64,000 nt of DNA from Flavobacteriaceae bacterium (GCA_027490305.1 JAIXYI010000063.1:1-64000), one strand, 5' to 3'. Positions 1-64,000 are shown, counted from the stretch's first letter. Notes: generated from the sequence alone by a model not told the origin. Numbers and translations: made by a program.

Positions 1-156
1 ACCGTGGCGGATGTCATCAATAAGACGCTTACTAAATGCTTCGTAAGCAAATTTCTCGTTTTCCATATCTGTGTTAAATTACTAAAAAAGTAAATTGACA
101 CAGTTTATTGAACATACTCTTGTTCTTCACTCAACACTCAAAACTCAACCCTCCTT

Positions 157-486
157 CTATCCTCCCACGCGTTTTACCTTAAATCCTTTTTCTTTTAAAA
201 GGGCCATGATCTTGTCGCGGTAATCGCCTTGGAGGATGATGGCGCCGTCTTTGAAACTGCCGCCGACGGAGAGTCGGGTCTTGAGTTCTTTGGCCAGTAA
301 TCTAAAGTCGTCGTCGCTGCCTTCGTAGCCTTCGATGACGGTGGTGGGTTTTCCGTTCCGACGCTCGTATTTGCAGATCATCGGTTCCTTCTGCACGAAG
401 AGTTCGTGCGGTGTTTCTTCGGGTTTTTCTTCCGGCAACGGCTCGTGGTCAGGGAAGAGTTTCTTGAGTTGGTCGTGTAAGTCCAT
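157..486 (-). CDS. SUI1/eIF1-like (YciH-type) translation initiation factor
   Basis: Start probably at MDLHDQLKKLFPDH rather than the longer track ORF; C-terminus LSVGGSFKDGAIILQGDYRDKIMALLKEKGFKVKRVGG is SUI1-like. Confidence 0.85.
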   Translation of the reverse strand: MDLHDQLKKLFPDHEPLPEEKPEETPHELFVQKEPMICKYERRNGKPTTVIEGYEGSDDDFRLLAKELKTRLSVGGSFKDGAIILQGDYRDKIMALLKEKGFKVKRVGG

Positions 487-575
487 ACCTGAAAATGGGT
501 GAAAACCCCAAGGGATGAAAAAATCAAAAGACACCGGTTGCCCAATGTCTTTTGACGATCGATTAGACAATGATG

Positions 576-1526
576 TTATTTCTTGATGAGTCCGAGGTCA
601 ACGAGACGCTCGTGCAGGAAGTCGCCTGCGGTGATGTCGTCGTACAATTTCGGATGGTCGGCATCGATGCAATTCTCGAGGCAGTCGAGTTTCATCTCGC
701 TGATCGGGTGCATGAAGAACGGAATTGAGTAGCGCGAGGTGCCCCACAGTTCACGCGGCGGGTTGACGACCTGGTGGATAGTCGACTTGAGTCGGTTGTT
801 GCTGTGGCGCGACAACATATCACCTACGTTGATGACGAGTTCGTCAGGCTGGGCAATGGCGTCGATCCATTCGCCGTCGTGGTTCTGCACCTGGAGGCCT
901 TTTCCCTGGGCACCCATCAGCAGGGTGATCAGGTTGATATCGCCGTGGGCTGCGGCACGCACAGCATCTTTCGGCTCTTCGGTGATCGGCGGGTAGTGGA
1001 TAGGGCGGAGGATGGAGTTGCCTTCCTGTACATACTTGTCGAAATACGTTTCTTCGAGTCCGAGGAAGAGGGCCAGGGCGCGCAATACATAAATACCGGT
1101 TTTTTCCAGCATCTGGTAGGCGTCTTTACCCACTTCATTAAAGCGCGGAAGTTCTTTGACTTCTACATTCGCGGGATACTCGTCATGGTATTTCGAGCCG
1201 TCCTGCAAGTACTGGCCAAAGTGCCAGAATTCCTTAAGGTCGCCGGCCGAACGTCCTTTTGCGTGTTCTTTTCCGAACGACACGTAGCCGCGCTGGCCGC
1301 CGATGCCGGGGATTTCGTACTGCGCCTTTACGTCGAGCGGAAGGGAGAAGAAATTACGGACTTCACTATAGAGTTCGTCCACGAGTTTGTCATCAAGGAA
1401 ATGTCCCTTGAGAGCTACGAATCCGATGTCTTCGTAGGCTTTGCCGATTTCATTTACAAATTTTTGTTTACGTGCCGGGTCACCCGACAGGAAATCACGT
1501 AAGTCAACACTTGGTATGTTTTGCAT
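576..1526 (-). CDS. Isopenicillin N synthase-like 2OG-Fe(II) oxygenase
   Basis: Start likely MQNIPSVDLRDF; AAHGDINLITLL and NVGDMLSRHSNNRLKSTIHQV carry the HxD...H iron ligands. Confidence 0.88.
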   Translation of the reverse strand: MQNIPSVDLRDFLSGDPARKQKFVNEIGKAYEDIGFVALKGHFLDDKLVDELYSEVRNFFSLPLDVKAQYEIPGIGGQRGYVSFGKEHAKGRSAGDLKEFWHFGQYLQDGSKYHDEYPANVEVKELPRFNEVGKDAYQMLEKTGIYVLRALALFLGLEETYFDKYVQEGNSILRPIHYPPITEEPKDAVRAAAHGDINLITLLMGAQGKGLQVQNHDGEWIDAIAQPDELVINVGDMLSRHSNNRLKSTIHQVVNPPRELWGTSRYSIPFFMHPISEMKLDCLENCIDADHPKLYDDITAGDFLHERLVDLGLIKK

Positions 1527-1584
1527 ACAATTAGGATTGGTTACTAGCCGCATTCGACGCGGCCTTTACAAATGTAGTGAAAAG

Positions 1585-1665
1585 GGTGAATTAGCGAATG
1601 TGGGAATTAGCGAATTAGCGGATGAATTAGATAATTAGAAAATTAGATAATTAGAAAATGGGAGA
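1585..1665. repeat. Period-8 GAATTAGC/TAGATAAT intergenic array
   Basis: gaattagc gaatgtgg gaattagc gaattagc ggatgaat tagataat tagaaaat tagataat tagaaaat read directly. Confidence 0.8.
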
Positions 1666-1666
1666 A

Positions 1667-2010
1667 GTAGGTAGTGGGTAGTAGTCAGTGGTCAGTAGTC
1701 AGTGGTAGGTCGTTGGTAGAGGGACGTTCTTTCTCAGTTTCTCAATTGCTCAGGGACTCAGTGACCTCTCGCTCAGGGACTGAAAAAGTGAACTCGCGCG
1801 AAGTCGGAGACGTTTGCGCAGCGGTTGGATTCAAAGGAGATGTCGCAGAGCGGGAGAAGTGAGCAGTAGTCAGTAGTCGGTCGTTGGTAGAGGGAAGTTC
1901 TTTCTCAGTTTCTCAATTGCTCAGGGACTCAGGGACCTCTCGCTCAGGCGCTTCATAGCGCGCAGCGGTTTGGTTTAACGGAGATGTGGTGGAGCTGGCA
2001 ATTTGTTTTC
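1667..2010. repeat. Composite intergenic repeat (AGTRGTC period-7, CTCAGGGA period-8, GCGCARAGTCGGAGA..GCAGAGCGG block)
   Basis: Same block order recurs at 3290-3682; period-7 gtagtcagtggtcagtagtcagtgg seen directly. Confidence 0.8.
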
Positions 2011-2056
2011 CCGGCTTTTTTCCCGGTGGTGGTGAGTAGGAAACGATAAATTTAAA

Positions 2057-2434
2057 TTACACACCCTCTACCATTCCCTTGCGATGCTCAATGCCCCACT
2101 TTACCATAGCATCCAATACAATTTTTATATTTCTGCCAGACTCAGTAATTTGATATTCAATAATAACTGGATAAGTATCCAACACTTTCCTTGTAATTAT
2201 ACCATTCAGCTCTAATTCTCTAAGTTCTTTTGATAACATTTTGGGAGTGATTTTTGGAATTTCACGTTCAATATCCTTAAATCTCTTTTTCCCAAAAACC
2301 AATGATGCTATTATTGGAAGTTTCCATTTTCCTGTTAATACATTCATCGTATCATTCACCGCCAAAACAAATGTTTGTGGACATCTTTTTACGTCACGTA
2401 GACTTATTTCAATTTCCATATGTTTTCTAATCAT
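2057..2434 (-). CDS. HxlR-family winged-helix transcriptional regulator
   Basis: CPQTFVLAVNDTMNVLTGKWKLPIIASLVFGKKRFKDIEREIPKITPKMLSKELRELELNGIITR is typical HxlR. Confidence 0.93.
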   Translation of the reverse strand: MIRKHMEIEISLRDVKRCPQTFVLAVNDTMNVLTGKWKLPIIASLVFGKKRFKDIEREIPKITPKMLSKELRELELNGIITRKVLDTYPVIIEYQITESGRNIKIVLDAMVKWGIEHRKGMVEGV

Positions 2435-2452
2435 ACTATACTAAAGTATAGT
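2435..2452. promoter_or_regulatory. Palindrome ACTATAC-TAAA-GTATAGT next to the HxlR start
   Basis: Perfect 7-nt inverted repeat in the divergent intergenic region; candidate HxlR operator. Confidence 0.5.
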
Positions 2453-2470
2453 GCTATATAATGTATAGCT

Positions 2471-2485
2471 AATGTAAATTACATT
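2471..2485. promoter_or_regulatory. Palindrome AATGTAA-A-TTACATT upstream of the NAD(P)-binding gene
   Basis: Perfect inverted repeat overlapping TACATTTG, which matches the Bacteroidota -7 motif TAnnTTTG. Confidence 0.45.
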
Positions 2486-2518
2486 TGCGTAATACCAAAT
2501 AGTAATTTCAAAATATTA

Positions 2519-3172
2519 ATGGAAATGAAAATAGCAGTAATTGGAACAACAGGATTTGTTGGGAAAAACATTACAAACGAATTAGCGAACAGAGGGTTTG
2601 AGGTGACGGGAATTTCCAGGACGGAACAAGCATCCGACAGGCCAAACTTGCATTATAAAGCGGTTGATGCAACAGACATTGACGCTTTAAGCACTATATT
2701 AAAAAACTTTGATGTGGTTATTAGTGCTTTTGGTGCGGGTTGGACAAATCCAACTATATATGACGACTTCATTGCTGGTTCAAAAGCTATTCAGACGGCA
2801 GTGAAACAATCGGGTGTGATACGTTTTATTTGTATAGGAGGTGCAGGTAGTTTATTTACACCGGATGGCACACAATTGGTAGACACTTTTCCTTTAGATA
2901 ATCCTTTTGTTCCCGGTGCAAAAGCCGCTCGCGATTATTACAATATTTTAAAAGAAGAAACAGACTTGGATTGGGCCTTTTTTAGTCCAGCAGTGGAAAT
3001 GCATCAGGGAATAACAATAGGAAGAACAGGAAAGTATCGTTTAGGAACTGACTATCCAGTTTTAGATGAGAATGGTAAAAATGTACTTTCCGTAGAGGAT
3101 CTGGCAGTAGTTATCGCAGATGAGGTAGAAAATCCAAAACATCATCAAACGAGATTTACAGCGGCTTATTAG
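2519..3172 (+). CDS. NAD(P)H-binding Rossmann-fold protein (NmrA/SDR-like)
   Basis: MKIAVIGTTGFVGKNITNELANRGFEVTGISR; divergent from HxlR. Start may be at 2525 (MKIAVIG). Confidence 0.88.
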   Translation: MEMKIAVIGTTGFVGKNITNELANRGFEVTGISRTEQASDRPNLHYKAVDATDIDALSTILKNFDVVISAFGAGWTNPTIYDDFIAGSKAIQTAVKQSGVIRFICIGGAGSLFTPDGTQLVDTFPLDNPFVPGAKAARDYYNILKEETDLDWAFFSPAVEMHQGITIGRTGKYRLGTDYPVLDENGKNVLSVEDLAVVIADEVENPKHHQTRFTAAY

Positions 3173-3289
3173 AGTAAGTACCACAAAGTTTCGAAATGGA
3201 ACTACTTTCCAAATGTTAAAACAAATCGCTTTAAAATTTCAAAGCAAAAGTGTTAGATCACAAAAATGATAGGAAGATTTCGATGAACT

Positions 3290-3682
3290 TGGGTGACGAA
3301 AACGAGATGATAACTCGCTCAAATTCGGAGAGGTTTGAGCAGTGGGAGAAGTGTGCAGTAGTCAGTAGTCGGTCGTTGGTAAAGGGACGTTCTTTCCCCG
3401 TTTCTGAACTGCTCAGGGACTCAGGGACCTATAGCTCAGGGATTATAAAGGTGAGAGATCGGGCAAAGTCTGAAGATGTAACGGAGCAGGCAAAGTTGGA
3501 GAGGTTTGAGCAGCGGGAGAAGTAGGCAGTAGTCAGTAGTCGGTCGTTGGTAGAGGGACGTTCTTTCTCAGTTTCGCAACTACTCAGGGACCTCTCGCTC
3601 AGGGACTAAAAAGGTGAGAGATCGCGCAAAGTCGGAGAGGTTTGCGCAGCGGTTTGGTTCAAAAGAGATGTTGCAGAGCGGG
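3290..3682. repeat. Composite intergenic repeat, same orientation as 1667-2010
   Basis: gtagtcagtagtcggtcgttggtaaagggacgttctttc...ctcagggactcagggacc, then tttgcgcagcggtttggttcaaaagagatgttgcagagcggg. Confidence 0.8.
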
Positions 3683-3795
3683 GTTTCGGAGCACAAAACT
3701 TCAATACACCACAAAAGTTGATGCGAGGTAGAATGTTCAATTAACTACTTCACCCGCCATTGAGCCAAACGCCTGTTACCAGCTGACGTTTCTAT
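3678..3795 (-). repeat. Cassette-boundary-like conserved element downstream of the ROCO-TIR gene
   Basis: Minus strand reads AACGTCAGCTGGTAACAGGCGTTTGGCTCAATGGCGGGT...ATTGAAGTTTTGTGCTCCGAAACCCCGC, with GCGGGT/ACCCCGC ends. Resembles a recurrent Bacteroidota intergenic element I recall. Confidence 0.45.
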
Positions 3796-3853
3796 CATTT
3801 CATTTCGTATTTTCACTTTGTCTGCCTCGTTTTTTTACCTTTATTAATTTCGC

Positions 3854-6800
3854 TTAAACATTATCATTGTCAACTTTACCTTCCACAATTCTATTGTAAA
3901 TTTTCAAAACGTCTGTGGGTAGTTTTTGATTATTGTAGAAGTTTTCTCCCGTTGGGTTAAGGTCATTGTCAATCATTAAACGCAAGCACTCCTCTATGAT
4001 GTACCAAGCCATATCCTGATTTTTGAAATCCATAACAGGCTTTGCGGTGTATGGAAGTGCGGTAAATTTCCCTAAATCATTATTTACAGTTGTCCAACGG
4101 CAAAAGTTTAATATAATTGGAACTATTTTAAAATTCGGGTCTTTATCTTTTCTCTCAAAAGCTTTTTTAATTTCGTGTTCATGGATATAGTCGGTTTTCA
4201 TAAAATTTGGACTTACCATAAAGCAAGCGATGTCGGCTTCTTCCAAATGTTTTTGAATTTCGTCATTCCAAACAGAACCAGCGTCCAACTCACTACAATA
4301 CCAATGAGAAACTTTTCCGTCCCTCTGTAATGCTGAAAGATGTTCTATAAATTTGTTAACCAATCTAAGATCTTGTTTAGAATAAGAAATGAATATTTTT
4401 TTCATTTTTAATGGTGATTTTAGATACTTTTTGAATGAAGTTAAACGGTAATATCTCTTATTGAAGTGGAATATTGGATTTTGTCCTTTTTCGCTTTGAT
4501 GGATAATCTCTAGTGGAATAAATTCTTCCTGAGATTCATTAGGAACAAGCTTCTTGACTTTTATTCCTTCATTTATTGAATCAATATAATCTACAATTGT
4601 CTTAATGAATTTATCGTGTGTACCATTTACCGCATGAATGTCAAGTGAAGCACATTTGCTTTTGTTGTTCCAAGGGTCAAACTTCACCATAACAATGTCG
4701 TTACTTTTTTCGTCCTTTATCACAATGCCATTTTTCCAAAAATAAAATGAAGACTCATCACTCGTTTCGCTTAATGCTTTAGAACCGTAAGTATGAAAAA
4801 AGTCCAGTATTATACTTTTATGAATAAACGTTTCGTATTTAAAGCGATAAACTGGTTTTTCAAATAGAGATTGGAATAATTTGATGCTCTTGGGCGGATT
4901 TGCTGGTAAATAAAGCGGTGCGATAAAAGATTTTTTGTCTACAATAGGATGTCTAAAGAGAATTTTGAAATGAAGCATTAGATTGATTACATCTCGCACT
5001 CTATCACTAGATTCATCTTCACCTAATATACTTGCAATTTCAAGCTCACTAATTGCTCCAGTTTTTTTGTTAATAGAAAGAAGAATTTTATTTAAATCGT
5101 TTAGTATTTGATTTTGATTTAAGAACACCTTTTCCTTTAGTTCATTATTTTCAGGATAATAAAGGCATAAACCAATGTCAGCTAAAAACGAGGCGAAAAT
5201 TTTAGAATCCTCTAATGAGAAAAGCACTTTTTTACATTGAGTAATTGATTTACCTTTTAATTCAGGCAAGTTCTTAATAATTTCATTACAATAATTGAGA
5301 AAGTCGTCACTTGAGAAACTTTCACTGAATCGTTGTTTTTCAATATCTTGTTTTATGTAGTTCCATGTGCCTAGGAACTGACGGCTTAAAATTTCTAAAC
5401 TGTCGAAAATATCAAAAAGAGTGTTTTTTGTTATTTCAAGCCTATGATTTTTATACAGCGAAATTTGTTCAAAATCGTATATCTTAGGATAAATAGTACT
5501 TAGTTCTTCTTCATTAAGAAAAATCTTTAATTTCTTGGAATCTACCTTGTTTTGTAAAACCAATATATTCTCTTCTTCTTTTTCTTGAAAGGTTTCTGAT
5601 ACTTTGTCTATGGACGCAGTTACTGATTTTGTCCAATCAGTTTTATTTTTTAAAGATTCTTCAATCTGCTCATCTCGTTCATCAAGAATCTTTGATATGG
5701 ATTTCTCAATCTGAGATAACTTTCTTTTTTGTGTATGATACCTTATGGAATCAAGCCAATATTCAAGAGGGAAAGTCTCAATTTTCACATCCATTTTTTC
5801 ACCATCGCTTTGTGTTTGTTTTATTTCTAATTCGTCAAAACGGTTAGAAGCTCCATCCCACATTAGCGTATATGCTGTTCTGTTTGTAAAAAACAGATGA
5901 TGTGTATCATGATAATATTCTTGACCACCGAAATCAAAAATTCTTACTGTATAATTTTTGACACCTCTTTTGGCATTCCAAACTCCCAAATCCAACCAAT
6001 GTGTTGTTGGTAGTGTTTCATCTACCTTTTCATTTTTCAGCCAATGAACAAAAGTTGATTTACCGACATTGCTATTACCAACCATGATGAGCTTTATGTC
6101 GGCATTTTTAAAAGGTTTGATTTTAATTTCTTTTTCAGCTTCAAGTTGCCTAAAATATGCATTTACACTTTGCTTTCCCTTAGCAACAATTTCTGTTGGT
6201 GGAATTGATAACGGGTTTCGCCCAATGCTAATAGTTTTGTTTTCCCATTTGGAATCTTTAATATCAATTTTAGATATTAACTCTTTTATCGGAGTTAAGT
6301 CTGTAATTAGATTTGAGTGTAAATCAACAGTTTGAATTGTTGTTGGGACAGACAAAAATTTAATGTTTTTAAGTTGATTGTTGCTTAGATACAATTCCTT
6401 TAGCTTGGGGAACTTGTCAACACTTGGGAAACTATTTATTGTGTTGTTGTTTAAATATAGTTTTGATAGATTCGAGAGATTTGAAATAGGTTTCAACGCA
6501 TCAATTTCATTATTACTCAAATTCAAAATGGATAACTTTCTTAAATTTGATAAAGGTTTTATATCGGTAATATGCCAATTTGAAAAATAATATCTTTTTC
6601 TTCTTTTAGAATCCCTCCAATTACCACCAGCAATAAGAGTTTCAAGATTTTTTAAGTTTTCAATCTCTTTGGGAAATCGAAACAATATATTCGGTTCAAG
6701 TTTATTATTGCTTGTCTTTCTTATCCAACTTCCGTTAATATATTCTCCCCACTCATTACTCAGAATTAACGTTTTTAAGTGTGTATTTTCAAATAACTCT

Positions 6801-7438
6801 TTTACATCATTTAGGCTGGTTAAACCTAAGTTTCCTAAATCCAAAGTGGGGTTTTTAGTTTCAAGGTTTTCTCGTATTCGTTCTTTGGCTTGTTTTAGAG
6901 AAGAAGTATGTAAATTTATTAAAAGTTGTCTTAGGACATAGGCTATTTGAGACGTACCTTCATATTCTCTGAAATGAAAATCATGTATAGGCAGAAAATA
7001 CTCAACAAAAGGAACAAGTTTTTTAAGTGGATTTAAGTTTATGTTTTTTTCGAATTCATAAGATATAAAGGCGGGGGCAACGATAATTGTTGCCTTACTC
7101 GAAAGTTTTGTCAGTTGTTCAATGTCTTTTTGAGGAATAGAAAACTCTAATTTACGTTCATACTCGTCTGTAATGTATAGAATAATGGTCTTCGTTTTCT
7201 TTGATTCAAAAGAAGAATTTGACTCAGCAAAAATATATGGAAAATCAAAATTTCCGTATTCCTTTATCTCAACTTCCACATGACCATATTCTGTTTGTAT
7301 AATCCAATCATGTCCATCAGACTTGTCGATGGGCGGCCTTTTTTCAAAGTGAATAAACTCATCTAATGCTCTCCTGAAAAAAGTTTTTCCAATTCCTCGG
7401 CTTCCTACTATGAATAAATTACTTTTTAAAAATTCCAT
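3854..7438 (-). CDS. P-loop + LRR + Roc-COR GTPase + TIR protein (bacterial ROCO/NLR-like)
   Basis: N-terminal GSRGIGKT (aa 12-19); LRRs (aa ~198-410, LYLNNNTINSF, LYLSNNQLKNI); Roc G1 GNSNVGKS (454-461), G3 DFGGQE (502-507), G4 NKVD (630-633); COR-like region; TIR MKKIFISYSKQDLRLVNKFIEHL (~1012-1150). Confidence 0.92.
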   Translation of the reverse strand: MEFLKSNLFIVGSRGIGKTFFRRALDEFIHFEKRPPIDKSDGHDWIIQTEYGHVEVEIKEYGNFDFPYIFAESNSSFESKKTKTIILYITDEYERKLEFSIPQKDIEQLTKLSSKATIIVAPAFISYEFEKNINLNPLKKLVPFVEYFLPIHDFHFREYEGTSQIAYVLRQLLINLHTSSLKQAKERIRENLETKNPTLDLGNLGLTSLNDVKELFENTHLKTLILSNEWGEYINGSWIRKTSNNKLEPNILFRFPKEIENLKNLETLIAGGNWRDSKRRKRYYFSNWHITDIKPLSNLRKLSILNLSNNEIDALKPISNLSNLSKLYLNNNTINSFPSVDKFPKLKELYLSNNQLKNIKFLSVPTTIQTVDLHSNLITDLTPIKELISKIDIKDSKWENKTISIGRNPLSIPPTEIVAKGKQSVNAYFRQLEAEKEIKIKPFKNADIKLIMVGNSNVGKSTFVHWLKNEKVDETLPTTHWLDLGVWNAKRGVKNYTVRIFDFGGQEYYHDTHHLFFTNRTAYTLMWDGASNRFDELEIKQTQSDGEKMDVKIETFPLEYWLDSIRYHTQKRKLSQIEKSISKILDERDEQIEESLKNKTDWTKSVTASIDKVSETFQEKEEENILVLQNKVDSKKLKIFLNEEELSTIYPKIYDFEQISLYKNHRLEITKNTLFDIFDSLEILSRQFLGTWNYIKQDIEKQRFSESFSSDDFLNYCNEIIKNLPELKGKSITQCKKVLFSLEDSKIFASFLADIGLCLYYPENNELKEKVFLNQNQILNDLNKILLSINKKTGAISELEIASILGEDESSDRVRDVINLMLHFKILFRHPIVDKKSFIAPLYLPANPPKSIKLFQSLFEKPVYRFKYETFIHKSIILDFFHTYGSKALSETSDESSFYFWKNGIVIKDEKSNDIVMVKFDPWNNKSKCASLDIHAVNGTHDKFIKTIVDYIDSINEGIKVKKLVPNESQEEFIPLEIIHQSEKGQNPIFHFNKRYYRLTSFKKYLKSPLKMKKIFISYSKQDLRLVNKFIEHLSALQRDGKVSHWYCSELDAGSVWNDEIQKHLEEADIACFMVSPNFMKTDYIHEHEIKKAFERKDKDPNFKIVPIILNFCRWTTVNNDLGKFTALPYTAKPVMDFKNQDMAWYIIEECLRLMIDNDLNPTGENFYNNQKLPTDVLKIYNRIVEGKVDNDNV

Positions 7439-7633
7439 GAGTTGTTGTTCATTTTGTTTTTTGTTAGTCCGTTGATGTTTGCGCGGTTCTCTTTACGCTT
7501 GCTGGTAACTCGTTCATAACCCCGAAGAATTCATACATAACCCCCCCATTGCGGCGTATAAGTAAAAATCAACCGGAAAATCATATTTATACATCATCAA
7601 ACGACCTCTTACTATTTTCGATATTCTTTGCAT

Positions 7634-8008
7634 TCACATGCGTGTAAATCCCCCGCTATCGCGAGCGTCACGATTATGCCTATCAACGTTGGTAATCGTT
7701 TGATGAGTATTGATTTGGATGTTAGAACTGTTTTCAGAAAGACACGCCCAAAGCAACGACCCGATCCAGCCGATACCACTCCAACCCAGAAGAAAGTTCA
7801 ACAGGGCAATCGGCAGTTTGTGTTTACTCTTTCGTGAGAACGCGACAATAGTGGGTAAAAAGTAAAGCGGTAAACCGATAACCGTAAGAAAGAGGAGTTC
7901 TTTTGCGCCAAATTCTCCCAAGGCGATAAACAGGGGTGCGTACATATAGTTTTGGTTAGGTGTCAGCGACTTCAGGTAAAGACCCCAAAGCATCTCAAAT
8001 TTATACAA
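7634..8008 (-). CDS. Superinfection-immunity-like small membrane protein (Imm_superinfect-type)
   Basis: LPTIVAFSRKSKHKLPIALLNFLLGWSGIGWIGSLLWAC matches the family pattern. Confidence 0.75.
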   Translation of the reverse strand: MYKFEMLWGLYLKSLTPNQNYMYAPLFIALGEFGAKELLFLTVIGLPLYFLPTIVAFSRKSKHKLPIALLNFLLGWSGIGWIGSLLWACLSENSSNIQINTHQTITNVDRHNRDARDSGGFTRM

Positions 8009-8107
8009 TTCCCCTTGGCTGCCCTAACGTTTCCCGACCATAACACCCATTTCAACGACGAATAACAGGGGTATACGTAGAAATACGTGGAGTTAGGAGA
8101 TAGGAGT

Positions 8108-8156
8108 AGGGGAAGGAACAATGAACGATGAACCCTGAACCCTGAACCCCCAACTC
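8108..8156. repeat. Period-7 AACAATG/AACCCTG array
   Basis: aacaatg aacgatg aaccctg aaccctg aaccccc aac. Confidence 0.7.
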
Positions 8157-8315
8157 TTGCCGAACGAGCGGTTATCAATAGCGAATGAGTGCAAAGTAAT
8201 CACAGTTTTACACTTTCACTTCCGCTCATCTTAGCCTTTAACTAAAATGTACCTGATTCTTACTCAGGCCTCAGGCGCTTAGGGACTCAGGGACTAGCTT
8301 ATTCTGTATAAGTTT

Positions 8316-8516
8316 AAAAGGTTCCTCGCGGCGCTCGGAATGACGCCGACATCGGCAAGCACTAGATTTCTCGGCTACGCTCGAAATCGGAATTATAAAC
8401 CGTATAGGCGGTGCTAACGCGTTTGTAAGTATTCCACTGGTATTTCGAGCGCAGCCGAGAAATCCAAATTCTTCGCGATACACATCGTCATCCCGAGCGC
8501 CGCGAGGGACCTTTTC
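8316..8516. repeat. Palindromic repeat element, copy 1
   Basis: Outer ends ggttcctcgcggcgctcggaatgacg / cgtcatcccgagcgccgcgagggacctttt; inner gatttctcggctacgctcgaaat / atttcgagcgcagccgagaaatc. Confidence 0.85.
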
Positions 8517-8644
8517 GAGTCTCAGTCACGGGCAGTAGGTTAGTAGTCAGTGGTTAGTAGCTGGTCGTTGGTGGTAGGACGCTCCTTCTCAGTTCCTCAG
8601 TAAAGCGGTAAGCGAGGGCAAGGTGTTCCTCGATCAATGAATGA

Positions 8645-8840
8645 AAAAGGTTCCTCGCGGCGCTCGGAATGACGCCGACATTGGCAAGCACTAGATTTCT
8701 CGGCTACGCTCGAAATCGGAATTATAAACCATATAGGTCGTGCTAACGCGTTTGTCAATACTCCACTGGTATTTCGAGCACAGCCGAGAAATCCAAATCT
8801 ACCGCCGTGCGCCCGTCATCCCGACGCAGGAAGGATCCCA
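8645..8840. repeat. Palindromic repeat element, copy 2 (near-identical core to copy 1)
   Basis: ggttcctcgcggcgctcggaatgacgccgacattggcaagcactagatttctcggctacgctcgaaatcggaattataaacc. Confidence 0.85.
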
Positions 8841-8922
8841 TTCAGTAGGTAGTCGCAGTTACTCAGGGAATCATATAGTGCGGTCAGTATCTGGCCAAAA
8901 CCCGATAGACAAAGCAATTCAA

Positions 8923-9648
8923 TTAGTTAATAACACCCAGAATAGAGAGAAGAGACAAAAGAATGGCGACTATTGTCACTCCGATTGTTAATTTCTTAGA
9001 AGCAAGACTAAAAGATTGATTGGAAGTGCAAAAGCTCAAAGAAAAAAACAGAAAGAATGCCGCAATTATGGTTTTCGTTGCTACAACAAAAAAGAGGTTA
9101 CTGATTAAAATTCTCACCATGCTGTAGGTAGTAAAATGACCCGCCAAAAGGATGACGGAAGTGGCCGCCATTGAAATTATTGTTTGAGCCTTCCCTTGCC
9201 AGGATTTATTTTCAGCCTGGATCTGACCGAAGAAATTCAATGACTCAAACGAAATATTTAAGTCGGTCTCACTAATTTTGTCGTTTTCTTTGTGAAAATC
9301 TTTAAAAGTTAGTTCAAAAAGATTTTTATACGTCCTGTTTATGAATAGAAACTGCCCGAACGCATATCCAAACTCTATAAACAGGTAAATCAGAAATATA
9401 GGGATGACAATTTTGACCAATTGGGAATTAGCATAAAAATGTTCCTCTACTGGCTTTCTAATCAAAATATCATAGTGATATACGAAGCTTAATCCAATAA
9501 TGATGGATATTAATTGAAGTATCAGATTCTTTAGAAGCTTTTTTTCAATTTTTTCTTTTCGTGCTGAAATTAGATCGAAGGCGTATTTGTTGTTTTCGGT
9601 CATTGCTTTAATAGGTTGTTTCCGGTTAACGTTAAAGTTATTTCCCAA
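8923..9648 (-). CDS. Membrane protein of unknown function
   Basis: Several hydrophobic segments (NLILQLISIIIGLSFVYHY, IVIPIFLIYLFIEFGYAFGQFLFI, LTIGVTIVAILLSLLSILGVI); family not recognised. Confidence 0.65.
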   Translation of the reverse strand: MGNNFNVNRKQPIKAMTENNKYAFDLISARKEKIEKKLLKNLILQLISIIIGLSFVYHYDILIRKPVEEHFYANSQLVKIVIPIFLIYLFIEFGYAFGQFLFINRTYKNLFELTFKDFHKENDKISETDLNISFESLNFFGQIQAENKSWQGKAQTIISMAATSVILLAGHFTTYSMVRILISNLFFVVATKTIIAAFFLFFSLSFCTSNQSFSLASKKLTIGVTIVAILLSLLSILGVIN

Positions 9649-9789
9649 ATATATACAATACTGGCGTCCCGCACATATCCCCTGTCGATTTATTTTAAAT
9701 TAACGGAAGCGGGGCGGTAGGCAGTGGTCAGTGGTCAGTGGTCAGTCGCTCAGGCTCTCAGGGACTCAGGGACTTTTTGTATAAATCTA

Positions 9790-9997
9790 ACGGGTCCCTC
9801 GCTTCGCTCGTGATAACGGTGTTATCGCGGAAAATAGAGATTTCTCGCCTTGCTCGAAATTCCATTGCGACCAGCGATCCTATTTTTTGAAACCCAACTG
9901 GAGTAACCGAACGGTTGGTCAGTTACGATTTCGAGCGTAGCTGAGAAATCTAAGAACTCGGCAGTGCCCGCGTCCCGAGCGTCGCGAGGGACCTTTT
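9790..9997. repeat. Palindromic repeat element, copy 3
   Basis: gggtccctcgcttcgctcg...agatttctcgccttgctcgaaat...atttcgagcgtagctgagaaatc...cgtcccgagcgtcgcgagggacctttt. Confidence 0.8.
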
Positions 9998-10011
9998 AGT
10001 GTCAATCAAAG

Positions 10012-10075
10012 AAGTAGGTAGTAAGCAGTAGGCAGTGAGCAGTCTCAGTCTCAGTCTCAGTAGCGGTTGCAGGGG
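10012..10075. repeat. Period-7 AGTAGGC/AGTRAGC and short-period AGTCTC array
   Basis: gtaggtagtaagcagtaggcagtgagcagtctcagtctcagtctcagtag. Confidence 0.65.
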
Positions 10076-10312
10076 CTCAGTTACTCACGGGCTCCGTTAC
10101 TAATCTCGAACAAAACACCTCAACATTACCACAACATTTGCCATTTCTCACTTCCTCATTAGTGTCCGCATAAACATTTGGTAATGCTAACTATGCCCAT
10201 ATTTCAAACGTTTTCGCGAAATACAATACTGTATAGTTTTTATATAGTTAAACAAAAATCATTTTGCTTAAATTGTGATTAGATTTATGAATTAACTCAA
10301 AACTATTTAATC

Positions 10313-12190
10313 ATGAAAAAAATTACCTTTTTCCTATTATTAACTGCAACGTCACTCTCCGTTGCCCAATCCATTGAGGGTACCTGGAAGATGGCACCCC
10401 AGGCGGGCGCCTTAGGTGTCGGACCTGGTTTGGGTGATACCTCATGGTGGTCGAATTCCGCAGGGGATGTAACAACCAGAGCCTGTTATTTTGATGACGA
10501 ATATGTATTCAATGCCGACGGAACATTTACGAATGTAATGGGTTCAGAAACCTGGACCGAAGGATGGCAAGGTGGTGGAGATTCGTGTGGTACACCAGTA
10601 GCACCGCACAATGGATCAAATCCCGCTACCTACACCTATAACTCGGGTGCTGGTACCTTGACATTGAGCGGCGTAGGCGCATTTATTGGTTTGGCGAAAG
10701 CGTATAATGGTGGGGAGCTTGCAAGTCCGGCCAATGCACCTGCGTCCGTTACGTATACCGTTACTTCGTTGACGGCAACCACTATGACATTAGATATTTC
10801 AATTGGTACCGGATGGTGGCGGTTTAACCTGCAAAAGCAAGTGGCGACTTCTCCGATAGAAGGAACCTGGAAAGTTGCGGCACAAGCTGGCGCTTTGGGA
10901 GTAGGTCCTAATCAAGGTGATACATCCTGGTGGTCAAATTCGGTCGGTGATGTAGCCACAAGAGCCTGTTTTTTCGATGACGAGTATATTTTCAACGCGG
11001 ATGGTTCGTTTTCAAATGTATTGGGTTCAGAATCGTGGATAGAAGGCTGGCAAGGCGGATCCGATGCCTGTGGTGCGCCAGTAGCGCCACACAATGGTTC
11101 AAACGCGGCTACGTATATGTACAATGCATCTGGTAATACATTAACATTGAATGGAGTAGGAGCCTATTTAGGTTTAGCCAAAGTATACAACGGTGGGGAA
11201 TTGGGCAATCCTGCTAATGCACCTGCCTCGATAACCTACACGGTAACCTCGTTAACGGCTTCAACTATGACGCTGGATATTTCGATCGGCAGCGGATGGT
11301 GGCGATTTGTGTTATCTAAAGAGGGCGTCCCTAGTTGTACCGACGGCATTCAAAACGGTGACGAAACAGGCATCGATTGTGGTGGCTCTTGTGCCGCTTG
11401 TATTACAGCCCCTACTGTTGCGGCTCCAACACCACCGGCAAGACCTGCATCCGACGTTGTTTCGTTCTACAGTGATGCGTACACCAACATTGCAATGAAT
11501 AGTTTTGATGCTGGCTGGTGTGGTGGCGCTGCTACTACAGAAGTGCAAATCGAAGGCAACAATACCTTACGGAAAAATACTGGAATTCCATGTCATGGCA
11601 TCGATTTTTCCACTAACAGACAAAATCTGACCGACTTTACGTATCTCCATTTTGATTTCTATATTACAGATGCTGATTTGGTTGGAGATGTATTTAATGT
11701 GAAATTGGTTAATTTTAATGGGACGAATGCTGAAACATCAGCCTTAGAAGTGAATATCAATGGTGGTACCACACCTCAACTTGTAGCGAATCAATGGGTT
11801 CCGGTTGATGTACCTATCACAGCACTTGGTGGCGTTGTGGCCGGAAACCTGGCGCGTAATGACGTGGCTCAAATTGGTATTACAACAGCTAATGTGAGTA
11901 ATGTTTGGTATGATAACATTTATGTCCACAAAAACACATTGAGTCTTAGTGAAACCAGCAAGTCTCTCTTTACTATTTATCCAAATCCAGCGCAAGACTA
12001 TTTGACCATAACAGCTAATAGTACAATCGAGAAAGTTAAGATTTACAACTATTTGGGTCAGGAAGTCTACGCACAAGAAGGGAACAGTGGTGTAGCAACT
12101 GTAGATGTGAGTAGGTTAAATAGTGGTGTTTACATTGTCAAAACCACCATTAACGGCACTGAAGCCTCTTCTAAATTCATCAAAAGATAA
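10313..12190 (+). CDS. Secreted multi-domain protein with T9SS type A sorting tail
   Basis: Signal peptide; two ~155-aa tandem modules (IEGTWK...GWWRF); CTDGIQNGDETGIDCGGSCAAC linker; C-terminal FTIYPNPAQDYLTITANSTIEKVKIYNYLGQEV...GVYIVKTTINGTEASSKFIKR. Confidence 0.9.
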   Translation: MKKITFFLLLTATSLSVAQSIEGTWKMAPQAGALGVGPGLGDTSWWSNSAGDVTTRACYFDDEYVFNADGTFTNVMGSETWTEGWQGGGDSCGTPVAPHNGSNPATYTYNSGAGTLTLSGVGAFIGLAKAYNGGELASPANAPASVTYTVTSLTATTMTLDISIGTGWWRFNLQKQVATSPIEGTWKVAAQAGALGVGPNQGDTSWWSNSVGDVATRACFFDDEYIFNADGSFSNVLGSESWIEGWQGGSDACGAPVAPHNGSNAATYMYNASGNTLTLNGVGAYLGLAKVYNGGELGNPANAPASITYTVTSLTASTMTLDISIGSGWWRFVLSKEGVPSCTDGIQNGDETGIDCGGSCAACITAPTVAAPTPPARPASDVVSFYSDAYTNIAMNSFDAGWCGGAATTEVQIEGNNTLRKNTGIPCHGIDFSTNRQNLTDFTYLHFDFYITDADLVGDVFNVKLVNFNGTNAETSALEVNINGGTTPQLVANQWVPVDVPITALGGVVAGNLARNDVAQIGITTANVSNVWYDNIYVHKNTLSLSETSKSLFTIYPNPAQDYLTITANSTIEKVKIYNYLGQEVYAQEGNSGVATVDVSRLNSGVYIVKTTINGTEASSKFIKR

Positions 12191-12217
12191 GCGGAGTAAC
12201 TAGTTTCTCTTATAAAT

Positions 12218-12251
12218 AAAACCTTGTTGTGTTTCATGACAAGGTTTTTTT
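12218..12251 (+). terminator. Rho-independent terminator
   Basis: aaaccttgt-tgtgtttcatg-acaaggttttttt after the T9SS protein gene. Confidence 0.8.
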
Positions 12252-12277
12252 ATATTCACATATTAATAAAAACACCT

Positions 12278-15082
12278 ATGAGAAACTATTTGGTTGTAGT
12301 TTTTAGCTTTTTCTTCCTAACAACGATGGGGCAGGAGCTACCACCCATTTTCAGCTTTGCTAAAGAAGAATACAAAGCGGGCAACCAAAACTGGATGATT
12401 TCTCAAGATAAAAATCACTTCATTTTTTTTGCGAATAACGAAGGACTTTTAGAATACAATGGCGCTAATTGGAACTTGTATAAATCGCCCAATGAAACGA
12501 TTATTCGTTCGGTAAAGGTCATTGGGAATAGAATTTATACAGGTTGTTACATGGAGTTTGGCTACTGGACCCGAAAAAACAACGGAAAATTACGTTACAC
12601 GTCTCTCAGCAGTAAAGTCAAAAATAAATTACTCGACGACGAACAATTTTGGAACATCATAAGTTACAGTCAATGGGTGATATTCCAATCGCTAAACCGC
12701 ATTTATATTTTCGATTCTAAAACAAATTCGTACCGAATCGTATCTCCCGAAACGAATATTTTAAAATCCTTTCAAACGTCGAACTCGATTTTTTATCAAA
12801 CGATTGATTACGCACTTTATGAAATAGAAGATGGTAAAAGCAAACTGATACGAAGCGGCGCACAGTTGCAAAAAAATAAGATCATCAATGTTTTTTCACA
12901 GGATGATGGCTTGTTGATCCACACGCAGTTTAATGGTTTTTATAAATTAGTAAACGGCAATTTAGTCAAGTTCACTACCGAAGCCGACACGGAGATCGTT
13001 TCAGGAAGCATCTACAGTAGTCAGGTGTTGTCTGATGACAGTTTTGCGGTCGGAACCGTCTCCAAAGGGGTGTATGTTCTATCCAAAGAAGGTAAAGTGA
13101 CGTATCATATTGATCAAAGTAAAGGCTTGTGTAACAACACGGTTTTGTCAATATTTGAAGATTTTGATCACAATTTGTGGACAGGGCTCGACAACGGAAT
13201 TAACTGCATCAACCTAAATTCCCCGATTAAAAGTTACATTGACGATTCCGGCACTTTCGGAACCGTGTATTGTGCCCTTTTACATCACAATAAACTCTAC
13301 ATTGGCACCAATCAGGGACTGTTTTGTAAAGAGTATAAAACCAATGCCTCCTTTCAATTTGTGTCAGGAACAAAAGGGCAGGTTTGGTCCCTTTTCGTAT
13401 ACGATAACACCTTATTTTGTGGGCATGATTCAGGCACTTTTATCATAGAAGACGAAAACGCAACGCCCATTTTTTCGCAATCCGGAACCTGGAAATTTCA
13501 AGCGTTGCCGTCTAACCCAAACATCATTCTACAAGGAAATTATCAGGGAATTTCAGTCTTAGAAAAGCGTAATAATCGCTGGGTATTTAAACATAAGATC
13601 AAGGGATTCAATTATTCTACCAAGTATTTTGAAATTACCCCTTCTAATGAGGTATACGTAAGCCATGAATATAAAGGTGTTTTTCGATTCGATCTGACCA
13701 AAAACCTGACGCAATGCCTCAATTTATTTACGTATTCGAATCCGCCAAAGGGTAAAAATGCCAGTTTAGCTACGTTTAATAAGCATATTTACTATGTATA
13801 TAAGGACGGTGTCTTTAAACTCAATCAAAAAACAAAGCAATTCGAAAAAGACGCGTCCCTGAGTACGGTTTTTAACCACAATGAATATTCTTCAGGGCGA
13901 TTAATCAAAGACAATGCAAACAAATTATGGTTGTTTACGAAAAGCTATATCAACTATTACACCGTAAACAAACTCAATTCAAGTTTAAAACGAAACAGTA
14001 TTCCTATTCCAGCAACATTGTCCACCTCTATGTTGGGCTATGAAAATATTACCCAACTTTCGAATAGCGATTATTTGATAGGAACTACAGATGGTTTTTA
14101 TGTTTTCAATATCAATGAACTGAACCTTAAAAATCATAAAGTTTCCATTACAGATATTGCGATCAATGAACGCAATAAAAGCCAAAAAAGTCATTCGATT
14201 ACACAGAGTGGTGACTTCAATCACAACGAAAATAACATCACATTTACCTATACAGTTCCCGAATACAACAAATATATTTTTACGGAATATCAGTATTCGC
14301 TACGCGGATTTCAAGATGAATGGAGTGAATGGAGTTCGAAAACTACCGTTAATTTTAAAAACCTTCCTCCGGGTGACTATGTTTTCAAAGTTAGAGCCCG
14401 AACATCAAATTCTTTTTCAGACAATATTGGTGTGTATGAATTTTCGATTAGGAAACCATTTTATGCCACCAATTTGGCGATTGTCATCTATTTGATCGTG
14501 TTCGGCTTTATGCTTCATTATGTTAATAAGCAATACAAAAACTACTACAGCCGTCAACGCGAGAAATTGATTGAAGAAAACAATCGCTTGCTCGAAATCA
14601 AAGAGCTTGAAAATGAGCAGCAATTGATGAAAATCAGAAATGAACAATTAACGCAGGATGTAGATGCTAAAAGGAAAGAGCTTGCCGTTTCGACCATGAG
14701 TTTGATCAAGAAAGACGAATTATTGGCTCTTATTAAAGAAGATTTAAAGAAAACATCAGAAGAAGACAATAGCCGAAGCATCAAATCGGTGATCTCAATT
14801 ATCAATCGAAATATTTCCGAAGAAGATACCTGGAAAGGTTTCAAAGACGCATTTGATATCGTTGACAAAGACTTTTTAAAGAAAGTCAAACAAGCACATC
14901 CTTCCTTAACGCCAAACGATTTGCGTTTGTGTGCGTATCTTCGATTGAACTTATCCTCTAAAGAAATTGCCCCATTATTGAATATTTCGGTACGAAGTAT
15001 TGAAATTAAGCGATATCGTTTGCGAAAAAAAATGAATTTACCGCACGAAAAGGGCTTGGTAGAGTATATTTTATCGATTTAA
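12278..15082 (+). CDS. SusR-like regulator: reg_prop sensor, Y_Y_Y domain, TM, LuxR-type HTH
   Basis: VWTGLDNGINCINLNSPI-type repeats, YQYSLRGFQDEWSEWSSKTTVNFKNLPPGDYVFKVRA, TM LAIVIYLIVFGFMLHYV, HTH LTPNDLRLCAYLRLNLSSKEIAPLLNISVRSIEIKRYRLRKKM. Start moved to MRNYLVVVF. Confidence 0.9.
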   Translation: MRNYLVVVFSFFFLTTMGQELPPIFSFAKEEYKAGNQNWMISQDKNHFIFFANNEGLLEYNGANWNLYKSPNETIIRSVKVIGNRIYTGCYMEFGYWTRKNNGKLRYTSLSSKVKNKLLDDEQFWNIISYSQWVIFQSLNRIYIFDSKTNSYRIVSPETNILKSFQTSNSIFYQTIDYALYEIEDGKSKLIRSGAQLQKNKIINVFSQDDGLLIHTQFNGFYKLVNGNLVKFTTEADTEIVSGSIYSSQVLSDDSFAVGTVSKGVYVLSKEGKVTYHIDQSKGLCNNTVLSIFEDFDHNLWTGLDNGINCINLNSPIKSYIDDSGTFGTVYCALLHHNKLYIGTNQGLFCKEYKTNASFQFVSGTKGQVWSLFVYDNTLFCGHDSGTFIIEDENATPIFSQSGTWKFQALPSNPNIILQGNYQGISVLEKRNNRWVFKHKIKGFNYSTKYFEITPSNEVYVSHEYKGVFRFDLTKNLTQCLNLFTYSNPPKGKNASLATFNKHIYYVYKDGVFKLNQKTKQFEKDASLSTVFNHNEYSSGRLIKDNANKLWLFTKSYINYYTVNKLNSSLKRNSIPIPATLSTSMLGYENITQLSNSDYLIGTTDGFYVFNINELNLKNHKVSITDIAINERNKSQKSHSITQSGDFNHNENNITFTYTVPEYNKYIFTEYQYSLRGFQDEWSEWSSKTTVNFKNLPPGDYVFKVRARTSNSFSDNIGVYEFSIRKPFYATNLAIVIYLIVFGFMLHYVNKQYKNYYSRQREKLIEENNRLLEIKELENEQQLMKIRNEQLTQDVDAKRKELAVSTMSLIKKDELLALIKEDLKKTSEEDNSRSIKSVISIINRNISEEDTWKGFKDAFDIVDKDFLKKVKQAHPSLTPNDLRLCAYLRLNLSSKEIAPLLNISVRSIEIKRYRLRKKMNLPHEKGLVEYILSI

Positions 15083-15333
15083 ACCTATCAAATCGGCTCT
15101 ATTTACCTATACACCACCACAACATGGAGGGTTGCTACCTGGCGTTTTATCGCTATTAGTTAGCTTTTACAATAGCGTTAAAGTCCTTATTCCAAGCTAC
15201 TTTTCGACTTTTCATCACAATTTTAAGAACGTATATTTTTTGTTGAGGTATAACCGCTAAATATAATATATTATCTACTTACTTTTATAAAAACATTAAC
15301 AACACTGCCATTCATCTAAATCCGTTTTACCAA

Positions 15334-18300
15334 ATGAGAAAAATATTTTTTCTGCTGTTTTTTGGAGTCTCTCTTTTACACGCGCAAACTGATAAAGTCA
15401 GCGTTGAAAAGAGTACTTCTGAGATGAAACTCAAAGTCAATGGAAAAGATTTCATCATCAATGGAATGAATTGGGACTATTTTCCGATTGGAACCAATTA
15501 TTCGTACAGCTTGTGGAATCAGCCCGATGCATTTATCCAACAGGCATTGGATGATGAAATGGGACTACTCAAAAATATGGGTGTCAATACCATCCGGGTC
15601 TATTCGGGTATGCCCAAAAAATGGATCGAGTATGTCTACACCAACTACGGCATCTACACCATGCTCAATCACTCATTCGGACGTTACGGTTTGACGATCG
15701 ACGGTGTTTGGACACCCAATACCGAGTATTCGGATGCGAAAACCAAAGAGTTGTTGTTGCAAGAGGTTACGCAAATGGCTGCAGAGTATAAAGACACCAA
15801 AGGATTGTTACTGTTTTTGTTAGGAAATGAAAACAACTACGGTTTGTTTTGGGACGGTGCAGAAACAGAGGATATTCCAGTTGAGGATCGAAAATCGACC
15901 GCCCGGGCGCACGCTATGTACAAGCTTTTCAACGAGGCAGCCGTAAGTATGAAAGCAATTGATACCTCGCATCCGATTGCGATGTGTAACGGAGACTTAC
16001 TTTTTCTCGATATCATCGCCAAAGAATGTAAAGACGTTGACGTTTTCGGAACCAACGTATACCGCGGTGCCTCATTTGGAGACTTATTTGAACGGGTGAA
16101 AAGAGAATACGGAAAACCCGTGATGTTTACCGAGTTTGGGGCAGATGCCTTCAACGTGCTGACCAATCAGGAAGATCAAAATGCACAGGCCTACTATTTA
16201 AAAGGCAACTGGAAAGAAATATATGAGAATGCAGCCGGAATGGGAAAAGCCGGAAACTGCCTGGGAGGTTTTACGTTCCAATTTAGTGATGGTTGGTGGA
16301 AATTTGGGCAAACCAAAAATCTGGATGTGCACGATACCAACGCGTCATGGTCGAATGGCGGCTACATCCGGGATTACACCGAAGGCGAAAACAACATGAA
16401 TGAAGAATGGTTTGGAATTTGTGCCAAAGGCCCGGCGAACGAACAGGGATTCTATCAATTGTATCCCCGCACGGCGTATTATGTCCTAAAAGAAATTCAC
16501 CAATTCAATCCGTATGCGCAGGGCACTTCCCTAAACACCACTTTCGAGAAGGCCCAGATTATGGATGCTTCGCTACGGGCAAGAGCGGATAAGGCGGCCC
16601 TTGAGTCTACCAAAGGCTCGAAAATTCATTTCAGCCGTTTGTCTGCCGAATTCACCACCTTCAATACGGGTGGTTCACTGATAACCACTCCGAACGATCC
16701 GGCACCGAACCCAACCGAATATCCCAACCAACTGGGCTTTGACCATATGCAATCGTATTTTGTTGGAGTAGGCGCGAATCCGTCATCCAATACGAGTTTG
16801 AATGTAGAGTTCAATATTTTAGGGAATGTCGCACAAAACCCCATCGATCAGATTTTCTACGAAAACCGGGGTCGTCCCGTCACGGTTGAAAGTCCGGACG
16901 GCGACATACAATTACAGGACGTCAACCGGATTCAGGTCTACAGGGCGAGCTATAATTGGAACCATAAATATTTCAACTTAACCGGTTTTTACCGTACCGG
17001 ACACTACCATTGGGGGTATGAAGGCGATTTCTTCGGCTTGTATCCCGAAGCCAACTACGGGAACCAAATCGATATCTACAATGGTATTGCGCCCTCCGGT
17101 TTTGAAGTGGAAGGCAAAAAATTCCTGAACGGATTAAAAGTCGCATTCGGACCGCAATTGTGGTGGGGCGCGAACCCGGCATTACTCGTCAAATATACCA
17201 AAAAAATAGGGAAGTTCGATTTGACCACCGTTTTCCATGAAGACTTGCAACAACAGGGGGTGACCGAAAGTTCCTTCGCGATCCCGCAACCGAAAACAAG
17301 AAGATGGACGCTCCACATGAACCGAAAATTCGGGAAATTTGGCGTTGATTTGGGCGGAATTTGGGCCGGACAACCCTTAAATGGCAGGGAATACCAGGTG
17401 GTTCGTGGTGAAGGAAGTAACACGCAAGTTTCCCAAACGCAAATTGAATCGAAAGATAACTGGGGCGGAAAAATGAAACTGACCTACACAGGAGGGAAGT
17501 TCAACTGGTACGGACAAGGAGCTGCAATGGGCCTGGTAGCCAATGGGGGAGCCGACTTGACACAAACCTTTACCGGCTGGCGCTTGAAAGACAGCGGAAG
17601 TGGCAACCAATACAATTTCCTGACGGGTCTGACGTATACGGTAGGAAAATTGCAGATTGCACCGAACTTCTTGTGGCAGAAACCATTGGAAGGTCCTATT
17701 AGTGCGGATGCCCCGGCGCCCGGAAGACCGAGAAATATCTTAGAAGATCCGTTTGTAGTACGGGCGAACCGCGAACAGGTCGCCGGTGAAATTCTGTTCA
17801 CTTTCGACCCAACACCGGGTACCTGGATGTACGATTGGGATAATGACCGTTCAGAAGATGCGAAGTTTTCAACCAGTTTGGGCTTCGTGTACCGCCATTT
17901 ACCCACCACGCAGGATGCCGCTATCGGTATCTTAGGAAATGGCAGAACCACATTTGCGTTCGACGGTGCTGCGCCGGCCGCCGATTTATGGGAAGTAAAC
18001 GCGCGCATTGTATCCAAGTTAAGCCGCGACTTTGGCTTTATTACCACGTTGTATGGAGGCGATGCACAAGCCAACGGTAGTGATGCCCGTACCATCCACC
18101 GTTACGGAATGGATATGCGTGTCATCTATAAGAAAATCAAATTGAACTCATTTGTACGTGTAAACGATTGGGGACCTTACGATTACCATCGCGACTTTAA
18201 CCTTACCTTCCCACTGCAATTGATGGCCGACCTGTCACTTGACATCGGAAAACCGGATTGGTTCATCCTTCCCGGAACCCGCATCGGTATCCGCGGAACC

Positions 18301-18453
18301 TGGAGAAGCTTAGACCAGTATTCTCCAAGATACAATCCAACCCAGGTGTTAAATCCGGCGGGCGAATGGGTGCCGGATCCAACGGCAGTAGGATTTGATA
18401 ACGGTAACGAGTGGGAAATCAGGACCTACATCCACATTAATGTTATAAATTAA
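15334..18453 (+). CDS. Clan GH-A/GH2-TIM-like glycosidase with C-terminal probable outer-membrane beta-barrel
   Basis: MNWDYFPIGTNYSY...GVNTIRVYSGMP; acid/base GNE (E166), nucleophile TEFGA (E267); aa ~430-1039 rich in alternating aromatic strands. Confidence 0.8.
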   Translation: MRKIFFLLFFGVSLLHAQTDKVSVEKSTSEMKLKVNGKDFIINGMNWDYFPIGTNYSYSLWNQPDAFIQQALDDEMGLLKNMGVNTIRVYSGMPKKWIEYVYTNYGIYTMLNHSFGRYGLTIDGVWTPNTEYSDAKTKELLLQEVTQMAAEYKDTKGLLLFLLGNENNYGLFWDGAETEDIPVEDRKSTARAHAMYKLFNEAAVSMKAIDTSHPIAMCNGDLLFLDIIAKECKDVDVFGTNVYRGASFGDLFERVKREYGKPVMFTEFGADAFNVLTNQEDQNAQAYYLKGNWKEIYENAAGMGKAGNCLGGFTFQFSDGWWKFGQTKNLDVHDTNASWSNGGYIRDYTEGENNMNEEWFGICAKGPANEQGFYQLYPRTAYYVLKEIHQFNPYAQGTSLNTTFEKAQIMDASLRARADKAALESTKGSKIHFSRLSAEFTTFNTGGSLITTPNDPAPNPTEYPNQLGFDHMQSYFVGVGANPSSNTSLNVEFNILGNVAQNPIDQIFYENRGRPVTVESPDGDIQLQDVNRIQVYRASYNWNHKYFNLTGFYRTGHYHWGYEGDFFGLYPEANYGNQIDIYNGIAPSGFEVEGKKFLNGLKVAFGPQLWWGANPALLVKYTKKIGKFDLTTVFHEDLQQQGVTESSFAIPQPKTRRWTLHMNRKFGKFGVDLGGIWAGQPLNGREYQVVRGEGSNTQVSQTQIESKDNWGGKMKLTYTGGKFNWYGQGAAMGLVANGGADLTQTFTGWRLKDSGSGNQYNFLTGLTYTVGKLQIAPNFLWQKPLEGPISADAPAPGRPRNILEDPFVVRANREQVAGEILFTFDPTPGTWMYDWDNDRSEDAKFSTSLGFVYRHLPTTQDAAIGILGNGRTTFAFDGAAPAADLWEVNARIVSKLSRDFGFITTLYGGDAQANGSDARTIHRYGMDMRVIYKKIKLNSFVRVNDWGPYDYHRDFNLTFPLQLMADLSLDIGKPDWFILPGTRIGIRGTWRSLDQYSPRYNPTQVLNPAGEWVPDPTAVGFDNGNEWEIRTYIHINVIN

Positions 18454-18464
18454 AAAAATAGACT

Positions 18465-20339
18465 ATGAAATCAATTTTTAATAATCAAACGCTAAAACGT
18501 GCTGCTTTTTGCCTGGTAGTAGTTTTTTTGTCGGCTTGTGAAAACGATCCGGATGATTTTGAAGAGGCCAAGTATTCTTCTAATCCCGACGTTTTCATCG
18601 ACACCTTTAGTGCCGGACTGAACTACGCGGCATTCAGCAATAGCGTTATTACCGCCTTTCAGGTTGACAGTGAGGTCACGCGTAACAATTCGGCTGCTTC
18701 GATGCGAATCGATGTTCCCAATGTAAACGACCCACTCGGTACCTACGCCGGGGGCGCCTTTTTTACCACCGTCGGACGTGATCTATCGGGTTACAACGCC
18801 CTTACGTTTTGGGCCAAAAGTTCCGTAGCCGCTACGTTGGATGTAGCGGGTTTTGGCATTGATTTGGGAGCTAACAAATACCAGGCGTCTGTTTCAGGAT
18901 TGAGTTTAACTACAACCTGGAGAAAGTATATCATCCCTATTCCGGATGCGTCTAAATTGAAAGTGGAAAAAGGCATGTTCTATTATTCAGAAGGCCCGGA
19001 AAATGGCAATGGCTATTCGTTCTGGATCGATGATGTAAAATTTGAAAACCTGGGAACCATTGCGCACGGACAAGCTTCCATCGTGAACGGTTTAGACAAA
19101 GTGACCACGTCCTTCAACGGCGTTACGAACACGATTGACGGCATTCTTGCCATGTTTAGTATGCCAAATGCCGTCAATCAAAATGTATCGATGTCGTCTT
19201 CTTATTTGGTTTTTTCTTCCTCTGATCCAGCGGTTGCTACCGTCAATGAAGCCGGCGTGGTCACTACAGTCGGTACGGGAAGCGCTGTTATTACGGCTAC
19301 CCTCAATGGGCAGGATGCGCTTGGTTCACTTACGATAAATTCGTTGGGGGCTTTTACAAGCGCACCGACACCAACAGAAGCCGCCAATACGGTTATTTCC
19401 CTTTTTTCCAATCACTACACCAACGTTCCGGTTGATTATTACAATGGGTATTGGCAACCCTATCAAACCACACAATCATCCGATTTTACCGTTAATGGCG
19501 ATGATGTATTGAACTACACGAACTTCAATTTTGTGGGCGTCCAGTTTTCCAATCCAACCGTCGATGCCACTTTGATGTCGCACTTCCATGCGGATATCTA
19601 CATTCCCGGAACCTTGGCTGCGGGGGCGAATTTCAAAATCAGATTGGTTGATTTTGGTAGTGATGGCGTTTTCGGAGGCGGCAATGACACAGGTCACACG
19701 GTTACTTATACCAGCCCAACGCTAGTGGCACAAAACTGGGTGAGCCTTGACATTCCTTTTACGAGTTTCACCGGATTGACCAGCAGGGCGCATTTGGCAC
19801 AAGTGATATTTGAAGGAACAAACATATCGAACTTCTATGCCGATAACATCTACCTGTTCAATAACGGAAGCGTAATTCCGGTGGTGCCTACTGCCGCCGC
19901 TCCAACACCTACCGCCGCCGCCAGCAATGTCACCTCCATCTTCAGCGATGCGTATACCAATGTAGCGGGAACCAATTTCAATCCGAATTGGGGACAGACT
20001 ACACAAGTAACCCAAGTGCCCATTGCCGGCAATAACACCTTGCGTTATGGCGGATTGAATTATCAGGGAATTGAGTTGGGAAGTGCACAGAATGTGACCA
20101 ACCGAAACGTGTTGCACCTCGATTTTTACTCGGCTAATTCCACGAGTTTGAAAGTGTATTTGATTAGCCCCGGGCCGGTTGAAAAGTCTGTCACGTTAAC
20201 GGTTCCGACTATCGGTGGATGGAACAGTATCGATATTCCACTCACCAGTTTTACGCCCGTTAATTTGTCGAATGTGTTCCAGATGAAGTTTGACGGTAAT
20301 GGAACCATTTACCTGGATAATATTTACTTCCGTAATTAA
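18465..20339 (+). CDS. Surface lipoprotein with Ig-like/BIG2-like and repeated beta-sandwich modules
   Basis: Lipobox VVVFLSACENDP; DPAVATVNEAGVVTTVGTGSAVITATLNG; two VxSxFSxxYTN...DNIYxxN modules. Confidence 0.75.
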   Translation: MKSIFNNQTLKRAAFCLVVVFLSACENDPDDFEEAKYSSNPDVFIDTFSAGLNYAAFSNSVITAFQVDSEVTRNNSAASMRIDVPNVNDPLGTYAGGAFFTTVGRDLSGYNALTFWAKSSVAATLDVAGFGIDLGANKYQASVSGLSLTTTWRKYIIPIPDASKLKVEKGMFYYSEGPENGNGYSFWIDDVKFENLGTIAHGQASIVNGLDKVTTSFNGVTNTIDGILAMFSMPNAVNQNVSMSSSYLVFSSSDPAVATVNEAGVVTTVGTGSAVITATLNGQDALGSLTINSLGAFTSAPTPTEAANTVISLFSNHYTNVPVDYYNGYWQPYQTTQSSDFTVNGDDVLNYTNFNFVGVQFSNPTVDATLMSHFHADIYIPGTLAAGANFKIRLVDFGSDGVFGGGNDTGHTVTYTSPTLVAQNWVSLDIPFTSFTGLTSRAHLAQVIFEGTNISNFYADNIYLFNNGSVIPVVPTAAAPTPTAAASNVTSIFSDAYTNVAGTNFNPNWGQTTQVTQVPIAGNNTLRYGGLNYQGIELGSAQNVTNRNVLHLDFYSANSTSLKVYLISPGPVEKSVTLTVPTIGGWNSIDIPLTSFTPVNLSNVFQMKFDGNGTIYLDNIYFRN

Positions 20340-20350
20340 AAGATTAAGCA

Positions 20351-21172
20351 ATGAAAAAGGCTACACCTTTCAAAATAATTTTAGCGTCCATTACTTTGAT
20401 GTCTCTGACGGCCTGCGAACCGGATAAAGAGCAGAAGATTGACGCGCGCAATTGGCAGTTAACCTGGAGCGACGAATTCGATGGTGCTGCCGGCGCATCG
20501 CCTGACGCCAGCAAATGGGCGTTTGATATCGGTACCGGGGCCAATGGCTGGGGAAATCAGGAGCTTCAGTATTATACCGATCGCACCCAAAATGTGTCGA
20601 TGGACGGTAACGGAAATTTGGTTATTACCGCATTGCGGGAAAGCTATAACGGTTCGCAATACACCTCGGCCCGCATCAAAACAAAAGGCTTGTTCTCGCA
20701 AGCATACGGTCGCTACGAGGCACGTCTGAAAACACCGTACGGACAAGGATTATGGCCGGCATTTTGGCTTCTCGGATCCAATATTGATGAAGTAAGCTGG
20801 CCGAACTGTGGCGAGATCGATGTAATGGAACTTCGCGGCCAATTGCCAAGTATCGTGAACGGCACCATTCACGGACCCGGCTATTCCGGTGCGAATGCGA
20901 TCTCCGGGAGTTATGCATTTGAGAACGACCGCTTCGATACCGGCTTCCACATTTTTGCTGTGGAGTGGGACGCCCAGAAAATCGACTTTTTCGTAGATGG
21001 ATTCTTGTACAAACGTATCGAGAAAAACCAGGTTCCCGGCGATTGGGTATACGATCATCCGTTTTTCATGATCCTCAATGTGGCCGTCGGCGGAAATTAT
21101 GTCGGTTTTCCAAACAACGGAACGCCGTTCCCGCAGACGATGACGATCGATTACGTACGTGTCTATCAGTAG
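20351..21172 (+). CDS. GH16 family beta-glucanase-like lipoprotein
   Basis: Lipobox LMSLTACEPD; WSDEFDG; catalytic CGEIDVMEL; NGTIHGPGYSG. Confidence 0.93.
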   Translation: MKKATPFKIILASITLMSLTACEPDKEQKIDARNWQLTWSDEFDGAAGASPDASKWAFDIGTGANGWGNQELQYYTDRTQNVSMDGNGNLVITALRESYNGSQYTSARIKTKGLFSQAYGRYEARLKTPYGQGLWPAFWLLGSNIDEVSWPNCGEIDVMELRGQLPSIVNGTIHGPGYSGANAISGSYAFENDRFDTGFHIFAVEWDAQKIDFFVDGFLYKRIEKNQVPGDWVYDHPFFMILNVAVGGNYVGFPNNGTPFPQTMTIDYVRVYQ

Positions 21173-21220
21173 TTAGTAGTCGGTTGTCAGTGGCAGTAGG
21201 CAGTCTCAGTCGCGCCCGGA
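21172..21220. repeat. AGTAGTC-type period-7 array directly after the GH16 stop
   Basis: agttagtagtcggttgtcagtggcagtaggcagtctcagtcgc. Confidence 0.6.
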
Positions 21221-21307
21221 CGCAAACACTCAGAGACTAACGCACTACATCCCGTTACCAGGCGCAGCGAAGGAAGCCTTGTTAAGGACTTAGTAATCCT
21301 TCCTCGG

Positions 21308-21520
21308 AGGTCCCTCGCTTCGCTGGGGATGACGGCATTTGTTCCCCGCATGGGGATTTCTCGGCTGCGCTCGAAATACCCGTTCAGCCAACCCGTCTTG
21401 TTTTCGAGTAAACCCAATTGTGCCCACCACAGGGTTTACCGGCTCCAATTTCGAGCGCAGCCGAGAAATCCAGGTGCCCGGCAACTCCCGCGTCATCCTG
21501 AGCGCAGCGAGGGACCTTTT
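21308..21520. repeat. Palindromic repeat element, copy 4
   Basis: ggtccctcgcttcgctggggatgacg...gatttctcggctgcgctcgaaat...atttcgagcgcagccgagaaatcc...cgtcatcctgagcgcagcgagggacctttt. Confidence 0.85.
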
Positions 21521-21532
21521 CGAGTCTCGGTC

Positions 21533-21740
21533 TCAGTCGCAGTCAGTAGTCAGTGGTCAGTAGTCAGTAGTTGGTGGTTGGACGTTCTTTCTCATCTACT
21601 CAGTAACTAAGGGACTCACTTACTCAATTCCCCCATTATCTCATTCTCTAATTTATCTAATTGACCAATTCCATTCGCTAATTTGCTAATTCGCTAATCA
21701 TCCCATTCGTTAATCCGCTAATTGATTCATTCGCTAATTA
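21533..21740. repeat. AGTAGTC period-7 array followed by CTCAGGGA and CATTCGCTAAT period-8 arrays
   Basis: cagtagtcagtggtcagtagtcagtag; ctcatcta ctcagtaa ctaaggga ctcactta; cattcgct aatttgct aattcgct aatcatcc cattcgtt aatccgct. Confidence 0.75.
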
Positions 21741-21781
21741 ACCCTACCTTTGCCACCGCTTACAATAACGTTATAGTTACC

Positions 21782-23758
21782 ATGAATTTCGACCGCCGCC
21801 AGCTTACCGACGAACAGCTTTTACTTCTTTATCGTAACATCCTGAAACCGCGTCTCATCGAAGAGAAAATGCTGGTACTCATCCGCCAGGGTAAGGTCTC
21901 GAAATGGTTTTCCGGGATAGGGCAGGAGGCAATTTCCGTTGGACTGACCACCGCGCTCGACAAAGACGAGTACATCCTGCCGATGCACCGCAACCTGGGC
22001 GTGTTTACTACCCGTGAAATCCCGCTCTACCGCCTGTTCTCGCAATGGCAGGGGAAAGCGAACGGCTTTACAAAAGGACGTGACCGCTCGTTCCACTTTG
22101 GCACGCAGGAGTTCAAAATTATCGGGATGATCTCGCACCTCGGTCCGCAATTGGGCGTTGCCGACGGTATTGCGCTGGCTGACCGACTGAAAGGGAACGG
22201 CAAGGTAACGGCTGTGTTTACGGGTGAAGGCGCTACCAGCGAAGGCGATTTCCACGAAGCGCTCAACATCGCCGCCGTGTGGGACCTGCCGGTGCTTTTT
22301 ATCATTGAGAACAACGGGTACGGACTCTCAACGCCGACCAACGAACAATACCGCTGCGAGAACCTGGCCGATAAAGGCAAGGGATATGGGATGGAAAGCC
22401 ATATCCTCGACGGCAACAACATCCTCGATGTCTATACGGCGATTGCCGACCTGAAGGCGTCGATGGCTGAAAATCCGCGTCCGGTATTACTGGAATTCAA
22501 GACGTTCCGTATGCGCGGACACGAAGAAGCGTCGGGCACCAAATACGTGCCGCAGGAGTTGATGGACCTCTGGGCGGAGAAAGACCCTGTCGTCAATTAC
22601 CAACGCTTCCTGATGGAAACCGGCGTGCTGTCCGAAGCGGTCGATACCGAGATCCGCGCGGCACTTAAGGCGGAGATCGACGAGCATTGGGCGCGTGTGC
22701 AGACCGAACCCGAAATCGAAGCGACGTATGAGGAGGAACTGGGCGATGTTTATGCACCGTTCCGCTATAACGAAGTGATGGCCTTCGGACACAAAAAGAA
22801 CATCCGCCTGATCGATGCCATTTCGGAAGGCCTGAAACAATCGATGGAACGCCACCCGAACCTCGTAATCATGGGGCAGGATATCGCCGAATACGGTGGT
22901 GCCTTTAAAGTGACGGAGGGTTTTGTGGCGGCGTTTGGAAAAGAACGCGTGCGTAACACGCCAATCTGCGAAAGTGCAGTGGTTTCGGCCGGAATGGGAC
23001 TCTCGATCAACGGACATAAAGCGGTGGTGGAAATGCAATTTGCTGACTTCGTCTCGACCGGTTTTAACCCAATCGTGAACTACCTCGCCAAGGTGCACTA
23101 CCGCTGGCAGGAAAAGGCCGACGTGGTGGTGCGTATGCCCTGCGGCGGGGGCACACAGGCCGGACCGTTCCACTCGCAGACAAACGAGGCGTGGTTTACA
23201 AAAACACCCGGACTGAAAGTGGTGTACCCGGCGTTTCCGTACGATGCCAAAGGACTGCTGAATACGGCGATCAACGACCCGAACCCGGTGATGTTCTTTG
23301 AACACAAACTATTATACAGAAGCATTTACCAGGACGTTCCCGAGGATTACTACACCCTGCCGTTCGGACAGGCGTCGTTGTTGAAGGAAGGAAAAGACAT
23401 CACGATCATCACCTTCGGGGCGGGTGTGCACTGGGCATTGGAGACGCTGGCCAACCATCCGGATATTTCGGCCGACCTCCTCGACCTGCGCACGCTGCAA
23501 CCCCTCGACACGGAGGCGATCTTTGCGTCGGTACGTAAAACCGGTAAAGCCATCATCCTACAGGAAGATTCGCTGTTTGGCGGTGTGGCAAGCGACATCG
23601 CCGCCATGATTACCGAGCAGTGTTTCGAATACCTCGACGGTCCGGTACGCCGTGTGGCAAGCCTCGACAGTCCGATCCCGTTTACGAAGGCGCTCGAAGA
23701 CCAGTACCTGCCGAAAGGACGGTTTGAGAAAGAGTTGATGGACTTGCTGGCGTACTAA
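21782..23758 (+). CDS. 2-oxoacid dehydrogenase E1 alpha-beta fusion (branched-chain/2-oxoisovalerate type)
   Basis: TPP motif GEGATSEGDFHEALNIAAVWDLPVLFIIENN (alpha) followed by RLIDAISEGLKQSMERHPNLVIMGQDIAEYGGAFKVTEG (beta). Confidence 0.93.
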   Translation: MNFDRRQLTDEQLLLLYRNILKPRLIEEKMLVLIRQGKVSKWFSGIGQEAISVGLTTALDKDEYILPMHRNLGVFTTREIPLYRLFSQWQGKANGFTKGRDRSFHFGTQEFKIIGMISHLGPQLGVADGIALADRLKGNGKVTAVFTGEGATSEGDFHEALNIAAVWDLPVLFIIENNGYGLSTPTNEQYRCENLADKGKGYGMESHILDGNNILDVYTAIADLKASMAENPRPVLLEFKTFRMRGHEEASGTKYVPQELMDLWAEKDPVVNYQRFLMETGVLSEAVDTEIRAALKAEIDEHWARVQTEPEIEATYEEELGDVYAPFRYNEVMAFGHKKNIRLIDAISEGLKQSMERHPNLVIMGQDIAEYGGAFKVTEGFVAAFGKERVRNTPICESAVVSAGMGLSINGHKAVVEMQFADFVSTGFNPIVNYLAKVHYRWQEKADVVVRMPCGGGTQAGPFHSQTNEAWFTKTPGLKVVYPAFPYDAKGLLNTAINDPNPVMFFEHKLLYRSIYQDVPEDYYTLPFGQASLLKEGKDITIITFGAGVHWALETLANHPDISADLLDLRTLQPLDTEAIFASVRKTGKAIILQEDSLFGGVASDIAAMITEQCFEYLDGPVRRVASLDSPIPFTKALEDQYLPKGRFEKELMDLLAY

Positions 23759-23767
23759 ACCCATTAC

Positions 23768-24097
23768 ATGCGCAACGAAACAACCCAGAACGAAACCCTT
23801 GCCACCCGTGTCGCCATCGGACTGTTGTTGTTTTTGACACTACGGCTGGGTTTGATCGTATATGAATACCTGCACGCGCATTCGTCTTTATCGAATCCGC
23901 TGCTACCTGACTCGTTGAAAGACCTGCTGGCCAATCGGTTTGCGGTGCGGGCCACGTTGTTGTCACTAGGTATCGTGTTTACGGCTGGCTTCCTTTATAT
24001 CCGAAAACCGCGTTATGCGTTGGTGGCCGCGGCGATTGCGGTGTTGTTGGTGCCGTTGTTCGATTATGCGTGGCACCTGGCGCTACAAAATACCTGA
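23768..24097 (+). CDS. Small membrane protein of unknown function
   Basis: Hydrophobic segments VAIGLLLFLTLRLGLIVYEYL, AVRATLLSLGIVFTAGFLYI and ALVAAAIAVLLVPLFDYAW. Confidence 0.6.
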   Translation: MRNETTQNETLATRVAIGLLLFLTLRLGLIVYEYLHAHSSLSNPLLPDSLKDLLANRFAVRATLLSLGIVFTAGFLYIRKPRYALVAAAIAVLLVPLFDYAWHLALQNT

Positions 24098-24206
24098 GTC
24101 GAGTTGGTGGATGTAGTCGACCAGATTCTCGTTCCGGACGACCGGTTCTATCCATCCCGCTTCGATAGTCACGCACCCACTGGCAGCGCCGATTTGGTTT
24201 CCATTC

Positions 24207-24345
24207 ATTCTTATAGTGCAAGATCCTCTGAATTCCGACGGGGTAGCACGATCACAATGGGGAAGGAAACGGGTTCGAGTTTGGGTATGACCTGCTATAA
24301 GATGTCAAGACGGCCCGCCGAACCGCCGATGACCAAAAGGCGACA
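24207..24345 (-). pseudogene. CheB methylesterase remnant
   Basis: Minus-strand frame reads RLLVIGGSAGRLDIL*QVIPKLEPVSFPIVIVLPRRNSEDLAL*E*METKSALPV, a CheB N-terminus with in-frame stops, next to CheR. Confidence 0.8.
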
Positions 24346-24353
24346 CGGCCGCG

Positions 24354-25163
24354 CTAATGTAGTTTCTTCCATATTTTTTCCTTCTGGAATGGTTCGTAGC
24401 GGGGTTTCAACGGCGAGAACTTGATCGTTTCTTTACTGCCCAGGGCGAGATACCCCAAACGCGACAAGCTCTCGTCAAACAGCATGAGGGCGCGGTCTTG
24501 TAAGTCTTTGTCAAAGTAAATCAGCACGTTCCGGCACAGAATGAGGTCAAATTCATTGAACGAATGATCCGATACGAGGTTGTGTTGGGAGAAAACCATC
24601 CGCGTGGATAGGCTTTCCTGGAATTTCGCAAGTCCGTAGTTGGCCGTGTAATAATCCGAGAAATCCGACACGCCGCCCGCCAACCGGTAGTTTTCGGAAT
24701 ACTGCGCCATCGTCCGAAGCGGAAAAACACCGGCGCGAGCGATGTCGAGTACATGGGCATTGAGGTCGGTCGCATACAAAAGTGTTTTGTCCAACAATCC
24801 CAGCTCATGCAAGACAATAGCCATCGAATAGACCTCTTCACCGGTCGAGCAGCCCGCGTGCCAGATACGCAAGAAGGGCTTGGTGCCCAGGGCAGGGAGG
24901 ATGTATTGCCGCAGTGCCCGATAAAAACCCGGATCGCGGAACATTTCGGTTACATTCACCGTTACTTCCTCTACAAGGCGGGCGAGGTAGGCTTCATCCT
25001 GCCTGACGCGCGAAAGCAGGTCATGGAACGAGTGATAGCCATCAAGCAGGAAAACCCGTTCTACCCGGCGCTTGAGCGAAGCCCGGGAATAGCCACTGAA
25101 ATCGTAGCCATAGTAGTTGTCCACTTCCTGTATCAGCAACTCAAGTTCACGGTCGTCTATCAT
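24354..25163 (-). CDS. CheR-type protein-glutamate O-methyltransferase
   Basis: LVEEVTVNVTEMFRDPGFYRALRQYILP, RIWHAGCSTGEEVYSMAIVLHE, FDLILCRNVLIYFDKDLQ. Confidence 0.95.
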   Translation of the reverse strand: MIDDRELELLIQEVDNYYGYDFSGYSRASLKRRVERVFLLDGYHSFHDLLSRVRQDEAYLARLVEEVTVNVTEMFRDPGFYRALRQYILPALGTKPFLRIWHAGCSTGEEVYSMAIVLHELGLLDKTLLYATDLNAHVLDIARAGVFPLRTMAQYSENYRLAGGVSDFSDYYTANYGLAKFQESLSTRMVFSQHNLVSDHSFNEFDLILCRNVLIYFDKDLQDRALMLFDESLSRLGYLALGSKETIKFSPLKPRYEPFQKEKIWKKLH

Positions 25164-25164
25164 A

Positions 25165-25272
25165 TCAGTGGCGGTTTAGCAAGTGCATCAGGCGATCGAC
25201 ATCAAAGGGTTTTGACAAATAGTCATCGGCACCCACAGCCAGGCATTTCTCGCGGTCGCCCACTGTCTTCAT
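25165..25272 (-). pseudogene. Truncated response-regulator receiver (C-terminal third only)
   Basis: MKTVGDREKCLAVGADDYLSKPFDVDRLMHLLNRH* lies between the kinase stop and the CheR start; matches the beta5/Lys end of REC. Confidence 0.8.
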
Positions 25273-25274
25273 GG

Positions 25275-26501
25275 CTATACGGGTAACAGGATGATGAATG
25301 TGGCACCTTCACCCACACGACTGCGCGCCGTGATCAGACCGTTGTGTTTCTCGATGATTTTTTTGGCGATGGCAAGTCCGATGCCGGTTCCTTCATAGTC
25401 CAGTCGGTCATGCAGACTCTGGAAGACGACGAATATCTTTTCGAGGTAGACCTCGTCAAAGCCGATACCATTGTCGGCAACGGTAATACGGCAAAACGCC
25501 CCGTTGGGATCGGCCACGGCGTCAAAGTCTTTGGTGGCAACCCGTTCACCGGAGATGGTAATACGGGGCTGCCCATTGGGTTTGGAAAATTTGAGCGCGT
25601 TCTCTATCAGGTTCTGGAACAATTGCCGGAGTTGACTCGTAATGGCCGTGATGACCGGTAAGGGCGTAACCACTACGACCGCGCCTTTTGCCTCGATCAG
25701 ATGGTCAAAATCGGCAATGACCTCACGCAGGACCTCATTGAGATCGGTTTTCTCGGTGGCTACCTTCGACGACAAGCGGGAATAGTCGAGTAGGTCGTTG
25801 ATGAGACTTGACATCCGTTCTGCGGCGGTAACGGTGCGATCGGCATAATCGATGGCTTTTTCGTCGGATGACAGGTATTTTTCGCGCATCATTTTGACGA
25901 GCATCGATATCTTTCGGAGCGGTTCTTTAAGGTCATGCGAGACGACCCAGGAGAACTGTTGGAGTTCGTGATTCCGAAGTTCCAGTTCTTCATTTTTGGC
26001 CCGCAGTTCACGGGTGCGTTCTGCCACTTTTGACTCGAGTCCTTCGTTGGCGATCTGCTGCTCGTGCTGCGCCTGTTTGCGTATTTCGATTTCTTTGGAA
26101 AGCAGGTCGCGAATGGCCTCAAGTTCTTTCTTCTGTTCGTGTAGTTTTTGGAAGGTCTTGACCTTTAAGACCAACAGTTCCGGATCGACGGGTTTTGTGA
26201 TATAGTCAACGCCGCCGCTCTCATAGCCTTTTGAAATGAAACGCTTCTGTTTGTTGACGGCCGATAGAAAGATGACGGGGATGTCTTTGGTGCGGTTACT
26301 GCCGGCAAGCGTTTCGGCGACTTCAAAACCGTCGATGCCGGGCATCTGAACGTCGAGGATGATAAGGGAATAATCGGTCTTGAGGATTTTACGCAAGGCT
26401 TCTTCTCCAGACTCGGCCGCTTCTGACGACAGTCCGTGTAAGTCGAGTATCTTCTGGAGGGGAAGGATATTCTCCCGCTTGTCATCTACGACCAGGATCA
26501 T
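25275..26501 (-). CDS. Receiver-histidine kinase hybrid
   Basis: ILVVDDKRENILPL...LIILDVQMPGIDG; SHDLKEPLRKI; NLIENALKFS; DNGIGFD; GTGIGLAIAKKI. Confidence 0.95.
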   Translation of the reverse strand: MILVVDDKRENILPLQKILDLHGLSSEAAESGEEALRKILKTDYSLIILDVQMPGIDGFEVAETLAGSNRTKDIPVIFLSAVNKQKRFISKGYESGGVDYITKPVDPELLVLKVKTFQKLHEQKKELEAIRDLLSKEIEIRKQAQHEQQIANEGLESKVAERTRELRAKNEELELRNHELQQFSWVVSHDLKEPLRKISMLVKMMREKYLSSDEKAIDYADRTVTAAERMSSLINDLLDYSRLSSKVATEKTDLNEVLREVIADFDHLIEAKGAVVVVTPLPVITAITSQLRQLFQNLIENALKFSKPNGQPRITISGERVATKDFDAVADPNGAFCRITVADNGIGFDEVYLEKIFVVFQSLHDRLDYEGTGIGLAIAKKIIEKHNGLITARSRVGEGATFIILLPV

Positions 26502-26660
26502 AGCGGAAGCGGAACTAGGGGTTGTTCAATCACTTTTTGTAAGTCAATTTTGAGGGCACTCTACTCAAATTTACGATTTACTTACAAAATGCGAAAATTA
26601 TAAACCTAAAAAATACATAAATCGATAAAAAGCGAAATACGAATCCGTAATCGTCAGCCG

Positions 26661-26957
26661 TCATTCCGCAGTAGGAGTGTGGAAGAGCGATATCGACTGG
26701 TACTCCGGATGCCGGTCAATATAGGACTTTATATACGGGCAGTAGGGCTTCACCTTCAACTGGTGCTCTTTTGCGTATTCGAGTACATGGTTCGCCAGTT
26801 GTGCCGCGATGCCGCGCCCTTCAAAAGCGGAGGGCACTTCGGTGTGCAGGAAGGCGATACCTCCCTCAAACAGTCTATACGTGACCAGCGCCCGACCGCC
26901 GTCGAGTTCGAGTACGAATCGGTGACGTTTGGTGTCGTGTATAACAGGATGATCCAT
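26661..26957 (-). CDS. GNAT-like N-acetyltransferase (YjdJ-type)
   Basis: GGIAFLHTEVPSAFEGRGIAAQLANHVLEYAKEHQLKVKPYCPYIKSYIDRHPEY. Confidence 0.85.
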   Translation of the reverse strand: MDHPVIHDTKRHRFVLELDGGRALVTYRLFEGGIAFLHTEVPSAFEGRGIAAQLANHVLEYAKEHQLKVKPYCPYIKSYIDRHPEYQSISLFHTPTAE

Positions 26958-27483
26958 CGGGGTTGTTTGGTCGAAAGATACGAAAAGTCGGGAAGTGCGA
27001 CTGTTTGACGTGCGTACATCTTCCGCAACTAAAATGGCACTTATGGCCCTATAAAAAAAGGAGCTGTCTTACAACAGCCCCCTTCACACATGGCGGCACC
27101 TACCCATTATAATACCGCCACGGCTAACGTTTCAAGCACCCCTAATCAGCGTCAGATCAGCACGTCGCCAGATGTTGCGCCGTACGTTGGTGGGTACCTG
27201 TATAAGGTAGAATGACAATCGAAAACCCGCTTTTCCAAACCGGATCAATCATAAGGAAGGGCTCCGTTTGCATCCAGAGGGGAGCAGGGTGATCGGAGAA
27301 GGAGTTGGTCGGGACGTTAGAAAGCATGGGTTGTGGTTTGTTTTCCCAAAATTGCGATAAAGGGCAAGCGGGTGTGTTATATCCTCCTTCGAAACCGTTA
27401 TATCATTCGGGGTTTTGCCGTACTTCCGGCACCTGGCCTTTGCTAGTTCGTTGAATTGTTGTATCTTACCTAAAACTACCGCC

Positions 27484-27687
27484 ATGAAACTCTCCAACAT
27501 CCTCCTCACCATCGTCGCGGGCTCTGCCGTGATTCTTCTCGCACATCAGTTACGGCGGCGATACGACGGGGTGCCGGATGACCTAGAGGAAGACGACTTT
27601 TATCGGGATTATGAGGATATCCAGGCGATGTATCCCCAACATCCCATTTTCAAACACGAAGACCATGACCATCCTTTATTTGTATAG
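27484..27687 (+). CDS. Small hypothetical protein with N-terminal TM
   Basis: MKLSNILLTIVAGSAVILLAHQLRRRYDGVPDD...; likely start is internal to the track ORF. Confidence 0.45.
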   Translation: MKLSNILLTIVAGSAVILLAHQLRRRYDGVPDDLEEDDFYRDYEDIQAMYPQHPIFKHEDHDHPLFV

Positions 27688-27800
27688 TTTGGCACATAAA
27701 GAGGAAGCGTTTTCTGCCGGTGAAGTAACAACAGGATGTCTATGAAACTATGGGAGAAATCCGTACTTTTGCAACGAACTAAAAACTAGGTACGACTGTC

Positions 27801-29060
27801 ATGGTAAAAGATCTGTTCGAAAGGATTCAGCATAATAAAGGCCCGCTCGGAAAGTGGGCATCGCAGGCCGAAGGTTATTACGTTTTTCCGAAGCTGGAAG
27901 GCGAACTCGGACCCCGGATGATGTTTCACGGACGTGAAATATTGAACTGGAGTATCAATGATTATCTCGGACTCGCGAACCACCCGGACGTGCGTAAAAC
28001 TGACGCGGAAGCCGCCTTGCAATACGGCGCGGCCTACCCGATGGGCGCGCGTATGATGAGCGGACACACGACGCTTCACGAGCAACTGCAGAATGAACTG
28101 GCGGCCTTCGTACACAAAGAAGCAGCTTACCTTTTGAATTTCGGTTACCAGGGCATGGTGTCTATCATCGACGCGTTGGTGACCAAGAATGACGTCATTG
28201 TATATGATGTCGATTCGCATGCCTGTATCATCGATGGTGTCCGCCTCCACATGGGGAAACGGTTTACCTACAAGCATAACGATGTCGAAAGCATCGAAAA
28301 GAACCTGCAAAGGGCCACTAAAATGGCGGAGGAAAACGGCGGGGGCATCCTGCTGATTACCGAAGGTGTATTCGGCATGCGCGGCCAACAAGGCAAACTG
28401 CGCGAGATCGTCGAGATGAAGCAAAAATACAACTTCCGTCTATTGGTGGACGACGCGCACGGATTCGGAACGCTCGGTAAAACCGGCGCCGGAGCAGGTG
28501 AGGAGCAGGGCTGCCAGGACGGTATCGACGTATATTTCTCGACGTTCGCCAAATCGATGGCGAGTATCGGGGCGTTCGTGGCCGCGGATAAAGACATTAT
28601 TGATTACCTCAAATACAACCTGCGTTCGCAGATGTTTGCCAAGTCGCTCCCGATGATCTTCACAGTGGGTGCTTTGAAACGTCTGGAAATGCTGCGTAGC
28701 ATGCCGGAACTGAAAGACAAACTGTGGGAAAACGTCAATTACCTACAGAACGGTCTTAAGGAGCGTGGTTTCAACATCGGGGATACCAATACCTGCGTAA
28801 CGCCGGTCTATCTCGAAGGAAGCATCCCCGAGGCGATGGTGATGGTCAACGACCTGCGTGAGAATTACCATATCTTCCTGTCGATCGTCGTCTATCCTGT
28901 CATCCCGAAAGGCATCATCCTACTGCGTATGATTCCGACGGCCTCACACACTATCAGCGACATCGACGAAACGCTTGCCGCCTTTGAAGCCATCCGCGAA
29001 AAACTCACGAACGGCACGTATAAGAAAATTGCCCAGGAAACTACGGTCGACGTATCGTAA
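27801..29060 (+). CDS. Alpha-oxoamine synthase, serine palmitoyltransferase-like PLP enzyme
   Basis: NWSINDYLGLANHPDV, ARMMSGHTTLHEQL, LLVDDAHGFGTLGKTGAG, DVYFSTFAKSMASIGAFVA. Confidence 0.9.
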   Translation: MVKDLFERIQHNKGPLGKWASQAEGYYVFPKLEGELGPRMMFHGREILNWSINDYLGLANHPDVRKTDAEAALQYGAAYPMGARMMSGHTTLHEQLQNELAAFVHKEAAYLLNFGYQGMVSIIDALVTKNDVIVYDVDSHACIIDGVRLHMGKRFTYKHNDVESIEKNLQRATKMAEENGGGILLITEGVFGMRGQQGKLREIVEMKQKYNFRLLVDDAHGFGTLGKTGAGAGEEQGCQDGIDVYFSTFAKSMASIGAFVAADKDIIDYLKYNLRSQMFAKSLPMIFTVGALKRLEMLRSMPELKDKLWENVNYLQNGLKERGFNIGDTNTCVTPVYLEGSIPEAMVMVNDLRENYHIFLSIVVYPVIPKGIILLRMIPTASHTISDIDETLAAFEAIREKLTNGTYKKIAQETTVDVS

Positions 29061-29077
29061 TCCTGCTGTCATAATAG

Positions 29078-29112
29078 AAAAAGCCCGATGTCTTCCAACG
29101 TCGGGCTTTTTT
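29078..29112. terminator. Bidirectional terminator between convergent genes
   Basis: aaaaagcccga...tcgggctttttt. Confidence 0.85.
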
Positions 29113-29125
29113 ATTTTGTAGCACG

Positions 29126-30286
29126 CTACTGTTTGCTCCTCGCTCCTTGCTCCTCACTCCTCGCTTCTTCTAACTCCTTCATATACGTCCTCCTCCTCCG
29201 AAACACCACTGGGTCGAAGTGCTTCCAGATATTGTGAATGGCGTGGTTGTCTTCCAATTCCGGAGTTCGGATGCATTCCTCTGTCCCTTTTGCTGCTAAT
29301 GTGTTGTGGAATTCTTCAAAAATGATAGCCGTAACGCCCCGGTTTTGGTAGTCGGGATGGATACCAATTAAGTAAAAAAGTACTTCTTTCGAATTCTTGC
29401 GGGCGTTCAGTAAATGGAACAGTCCGAAAGGAAACAGGCGACCATTGGCCTTTTTCAACGCTTTTGCAAAAGAGGGCATTACAATGCTGAAGGCGATCAT
29501 CTTACCGTCTTTATCGACGATGAATTTGATATATTCGGGGTTGATGAAACTAATGTACTTCCGTTTAAAGTAGGCCTTCTGTTTTTCGTTAATGGCCACG
29601 AAACTCGACAAGCGCTCATACGATGTATTGAACAAATCGAACATCTCGTCGACATACGGCAGGATGTCTTGTGTTTTGGTGAAATTCACCGGCGTCAATG
29701 TGTATCGCTTTTTGATCAGTTCCGCCGCCTTGGCAAAGATCTCCGGCTGGATCGATCGAAAATAGAATTTATTTTCCAGGTATTCTTTCTCCTTTACAAA
29801 CCCCAGTTGCTCGAGATGGTCTTTATAATACGGGTAATTATACCACGTAATCATCGATCCTATACTATCAAATCCTTCTGTTACAACGCCCACCTTGTCA
29901 AGGTTCGAAAATCCCATCGGGCCTTCGATGTGGTCGAGGTGGTGCTTGCGTCCGATCGCTTCGACTTTTTCCAGCAGTGCTTTCGTCACCTCGATGTCGT
30001 CGATGACATCCCACCAACCGAAACGCATTTTCTTTTTTCCCTGCACACGTACTTCATCCCAATTGACAATAGCCGCCAGTCGTCCGACGATCCTGCCGTC
30101 GCGATAGGCGAGGAGGAAGTGCGCTTCCGCGGAATCAAATGCCGGGTTTTTCTCGCGGTCGAAACTTTCGAGTTCGTCAGCGATGATCGGAGGCACCCAA
30201 TACGGATGTCCTTTATAAAGTGAAAACGGGAATTTCACGAATTCCCGCATTTGTTTCTTAGTGAGAGCTTCTGTAATCGTAATCAT
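29126..30286 (-). CDS. GNAT-like conserved Bacteroidota protein
   Basis: Conserved-looking ORF convergent with the oxoamine synthase; EVLFYLIGIHPDYQNRGVTAIIFEEFHNTLAAKG is acetyltransferase-like. Confidence 0.75.
   Translation of the reverse strand: MITITEALTKKQMREFVKFPFSLYKGHPYWVPPIIADELESFDREKNPAFDSAEAHFLLAYRDGRIVGRLAAIVNWDEVRVQGKKKMRFGWWDVIDDIEVTKALLEKVEAIGRKHHLDHIEGPMGFSNLDKVGVVTEGFDSIGSMITWYNYPYYKDHLEQLGFVKEKEYLENKFYFRSIQPEIFAKAAELIKKRYTLTPVNFTKTQDILPYVDEMFDLFNTSYERLSSFVAINEKQKAYFKRKYISFINPEYIKFIVDKDGKMIAFSIVMPSFAKALKKANGRLFPFGLFHLLNARKNSKEVLFYLIGIHPDYQNRGVTAIIFEEFHNTLAAKGTEECIRTPELEDNHAIHNIWKHFDPVVFRRRRTYMKELEEARSEEQGARSKQ
29129..29170. repeat. Period-7 GAGCAAG array in the 3' end of a CDS
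   Basis: Minus strand gcgagga gtgagga gcaagga gcgagga gcaaac, encoding the terminal ARSEEQGARSKQ. Confidence 0.75.
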
Positions 30287-31281
30287 GGTGCCGGAACGTC
30301 AACTTCGTCTTTACGCTTCTTTTTCTTCTTTTTATCTTTCTTGTCTTTGCCCTTCCCGTCTTTGTCCTTGTCTTTATCAGAACGGATGAGCACGGGCTTA
30401 TAATTTTTGTCGAAACGCCATGAAATACCGGCGCCGGCGTAAAAGATCGAAGGGGTATCTTTCATGTTGGTCGATACCGAAGCATCGAATTGCATGGTTT
30501 CGGTCATGAGGTAGGCAGCACCGCCCCGCAGGATGGAATCAGAGTAGAAGTTACTTTTAAAACCCTGGTTTTCAAAAAACAGCGACCACTTTTCATTCAG
30601 GCCGCGCGTAATGGTAAGGATATAGCCGTAACTGGGGTAATCAGAGCCAATCTTATCCGCAATGAGGTTCAAAACCACCACGTACCCGCCACTCAACTGG
30701 TTTTGCGTGATAATCATTACTTTCGGACTGATAGCAGGATCGGTTTCAAACGTAAACGGATTGTCGAAGTTTAAGTTAAATCCGGCAAAGGCTGAAATAG
30801 AAGGGATTAACTGTCTCCATTTAAACTTATGTTTCTTCTTCCAACTCAGTAATTCTTCGTGTTTGGGCTTGCCATCATCGACTTTTTTGTAGGGATCATA
30901 CAGCAGGTACTTCGCGCCCAAAACAGTTTGCCGCAAGGCACTGCGCGACTCCGATCCGATGGGTGTGGTGAGGCGGTCGGCCTGGTACTGCAAGTCGGCA
31001 ATGAATTCGAGTTCTTCCTTAAAAAGTCCCCAACGCAGTTGCAGGTCGACACCCATACCGCTCGATTTCGTCTCTAAAAGGGCATGGTCTTCTGAAATAT
31101 AGTAAAACCCGCTTTCCACCTGAAACAGACTTTGTCCGACGGAATACGCGCCATAGGACTTTCCCGGACGGTTGGAGTTGATTTCATCTGTAAATTGTGC
31201 AGACGCAAACGCCACCGTAAAAAGGGTGACAAAAAGGGAAAAACACGGTATTCTGGGCATGTGCGGTATTTTGAGAGTCAT
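30283..31281 (-). CDS. Outer-membrane transporter-like protein (MetA-pathway phenol degradation type)
   Basis: Signal peptide, RPGKSYGAYSVGQSLFQVESGFYY, Lys/Asp-rich C-terminus. Confidence 0.7.
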   Translation of the reverse strand: MTLKIPHMPRIPCFSLFVTLFTVAFASAQFTDEINSNRPGKSYGAYSVGQSLFQVESGFYYISEDHALLETKSSGMGVDLQLRWGLFKEELEFIADLQYQADRLTTPIGSESRSALRQTVLGAKYLLYDPYKKVDDGKPKHEELLSWKKKHKFKWRQLIPSISAFAGFNLNFDNPFTFETDPAISPKVMIITQNQLSGGYVVVLNLIADKIGSDYPSYGYILTITRGLNEKWSLFFENQGFKSNFYSDSILRGGAAYLMTETMQFDASVSTNMKDTPSIFYAGAGISWRFDKNYKPVLIRSDKDKDKDGKGKDKKDKKKKKKRKDEVDVPAP

Positions 31282-31367
31282 CCAAATGTAGTGCTTTTTA
31301 TCATTTATTTAGGACGAAGGGCGCATTTTTACGGACAGCAATAGCTACCTTTGAAAAAAATTCGCTC

Positions 31368-31619
31368 ATGCAGACGGCTACCTTTGCGAACCTGATCGAA
31401 ACCCTTTTTTTCATTGTTCTTTTTTATTATCTCGCGAAGATTGCGGTGCGAATGTTCTTTCCCGTTGTCGTGAAGACGGTGGTGCGTAAGGCCGAAGAGA
31501 GCTTCCGCGAACAACAGCAGCGCCAGCAACAAATGCACCGCGAGCCCACTCCCCAAAGTGAGCGTCCGAAAGAGCGCAAAATCGTCGGTGAATACATCGA
31601 TTACGAAGAAATTGAGTAA
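31368..31619 (+). CDS. DUF4834-like small protein
   Basis: Short TM then RKAEESFREQQQRQQQ...KIVGEYIDYEEIE, typical of the Bacteroidota family. Confidence 0.7.
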   Translation: MQTATFANLIETLFFIVLFYYLAKIAVRMFFPVVVKTVVRKAEESFREQQQRQQQMHREPTPQSERPKERKIVGEYIDYEEIE

Positions 31620-31670
31620 GTTTGTGCAGGCCGAAAACAGTGGTTTCGGCATCCAACTTATTCGCTCCTG

Positions 31671-34190
31671 ATGAAATTGTTACAGCGTAATTACCCGCAC
31701 CTGCTGGCCTTTCTGGGCTTCGTTTTGGTGGCACTCGTTTACTTTTATCCCGTACTCCAAAACAAGACGCTCTACCAGTCGGACATTGCGCAATACACCG
31801 GTATGGCCAAAGAGCAGAACGATTTCCGCGCCCGCACCGGCGAAGAACCGTATTGGACGAACTCGGCTTTCGGTGGTATGCCAACCTATCAGGTGGGTGC
31901 CAATTACCCCCATAACTATATCAAAAAACTGGATGCGGTCATTCGCTTCCTGCCCCGTCCGGCCGACTACCTCTTTTTGTATTTCGCCGGATTTTATGTC
32001 TTGGCACTCGTTCTTCGGGCCGATCCGCTAAAGGCCTTTTTCGGGGCGTTGGCGTTCGGACTTTCGACGTATCTGATCGTGATACTTGGCGTCGGGCACA
32101 ATGCAAAAGCACATGCCATTGCCTACATGCCCCTTATGATAGCCGGGATTATACTGGTGTTCCGAAAACGCTATCTCGCCGGTGGTTTGTTGACCTTATT
32201 CGCCACCGCACTGGAACTGAATGCCAACCATTTCCAGATGACGTATTACCTGTTGTTCTTGCTGTTGATCCTCGCGATCTATTATACAGTAGGATTTATC
32301 AAGCGGAAGGAATACCGTGAATTCGGGAAAGTGGCCGGTACGTTTGCCGTGGCCGTACTGTTGGCCGTGGGAGCGAATGCCGCGAACCTCATGGCCACAT
32401 CGGAATACGCGAATTTTAGTATGCGCGGCAAATCCGAATTGACGTTTAAACCAGATGGAACGCCGAATACCTCCGACTCCGCGATGGATTACGGCTACAT
32501 CACCGAATACAGCTACGGCGTTGGGGAAAGCCTTGATTTGGTGGCACCGCGTTTGTTTGGTGGTGGACACGGAGAAAAGCTCGGAGCCGACAGCGCCGTG
32601 TTTAATTTATTGAAAGGACAGGGCGCTACCGATGAAGAAGCATCCGGTTTTGCCGACGCGTATGCGGTGACCTATTGGGGCGACCAGCCCATTGTGGAAG
32701 CGCCGGCGTATATAGGGGTCGTGGTGTTTTTTCTCGCCATCCTGGGTCTTTTTACCGATCGCCGCAAACTCAAATGGGTATTCTGGGGCGGAGCTTTGTT
32801 ATCATTACTACTTTCATGGGGTAAGAATTTCGATGCCCTGACACGCTTTTTTGTGGATGTGGTGCCATTATATGATAAATTCCGGGCTGTTTCATCAATC
32901 CAGGTTATTCTGGAACTATGCCTTCCGGTGCTCGCCATAATGGGATTCACCTCCTTTTTCCGGATGGATGCCGACAAGCGGTTTGCAGCCTTGTGGAAAG
33001 CTACGGCTGTCGCGGGCGGACTCTTCGTTGTCTTATATCTTAGCAGTGGCCTGTTCGAGTTTCGTTCAGCTATCGACGGTTCGATCCGCGATGCATTGAC
33101 AAGCAAGGAAAACCCCACCTTTGGCGATGATTTCATCGAGGCTCTGCGTGAAGACCGCCTGTCGATGTTCAAGTCAGATGCGTTGCGATCGCTGCTGTTA
33201 GTACTGGCGGCAGCCGGTGCGCTCTTGCTGTATGTAAAGAATATCGTGAAACAACAACTGGCCGTGGTGCTGGTCGGCATTTTGATGCTGGCGGACCTTT
33301 TTGCCATCGACCGGAACTATGTTGATACGAAGGATAAAGGCGAAGACGGACGTCGCGGTTTTGTGAGCGTTTCCGAAATGAAACGACCGTTCACACCATC
33401 GCAGGCAGATGAGGAGATTTTAGCGGATCCGGATATTTTCCGGGTGTACGACGTGCAAGGCAACTTGCAGGGAGAAACGTCTTTCTTCCACAAGGCGACC
33501 GGTGGCTACAGTGCTGTGCGTCCGCGTCGTTATGAGCAATTATTCCAGTATCAGGTAGATCCGGCCTTGCAGAACCTGGCGGAGATCATCGATCCGAATA
33601 CGATGTCACTCAAAAAGAGCATTCCTACGCTAAACGTTTTGAACGTAAGGTATCTGTTGCTTGGCCTTCGGGATGGGTCGGAAGCGAAAATAACCAACCC
33701 GTTCGCCAATGGAAACGCCTGGTTCGTACAGCGCGTCATTCCGGTAACATCTGCCGACGGCGAAATCAAGGCGATGAAAGCCTTCGATAACCGGAAGGAG
33801 GCCATCATCAACACCAGCGAATTTAAGGTACCTTCAATTGCGGCCGATTCTACGGCGTCTATCCAACTCGATAAAGCGAGCTTCCAGCCGAACTATGTGA
33901 AGTATACGGTCAAAAGCACAAAAGGTGGACTCGCGGTTTTCTCAGAAGTATATTATCCGAAAGGATGGAAGGTGTTTATCGATGGTAAACAGACCGACCA
34001 ACTGATACGCGCCAACTACGTGTTACGGGCGCTACCGGTGCCGGCCGGAAACCACACGATTGAATTCCGCTTCGATCCGGATGTGGTCAAGACCGGCGGC
34101 ATGATCCAACTCGTCAGTTGTCTGGGTATTTTACTTGTGACGGGCGGCGGCCTCTACCTGACACGGAAAAAGCAACCTAAGTCGGAATAG
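31671..34190 (+). CDS. YfhO-family membrane protein
   Basis: Multi-TM; YQSDIAQYTGMAKEQNDFRARTGEEPYWTNSAFGGMPTYQ; C-terminal SEVYYPKGWKVFIDGKQTDQLIRANYVLRALPVPAGNHTIEFRFDP. Confidence 0.9.
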   Translation: MKLLQRNYPHLLAFLGFVLVALVYFYPVLQNKTLYQSDIAQYTGMAKEQNDFRARTGEEPYWTNSAFGGMPTYQVGANYPHNYIKKLDAVIRFLPRPADYLFLYFAGFYVLALVLRADPLKAFFGALAFGLSTYLIVILGVGHNAKAHAIAYMPLMIAGIILVFRKRYLAGGLLTLFATALELNANHFQMTYYLLFLLLILAIYYTVGFIKRKEYREFGKVAGTFAVAVLLAVGANAANLMATSEYANFSMRGKSELTFKPDGTPNTSDSAMDYGYITEYSYGVGESLDLVAPRLFGGGHGEKLGADSAVFNLLKGQGATDEEASGFADAYAVTYWGDQPIVEAPAYIGVVVFFLAILGLFTDRRKLKWVFWGGALLSLLLSWGKNFDALTRFFVDVVPLYDKFRAVSSIQVILELCLPVLAIMGFTSFFRMDADKRFAALWKATAVAGGLFVVLYLSSGLFEFRSAIDGSIRDALTSKENPTFGDDFIEALREDRLSMFKSDALRSLLLVLAAAGALLLYVKNIVKQQLAVVLVGILMLADLFAIDRNYVDTKDKGEDGRRGFVSVSEMKRPFTPSQADEEILADPDIFRVYDVQGNLQGETSFFHKATGGYSAVRPRRYEQLFQYQVDPALQNLAEIIDPNTMSLKKSIPTLNVLNVRYLLLGLRDGSEAKITNPFANGNAWFVQRVIPVTSADGEIKAMKAFDNRKEAIINTSEFKVPSIAADSTASIQLDKASFQPNYVKYTVKSTKGGLAVFSEVYYPKGWKVFIDGKQTDQLIRANYVLRALPVPAGNHTIEFRFDPDVVKTGGMIQLVSCLGILLVTGGGLYLTRKKQPKSE

Positions 34191-34191
34191 G

Positions 34192-35481
34192 GTGGAAGGC
34201 GCGCCCAAAAAGGTACTGATTGTCACCTATTACTGGCCGCCTGCCGGAGGTCCGGGCGTGCAGCGTTGGCTGAAGTTTGCCAAATACCTGCCGGATTTCG
34301 GTATCCATCCAGTTGTCTATATTCCGGAAAACCCGCATTATCCGCTGCTAGACGAGGCCTTGTGCGCCGATGTCCCACAGAACATCACGGTATTGAAAGG
34401 GAAGATTGTAGAGCCGTACGGACTTGCCTCTGTTTTCTCCCGAAATAAAACCAAGAAAATCAGTTCCGGACTGATTCCGTCGAATCGGAAGCAATCATTT
34501 CTAGAGCGTTTGTTTTTATGGGTACGCGGCAACCTGTTCATTCCGGATGCCAGGGTGTTATGGGTCAAACCGAGCGTTCGCCGTTTGGCGGCTTACATCG
34601 AAAAGGAAGGAATCGACACTGTCATCACCTCGGGGCCACCGCATAGCCTGCATCTGATCGGGCTGAAGTTGAAACAGACACGGCCGGTCCGCTGGATTGC
34701 TGACTTCCGCGATCCGTGGACGACGATTGGGTATCACGACAAATTGAAATTGTCGGGCTACGCCGCGCGTCGACACAAAATACTCGAAGCGACCGTATTG
34801 AATACTGCCGATTTGGTAGTGGTTACCAGCCAAACTACCAAAACGGAGTTCCAGGCGCTTACGGCTACGCCCATCGAAGTCATCACCAACGGATACGATG
34901 TCGAAAAAATCGTTCGTCCGCCGTTAGACGAGGGGTTTACCGTCGCGCATATTGGTTCATTATTGTCGGGTCGTAATCCGGTTCATTTATGGGAAAGTCT
35001 GGCGGAACTGCGACGTGACGAGCCCGGTTTCAAAGACGCATTTTCGCTAAAATTGGTAGGCGCGGTAAGTCCGGATGTGCTCAACACCATTGAGCAAAGC
35101 GGACTAGCGGATTGCCTTGATCTCAAAGGGTACCTGCCACATGAGGAGGCGGTGCAGGCGCAACGTTCTTCACAGGTGTTGCTACTGATTGAAATCGATG
35201 CGCCGGAAACGCGTAGTATCATTCCGGGGAAACTGTTTGAATATATGGTGTCGGAACGGCCCATCCTGGCGTTAGGTCCGGATGGATCCGATTTTGCTGC
35301 CCTACTTACTGAAACAAACACAGGACGCTTCTTCCGTTATGACGAGAAAGAGGCCATGAAAGACCAACTCTTGCAGTATTTCCGGCAGTACCAGCAGGGC
35401 AAGTTGCAGTCGTTTCCGGTCGGATTGCAACGTTATTCGCGCAAATCACTGACCGGCCAACTCGCACAACTTCTACGCTAA
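34192..35481 (+). CDS. Family 4-like glycosyltransferase
   Basis: GTG start; VLIVTYYWPPAGGPGVQRWLKFAKYLPDFGIHPVVY; C-terminal PGKLFEYMVSERPILALGPDGSD. Confidence 0.9.
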   Translation: MEGAPKKVLIVTYYWPPAGGPGVQRWLKFAKYLPDFGIHPVVYIPENPHYPLLDEALCADVPQNITVLKGKIVEPYGLASVFSRNKTKKISSGLIPSNRKQSFLERLFLWVRGNLFIPDARVLWVKPSVRRLAAYIEKEGIDTVITSGPPHSLHLIGLKLKQTRPVRWIADFRDPWTTIGYHDKLKLSGYAARRHKILEATVLNTADLVVVTSQTTKTEFQALTATPIEVITNGYDVEKIVRPPLDEGFTVAHIGSLLSGRNPVHLWESLAELRRDEPGFKDAFSLKLVGAVSPDVLNTIEQSGLADCLDLKGYLPHEEAVQAQRSSQVLLLIEIDAPETRSIIPGKLFEYMVSERPILALGPDGSDFAALLTETNTGRFFRYDEKEAMKDQLLQYFRQYQQGKLQSFPVGLQRYSRKSLTGQLAQLLR

Positions 35482-36953
35482 TGGGCATCGTATTGAAACA
35501 ATCGGCAGCCAACACGGTCGTAACCTACATCGGGTTTGCGATCGGGGCGGTCAATACCCTGTTTCTCTATACGACCATATTAGGTAAGAAAGACTACGGA
35601 ATTGTCGGATTCATTCTTTCCGGTGGAGCCCTGATGATGCCGATACTGGCCTTTGGGGTGCACAATACGCTGGTGCGTTTCTTCTCACGCTACAAAACAG
35701 AAAAGGAACGGGAAACGTTTCTGTCGTTCATGCTGGTGTTGCCGTTGGTGGTGATCCTTCCGTTGGGACTTTTCTGCCTGTTAGGCTCCGATTTCATCGT
35801 CCATACGCTGATGGCCCGCAATCCGGCCGCGCAGCCTTTCCTGTGGACGATTCCAGCCATCGGGCTTTTTATGGCCTATTTCGAGATCTTTTACGCCTGG
35901 GCGAAGGTGCATATGAAATCGGTGTTCGGCAACTTGATCAGTGAAGTATTAGTACGCGTGATGGTTATGGCCGGCCTTTTTGGGGTTTCGTATGGATGGC
36001 TGACGAAAGCCGCTTTCATTGAAGCCTTGGTTGTCATTTACGGATGCCAATGGCTCGCCATGATGCTGTTTGCTTTGTCGATCAAAAAACCGGTGCTGCG
36101 ATTCGAACGGCCAAAAAACCTGAAAGAACTGTCGGTTTATTCGCTGACGACCATACTGTCGGGCGGTATTGCCGTGCTGCTGGTCGAACTCGATAAGGTG
36201 TTATTGGGGATGTACGGACTGAACGAAAGCAACGGTATTTACAACATCGCGATTTTCATTTCCACCGTAATTGCGGTACCCAGTCGGTCGATGCTGCAAA
36301 TCATCGCACCGATTACGGCGAAGCTGATGAGTGAAGAGAAATACGATGAATTGAACACCCTTTATAAAAAGTCGGCCATTACCCTTCAATATTTCGGTGG
36401 GGCGATCCTATTGCTGATTTTTCTCAATATCGAGCAGATGTACCGGTTGATTCCAGGGAATTATGAGGCGGGCACCATCGCGATCTTTCTATTGGGTGTT
36501 TCTAAATTCTATGATGTGATGTTGGGGAATAACAATGCCATTATCCTCAATACCAAGTATTTTCGGAGTGTATTGGCATTTGGTGTATTGCTCGTTGTGT
36601 TGATGATCGTGCTTAACATGATTTTTATCCCGATGGATGATTTCACAGGGTCGGCATTGGCGACGCTGCTTTCCGTGATGTGCTACAATACTGTAAAGTT
36701 GTGGTTCGTCGTCCGCAAAACCGGACTGTATCCTTTTACCCTAAAAACGCTGTGGTCATTGGGTATCATCGGCGTTTTGTTCCTGTTGTTTTTCTTTTGG
36801 GATTTTGGCTTCCATCCCATTGTCAATATCGTGCTTAAATCGGCGGCGGTGCTTCCGTTGTATGTCGTCCTCAACTACGTTTTGAAGATTTCGCCGGATG
36901 TCAATGACTTATTCGGGAAAATCCTTGAGCGCGTAGGATACAGACGGGCATAA
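35481..36953 (+). CDS. Polysaccharide flippase (Wzx/MVF-like)
   Basis: Multi-TM; KQSAANTVVTYIGFAIGAVNTLFLYTTILGKKDYGIVGF. Confidence 0.9.
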   Translation: MGIVLKQSAANTVVTYIGFAIGAVNTLFLYTTILGKKDYGIVGFILSGGALMMPILAFGVHNTLVRFFSRYKTEKERETFLSFMLVLPLVVILPLGLFCLLGSDFIVHTLMARNPAAQPFLWTIPAIGLFMAYFEIFYAWAKVHMKSVFGNLISEVLVRVMVMAGLFGVSYGWLTKAAFIEALVVIYGCQWLAMMLFALSIKKPVLRFERPKNLKELSVYSLTTILSGGIAVLLVELDKVLLGMYGLNESNGIYNIAIFISTVIAVPSRSMLQIIAPITAKLMSEEKYDELNTLYKKSAITLQYFGGAILLLIFLNIEQMYRLIPGNYEAGTIAIFLLGVSKFYDVMLGNNNAIILNTKYFRSVLAFGVLLVVLMIVLNMIFIPMDDFTGSALATLLSVMCYNTVKLWFVVRKTGLYPFTLKTLWSLGIIGVLFLLFFFWDFGFHPIVNIVLKSAAVLPLYVVLNYVLKISPDVNDLFGKILERVGYRRA

Positions 36954-36954
36954 A

Positions 36955-36980
36955 AAATCCCGGGGGTGAACCCGGGACTT
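36955..36980 (-). terminator. Hairpin TCCCGGG/CCCGGGA with minus-strand T-tract
   Basis: Minus strand: gtcccgggttcacccccgggatttttta. Confidence 0.6.
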
Positions 36981-36999
36981 CCCATCATCAAAACACAAT

Positions 37000-37683
37000 C
37001 TATTTTTTCTTATCGTTTCCGCGACGGTAGTAGTACTCGTCGGTGTAGTTTGGTGTGCCCGTTCCGCAGTGTGCCGGACCGTAGTAACTGTTGTTGTAAT
37101 AGCCGTAACCGTCGTCGCAGTAGCCGTTTACACTTCCGATCCGGTCGATGATCTGGCCCCGGGTGTTGTAGACCAGTCGCAGGTTCCCGACCTGGGCGAG
37201 GGCGAAGCGGTTGTAAGTCATATATACCGTTCCGATTCGTTTGATACGGTCAAAGGCATCATAGTTCACAAAGACGTTTCCAATCCGGCGGACCCGACCT
37301 TTGCCGTCGTGTTCAATCCGTACCCCTTCGACGCGTACGTTACCAGGCGCGCCGTAGGTAGTGTTGGCATTGCGGCGTCCGCTTTGGCGGTAGTAGACGT
37401 CGCTTCCGGTAGACGGCTCGGTGCTGAAATCAAACTGGCCGTCGGCGAAGACGAAGAAGCGGATACCGCGTTCTACGAATTCAATAGGTTCAGCGTCGGC
37501 TGGGTTCACAGGATACCTGTCGCTGGTTCGAACGCTTGCAAAAGCGGTTCCGGTTATCAGGATGCTGGTCATCAGGAGGGTAATTGTTTTCATGATTTCA
37601 CAATTTGACAGTTGCCTACTCTGTTCACTTTTCGGCTGCCGTGCCGCCGTCTTCCGGCTTGACCCACCCTTTGCAAAACGCAT
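37000..37683 (-). CDS. Hypothetical secreted protein with RIG-type repeats
   Basis: Signal peptide MKTITLLMTSILITGTAFA; RIGNVFVNYDAFDRIKRIGTVYMTYNRFALAQVGNLRLVYNTRGQIIDRIGSV. Start likely at MKTITLL (~37593). Confidence 0.75.
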   Translation of the reverse strand: MRFAKGGSSRKTAARQPKSEQSRQLSNCEIMKTITLLMTSILITGTAFASVRTSDRYPVNPADAEPIEFVERGIRFFVFADGQFDFSTEPSTGSDVYYRQSGRRNANTTYGAPGNVRVEGVRIEHDGKGRVRRIGNVFVNYDAFDRIKRIGTVYMTYNRFALAQVGNLRLVYNTRGQIIDRIGSVNGYCDDGYGYYNNSYYGPAHCGTGTPNYTDEYYYRRGNDKKK

Positions 37684-37719
37684 GCCACGAAATCGTTTTC
37701 GAGTCTCGTGTAAGGATAT

Positions 37720-37753
37720 AAAAAAACGATTCCCTTGAAAATCAAGAGAATCG
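37720..37753 (-). terminator. Terminator downstream of the first uvrA
   Basis: cgattc-c-cttga-aaa-tcaag-a-gaatcg followed by a T-tract on the minus strand. Confidence 0.6.
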
Positions 37754-37803
37754 CTGTTGTACTTTATCGTTACTTTAACAAAAACGATTTTATTAAATAA
37801 TCA

Positions 37804-40596
37804 TCATTTTTTCAGCTTATCTACTAAATACTTGCCGATTTCGGATTTAGGGTTTTGGACTATTTCTTCCGGTGTACCCGCTGCGAGCAGTAAACCGCCG
37901 TTTTCGCCACCGCCGGGTCCAAGGTCAATAATCCAGTCGGCGCATTTGATCAGGTCGGGGTTGTGTTCGATGACGATGATGGAGTGCCCACGGTCGAGAA
38001 GGGCGTCAAACGACTTTAGCAGCTTGTTGATATCGTGGAAGTGGAGTCCGGTGGTCGGTTCGTCAAAAATAAACAACGTTTTATCCGAGTTGGATCCTTT
38101 TACCAGAAACGACGCCAGTTTGATTCGTTGCGCTTCGCCACCGGAGAGAGTAGAGGACGATTGTCCCAATTGTACGTATCCTAATCCTACATCCTGCAAC
38201 GGCTGTAGTTTCTGAACGATTTTCGTTTGCTTCGTCTCGCGGAAAAACGCTACGGCATCGTCGATGGTCATCGTCAGGATGTCGTCGATATTCTTTCCTT
38301 CAAACTGCACCTCGAGAATTTCCTTCTTAAAGCGTTTGCCACCACAGGTATCGCATGGCAACTGCACATCGGCCATGAACACCATTTCGACGTTGATGGT
38401 TCCTTCGCCTTTGCAGGTTTCACAGCGACCGCCGTCTACGTTGAACGAAAAATGCTTCGCCTGGTTGCCACGGATTTTCGACAGCTTTTCCTTGGCGAGC
38501 ACATCGCGAATGTCATCATACGCCTTTATATACGTCACCGGATTCGATCGGGAACTGCGTCCGATGGGGTTTTGATCGACATACTCCACCTGCTGTACTT
38601 TATGGTAGTAGCCCTGCATCTCCGAAAATTGGCCGGCTTTTTCGCCCACGCCGTCGATCTTCTTCTGGAGTGCCGGATAGAGGATTTTCTTGACCAGCGT
38701 ACTTTTCCCACTTCCTGACACGCCGGTAATCACCGTAAGCATTTCAAGTGGAAAACGGACATCGAGGTTTTGGAGATTGTTTTCCCGGGCGCCGAGGATG
38801 TCAATGTAGGTATTGGACTTCCGTCGTCTTTCCGGGACTTTGATTTCCAGCGTTCCACCGAGATAGCCGGCGGTAAGCGAATCACTTTTCAGGATTTCGT
38901 CGAAGCTACCCTGTGCTACGAGTTCCCCGCCATGTGAACCGGCTTCGGGTCCGATATCAATAATCACATCGGCGGCGCGCATGATGTCCTCGTCGTGTTC
39001 GACCACAATGACCGTATTTCCGAGATCACGAAGAGAGGTAAGTACTTCTATGAGTCGTTCCGTATCTTTTGGATGCAGGCCGATGCTGGGTTCGTCGAGT
39101 ATATACATCGAACCGACGAGGCTACTTCCGAGGGAGGTCGCTAGGTTGATGCGTTGCGATTCACCGCCCGACAAGGAGGCTGAATTGCGGTTGAGCGTCA
39201 GGTAGTCGAGTCCGACATCCGACAGGAACTTCAGGCGGTTGTTGATTTCCGTCAGCAGTCGTTTGGCGATTTTATTGTCGAATTCAGACAATTCCATCCC
39301 ACCAAAAAAATCGACCAACCGACGGATGGGCATGTCGACCAGGTCGGAAATGGTCTTGCCGTACACCCGCACATTATCGGCTTCCGGCCGCAGGCGTTTG
39401 CCTTTACAGGAGTGGCATTTCGTTTTTCCGCGGTAGCGCGACAACATCACGCGGTTCTGGATCTTGTAGTTTTTCTCTTCGAGTTCGCGGAAGAAATCGG
39501 TGAGGCCGGTAAAATACTTGTTCCCTTTCCAAAGCAATTCCCGCTGTTCATCCGACAACTGGAAGTAGGGTTTATGGATGGGAAAGTCGAAGCGGTAGGC
39601 GTTGTTCACCAATTGGTCGCGGTACCAACTCATGCTTTCGCCGCGCCAGGCGTAGACCGCGTTTTCGTAAATGGACAGGGAGGTATTTGGCACGACCAGC
39701 GCTTCGTCGATCCCGATGACGTTGCCGTATCCTTCGCAGACCGGGCAGGCGCCGTAGGGATTATTGAAACTAAACAAATGCACATTCGGCTCAGGGAACG
39801 AAATACCATCAAGTTCAAATCGATTGCTGAACGACAGTCGGGTAGGGCCCGCGGCATCCTGCAGGAATAACTCGCCCTTTCCTTCAAAGAACGCTGTTTG
39901 GACGGCGTCGGACAGGCGGTTGTAGAAATCTTCTTCGTGGCTGACGACAATCCGGTCGATGATGAGGAACAGTTCTTTGGCAGACAGGTGTTCTTCCGAC
40001 ATATCTTCGATACGGAGCATCTGGCCGTCGGCGAAAATCCGGGCAAATCCTTGTTGGAGTAAGATTGATAGCTTTTCTTTCAGTGTTCGCTTTCCGTCGT
40101 CGACGATGCGGGCCAGCAAGAGCCAACGGCTTCCCGCGTCAAAGGTTTTGACCGTCTCCACTACATCGGTGACGGTGTGTTTGCGCACTTCTTGTCCGGA
40201 TACCGGTGAAAATGTCCTTCCGATACGGGCATACAGCAACTTCAGGTAGTCGTAGATTTCCGTAGACGTTCCCACGGTCGATCGTGCGTTGGTCGTATTG
40301 ACTTTCTGCTCGATGGCGATGGCGGGTGCGATGCCTTTGATATACTCGACTTTTGGCTTGTCGAGTCGCCCGAGAAACTGTCGGGCATACGACGACAGGC
40401 TTTCGACGTAGCGCCGTTGTCCTTCCGCGTAGAGCGTGTCAAAGGCAAGGCTTGATTTTCCCGAACCCGAGAGTCCGGTAATGACAACCAGCTTGTTGCG
40501 CGGAATGGCCACATCCAGCTCTTTCAGGTTGTGCATGCGGGCCCCTTTGATAATAATATGGTGTTTCGGCTCGAGTGCCGTGATGTCGGTTTTCAT
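37804..40596 (-). CDS. uvrA: UvrA excinuclease ATPase subunit, paralogue 1
   Basis: [104 protein letters not shown]. Confidence 0.95.
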
Positions 40597-40800
40597 AGGT
40601 TGAACAAGCAATTTTTGGGAAGTAGGGTCTTTGGAAAAAAACCGTCACGCAAAGGTAGCGAAAAGGGGGGAAGGGGAAAAATGGAGGCAATCCGTAAATT
40701 CCTACGAATTGAAAATCGTCAGGATTTGGTCGAAAACGATATCGTATATCATGTAAAAGTCGGATTATTATACAAAATATGTTAAATTTTATTTTGGACG

Positions 40801-40832
40801 TTGTGTTTTAGAAAATGTTTATATTATATTTG
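40801..40832 (+). promoter_or_regulatory. Candidate Bacteroidota-type promoter (TTG-N21-TATATTTG)
   Basis: TTG at 40801-40803, TATATTTG at 40825-40832, upstream of the sigma-factor gene. Confidence 0.4.
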
Positions 40833-40919
40833 GCTCAACATTAATCTTTAATTAACAGCGCCTATTCCGCAACATTACTTTTTAGTTTTATCTCAATCAA
40901 AAACACTAAAGGTAATCGT

Positions 40920-41504
40920 ATGGCTCTTGTTAACACCCCCGACGCTTTATTGGTATCGCAGTACGTGGCAGGAGACGAAAGTGCTCTGGCCGCACTCATC
41001 AACCGTCACCAATCCAAAATTTACGGTTTCATCTACTCGAAGGTAGGTGATCATGATGTATCCGATGATATTTTCCAGGATACGTTTATGAAGGTCATTC
41101 GCACGCTGAAATCCGACTCGTATAATGAGGAGGGGAAGTTTCTCCCGTGGGTGATGCGCATTGCACACAACCTGGTGGTCGACCACTTCCGCAAAGGGAA
41201 GAAGATGCCGCTGTTTCGGGAAACCGAGGAGTTCTCAATCTTTTCCGTCCTTTCGGACGATGTTCCGAATATGGAAGCGCGTATGATCACCTCACAGGTG
41301 GAGAAAGACCTGAAGAAACTGATCGACGAACTCCCGGACGACCAACGTGAAGTGTTGATTATGCGGATCTACCAGGACTTAAGTTTCAAGGAAATTGCCG
41401 AGGCAACCGACGTTTCCATCAACACGGCATTGGGCCGTATGCGGTATGCGTTGATGAACCTTCGAAAACTTATTAACAAGCATCAAATTATTTTGACCAA
41501 TTAA
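40920..41504 (+). CDS. Sigma-70 family (ECF-like) RNA polymerase sigma factor
   Basis: DIFQDTFMKVIRTL; LPDDQREVLIMRIYQDLSFKEIAEATDVSINTALGRMRYALMNLRK. Confidence 0.95.
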   Translation: MALVNTPDALLVSQYVAGDESALAALINRHQSKIYGFIYSKVGDHDVSDDIFQDTFMKVIRTLKSDSYNEEGKFLPWVMRIAHNLVVDHFRKGKKMPLFRETEEFSIFSVLSDDVPNMEARMITSQVEKDLKKLIDELPDDQREVLIMRIYQDLSFKEIAEATDVSINTALGRMRYALMNLRKLINKHQIILTN

Positions 41505-41553
41505 TACTAAGGGGCGCGCTTCTGCGTTGTAATGCCATAAACAAACACCTGTT

Positions 41554-41697
41554 ATGGCAAAACTCTACGCGAAGAAACCTGTGGCGGCCCCGAAGATGAA
41601 TCCTAAGAAAGAGACTGTTTCGTTTTTATTGAATTATTCCAAAGCGCTTACCGTACTCAAAGTAGGTAGTATCAAAGTCGAGCACATCGCCAACTAA
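41554..41697 (+). CDS. 47-aa small protein (not in the ORF track)
   Basis: MAKLYAKKPVAAPKMNPKKETVSFLLNYSKALTVLKVGSIKVEHIAN*, followed at once by a terminator. Confidence 0.6.
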   Translation: MAKLYAKKPVAAPKMNPKKETVSFLLNYSKALTVLKVGSIKVEHIAN

Positions 41698-41700
41698 AAA

Positions 41701-41735
41701 AAAGCCCGCCGTTATTTGACAGCGGGCTTTTTTTG
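41701..41735. terminator. Terminator AAAGCCCGC...GCGGGCTTT overlapping the nth 3' end
   Basis: aaagcccgc cgttatttgaca gcgggctttttttt. Confidence 0.85.
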
Positions 41736-42413
41736 GGCCCATTCCCGAAGGACTTCCTTTCGTCCTATCGTTTGGGTAATGAGATCTTTATCGAGGTTGA
41801 GGCCGCGGGCTGGTGAGTATTCCCTTCCGTAAAAGATGATCTGTAGGTGCAGGTCGTTCCAGCGGTCTTTTGGAAACAGTTTCTTCGCATCCCGTTCTGT
41901 CTGCACGACGCTTTTGCCATCCGACAGTCCCCAGCGCCACATCAGTCGGTGTATATGGGTATCAACCGGAAAAGCGGGTACACCGAACGCCTGCGACATG
42001 ACGACGCTCGCGGTTTTGTGTCCGACGGCGGGAAGCGCTTCCAATGCTTCAAAATCAGCCGGCACCTGTCCGTCGTATTGATCGAGCAATATTTGCGACA
42101 AACCGTATATTCCTTTTGATTTCATCGGCGAAAGCCCGCACGGACGGATGATATCCTGTATCGTATCCTGCCCCAACCGCACCATCGATTTCGGGTTATC
42201 GGCTTTCGCGAACAACAAGGGTGTGATCTTGTTTACCCGTTCGTCTGTGCACTGGGCCGATAATAACACGGCAATCAGCAATGTGTATGGATCTTTATGG
42301 TCGAGTGGAATGGGTACTTCAGGGTATAATTCCTGTAGCGTATCCATTACAAAAGCGGCTTTTTCTTTCTTCGTCATGGCGTAAAGATACGGCTTGTCAG
42401 AATCCGGATGCAA
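41712..42413 (-). CDS. nth: Endonuclease III
   Basis: LLIAVLLSAQCTDERVNKITPLLF; LEALPAVGHKTASVVMSQAFGVPAFPVDTHIHRLMWRWGL. No C-terminal Cys cluster is visible. Confidence 0.95.
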   Translation of the reverse strand: MHPDSDKPYLYAMTKKEKAAFVMDTLQELYPEVPIPLDHKDPYTLLIAVLLSAQCTDERVNKITPLLFAKADNPKSMVRLGQDTIQDIIRPCGLSPMKSKGIYGLSQILLDQYDGQVPADFEALEALPAVGHKTASVVMSQAFGVPAFPVDTHIHRLMWRWGLSDGKSVVQTERDAKKLFPKDRWNDLHLQIIFYGREYSPARGLNLDKDLITQTIGRKEVLREWAQKKPAVK

Positions 42414-42487
42414 GTGCTTTGGCGTACGCTTTATTCAACAATTGTTAATTCACATCCGTTGAGGATTTCGCGGTGTATCTTTGTCGC

Positions 42488-42943
42488 ATGACACGATTCA
42501 GAAAAGGCGATAAAGCGCCAGATTTTAGCGGTATCGACCAAGACGGGGCCACGCATTCACTGGCCGATTACAAAGGAAAGAAGTTGGTCGTTTTCTTTTA
42601 TCCGAAAGCCAATACGCCCACCTGCACAGTGGAAGCCTGTAACCTGTCGGACAACTACAGCCGCCTTGAAAGCGCGGGCTATTCCATTTTAGGGGTAAGC
42701 GCCGATACACAGAAGGCACAGGCCGGTTTCCGCAAGAAATTCGGGTTTCCGTATCCGCTGATTGCCGATGTCGACAAGTCGGTAATCCAGGCATTTGACG
42801 TTTGGGGACCCAAGAAATTCATGGGACGGCTGTTTGACGGCATCCACCGCACGACGTTCGTCATCGACGAGAATGGTGTGTTGGAAGATGTCATCACCGA
42901 TGTAAAAGCGAAGGAACACACGAACCAGATACTGGGGAGTTAG
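42488..42943 (+). CDS. bcp: Thioredoxin-dependent thiol peroxidase (Bcp/PrxQ)
   Basis: MTRFRKGDKAPDFSGIDQDG; LVVFFYPKANTPTCTVEACNLSDNY. Confidence 0.95.
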   Translation: MTRFRKGDKAPDFSGIDQDGATHSLADYKGKKLVVFFYPKANTPTCTVEACNLSDNYSRLESAGYSILGVSADTQKAQAGFRKKFGFPYPLIADVDKSVIQAFDVWGPKKFMGRLFDGIHRTTFVIDENGVLEDVITDVKAKEHTNQILGS

Positions 42944-42952
42944 TCGATTTCC

Positions 42953-45799
42953 TTACAACCACTTCCGGGTAAACAGCGTAAACAGAATTTTCGGATTGAG
43001 CGTGAGCATAATCCGAACACGCTGTTCGTACCCTTTTTGGGCGATTTCCCATCCGTTATTGGAGTAGACCGGGAAATAGAGTTCAAAGTAATCTGTCACC
43101 AGGTTCAACCGAATCCCGCTGTCGTAGACAAACTGCGTCGGGATACCTTCGTTTTTCACCAAACCGATATCGCCATAGGCTTCGATCCAGTTCCAGATAT
43201 TGAAGCTGACATTGGCCGTGGTCAACCATTTGTTCGCATAGGGCGTGTCCAGTATCGATTTGAAGCCGCCTTCCGCAATGATGATCTGGCGGCTGAAGAA
43301 CCCGCTGGTTTCGGAACGCCCATAATACTCAAAGTCGAACAGGTAGTCGGTCGGACGGTCGAGAGCAAAGCTGAAGAAGTCGGAATCGGTATTGCGATAG
43401 AGGAAGGTTCCGGCAAAAAGCCGCAGGTTGAATTGCCTATTATCGTTGAACAAACGACGGTAGCCGTATTCCCCGAAAGCTTTCCCGAATTTACCGGAAA
43501 ACTGCAGGTCGGTGGTGAAACCGTGGTGGCGAATCGTTTCTGTTCTTGAGTCCGTATACCTTATATTAAGCACATTGTAGTTAATGGTTTCCTCGTCGGG
43601 TAAGACGACGTTCGACTTTTGACGGCCGACCATTACGTTCCGAATTAACAACAATTGCTGGCGATTGTCGCGGAAAGTACTTGGACGGAAGCGCATCCAG
43701 ACGGCCGGATTGATTTTGGTATACCGGGCATCGGGCGCGTAGTGGTAGACCGAACCGGCAAACTGGTACCGGATGTTGTAAAGCCGCGAGTCACGATTGT
43801 TTTGGTTGACCACGAAACTGAAGTTGCCGATCAGCGATTGCTGTTTGAGTGACCAGATCGGGGTCACGTCGAACATGAAGGGTTTGTCGAGAATGGTGCG
43901 GTTGTACACGCGAATCCCCGGCGAGACACCGTCGTAGACATTGAAAACGGTGGTTGGAAGGTATAATAACTGGTTGTAATGCGGGTTTTCCAAATCCCGG
44001 AAAAAGGTGAACTTGAACGGTTTGTCGCCTAAACGAAAGGGGCGGAGGGAACGGTAGTTGTTCCGTACGTTCATTTCCGGCATGTCGCTTTCATGGTTTA
44101 TGGCCAGCCGATCGGCACCCATACGCGCCATGGTGAAGGTGCTATCGGCCTTGATGTCGGTGATCCAGGTTTTGAAAACGACTTTTTTTCCTTTGAGTCC
44201 GTATACCGGCACCGGGGCCACGACGTCCGATTTATTGCGAATGGTGAAGGTGACCGAGTCTTTTGTCTTCTGTGAATCGATAAACTTATAGTCGGCGATC
44301 CTGCGCGTGCTGACCATCGTATCAAAGAACCAGTCGACTTTCTTGTCGGTATTCGTTTCCAAAAGCGACCGAAAACGCGGTGTCGCCTGATCGGATTGGT
44401 TGGCTTCTTTTAAAAAGGATGTAATCGTGTTGGCCAGGTTCTGAGATCCGATATACGATGCGAGATAGCGGAAGTTGAGTCCGGATCGGTACTTTGTCGC
44501 AATCTGTTCGTTGAATTTAATCAAATCACTCTTCGGTTCTCCGGCTGCCTGGTCGAGGTTCTTCCGCGCCATCAGCATGAAGAAATAGCTGTATTGTTCG
44601 TTGAAGGGAAGTTGCGTAATGGTATAGCCTTTCAGTAACTTACGTTTCGATACATTCCCCATCATCTTTGCATCCGGATAGAACGCGTCCATATACCGCA
44701 TCATGGTATACACCTGGATACCATCATATAGCCAATGGTCTTTTCTCGGATCGAGTTTGAGCGTATTGCGGAGGTAGGCGTTGAGATAGGTTTTGAGGAA
44801 TTTGATTTCGTAGACGAAGTCGTTCTCAAACGGACTCAAGAAAGCCGGTAACTGGTTGAGTCCGTAAAACGGGTTCCGTTCGTAATCGGCCTGTGACACG
44901 ACGATGTCGCCATACGGATAGCGTCCGAGGCTATCGGCGACGAATTGCGTAATACGGTCGATGACGAGCGCCTTCGACACAGCATCCACTTTTCGCGCCC
45001 CCAAATCCGTCGACACGACGCCCGTACTATTCCGGAACTGCTCGAAACGTGCCTGTGCATCCAGCCAAATGCCGAATCCTGTTCGCGCGCGGCCTTCGAG
45101 TTCAAACGATGTGCCGTTACCCGATACGTCAAGGTCGGAAAACACCCGACGGGGTTTCGTGAGGGTTAGCGTCAGTCGGTAATCGGTGGGGGCATTGGCA
45201 ATATCGTCCGTATTTTCATTACTGTAGCGTACAAAATCGGATCCGTCGAAACGGGCGGGCGCCAGGAAACAGTCCCGCAGGTAAAAACTTCCAGTGTTGC
45301 TGTAGCCAAAATGGGTGAAGTCGTCGTTAGGAAGCTTAAGTAGATACCGCAAGGAAATGGTCACGCGACCACTGGCCAGCAGGGGAGCGGGGAGGGGTAT
45401 TTCGATCACATCCGGATGCTCTTTTGACCGACGGAAGGAGACCGCCTGTCCGGCCACCGTCACCGACAGTTCCGTAGAGCCGCGTTCACGGGCTTTCGAC
45501 AAATGGAAACTCCGAACGAACTCGTTCGAGAACCGTCGCGCCAAAGGAGTGTCTTTTCCCGAGTAGGCGTGGTTCCAGTCGTTTACTACAATATAGGTAA
45601 GTGTCTGTCCGGTGGTGTTCTCAAAATCCAGTTCCTGTTCAACCGCTGCCGTATGTGCGTCGACGTCGATGACGGCCGAAAGCTGCGTGCGGTGTTGAGC
45701 CCAGGCTCCAAAACAGGATAGGGTACAGGCAAACCACACGTATAGATAATGCTTTCTCAAAACAACAGACTGACACTTGGAGGATGCGTATCCTCGCAA
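42953..45799 (-). CDS. M1-like peptidase-fold protein with degenerate metal site and C-terminal barrel-like region
   Basis: YEIKF at the expected HExxH position and YDGIQVY at the NEGFxxY position; C-terminal half rich in beta strands, ending NPKILFTLFTRKWL. Confidence 0.7.
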   Translation of the reverse strand: MRGYASSKCQSVVLRKHYLYVWFACTLSCFGAWAQHRTQLSAVIDVDAHTAAVEQELDFENTTGQTLTYIVVNDWNHAYSGKDTPLARRFSNEFVRSFHLSKARERGSTELSVTVAGQAVSFRRSKEHPDVIEIPLPAPLLASGRVTISLRYLLKLPNDDFTHFGYSNTGSFYLRDCFLAPARFDGSDFVRYSNENTDDIANAPTDYRLTLTLTKPRRVFSDLDVSGNGTSFELEGRARTGFGIWLDAQARFEQFRNSTGVVSTDLGARKVDAVSKALVIDRITQFVADSLGRYPYGDIVVSQADYERNPFYGLNQLPAFLSPFENDFVYEIKFLKTYLNAYLRNTLKLDPRKDHWLYDGIQVYTMMRYMDAFYPDAKMMGNVSKRKLLKGYTITQLPFNEQYSYFFMLMARKNLDQAAGEPKSDLIKFNEQIATKYRSGLNFRYLASYIGSQNLANTITSFLKEANQSDQATPRFRSLLETNTDKKVDWFFDTMVSTRRIADYKFIDSQKTKDSVTFTIRNKSDVVAPVPVYGLKGKKVVFKTWITDIKADSTFTMARMGADRLAINHESDMPEMNVRNNYRSLRPFRLGDKPFKFTFFRDLENPHYNQLLYLPTTVFNVYDGVSPGIRVYNRTILDKPFMFDVTPIWSLKQQSLIGNFSFVVNQNNRDSRLYNIRYQFAGSVYHYAPDARYTKINPAVWMRFRPSTFRDNRQQLLLIRNVMVGRQKSNVVLPDEETINYNVLNIRYTDSRTETIRHHGFTTDLQFSGKFGKAFGEYGYRRLFNDNRQFNLRLFAGTFLYRNTDSDFFSFALDRPTDYLFDFEYYGRSETSGFFSRQIIIAEGGFKSILDTPYANKWLTTANVSFNIWNWIEAYGDIGLVKNEGIPTQFVYDSGIRLNLVTDYFELYFPVYSNNGWEIAQKGYEQRVRIMLTLNPKILFTLFTRKWL

Positions 45800-45830
45800 A
45801 AGGTTGGCTCGTGATACGGAATCACGGGCA

Positions 45831-46559
45831 TTAGAAGTTCGGGCTCAGGGTGTATTTCTTGTAGAAATTGTCGAGTACTTGCACGACTTCTTCCTCTGTA
45901 TCCACAATCCGGAACAGGTTCATGTCTTCCGGGCTGACCGTCCGGAATTTCTCTACCAACACCGATTGCACCCAGTCGAGGAGGCCCTGCCAGTAGTCCT
46001 TCCCCACCAAAATAACCGGAAATTTCGCCACTTTCTTCGTCTGGATCAGCGTCAACGCTTCGAACATCTCATCGAGTGTGCCGAAGCCGCCGGGCATGAC
46101 GACAAAGCCTTGGGAGTACTTCACAAACATGACTTTACGCACGAAGAAATAGTCGAAGTTCAGGTTTTTATCCCGGTCAATATACGGGTTATAGTGCTGT
46201 TCAAAAGGCAGTTCGATGTTGAGTCCGACCGACGTGCCACCGCCACGATGGGCACCTTTGTTGCCGGCTTCCATAATACCTGGGCCGCCGCCGGTAATTA
46301 CGCCGTAGCCCGCCGCGCTGATTTTATGGGCAATGCGCTCGGCTAATTGGTAGTAATGATCTTCTGGCTTGGTGCGCGCCGATCCGAAAATCGAAACGCA
46401 AGGCCCGATCCGTCCCATGGTTTCAAAACCATTCACGAATTCGGCCATAATCTTGAAAATCGCCCACGAATCGTTGGTGCGGATTTCCTGCCAGGTTTTT
46501 TGTTTCAATCGGTCACGAATGACTTTGTCTTCGTCGTTATCGAAATCTTCTAAACGCAT
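45831..46559 (-). CDS. LOG-family/TIGR00730 Rossmann-fold protein
   Basis: VSIFGSARTKPEDHYY; VITGGGPGIMEAGNKGAHRGGG; VVMPGGFGTLDEMFEALTLIQT. Confidence 0.93.
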   Translation of the reverse strand: MRLEDFDNDEDKVIRDRLKQKTWQEIRTNDSWAIFKIMAEFVNGFETMGRIGPCVSIFGSARTKPEDHYYQLAERIAHKISAAGYGVITGGGPGIMEAGNKGAHRGGGTSVGLNIELPFEQHYNPYIDRDKNLNFDYFFVRKVMFVKYSQGFVVMPGGFGTLDEMFEALTLIQTKKVAKFPVILVGKDYWQGLLDWVQSVLVEKFRTVSPEDMNLFRIVDTEEEVVQVLDNFYKKYTLSPNF

Positions 46560-46567
46560 AGTTTGTA

Positions 46568-46600
46568 ATTAACAATGAACAATGTACGATGAACAATGGT
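46568..46600. repeat. Period-7 AACAATG array
   Basis: aacaatg aacaatg tacgatg aacaatg. Confidence 0.7.
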
Positions 46601-46677
46601 TGGGGCGCCTAACATCCAAAATTAAAAATCAGCATCTAACCTAGTTCCTAACTCCTAAATTTTCCGCCCAAACCCGG

Positions 46678-49512
46678 CTAAGATAACTCTTTTGTCAGAA
46701 AACGGGCCGTATGGCTGTTTTTATTTTTGGCTACCTGCTCGGGTGTCCCGACGGCAACTACCTGTCCGCCGCCTTTGCCGCCTTCGGGTCCGATATCGAT
46801 GATATGGTCGGCGAGTTTGATGACGTCGAGGTTGTGTTCGATAATGAGCACGGTGTTGCCTTTGTCGACCAGTTTGGTAATGACTTCCATCAACACCCGG
46901 ATGTCTTCAAAATGGAGACCGGTCGTCGGTTCGTCTAATATATAAAAGGTGTTACCGGTGTCTTTCTTAGCCAGTTCGCCGGCAAGTTTGATGCGCTGTG
47001 CCTCGCCCCCCGATAGTGTCGTACTTTGTTGCCCGAGGGTGATATAGCCCAGGCCGACATCCTGTATTGTCTTGATCTTCCGGAAGATTTTCGGGATATT
47101 TTCAAAGAAAGGCACGGCTTCGTCGACCGTCATGTCCAGCACATCCGAAATCGACTTGCCTTTATAGCGAATCTCCAGTGTTTCGCGGTTGAAACGACGG
47201 CCCTGGCAGGTTTCGCATTCCACATACACATCCGGCAGGAAGTTCATTTCGATGGTACGCACGCCCGAGCCTTCGCAGGTTTCACAACGGCCACCTTTGA
47301 CGTTGAAGCTGAAACGTCCGGCTTTGTAGCCGCGTATCATACTTTCGGGCGTCATGGTGAACAGGTTGCGGATCTCTGAAAACACCTCCGTATAGGTTGC
47401 CGGATTCGAACGGGGCGTTCGTCCAATCGGACTCTGGTCGATGTCGATGACTTTGTCGATATGTTCGAGTCCCTCGATTTTTTTAAACGGCTGCGGCTTT
47501 TTCACCCCATTGAAGAAATGCTCGTTCAGGATCGGATAGAGGGTTTCGTTGATCAACGTCGACTTTCCGCTGCCCGACACACCTGTCACGCAAATCAGCG
47601 TTCCGAGTGGCAACTCAATGCTGACATTTTTAAGATTGTTTCCTGTGGCGCCGGTGAGTTTGAGCTTTTTGCCATTTCCTTTCCGGCGTTCTTTCGGTAT
47701 TTCGATTTTCATCGTGCCGTTCAGGTAGCGCGCTGTCATGGTATCGCCCGACAACAGCTCTTTGGGCGTGCCGGCACTGATGATCTCGCCGCCGTATTTA
47801 CCGGCTTTTGGGCCGATGTCGACCACGTAATCCGCGCGCTCGATCATGTCTTTGTCGTGTTCGACCACTAATATCGAGTTTCCGATATCGCGCAATGATT
47901 CGAGTGAGGCGATGAGTTTTTCGTTATCGCGTTGGTGCAGTCCGATACTCGGTTCGTCCAATATATATAGTACACCCACGAGTTGCGACCCGATTTGTGT
48001 GGCCAGTCGAATCCGTTGGGCCTCACCACCCGACAGCGTCCGTGAACCCCGTTCGAGTGCGAGGTAGTCGAGTCCGACATTCATCAGAAAGTCGAGTCGG
48101 TCACGGATTTCCTTCACGATTTCCGTTCCGATGATTTTCTGTTTTTCTGTTAGATGCGACGGCAATTCGTGGAACCACGCCGTCAGGTCGGAAATATCAA
48201 ACGCCGACAGCTCCGCGATGTTCTGTCCGTTTACCCGAAAGTACAGCGCTTCTTTGCGAAGGCGGCTTCCGTTGCAGACGGGGCATTTGATCTCGTCCAT
48301 GAATTCCTTGGCCCATCGCCGTATCGTCGACGATCCGCTTTCATCGTATTGGTTCCGGATGAATTCCGCAATCCCTTCAAATTCGATTTTGTATTCCTTG
48401 GTAACACCCAACGTCTTCGATTCAATGGCGAATTTATCGCGTCCGCCGTTGAGGATGATATCGATTGCTTCTTCTGAAATCTTCTCGATGGGATCCGTGA
48501 TCTTGAATCCAAAACGCTCGCCGATGATCTCCAATTGTTTGAAAATCCACGAGGGTTTGTATTCTCCCAACGGCGCGAAACCACCCTGTTTGATCGACAG
48601 TTTTGGGTTGGGGATGATCTTGGCGAGGTTGATCTGGTTCACCGTCCCGAGCCCGCTGCAATGTTCACAGGCACCCTTCGGTGAGTTGAACGAAAAGAGG
48701 TTTGGTTCGGGGTTCGGGTAGGAGACACCGGTAGACGGACACATGAGGTTCCGGCTGAAAAACCGAAGCGTATTGTCGTCCTGGTCGAGTACCATCATCA
48801 CATTGTCGCCGTGGTTCATCGCGATTCCGATGCTGTCGGACAGGCGTTTGTCGACCTCGGCGCTGTCGTCGACTGCAATCCGGTCGATGACGATTTCGAT
48901 GTCGTGGGTTTTATACCGGTCGAGTTTCATCCCGGTCGTGATTTCCTTCAGTTCACCGTCGATGCGTGCGCGTACGAAACCCTGTTTGGCGATTTGCACA
49001 AACAGTTCGCCGTAGTGTCCTTTTCGCGCCCGCACGACCGGGGCCAGGATGTTGATACGGCGTCCTGCAAACTGCGACAAAATGAGTTGTTTGATCTGTT
49101 CGTCGCTGTAGCTCACCATTTTCTCGCCCGTGTTGTAACTGTAGGCGTCGCCCGCCCGGGCAAAGAGAAGCCGCAGGAAGTCGTAGATTTCGGTAATGGT
49201 GCCGACGGTCGAACGCGGACTCCGGCTTGTCGTCTTCTGTTCAATGGCAATGACCGGTGAGAGTCCGTCGATCTTGTCGACATCCGGACGTTCGAGTCCA
49301 CCGAGGAACTGCCGGGCATAGGCAGAAAACGTCTCCACATAGCGGCGTTGTCCTTCCGCATAAATGGTATCGAAGGCCAGTGACGACTTCCCTGAGCCCG
49401 AAAGGCCCGTAATCACGACCAACTGGTCGCGCGGAATGGACACGTCTATATTTTTGAGATTGTGGGCGCGGGCGCCGAGCACCTCTATGCAGTTATCGGT
49501 ATCAGGTTTCAT
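46678..49512 (-). CDS. uvrA: UvrA excinuclease ATPase subunit, paralogue 2
   Basis: [121 protein letters not shown]. Confidence 0.96.
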
Positions 49513-49679
49513 AGCGAGGAAAAACGAAGTGCAAAGGTACGGGTTTCACGGGTGAAAGTAAAGCCGGACGCAAGAAGCCTTACAGGGGATAAAAACTAAA
49601 AAAATGCTAAATTTTGCTATCGCTTAAACCCCATTGGTAGATTTGTATCTTAGAAGCAGAATTTAGAAAAACAATCATT

Positions 49680-50069
49680 ATGAAAAACGTCAGAACTGTT
49701 CTCGCTGCCTTCGCCGTTTTGTTTGCCGTAGCCGGCACGCAGGCGCAGGAACTTAAGAAAGCCACTCCTAACCGCGCTGCGATGAAAGCGGCCAAAGAAA
49801 GCGTCGATGCCGAGTTGCAACTCACGCCGGAGCAAAAAACCAAAATGGATGCGATCCGTAAGAAGTATGTGGAAAAGGCACGTGACCTGAAAAGCGGCGA
49901 GCGCGAAGAGCGTCGCAAGCAGATGATGGCGCTGCACGATGAACGCGATGCAGAGGTGAAATCGATCCTTACGGAAGAGCAATACAAAAAGTTCATCGAG
50001 TTCCGCAAGAAACGCAAGGAAGAGATAAAGGAAAAGATGGAGGAGAAGCGAAAAGAAAAGGTTAATTAA
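49680..50069 (+). CDS. Secreted Spy/CpxP-like helical protein
   Basis: Signal peptide; DAELQLTPEQKTKMDAIRKKYVEKARDL...LTEEQYKKFIEFRKKRKEE. Confidence 0.7.
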   Translation: MKNVRTVLAAFAVLFAVAGTQAQELKKATPNRAAMKAAKESVDAELQLTPEQKTKMDAIRKKYVEKARDLKSGEREERRKQMMALHDERDAEVKSILTEEQYKKFIEFRKKRKEEIKEKMEEKRKEKVN

Positions 50070-50074
50070 GAAGG

Positions 50075-50099
50075 AGCCGCTCGATTGAGCGGCTTTTTT
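50075..50099 (+). terminator. Rho-independent terminator
   Basis: gccgctc-gatt-gagcggc-tttttt. Confidence 0.88.
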
Positions 50100-50160
50100 G
50101 TTGGCTGATTATAGGGAGTAGTAAGAAGCTGTCACATTGATACGCTTTATTTCATATATC

Positions 50161-50370
50161 CTTCTTTTGTCTTGACACAAAAGAAGCAAAAGTTCAAGCG
50201 CTTGGTTCGTTCGGCGACCAGCCAATCCTTTGTTCCGGAAATAAAATAAACTCGCTGGCGCTCAGACAGTATTTTATTTCTACGGAACTGCGGGATGGCC
50301 GGTGCCCGCCTGCCACGAACCTATGCGCAGGTCTACGCATTGGGGTTTGTTCCAGCAGGAAGTGTCTTTT
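50161..50370. repeat. Bacteroidota-type intergenic repeat element (single copy here)
   Basis: Starts with CTTCTTTTGT-CTTGAC-ACAAAAGAAG (perfect 10-nt arms, 50161-50186), then aaaataaactcgctggcgctcagacag. Family recognition is from memory. Confidence 0.5.
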
Positions 50371-50508
50371 TACGGAGTTTTGAACGTTGACTAAAAACAT
50401 TCGATTCGAAAATCCTGTAATAACATCGCAGAACCGTGTAAGGAGAAAATCCGTACATAACATCAAATTTGTAAAAGAACGGAAGCGAAACCCTGACGGA
50501 CGTGAATC

Positions 50509-50952
50509 ATGTATGAAAGTGCCAACATCCGTATACTGCTTGCCGACGACGATGGTGACGACCGCTATTTCTTTCGAACCGCATTGGAGGAAATGAACCT
50601 GACGTCCGACTTTTCGACGGTGAAGGACGGGCTCGATCTCATGGGGTATCTCCACAAGGCCGATACGCTTCCGGATATTCTGTTCCTTGACCTGCATATG
50701 CCGAAGAAGTCGGGCTGGGAGTGTCTTCGCGACATTCGAAGCAGTCCGAAATTCGACACCGTTTGTATCGCGATCTATTCGAATCTGGGTTCGGATGAAC
50801 AGATTGAGGAGATACTCGACGAAGGTGCCAACATCTACTTCAATAAACCGGATGGGATGGAGGGCATCAAGGAAATGATACGGCAGGTCATTCGGGTGTA
50901 TCGCTATTACCCGAACCTGGGCGCCGATGAAGAGGCTTTCCTCTTCAGTTGA
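50509..50952 (+). CDS. Single-domain response regulator receiver
   Basis: IRILLADDDGDDRYFFRTALEE; LPDILFLDLHMPKKSGWECL; IYFNKPDG. Confidence 0.93.
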   Translation: MYESANIRILLADDDGDDRYFFRTALEEMNLTSDFSTVKDGLDLMGYLHKADTLPDILFLDLHMPKKSGWECLRDIRSSPKFDTVCIAIYSNLGSDEQIEEILDEGANIYFNKPDGMEGIKEMIRQVIRVYRYYPNLGADEEAFLFS

Positions 50953-50978
50953 TTTTGGAATCATGTTTTGTTTTGTTT

Positions 50979-51016
50979 TAATACGCCGAAGCCCGGACGC
51001 TTGTTCGGGCTTTGGT
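50979..51016 (+). terminator. Hairpin AAGCCCG...CGGGCTT
   Basis: gaagcccggacgcttgttcgggctttgg. Confidence 0.6.
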
Positions 51017-51023
51017 ATTGTGG

Positions 51024-51069
<46 letters not shown>

Positions 51070-51273
51070 CGGTTCTGGCTTGAAGGTATGTTCATTATTT
51101 GTCAAATTTCCGGTTTGATGGGAGGTAGTATAGTACACATTTATAGCCGAATACTTATAAAATAAACAACAGGCTTTCGGAAGTGTTTACGGAATCCTAA
51201 AGTTTCACGTATTGCGAAGTTTGTTCGGGGATTAAGTGGTACATTAGAAGAAAGCCCATTTACCCATTCTTCC

Positions 51274-52734
51274 ATGAGAATTTCTATTATTCGTAAAAAC
51301 GTAAAGGTCAGTCCTGATTCACGGCGCGTCATCGCCCGCTTTTTCTTCAACGGTGAAGAACGTGCGGTGGCCCTCATCAAAAAGGTACTGTCACTTCCGA
51401 AAGAGGAGGTGTTTCGTATTGTATCGCCGCTACTGCAGGACTTTTCCGGTCGCCATCGCAACATTACCCACAAACTCTATCGTCATTGTGAACGGGTGAA
51501 ACCCTATATCGAAATGGCAGGTGCGAAGCCCGATACGCTTGACGAATTCACCCGTCTTTTGATTGGGTCTTATTTCACACACGAATATTCGATCGAGTCG
51601 GCGGCGTTTTTCAATCCGTCTATCGTAGAAGATCCCGACCAGTATAACCTGGAGGAGGGCCAACTGCGTGTCATCATCAGCTTTCGCGCGGTAGGAGAGG
51701 GGCACGTTTCGTCTGTTGTGTTCCGTCGTGCGATCATCGACCGGCATAACGACATACAGGTGCAACCGGCCGGACTCTACATCGATGAGGCGGAGCGGGT
51801 GCGCAATGCCGTCTACCAAAAGAAATTGTTCTTGAAGATTGGGGCCGATGAGGATATCAACAGTGAGTTCCTTGATGCGGTCGACAAAAATCTGGGGGAA
51901 ACCTTCGACTACGATGCCCTGAAAAAGATCGTACTCGCGGAGAAAGCCGAAACCAATGATCCGCAGACACTGGCCCAATACAACCTTATATTGGCATTAT
52001 CCGATAGTTACCGCAAAATCACGTTCTCCCGCGATACCGACATAAGCGACCGCGTCATCTTTCCGATATCCGACCTTGAAAGCAAAGGCATCGAAGACGC
52101 GCGGTTCGTCAAGTTTACCCGTGAAAACGGTGCCACGGTCTATTATGCGACCTATACGGCTTATGACGGCTACCATATCATGCCGAAGTTGCTCAAAACC
52201 TACGACTTCTATTCGTTTAAGACGAGTCCGCTCAACGGCGCCGGCGCGCGAAACAAAAACCTGGCGCTTTTTCCGCGTAAGATTCGCGGCAAATATTGCA
52301 TGCTCTCGCGTGTAGATGGGTGGAACAATTACATCATGTATTCGGATAACATCAACGTGTGGGAAGATCCCATTCGGATCCAGACGCCGGAGCATCCGTG
52401 GGAATTCGTGCAGATGGGAAACTGTGGTTCGCCCATCGAGACGCCCGATGGCTGGCTGGTGGTGACCCATGCCGTGGGCCCCATGCGCCGTTATAGCATC
52501 GGCGCCGCTTTGTTAGACCTGGAAAATCCGGAAATCGAGATCGGCCGACTCAACGACCCCTTGATCACACCCAACCCAGACGAACGCGAAGGCTATGTGC
52601 CGAACGTCGTCTATTCCTGCGGCTCGATCATCCATAATGGCGAATTGATCATTCCATACGGATTGTCCGACCACAGTTCGTCGTTTGCGACGGTGAATTT
52701 GGAGGCGTTGATGGGGAGGTTGAGGAGCGAGTAA
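51274..52734 (+). CDS. GH130-family glycoside phosphorylase-like protein
   Basis: GNCGSPIETPDGWLVVTHAVGPMRRYSIGAALLDLENPEIEIGR; YVPNVVYSCGSIIHNGELIIPYGLSDHSSSFA. Confidence 0.9.
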   Translation: MRISIIRKNVKVSPDSRRVIARFFFNGEERAVALIKKVLSLPKEEVFRIVSPLLQDFSGRHRNITHKLYRHCERVKPYIEMAGAKPDTLDEFTRLLIGSYFTHEYSIESAAFFNPSIVEDPDQYNLEEGQLRVIISFRAVGEGHVSSVVFRRAIIDRHNDIQVQPAGLYIDEAERVRNAVYQKKLFLKIGADEDINSEFLDAVDKNLGETFDYDALKKIVLAEKAETNDPQTLAQYNLILALSDSYRKITFSRDTDISDRVIFPISDLESKGIEDARFVKFTRENGATVYYATYTAYDGYHIMPKLLKTYDFYSFKTSPLNGAGARNKNLALFPRKIRGKYCMLSRVDGWNNYIMYSDNINVWEDPIRIQTPEHPWEFVQMGNCGSPIETPDGWLVVTHAVGPMRRYSIGAALLDLENPEIEIGRLNDPLITPNPDEREGYVPNVVYSCGSIIHNGELIIPYGLSDHSSSFATVNLEALMGRLRSE

Positions 52735-52804
52735 GTAGGAGCAAGGAGCAAGTATCGAGGAGCAAGGAGTGAGGAGCGAGTATCAAGGAGCAAGGAGCAA
52801 GGAG
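52722..52804. repeat. Period-7 GAGCAAG/GAGCGAG array (left flank of the four-helix-bundle gene)
   Basis: gaggagcgag..gtaggagcaaggagcaagtatcgaggagcaaggagtgaggagcgagtatcaaggagcaaggagcaaggag. Confidence 0.88.
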
Positions 52805-52891
52805 AAGCACGACGGTATCAATATTGTGGATAAAAGTGCGGAAATCCCGTATCCGAGTGGTAGGGCGGACATTGTAGTTTTACCGAAAAAA

Positions 52892-53242
52892 ATGTCCAGT
52901 TATCATAGATTGTTGGTTTGGCAAAAAGGCATGATCCTTGCGGAGAGAATATACCAGTCTACCGCTTCTTTCCCTTCATCAGAATTATTCGGATTGCACT
53001 CCCAACTGCGTCGTTCAGCGGTTTCGGTGCCCTCTAATATCGCAGAAGGCTACGGAAGGAATGGTAATTCGGAATTACGTCGTTTTTTGACGATTTCGCG
53101 AGGTTCGCTTTTCGAACTTGGCACCCAAATAGAAGTTGCAACACGAGTGGGCTTATTGGGTATTGAAGAAAGTACTTCATTGCTGCTACTGGTATCGGAA
53201 CTCGAAAAAATGCTTAACGCCTATATCAAACGTCTACTGTAA
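52892..53242 (+). CDS. Four-helix-bundle protein (S23/23S rRNA-intervening-sequence protein-like)
   Basis: MSSYHRLLVWQKGMILAERIYQ...LHSQLRRSAVSVPSNIAEGYGRNGNSELRRFLTISRGSLFELGTQIEVA; start moved downstream of the repeat-encoded extension. Confidence 0.9.
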   Translation: MSSYHRLLVWQKGMILAERIYQSTASFPSSELFGLHSQLRRSAVSVPSNIAEGYGRNGNSELRRFLTISRGSLFELGTQIEVATRVGLLGIEESTSLLLLVSELEKMLNAYIKRLL

Positions 53243-53255
53243 GTCCTCGCGCGCG

Positions 53256-53280
53256 CCTTGCTCCTTGATACTCGCTCCTC
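53256..53280. repeat. Right flank: perfect 25-nt inverted copy of 52771-52795
   Basis: ccttgctccttgatactcgctcctc is the exact reverse complement of gaggagcgagtatcaaggagcaagg. Confidence 0.92.
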
Positions 53281-53350
53281 AAAAAACTAACTTAACAGCG
53301 CTATAACGTAACTGCTGTACTTCATGACATAATACTGCGCCGTCGTCACA

Positions 53351-53491
53351 TTATTCCGGATCATTCTGAAGCGCATAATACATTTCATTAGGATCGTAGT
53401 CGAAATCGAAATCGAACTGGTTGTCGTAGTCGGTGTCATCGTTGATGCGGATGATCTCTAGGTCGTCTTCGTAGTTGAATGTGGCTTCCAT
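53351..53491 (-). CDS. 46-aa acidic small protein (not in the ORF track)
   Basis: MEATFNYEDDLEIIRINDDTDYDNQFDFDFDYDPNEMYYALQNDPE*. Confidence 0.5.
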   Translation of the reverse strand: MEATFNYEDDLEIIRINDDTDYDNQFDFDFDYDPNEMYYALQNDPE

Positions 53492-53689
53492 TTGTAGTAG
53501 CTTTAGGTTGTGTCACAAAGTTGCCCAAAGTTAGGACGCAACGCCTTACACCATTTTGGAGAATGGTTATATAATTCGAAGAAAAACGTTACGGAAATAT
53601 GGTGTAAATGTAAATTTTGGGCGTTGCCCGTGTCGATAACGCATTGATTTCCATGCAATGCTTCGCTTTTCGCAGTTCGTTGGGAAATA

Positions 53690-53855
53690 ACCGCAGGCAC
53701 GGGCCGGGCCCTCCGCTTTAGCCCTTTTACCTCAGGCGGCGTCGCATCGGCGCACCGTGGCTTCCGTTGGTCGCCCCGTTTGCCGGCGTCGCCAGGCCTT
53801 CGGTTGCAAGGGGCTGCCGCTGCGGTCCCTAACGCAAATCGCTACCGTGGCGTTC
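53690..53855 (-). repeat. GC-rich intergenic repeat, copy A
   Basis: Minus strand: tagggaccgcagcggcagccccttgcaaccgaaggcctggcgacgccgg...gcgaccaacggaagc...gccgcctgaggtaaaagggctaaagcgg. Confidence 0.75.
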
Positions 53856-53857
53856 GA

Positions 53858-54619
53858 TCAAAACCGGCCACTGAGCAGGGTACCGCCAATAGGTGCTTTG
53901 GCTTCGATGCCGAGCTTTTTCATCATTTCATAGGTGGTGCACACGGCAGCGGACGTCACGGGGAGACCGGTGGCTTGTTCCAACAGGTCAATCGCCTCTA
54001 ACGACGGCATCTGCACACAGGCCGAGGCGACCAAAACGTCTACGCCGGTCAGGTCAAGACGTTTGTAGATTTCGAGCAGGTTCATCGGATCTTGTGCCGC
54101 GACTTCGAGGTTGTCGGGTATTTCGAGTGCGATCGAATCAACCACTTCAAACCCCTGGTGCTCGATATAATCGACGACCAGGTCGGTGAGGGGCCGCATA
54201 TACGGCGTGACCACTGCCACTTTTTTGGCGCCGAGTGTGTTGAGTCCGTTGATGAGCGCACCGGCGCTGGTCACAATCGGAGTAGGGAAGCCGTTCGCCA
54301 CGGTTTCTTGGTGGAGATTGACCTCCGACACACAATGATACCCGCGGCCCATGCTCATGATGGCGACTAAACAGGCGTAGCCCATCACGTCGACGTGGGC
54401 GTCAGAGAGTTCGAGGGCGCATTTGAGGCTCATGGCGTCCATGGCTTCGAGTTCTTCTTTGGTGACTTTTTTCATGCGCATCCGGCTCGAATGAAACGTA
54501 AAGCACTCTGGCAAGACGGTTTCACGCGCCCGGAAAATCGCCGGGATCTCGGTTTCCATGGTGACGTTAGAGGAGGGCACGATCTGGCCGATGCGGTATT
54601 TTTTGGGTGCTGTATTCAC
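53858..54619 (-). CDS. Maleate cis-trans isomerase/Asp-Glu racemase superfamily
   Basis: RIGQIVPSSNVTMETEIPAIF; GYACLVAIMS; SAGALINGLNTLGAKKVAVVTPYM; VLVASACVQMPSLEAIDLLEQATGLPVTSAAVCTTYEMMK. Confidence 0.88.
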   Translation of the reverse strand: MNTAPKKYRIGQIVPSSNVTMETEIPAIFRARETVLPECFTFHSSRMRMKKVTKEELEAMDAMSLKCALELSDAHVDVMGYACLVAIMSMGRGYHCVSEVNLHQETVANGFPTPIVTSAGALINGLNTLGAKKVAVVTPYMRPLTDLVVDYIEHQGFEVVDSIALEIPDNLEVAAQDPMNLLEIYKRLDLTGVDVLVASACVQMPSLEAIDLLEQATGLPVTSAAVCTTYEMMKKLGIEAKAPIGGTLLSGRF

Positions 54620-54843
54620 GGCTGTTTTTTCTTTTTTGTAAAATCGAAGCGGGCAAAGATATTAATCAGGCCGAGAATAAGGGCAGTGCCGAAGGAAATC
54701 TGTAAAGACTGTATAAACGCCAGGGTAAAGCTAAACTTCTCCTTACTCGGTCCCATGATCAGTGCAAAAACCATCAGGCCTGTAAAAAGACCGACCCCGA
54801 CTGCGATAAAGACGATCCTGAAGTAATACCAGCTGTTTTTCAC
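54616..54843 (-). CDS. Small membrane protein in the gentisate cluster
   Basis: Two TM segments; overlaps the start of the isomerase gene and the end of the FAH gene by a few nt. Confidence 0.7.
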   Translation of the reverse strand: MKNSWYYFRIVFIAVGVGLFTGLMVFALIMGPSKEKFSFTLAFIQSLQISFGTALILGLINIFARFDFTKKKKQP

Positions 54844-55751
54844 TTTCCTAACTCTTTGATTGTATTGGTGATAGTGCCAATTCCTTCAACCGTGGCTTCC
54901 ACCACATCGCCGTGCCACATCCATTCCTGTGGGTCGCGTCCGGCGCCGACTCCGGCAGGTGTTCCCGTGGCAATGATGTCGCCGGGTTCAAGGGTGAACA
55001 CGGTACTGAGGTCTTCGATCAGGTCCGCAATACGGAACAGCATGAATTTGGTGTTAGAACGTTGTTTTTCGACGCCGTTAACCGTCAGCCACAGGTTCAG
55101 GTTGTGCGGATCGGGAATTTCGTCTTTTGTTACCAATACCGGACCCATAGGCGCGAAGGTATCCTGGCCTTTCGAGACAATCCATTGTCCGGCACGACGG
55201 CAATCGCGGGCGGAAATATCGTTGATGACGGTGTAGCCAAACACGTGGTCGAGGGCCTGGTCTTTGGAAATATATTTACCGCCTTTACCAATGACGACGG
55301 CCAATTCGACTTCCCAATCCAGTTGCTGGGTGAGTTTTGGGTTGTGTACAATAAAGGTATTGGTGCCGGTTACCGCCGTGGGTGGCTTAGAGAAAATCAC
55401 CGGTTGTTGCGGCAATTCTTTTGAGGTATCCAGCGTGCGGGCACTTTCGGCCACGTGTTCGGTGTAGTTCAACCCGATACCGATGATATTCTTCCGCGGC
55501 CGTGGAATCGGCGCGAGCAGCGTTACTTCCGCCAAAGGCACGGCGATCGCGGCTAACTGGTTCTCGTTGAGTTCTTTTCGGGCTGCGGCGATGGAAGCCA
55601 GCAACTCGGGACCGCCGTCGATGATCTCGAGCAGGGTAGACGGAAACGGCGTTCCCAATTTGTTGCCGAGTGCTTCGAGCGAAATGACGATGTCGGTTTC
55701 GACAAGGCCGACGTGGGTTTTGGATTGGAGTTGAAAAGTGGAGAATTTCAT
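54840..55751 (-). CDS. Fumarylacetoacetate hydrolase family protein
   Basis: IIGIGLNYTEHVAES; WEVELAVVIGKGGKYISKDQALDHVFGYTVINDISARDCR; LEPGDIIATGTPAGVG. Confidence 0.95.
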   Translation of the reverse strand: MKFSTFQLQSKTHVGLVETDIVISLEALGNKLGTPFPSTLLEIIDGGPELLASIAAARKELNENQLAAIAVPLAEVTLLAPIPRPRKNIIGIGLNYTEHVAESARTLDTSKELPQQPVIFSKPPTAVTGTNTFIVHNPKLTQQLDWEVELAVVIGKGGKYISKDQALDHVFGYTVINDISARDCRRAGQWIVSKGQDTFAPMGPVLVTKDEIPDPHNLNLWLTVNGVEKQRSNTKFMLFRIADLIEDLSTVFTLEPGDIIATGTPAGVGAGRDPQEWMWHGDVVEATVEGIGTITNTIKELGK

Positions 55752-55803
55752 TAGGAGTAGTTAGTAGTTAGTGGTCAGTAGTTAGTAGTAAGTAGTAAGT
55801 GGT
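55749..55803. repeat. AGTAGTT/AGTGGTC period-7 array at the FAH gene start
   Basis: aggagtagttagtagttagtggtcagtagttagtagtaagtagtaagtgg. Confidence 0.75.
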
Positions 55804-55811
55804 TGGGGAGG

Positions 55812-55950
55812 TGTAGGCCTAGCCCCGATGGGAGCGGCAGCCCCTGATGACGGAAGGCTGGCCTTGCCGGGCTGTGGGCGCGACCAACGGAAGCGTTCGC
55901 AGACCGTTGCAAGGCCGCCTGATCGGCGAAGGGCTATAGCGAACAGCGGG
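55812..55950 (+). repeat. GC-rich intergenic repeat, copy B (same family as 53690-53855)
   Basis: tagccccgatgggagcggcagcccctgatgacggaaggctggccttgccgg...gcgaccaacggaagc...gccgcctgatcggcgaagggctatagcg. Confidence 0.75.
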
Positions 55951-55951
55951 A

Positions 55952-57064
55952 TCATGCTTCCAAAATCTGATAACCGTCGTTTTCGGGATAGGCTTTTTCC
56001 TGGTAGAGTCCGAGGGCTTCGATGGTCGGTAAATCGTTGAAAGAGAAGAGGCAGGCGTCTTCGGAATCGGACAGGTTGACGTGTTCGTGGTACGTCCATG
56101 ACGGAACGCAGAAAATATCGCGTTCGCGCCAGTCGAAGCGTTTGCCGCCGATGATCGAATAGCCGTGGCCTTTGGCGCATTGGTAGACGAACGAGCCCGT
56201 GTGTTTGTGGGCTTTGGTGTGTTCGCCGGCGCGCAGTAACTGCATCGTAGCGCCCATGGTTTGCATGACGTGGCCGCCGGTGAGCGGGTTGGTATAGCGC
56301 ATGATGAGGCCGTCGAAGGGCGATCCTTCGTTGACTTCAGCGGCTTTCAGCAGTGCAGGATAAACGTCTTTCCAGGCGTATTTGAACAATGGTGAATACG
56401 GCTTGTCCCACACATGCTGTGACGGTACGATGCCCGCTCCGGAGTAGCTCATCGGCAGGTAATTGACCGGTGCCACGAGCGGCTGTTTGCCATCAAAAAC
56501 CGCGTAATCATTGGCTTCAAGGGCATTTACGAGCGGAATATCGAGTCCGTCCTGCCAAATACACGTTTTGCCGCCTTCTTCAACGCCGTGTTCGTGCCAG
56601 GCGGAATTGGGCGTGATGACGAAGTCGTTGACTTCCAGCATGATCTTGTGTCCGTCGACCACGGTATAGCCGCGTTCGCCCTCCATAATGAACCGTAGGG
56701 CCGATGCGCGGTGGCGGTGGGCCGACGTGCTTTCGCCGGGGCGCGTGACCTGGATGCCGGTGTAGAGCCAACCGACGGCGGCGCTGACATCGCGGCGTTT
56801 GTCGTTGACGAGATATACGACGCGGCGTCCGGCTTGTTCGGGCGTTACGAGCTCGGATGATTTGAGTACGAGTTCGCGTAAGTCGCTGTATTTCCAAAGC
56901 ATCGGAATGGACGAAGTGCGCGGTTCCCAGGGTTCGATGTCGTTGGCGACCGTCCAAAGAGCGCCGGCGCCGAGCGTTTCGAGTTCGCGGTAATACGCTT
57001 CGAGTTCTGGAGTGTCGGTGACGCGGGCACGGCCAAGGACGTCGTCGGAATGTTGTGTATCCAT
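55952..57064 (-). CDS. Gentisate 1,2-dioxygenase-like cupin protein
   Basis: STSAHRHRASALRFIMEGERGYTVVDGHKIMLEVNDFVITPNSAWHEHG; second cupin GEHTKAHKHTGSFVYQCAKGHGYSIIGGKRFDW. Confidence 0.93.
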   Translation of the reverse strand: MDTQHSDDVLGRARVTDTPELEAYYRELETLGAGALWTVANDIEPWEPRTSSIPMLWKYSDLRELVLKSSELVTPEQAGRRVVYLVNDKRRDVSAAVGWLYTGIQVTRPGESTSAHRHRASALRFIMEGERGYTVVDGHKIMLEVNDFVITPNSAWHEHGVEEGGKTCIWQDGLDIPLVNALEANDYAVFDGKQPLVAPVNYLPMSYSGAGIVPSQHVWDKPYSPLFKYAWKDVYPALLKAAEVNEGSPFDGLIMRYTNPLTGGHVMQTMGATMQLLRAGEHTKAHKHTGSFVYQCAKGHGYSIIGGKRFDWRERDIFCVPSWTYHEHVNLSDSEDACLFSFNDLPTIEALGLYQEKAYPENDGYQILEA

Positions 57065-57330
57065 TTACAGAGTCAAACCTTTGGCCGGATGCGGCCGGAT
57101 TAATCGATGCTAAATTTAGGTATTGTCGGGAAATTATATCGTTGTCGTGGCGGGTAAAATTCGCGGGAGAATTAAAAGAAATGACGCATATGATTATTAT
57201 TTCATCTGCAATGTGCATTTAGACATACAGACTCGACTGTACTTGAAACCCTGAAAAACAAGGAATTCATCCGTATTTTTACATTTACAATCAAACTATA
57301 ATTTATATTATGTAAAATATCGTTTTTTCC

Positions 57331-57356
57331 AAACAGGGAGCGTTAGGCTCCCCGTT
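57331..57356 (-). terminator. Hairpin GGGGAGC-CTAAC-GCTCCC downstream of the aldehyde dehydrogenase
   Basis: Minus strand: acggggagcctaacgctccctgtttggaaaaaa. Confidence 0.6.
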
Positions 57357-57359
57357 GTA

Positions 57360-58982
57360 TTAAAAAATAAACTTCGTGCTCAGGAAATTGGATCCGTCAC
57401 CATCCACTACTTCGTTGATGAGTTTGGTGTTGGTGTCGTTCATTTTGAACGCGACCAATGAACGTATGGAAAACGATCGTATGGCGTCAGTAACTGACAA
57501 TGTTCCTTCGGCGCTGTCTTTGCGTCCGGTAAACGGAAACACGTCGGGCCCGCGTTGTGCCTGGCTGTTAACGTTGACGCGGCTGACGATGTTCACCAGC
57601 GGATCGATCATGTGACCGAGTTCTGTGGCGTCGTTTGTAAACACGCTTACCTGTTGCCCGTATTTCGCATCGATCAGGTATTGCAGCACTTCTTCCCAAT
57701 CGTCGTACGGCACGACGGGCACGATCGGCCCGAATTGTTCTTCGTGGTACAGCCGCATCTCGCTATTGACCGGATATACAACAGCCGGATAATAAAACGA
57801 TTCTTGTGAGCGACCGCCGTTCTCGTTGACGACTTTGGCGCCTTTTTCGATGGCGTCGGCCACACAGGCGTTCAGGTAGTCGATTTTGCCGGCTTCCGGC
57901 AAGGGCGTAAACATCACGTCCGGTTCCCACGGCAGGCCAAACTTGCAGGCAGCGATGGCGGCGCTGAAGGCTGCCAGAAATTCGTCGGCCTTGCTGCGGT
58001 GCACCCACACAATCTTAAGCGCCGTACAGCGTTGTCCGTTAAACGACAGGCTTCCGGCCAGTATTTCCTTCACCGCCAACGACATATCGACGTTTCCGGT
58101 AACAATGGCCGCGTTTTTCGCGTCGAGTCCGAGCACGGCCCGCAAACGGTTGACTTTCGGGTGCTGTTTTTTCAGTTCGTTCGCTACCTTACTCGACCCG
58201 ATCAGCGTCAACACATTGATTTTTCCTGAATGCATCAACCCTGGTATGATATCGCTGCCGCGACCGTAGAGGAAATTGATGACGCCTTTTGGGAAACTTT
58301 CCAGGAACGCCTCCTGCAAGGGATAATGTAATAAGTTGCCGTATTTCGGCGGTTTGAACAACAGTGTATTCCCCATGATCAACGCAGGAATCAATGTTGT
58401 AAATGTTTCATTTAAAGGATAATTGTATGGACCCATACAAAGCACCACTCCAAGTGGCGAACGCCGAATCTGTGCTCCCACGCCTTCCGTTATTTCAAAC
58501 CCCGAGGCTTCGCGATCGAGGTTTTTCAGGGCGTCGATGGTGGCGTAGATATAGGCAACCGTCCGGTCGAATTCTTTGGTGGCATCGGCATACGATTTCC
58601 CGATTTCCCACATGATGAGTTTGACGGTTTCCTCCTTCTTCTGGATCATCTTCCGGGTGAAGGTTTCCACACACGCGATGCGGTTTTCGACGCTGCGCGT
58701 GGGCCAGTCGCCCCTGCCGTCGTTCCAGGCAGAAACAGCAGCTTCGAGTGCCTGTGCTGCTTCCGCCTCTGTACATACGGGATAACTTCCTATTTTCTTC
58801 TTTTGCAGACCTTTATCGGTTTTTATATAAACCGGTGATAGCACATCCTGGAACGGCCCGTCCCACTTGCGCATGGTTCCGTCCAAAAGGAAATATTCCT
58901 GTCGCACTTCGTCAATCCGGAAGGCTTCCGGGATGTCGTTCTCTGCGATAAAAAGCGAGGCAAGCCGTTCGTTGAAGTCCAT
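57360..58982 (-). CDS. Aldehyde dehydrogenase, NADP-dependent glyceraldehyde-3-phosphate dehydrogenase type
   Basis: LCMGPYNYPLNETFTTLIPALIMGNTLLFKPPKYG; LGLDAKNAAIV; SLSFNGQRCTALKIVWV. Confidence 0.92.
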   Translation of the reverse strand: MDFNERLASLFIAENDIPEAFRIDEVRQEYFLLDGTMRKWDGPFQDVLSPVYIKTDKGLQKKKIGSYPVCTEAEAAQALEAAVSAWNDGRGDWPTRSVENRIACVETFTRKMIQKKEETVKLIMWEIGKSYADATKEFDRTVAYIYATIDALKNLDREASGFEITEGVGAQIRRSPLGVVLCMGPYNYPLNETFTTLIPALIMGNTLLFKPPKYGNLLHYPLQEAFLESFPKGVINFLYGRGSDIIPGLMHSGKINVLTLIGSSKVANELKKQHPKVNRLRAVLGLDAKNAAIVTGNVDMSLAVKEILAGSLSFNGQRCTALKIVWVHRSKADEFLAAFSAAIAACKFGLPWEPDVMFTPLPEAGKIDYLNACVADAIEKGAKVVNENGGRSQESFYYPAVVYPVNSEMRLYHEEQFGPIVPVVPYDDWEEVLQYLIDAKYGQQVSVFTNDATELGHMIDPLVNIVSRVNVNSQAQRGPDVFPFTGRKDSAEGTLSVTDAIRSFSIRSLVAFKMNDTNTKLINEVVDGDGSNFLSTKFIF

Positions 58983-58985
58983 GTC

Positions 58986-60035
58986 TTATTGTTTTAAGGA
59001 AGCCATATCGATTACAAAGCGGTATTTCACGTCGCTGCGTACCATACGTTCATAGGCCTCGTTGATATAGTCCATGTTGATGAGTTCGATATCCGACACA
59101 ATGCCGTGTTCCGCGCAATAGTCGAGCATTTCCTGGGTTTCCGCAATCCCGCCAATCATACTTCCCATGATTTTGCGGCGTTTCGGCACGAGCAAAAACG
59201 ACGGGATGTGGGCCGGTTCCGATGGTAATCCAAGAATCACCAGCGTACCCCCTTTTCGCAACAGCGCTACGTAGGCGGCGTGGTCGTGGTTGGCGGCCAC
59301 CGTATCGATGATGACGTCAAACGTATTGACGAGTGCCGCCATTTTAGCCGGATCGCTGGTCAGCGCAAAATGGTGCGCCCCGAGTGAACGGGCGTCTGCT
59401 TCTTTGGAGGGCGACCCGCTAAGCATGGTGACTTCTGCCCCGAACGATGCAGCGAACTTCACGGCCATGTGCCCGAGTCCGCCCAATCCCAACACTCCTA
59501 CTTTATGCCCCTTTCCTACCTTTAAGTAGCGAAGTGGTGAATAGGTCGTGACGCCGGCGCACAACAGCGGTGCCACGGCTTTGAGGTCGAGTTTATCAGA
59601 GACTTTTACCACATATTCCTCGTCTACCTGGATGGCGGTTGAGTAGCCGCCGTAGGTCGGTTGGCCGGTGCCTCTTTGAAGGCTATTATAGGTGAAGGTA
59701 GGGCCTTCGTCGCAGTATTGCTCCTCTCCTGCCTTACAGCTCGAACACTGGCGACACGAATCGACGAAACAACCGACTCCGGCGAGGTCGCCTGCACGGA
59801 ACTTCGTAACGGCCGCGCCTACTTCGGTAATACGTCCGACAATCTCATGCCCGGGCACCAACGGATAGATGGCGGGGCCCCAGTCGCCTTTGGCCGTATG
59901 CAAATCGGAGTGGCACACGCCGCTGTATAGAATATCGATCCGTACCTGATGGGGTTTTAGTTCGCCGCGGTCAAGTTCAAACGGGCGTAACGGCGTTTCG
60001 GCGTCGTAGGCGGCATATGCATTTATAAGTGTCAT
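58986..60035 (-). CDS. Zinc-dependent NAD(P)-alcohol dehydrogenase (YahK/CAD-like)
   Basis: YSGVCHSDLHTAKGDWG; PGHEIVGRITEVG; CRQCSSCKAGEEQYC; GVLGLGGLGHMAVKFA. Confidence 0.95.
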   Translation of the reverse strand: MTLINAYAAYDAETPLRPFELDRGELKPHQVRIDILYSGVCHSDLHTAKGDWGPAIYPLVPGHEIVGRITEVGAAVTKFRAGDLAGVGCFVDSCRQCSSCKAGEEQYCDEGPTFTYNSLQRGTGQPTYGGYSTAIQVDEEYVVKVSDKLDLKAVAPLLCAGVTTYSPLRYLKVGKGHKVGVLGLGGLGHMAVKFAASFGAEVTMLSGSPSKEADARSLGAHHFALTSDPAKMAALVNTFDVIIDTVAANHDHAAYVALLRKGGTLVILGLPSEPAHIPSFLLVPKRRKIMGSMIGGIAETQEMLDYCAEHGIVSDIELINMDYINEAYERMVRSDVKYRFVIDMASLKQ

Positions 60036-60166
60036 GATAATGGGTTTTTAGGTGCCCTAAGGTACGCAAATGCCAGCGCACTTCCCAAGAATTTACCGTC
60101 TTGTTATTCGCGGTTTCCTATTGCGCCTCCGGTTTTATTTGCGTACTTTTAGGCCTTTCCCACCAT

Positions 60167-62077
60167 ATGAAAAACAGCGTTGCCGAACGGATAGCCGATT
60201 TCCTCGGAGCCTATCCGCCCTTCAACTACCTTACCCACGACGAGCTGCTGCGCGTCGCCGCGGATGTGCGCGTATTGAGTCTCGAAAAGAACAAGATGAT
60301 TTTCCAGATCAACGATGCGTTGCACGCGTATTTTTATGTAGTGGCGTCGGGAGTCATCAATCTTTTTACCATTTCGGATGCGGAAGAAACGCTTCTCAAC
60401 CGCTGTGAACCCGGCGACATCCTGGGCCTGCGCCCGTTTTTTGCCAAGAACAATTATATGATGACGGCGAAGGCGCGCGAGGAAAGTATCGTCTACGCCA
60501 TTCCCATCGATTCGTTTCGCCCGTTTGCCCTGACGAATGCAGAGGTGTTGGACTTCCTCTTACAGAGTTTTGCCAGCACGGCACGCGGAACGGTAACGGC
60601 GGGAAAAGGAAAGCTGCTGAATGACAGCGTGCAACTAACCGATGGCACAACCGAAATCCAGTTTTTTCAATCGCTGGATTACAACCGGACGCCGCTGCTC
60701 GTGTCACCCGGACATCCCGTGCAACAGGTGGCGCAACAAATGACCGATAACCTCACGGGCTGTGCGATTGTGCAGGAAAAGAATATCCCATTGGGATGGA
60801 TTACCGATGCGGATATACGCGCTAAGATTGCCACCGGACGATTTTCGGCTACGACCGAAGTGCGGAATGTCATGGCCTCAAACGTCATTACCGTGCCCGA
60901 GAACCTGTCGTTGGCGGAGGCCCAATTGGCGATGCTCCGGCACAACGTCTCGTTTCTTTGTGTTACGATCGACGGTTCCGAACGTTCGCCGATACGGGGC
61001 GTGGTGTCGCAACACGACCTGATTGCCGCACAGGCGAACAACCCGGGTGTGTTGATTAAAGAGATCAAACGCGCGGCGGCCCCTTCAGAACTGAAAGAAC
61101 TGCGGGAGAAACTGGCGGATTTCATACGTATTTCCATCGACAATAAAATCCCGTTGTCGCATATTAGCAATATTGCCGGCGAGGTGAATATCGCGTTGGT
61201 GAAACGGGCCATCGACCTGGCGGTTCTGGATTTTGGCTCCCCTCCTGCCCGATTCTCGTGGCTGATTGTCGGTAGCCAGGGTCGAAAGGAACAACTGCTG
61301 CTCACCGACCAGGACAGCTTTTTGGTTTTTGAGGATGTGGCGCCGGAGAAATACAAAGAAGTCAAAGATTACTTCCTGCGACTGGCGCGGCGCACCAACC
61401 AGATTTTAGAGGAAGTGGGATACGCATCATCACCGGACGGTATCGTGGCGGGTAATCCGTTGTGGTGTCGCTCGCTCTCTGACTGGCTGCACCAATATGA
61501 AGAATGGATGACGAATCCGGGTTCGAAAGCCGAATCAAGCCATGCCATCTTCTTTGATTACGAACTGGCGTATGGCGAAACCTTGCTGGAAGAAGCGCTT
61601 ACGGAAGTCATTTTCCGTCATACGAAAAACAAGAAATTCCTGGCGCTGTTGGCGACGGAAGCCCTGAAACGGCCATTACCCCTGAGCTTTTTCAAGAATT
61701 TTATCGTAGAGGAAGATGGTCCGCATAAGGATTTGTTCGATATCAAAAACCGTGGACTCCTGATCTACGCCGATATGGCGCGGGTGCTGTCGCTGAGCCT
61801 GAATATTAAGGGTATCAACAACACCTTTGCCCGTTTTCGGCAGTTGGCCATGACCGAATCCAAGTACACCGATGCGTACCAAAATGCGGCAGAGGCTTTC
61901 CAGACCCTACAGAAATTCCGCGCGGTCAATGGCTTACGCAATGGCACGAACGGGCAGTTTATTTCTATTGAAGAGCTATCCAAAAACGATCGTGAACGGT
62001 TGAAAAACTGCTTCCTTCCGTTGAAAGACCTTGAAGAAATCCTGAAACACAAGTTCCAGCTTACGTATTTTTCCTGA
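60167..62077 (+). CDS. cNMP-binding + CBS pair + DUF294 nucleotidyltransferase-like protein
   Basis: Start at MKNSVAERIADFLG; CBS VRNVMASNVITVPENLSLAEAQLAMLRHNVSFLCVT; FSWLIVGSQGRKEQLLLTDQDSFLVFED. Confidence 0.9.
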   Translation: MKNSVAERIADFLGAYPPFNYLTHDELLRVAADVRVLSLEKNKMIFQINDALHAYFYVVASGVINLFTISDAEETLLNRCEPGDILGLRPFFAKNNYMMTAKAREESIVYAIPIDSFRPFALTNAEVLDFLLQSFASTARGTVTAGKGKLLNDSVQLTDGTTEIQFFQSLDYNRTPLLVSPGHPVQQVAQQMTDNLTGCAIVQEKNIPLGWITDADIRAKIATGRFSATTEVRNVMASNVITVPENLSLAEAQLAMLRHNVSFLCVTIDGSERSPIRGVVSQHDLIAAQANNPGVLIKEIKRAAAPSELKELREKLADFIRISIDNKIPLSHISNIAGEVNIALVKRAIDLAVLDFGSPPARFSWLIVGSQGRKEQLLLTDQDSFLVFEDVAPEKYKEVKDYFLRLARRTNQILEEVGYASSPDGIVAGNPLWCRSLSDWLHQYEEWMTNPGSKAESSHAIFFDYELAYGETLLEEALTEVIFRHTKNKKFLALLATEALKRPLPLSFFKNFIVEEDGPHKDLFDIKNRGLLIYADMARVLSLSLNIKGINNTFARFRQLAMTESKYTDAYQNAAEAFQTLQKFRAVNGLRNGTNGQFISIEELSKNDRERLKNCFLPLKDLEEILKHKFQLTYFS

Positions 62078-62679
62078 TGCTCGACTGGCTTAAGAATATC
62101 AACAAAGATTATCCTGACTTCTGGCGGGCGTACTTGTCGAAATTCGACGAGAAGCCGACCCGTATCGTGGCGCTCAGTACCAAAACCACGGGCACTGATT
62201 ACAAGAAAGATGTAATTGTATCCATCGGCGCGGTGGCCATCGAGAGCGACCAAGTGCTGATTGGCGATAATTTTGAAGTCGTACTGTTGCAATATGTCTT
62301 CAACCACGACAACGGCCTATCGAACGAATTTATCGTCGAAAGCCAATCGCCCAAACTCGTCGAACCGCAGGCCATCCAGCAATTTATCGAATACCTTGAG
62401 AATGCGACATTGGTGGGCCACCGGGTCGATTTCGATGTCGAGATGCTGAACGAGGCGTTGGACCGCATCCACGCGGGGCGACTCAAGAACGAAGCGCTTG
62501 ATGTCGAAGTAATGTACCGCAAATGGAAAGACCTTAACGACGGTCGTCATTTCGGACTTGACGATATGTGTGCGGAGTTTAAGATTCCGGTATCCGACCG
62601 GGTATCCGCTGCGGAAGATGCCTACGCGGTAGCCCTTCTTTTCCTGAAACTCAAATCGCGTTTACAGCTTAAAATCTGA
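62077..62679 (+). CDS. DnaQ-like 3'-5' exonuclease
   Basis: RIVALSTKTTGTDYKKDVIVSIGAVAI; LVGHRVDFDVEMLNEAL; AAEDAYAVALLFL. 1-nt overlap (TGATG) with the upstream gene. Confidence 0.88.
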   Translation: MLDWLKNINKDYPDFWRAYLSKFDEKPTRIVALSTKTTGTDYKKDVIVSIGAVAIESDQVLIGDNFEVVLLQYVFNHDNGLSNEFIVESQSPKLVEPQAIQQFIEYLENATLVGHRVDFDVEMLNEALDRIHAGRLKNEALDVEVMYRKWKDLNDGRHFGLDDMCAEFKIPVSDRVSAAEDAYAVALLFLKLKSRLQLKI

Positions 62680-62696
62680 TTGCCATTCCTTCCCAT

Positions 62697-62729
62697 AAAA
62701 AAAGGCGGTCACTTTCGTAGCCGCCTTTT
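62697..62729. terminator. Bidirectional terminator between convergent genes
   Basis: aaaaaggcggtcactttcgtagccgccttttcc. Confidence 0.85.
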
Positions 62730-62749
62730 CCGTTTGTAAATGGTTATGG

Positions 62750-64000
62750 TTAGATGCGTTCGTTCTTGATCTCGTCGACGATCTCGGGATTAAGCAATGT
62801 GGACGTATCTCCAAAACTGGAGAAATCCCCTTCCGCTATTTTCCGTAAGATGCGACGCATGATCTTGCCCGAACGTGTTTTCGGCAACCCAGATACGAAT
62901 TGGATCTTGTCGAGTTTGGCAATAGGCCCTACGTGATCCGAAATCATCTGGTTGATTTCTTTGCGAAGGTTGTCCTGGTTTCGGCTTTCGCCGGTTTCTT
63001 TCAGGATAACGTACCCATAGAGTGCATTTCCTTTGATATCATGAGGGAATCCGACGATGGCCGATTCTGCGACCGCCGGGTGTTCGTTGATGGCGTCTTC
63101 GATGGGCGCGGTTCCGAGGTTGTGTCCGGATACGATGATCACATCGTCTACCCGTCCGGTGATGCGGTAATAACCGACTTCATCGCGCAACGCCCCGTCA
63201 CCGGTGAAATACTTTCCTGGAAAGGCCGAAAAATACGTCTCCTTAAACCGTTGGTGGTCACCCCAAATGGTGCGTGCCATTGACGGCCACGGGAATTTGA
63301 TGCACAGGCTTCCGGTTACGGAATTACCTTCAATCTCATTACGCAGCTCGTCCATCAGCACCGGCTGGATACCCGGCAACGGCAGCGACGCATACGTCGG
63401 TTTGGTCGGCGTGACAAAGGCAATTGGTGAAATCATGATACCGCCTGTTTCCGTTTGCCACCAGGTATCGACCAGCGGGCAGCGTTTTCCGCCCACGTGG
63501 TCGTTGTACCAGTTCCAGGCCTCTTCGTTGATGGGCTCACCTACCGACCCGATAACGCGTAAGCTCTTGAGTGGGAAGGGTTGCACGTATTCGAGGTTTT
63601 CTTTCGCAAGCGATCGGATAGCGGTCGGTGCGGTATAGAAATGGGTGATTTTGTGTTTTTCGATGACGTGCCAGAAGCGGCTGAAGTCGGGATACGATGG
63701 TACACCTTCGAAAATCACGGTCGTGGCACCGTTCAGCAGCGGTCCGTATAAAATATAGGAATGTCCGGTGATCCATCCGATGTCGGCCGTACACCAGAAA
63801 ATATCATTCTCTTCATAGGAAAAGACGTTTTTGAAGGTGTACGCCGTGTAGACCATGTAGCCCGCCGTCGTGTGCAGCATGCCCTTCGGCTTTCCGGTTG
63901 ATCCTGAGGTGTAGAGGATAAACAGCGGATCTTCCGCGTCCATGATCTCGGCCACATTGTTGCCAATGGCTTCGTTCATAAGCGGTTCGAGCCACTGGTC
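62750..64000 (-). CDS. acs: Acetyl-CoA synthetase, N-terminus cut by the window edge
   Basis: LFILYTSGSTGKPKGMLHTTAGYMVY; WWQTETGGIMISP; GKYFTGDGALRDEVGYYRITGRVDDVIIVSGHNLGTAPIEDAI; LPKTRSGKIMRRILRKI. Confidence 0.96.
   Translation of the reverse strand, partial: DQWLEPLMNEAIGNNVAEIMDAEDPLFILYTSGSTGKPKGMLHTTAGYMVYTAYTFKNVFSYEENDIFWCTADIGWITGHSYILYGPLLNGATTVIFEGVPSYPDFSRFWHVIEKHKITHFYTAPTAIRSLAKENLEYVQPFPLKSLRVIGSVGEPINEEAWNWYNDHVGGKRCPLVDTWWQTETGGIMISPIAFVTPTKPTYASLPLPGIQPVLMDELRNEIEGNSVTGSLCIKFPWPSMARTIWGDHQRFKETYFSAFPGKYFTGDGALRDEVGYYRITGRVDDVIIVSGHNLGTAPIEDAINEHPAVAESAIVGFPHDIKGNALYGYVILKETGESRNQDNLRKEINQMISDHVGPIAKLDKIQFVSGLPKTRSGKIMRRILRKIAEGDFSSFGDTSTLLNPEIVDEIKNERI

Follow-up and report, generated by a model that had tools for sequence, protein, structure and literature searches.

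A ROCO–TIR protein with a degenerate N-terminal Roc copy, a predicted single-gene anti-invader sensor from a Flavobacteriaceae bacterium

The window, i.e., the whole 64,000-nucleotide stretch of Flavobacteriaceae bacterium DNA that was analysed (GCA_027490305.1 JAIXYI010000063.1:1-64000), contains an unbroken ORF of 1194 amino acids with an ATG start at 3854..7438. The ORF lies on the minus strand, and the plus strand is stop-rich there; the initial annotation had given the same ORF, and only its strand had to be corrected. Full-length orthologues with 74-75% identity and the same five parts were found in Flavobacterium anhuiense (L011/L064) and Chitinophaga sp. Ak27 (L012), and the gene is therefore real and conserved. 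No paralogues were found in its own genome. For the protein, the best reading of the domain order is pseudo-Roc–LRR–Roc–COR–TIR. The whole-protein AlphaFold2 model, built from three rows, had a pLDDT of 32 and was discarded.

The gene is AT-rich, with 31% GC against 48% in the window, and stands alone among metabolic genes. No defence neighbour of the window copy was recognised by Pfam or PADLOC, which counts against an immune reading. A ThsA-like gene, the other member of a Thoeris gene pair, was not recognised among the near neighbours either. By empty-site comparison, none of 10 relatives shared the flanks of the gene beyond the gene at 12.3-15.1 kb. A small membrane ORF with a TTG start (7634-8008, minus strand), 196 bp upstream of the gene, matched Imm_superinfect, i.e., superinfection immunity protein, at 3.6e-19, and was not seen adjoining the orthologues. 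Scattered intergenic repeats, both direct and inverted and REP-like (e.g., CGTCATCCCGAGCG...GCGAGGGACC), were found at 8316-10093; two of them, at 8316 and 8645, form a pair of 154 bp. The ORF at 8923-9648 (minus strand) encodes a protein of 241 aa that has some four hydrophobic segments and no match in Pfam, NCBIfam, or PADLOC.

The anatomy proposed earlier for most of the protein, i.e., LRR, Roc-COR, and TIR, was recovered by Pfam with matches well above chance to LRR_4 (1.7e-11), Roc (residues 449-537, 1.5e-14), COR-A (735-844, 1.4e-12), and TIR_2 (1015-1115, 1.9e-12). The LRR region covers residues of about 198-410 (6209..6847, on the minus strand like all features below), with an irregular start at 198-285 and LRR_4/LRR_8 matches at 290-390. 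Internalins matched the LRRs in the PDB, and the match to CtRoco (8r4b, 1.5e-48) spans LRR to Roc. The canonical Roc GTPase extends over residues 446-690 (5369..6103) and has an insertion at about 545-620. Its G1, G3, and G4 motifs, i.e., Walker A GNSNVGKS (residues 454-461, 6056..6079), switch II DFGGQE (502-507, 5918..5935), and NKVD (630-633, 5540..5551), were seen in the sequence and the family alignment and were invariant across the three orthologues, as is expected of a ROCO protein. All three stand exactly where they had been annotated, as does GSRGIGKT at 12-19 in the N-terminal domain. The COR region (residues 691-1005, 4424..5368) includes the COR-A match at 4907-5236, and Roc and COR follow each other in the order that characterizes ROCO proteins.

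The protein had also been called NLR-like. Its plan of repeats, nucleotide switch, and TIR or other effector is analogous to that of NLRs (NB-ARC/NACHT), bNACHT, and Avs, but the switch is a Roc GTPase here and a STAND ATPase there. No NB-ARC or NACHT (STAND) domain was matched in the protein by Pfam at E <= 1, and the name stands by analogy only.

The C-terminal TIR domain was located at residues 1012-1160 (3959..4405), with IFISYSKQD from 1015 and HEHEI at 1086-1090, both as first annotated. It matched Pfam TIR_2, the PADLOC ThsB model (4.9e-24), and the TIR of Cat1, i.e., CRISPR-associated TIR 1 (9.3e-05), which was the closest solved TIR by family profile. The candidate catalytic Glu, E1089 (4172..4174), was Glu in 23/23 aligned family members and aligned with Cat1 E74 (numbered by counting from the printed alignment), so the earlier proposal of a catalytic Glu was borne out, and the conserved Glu of catalytic TIR NADases is present. 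Cat1 E74 is an active-site residue, and its alanine mutant was defective in vivo (PMC12162218). Cat1 S7 corresponded to S1018 and S68 to T1082. The pocket differs in part, because Cat1 D33 is Cys1048 here. Cat1 combines a CARF with a TIR domain, and cyclic oligo-adenylate gates it, whereas the window protein carries its TIR behind LRR-Roc-COR. TIR catalysis is plausible from the conservation of E1089 and its alignment with Cat1 E74, although the D33 position is changed.

No Pfam match to residues 1-180 (6899..7438) was above the family cut-off. This N-terminal domain of about 180 aa is conserved among the orthologues and has recognisable Roc homology. With a profile of the three orthologues, the Roc domain of LRRK2, a ROCO GTPase, was found at a sub-threshold E of 0.04, and no other protein was below E 1. 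With two further relatives added (L067 and L069), the five-row profile A3 matched LRRK2 Roc at E 2.5e-6 over positions 6-173, i.e., over the whole domain; the top chains are all LRRK2 and count as one lineage, not as 25 independent matches. At E <= 1e-3 only LRRK2 Roc was matched, and Rab12 and septins were among the followers above E 0.02. In hhalign, the domain aligned with Roc of ROCO proteins without TIR at 94% over 132-145 columns, whereas the controls MiaA, ABC, HsdR, nSTAND, and Z1 gave short P-loop stubs at 43% or less. Against a larger Roc set including TIR-ROCOs, the default alignment covered the P-loop alone (93%, 20 columns). The profile search of 400 Flavobacterium genomes gave, past the true members, weak matches at E 7e-4 to 3e-3 that include ROCO proteins, and matches at E 0.005-0.01 that were mostly to the P-loop. 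Weak ROCO matches at the Roc position were seen in L079 (G027), L073 (G524), and L157 (G776). The structure check advised in the initial annotation was run with AlphaFold2 on three rows. Its model showed a Ras-like order of elements, and Foldseek with it matched mainly Rho, Rag, septin, and Roco2 GTPases, but its confidence was low (pLDDT 58, pTM 0.61).

It is highly improbable that the domain belongs to another P-loop class unrelated to Roc. This reading could draw on the low-confidence model and on L067, which alone gave weak AAA and RNA-helicase Pfam matches around the P-loop only. Against it stand the restriction of the full-length profile to LRRK2 Roc, with Ras and septin GTPases prominent next, and the full-length hhalign to Roc.

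By its sequence, the N-terminal domain is a degenerate Roc copy, and it is called pseudo-Roc because it keeps the Walker A, has EYGN at the DxxG place and nothing at NKxD, and reads GKL in Chitinophaga. The Walker A, GSRGIGKT (7382..7405), is GNAGAGKS and GNPGVGKL in the orthologues; GxxxxGK was kept in 5/5 pseudo-Roc members and GKT/GKS in 4/5, the exception being the Chitinophaga GNPGVGKL, in which the Mg-binding Thr/Ser is therefore gone. EYGN (residues 60-63, 7250..7261) aligned with DFAG of LRRK2 as a degenerate switch II, and the site is EYGN/EYRN/EIRS/EINS among the members, which also have no NKxD or THxD. The initial annotation had proposed two NTPase modules. An active second NTPase, which would turn over nucleotide and control the protein jointly with Roc, would agree with the persistent Walker A, but this is very unlikely given the altered DxxG site, the absence of NKxD or THxD, and the Chitinophaga GKL. 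The domain is probably no working second NTPase, because DxxG and NKxD are lost, as is the Walker A Thr/Ser in one orthologue, and we infer that the pseudo-Roc does not hydrolyse nucleotide.

Relatives of the protein were found in 24/250 Flavobacterium genomes and 24/246 Chitinophagaceae genomes, TIR-only and Roc-only matches counted, and about 20 LRR-Roc-COR-TIR genes were recovered in Bacteroidota. Only five TIR-bearing relatives have the pseudo-Roc, i.e., the window copy, L064, L012, L067, and the broken L069. With limited candidates scored per genome, the domain was found in 4/400 Flavobacterium, 1/197 Chitinophagaceae, and 1/395 phylum genomes. The L069 copy (7417-10862, G466) is split into three open frames and is apparently a pseudogene. 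The N-termini of the other TIR-ROCO proteins are LRRs, an IF2-N-like segment (L078 and L080), or another region (L147); read by eye, the L078 and L080 ORFs start with an IF2-N-like helical segment (LNKVLRELNISLDRAV...). Other same-genus ROCO relatives show no TIR motif, so the TIR behaves as a variable C-terminal conflict effector of the PMC8195603 type. One such Flavobacterium relative (L074, 7775-10483) carries GNNVKGKS at aa 610, which resembles a second Walker A, maybe by chance. In a Chitinophagaceae protein (L154, 2266-4830), an N-terminal TIR is followed by a P-loop (aa 219) and then by another TIR-like motif (aa 546).

A tree built from the Roc-COR-TIR core placed the LRR-only L065, L066, and L144 with the window clade and L067 outside this group (97/96). 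A single-clade origin of the pseudo-Roc N-terminus is unsupported by this tree, and two changes are needed. The N-terminus has probably been exchanged at least once, because the LRR-only copies are closer to the window clade than L067 is. The N-terminal domain evolves fastest (53-57% identity between the window copy and the other orthologues) and the TIR slowest (88%), which fits sensor and effector ends. All domains are under purifying selection, with dN/dS of 0.13-0.18 at the N-terminus; the distant L067 (G583) was left out of dN/dS because its comparison was saturated or poorly aligned. No sign of diversifying selection was seen at the N-terminus among the three orthologues, which counts against the sensor reading.

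Several relatives are placed among defence genes. In L067 (2843-12996), the TIR-ROCO gene is inside a type I RM operon, with hsdS (12 bp) and hsdM (9 bp) on either side and an HsdR-like gene upstream. The L068 gene lies 28 bp behind HsdR, with AbiEi/AbiEii, and the L066 gene 5 bp behind the candidate defence gene PDC-M50A, with ThsB-like TIRs near. L147 has a run of HTH, TIR-ROCO, ThsB, and PDC-M50A genes, L144 has an LmuB-like gene near, and L065 adjoins GHKL and Z1 genes. At E <= 1e-15, 150 PADLOC families were matched in 140 neighbour ORFs and 8 in 133 control ORFs from hand-picked places in the same genomes; the families overlap and are not independent, and the figures are read as a contrast, not as a probability. 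The defence genes nearby show shared islands, not function.

The ThsB model as the best PADLOC TIR match, together with the ThsB-like TIRs and the small PDC-M50A protein near L066 and L147, could indicate that the TIR makes a cADPR-type signal for a separate effector, as in Thoeris, rather than depleting NAD+ itself. The TIR here is fused to LRR-Roc-COR, and no ThsA-type partner was recognised in the window. No conserved partner gene accompanies the copies from the window, F. anhuiense, and Chitinophaga, nor was one found common to the pseudo-Roc group, and the effector would have to be encoded elsewhere; this makes a signal-producing TIR rather unlikely. The PDC-M50A proteins (a PADLOC candidate; L066 11809-12282 and L147 11310-11735), with 2-3 hydrophobic segments, are a possible membrane partner.

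Around the F. anhuiense copy are RteC, topoisomerase, and DUF4099/3945 genes, a set typical of conjugative elements in Bacteroidetes, and a tyrosine integrase adjoins the Chitinophaga copy. In the core tree, the Chitinophaga copy nests inside the Flavobacterium copies. From the RteC/topoisomerase and integrase neighbours, this tree incongruence, and the low GC, we infer horizontal transfer of the gene. No close relatives were found in phage records, viral contigs, or plasmid DNA, and no relatives of the N-terminus on plasmids.

The protein might instead serve in signalling unrelated to defence, as a ROCO protein whose TIR is a scaffold without catalysis. The isolated position of the window copy among metabolic genes would suit such a role, as would the fact that few functions of bacterial ROCO proteins are known. 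However, the patchy spread, the horizontal transfer, the relatives in defence islands, and the conserved catalytic Glu argue against it, and we regard it as quite improbable.

Prokaryotic counter-invader systems built on AP-GTPase (Roc)-COR proteins were described by Kaur et al. (2021, PMC8195603), who predicted an immune role for them. They occur in Bacteroidetes; their N-terminal LRRs evolve fast, and their C-terminal effectors number at least 24, TIR among them. The general plan LRR–Roc–COR–TIR is already known as a prediction, because it is predicted there. The window protein shares with these systems the LRRs, Roc and COR, and the C-terminal TIR effector, and its LRRs (290-390) are N-terminal to Roc-COR. 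However, a degenerate Roc stands before its LRRs, whereas only LRRs are described for their N-termini, and the tandem arrangement is not mentioned in the available text. No published test of the prediction was found, most subscription journals being outside the coverage. All prokaryotic Rocos known in 2019 were described as LRR-RocCOR only (Wauters 2019, PMC6337361). CtRoco (PDB 8r4b, 6hlu) shares the LRR-Roc-COR core and its G1, G3, and G4 motifs, but has neither the TIR nor the N-terminal pseudo-Roc that the window protein has. What is new is a second, worn-out Roc at the N-terminus, where close relatives have leucine-rich repeats.

The protein is fairly likely to be a single-gene, horizontally mobile sensor of invaders, i.e., phages or mobile elements, of the LRR–Roc–COR–effector kind, with a TIR predicted to cleave NAD+. 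This reading is drawn from the domains, the catalytic Glu, the defence setting of the relatives, the mobility, the fast N-terminus and slow TIR, and the prediction in PMC8195603. The immune-sensor role proposed in the initial annotation likewise appears likely from the defence-gene context of the relatives and from that prediction. As a mechanism, the face formed by pseudo-Roc and LRRs would recognise either a product of the invader or a host factor that has been perturbed, and would restrain the working Roc-COR. Recognition would alter the GTP-dependent dimer state of Roc-COR; a GTP-linked dimer change of bacterial Rocos is discussed in PMC6337361. This change would bring TIR domains together, and the assembled TIRs would cleave NAD+, upon which the infected cell would stop growing.

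Within this anti-invader reading, the pseudo-Roc could be an integrated decoy or a pseudo-GTPase clamp built into the protein. Having taken the place of the sensor LRRs, a Roc copy that does not hydrolyse would bait invader proteins that attack Roc/Ras-like GTPases, or would cap the dimer face of the working Roc until an invader removes it. Such a role is a tentative and distinctly unlikely one, but if true, bacteria would have a counterpart of the integrated decoys found in plant NLRs. With a TIR tied to a ROCO protein and relatives in restriction operons and on mobile elements, the idea that bacterial ROCO proteins are immune switches becomes directly testable. The exchangeable pseudo-Roc and LRR N-termini are natural domain swaps, from which it may be learned how the choice of the sensor trigger is made.
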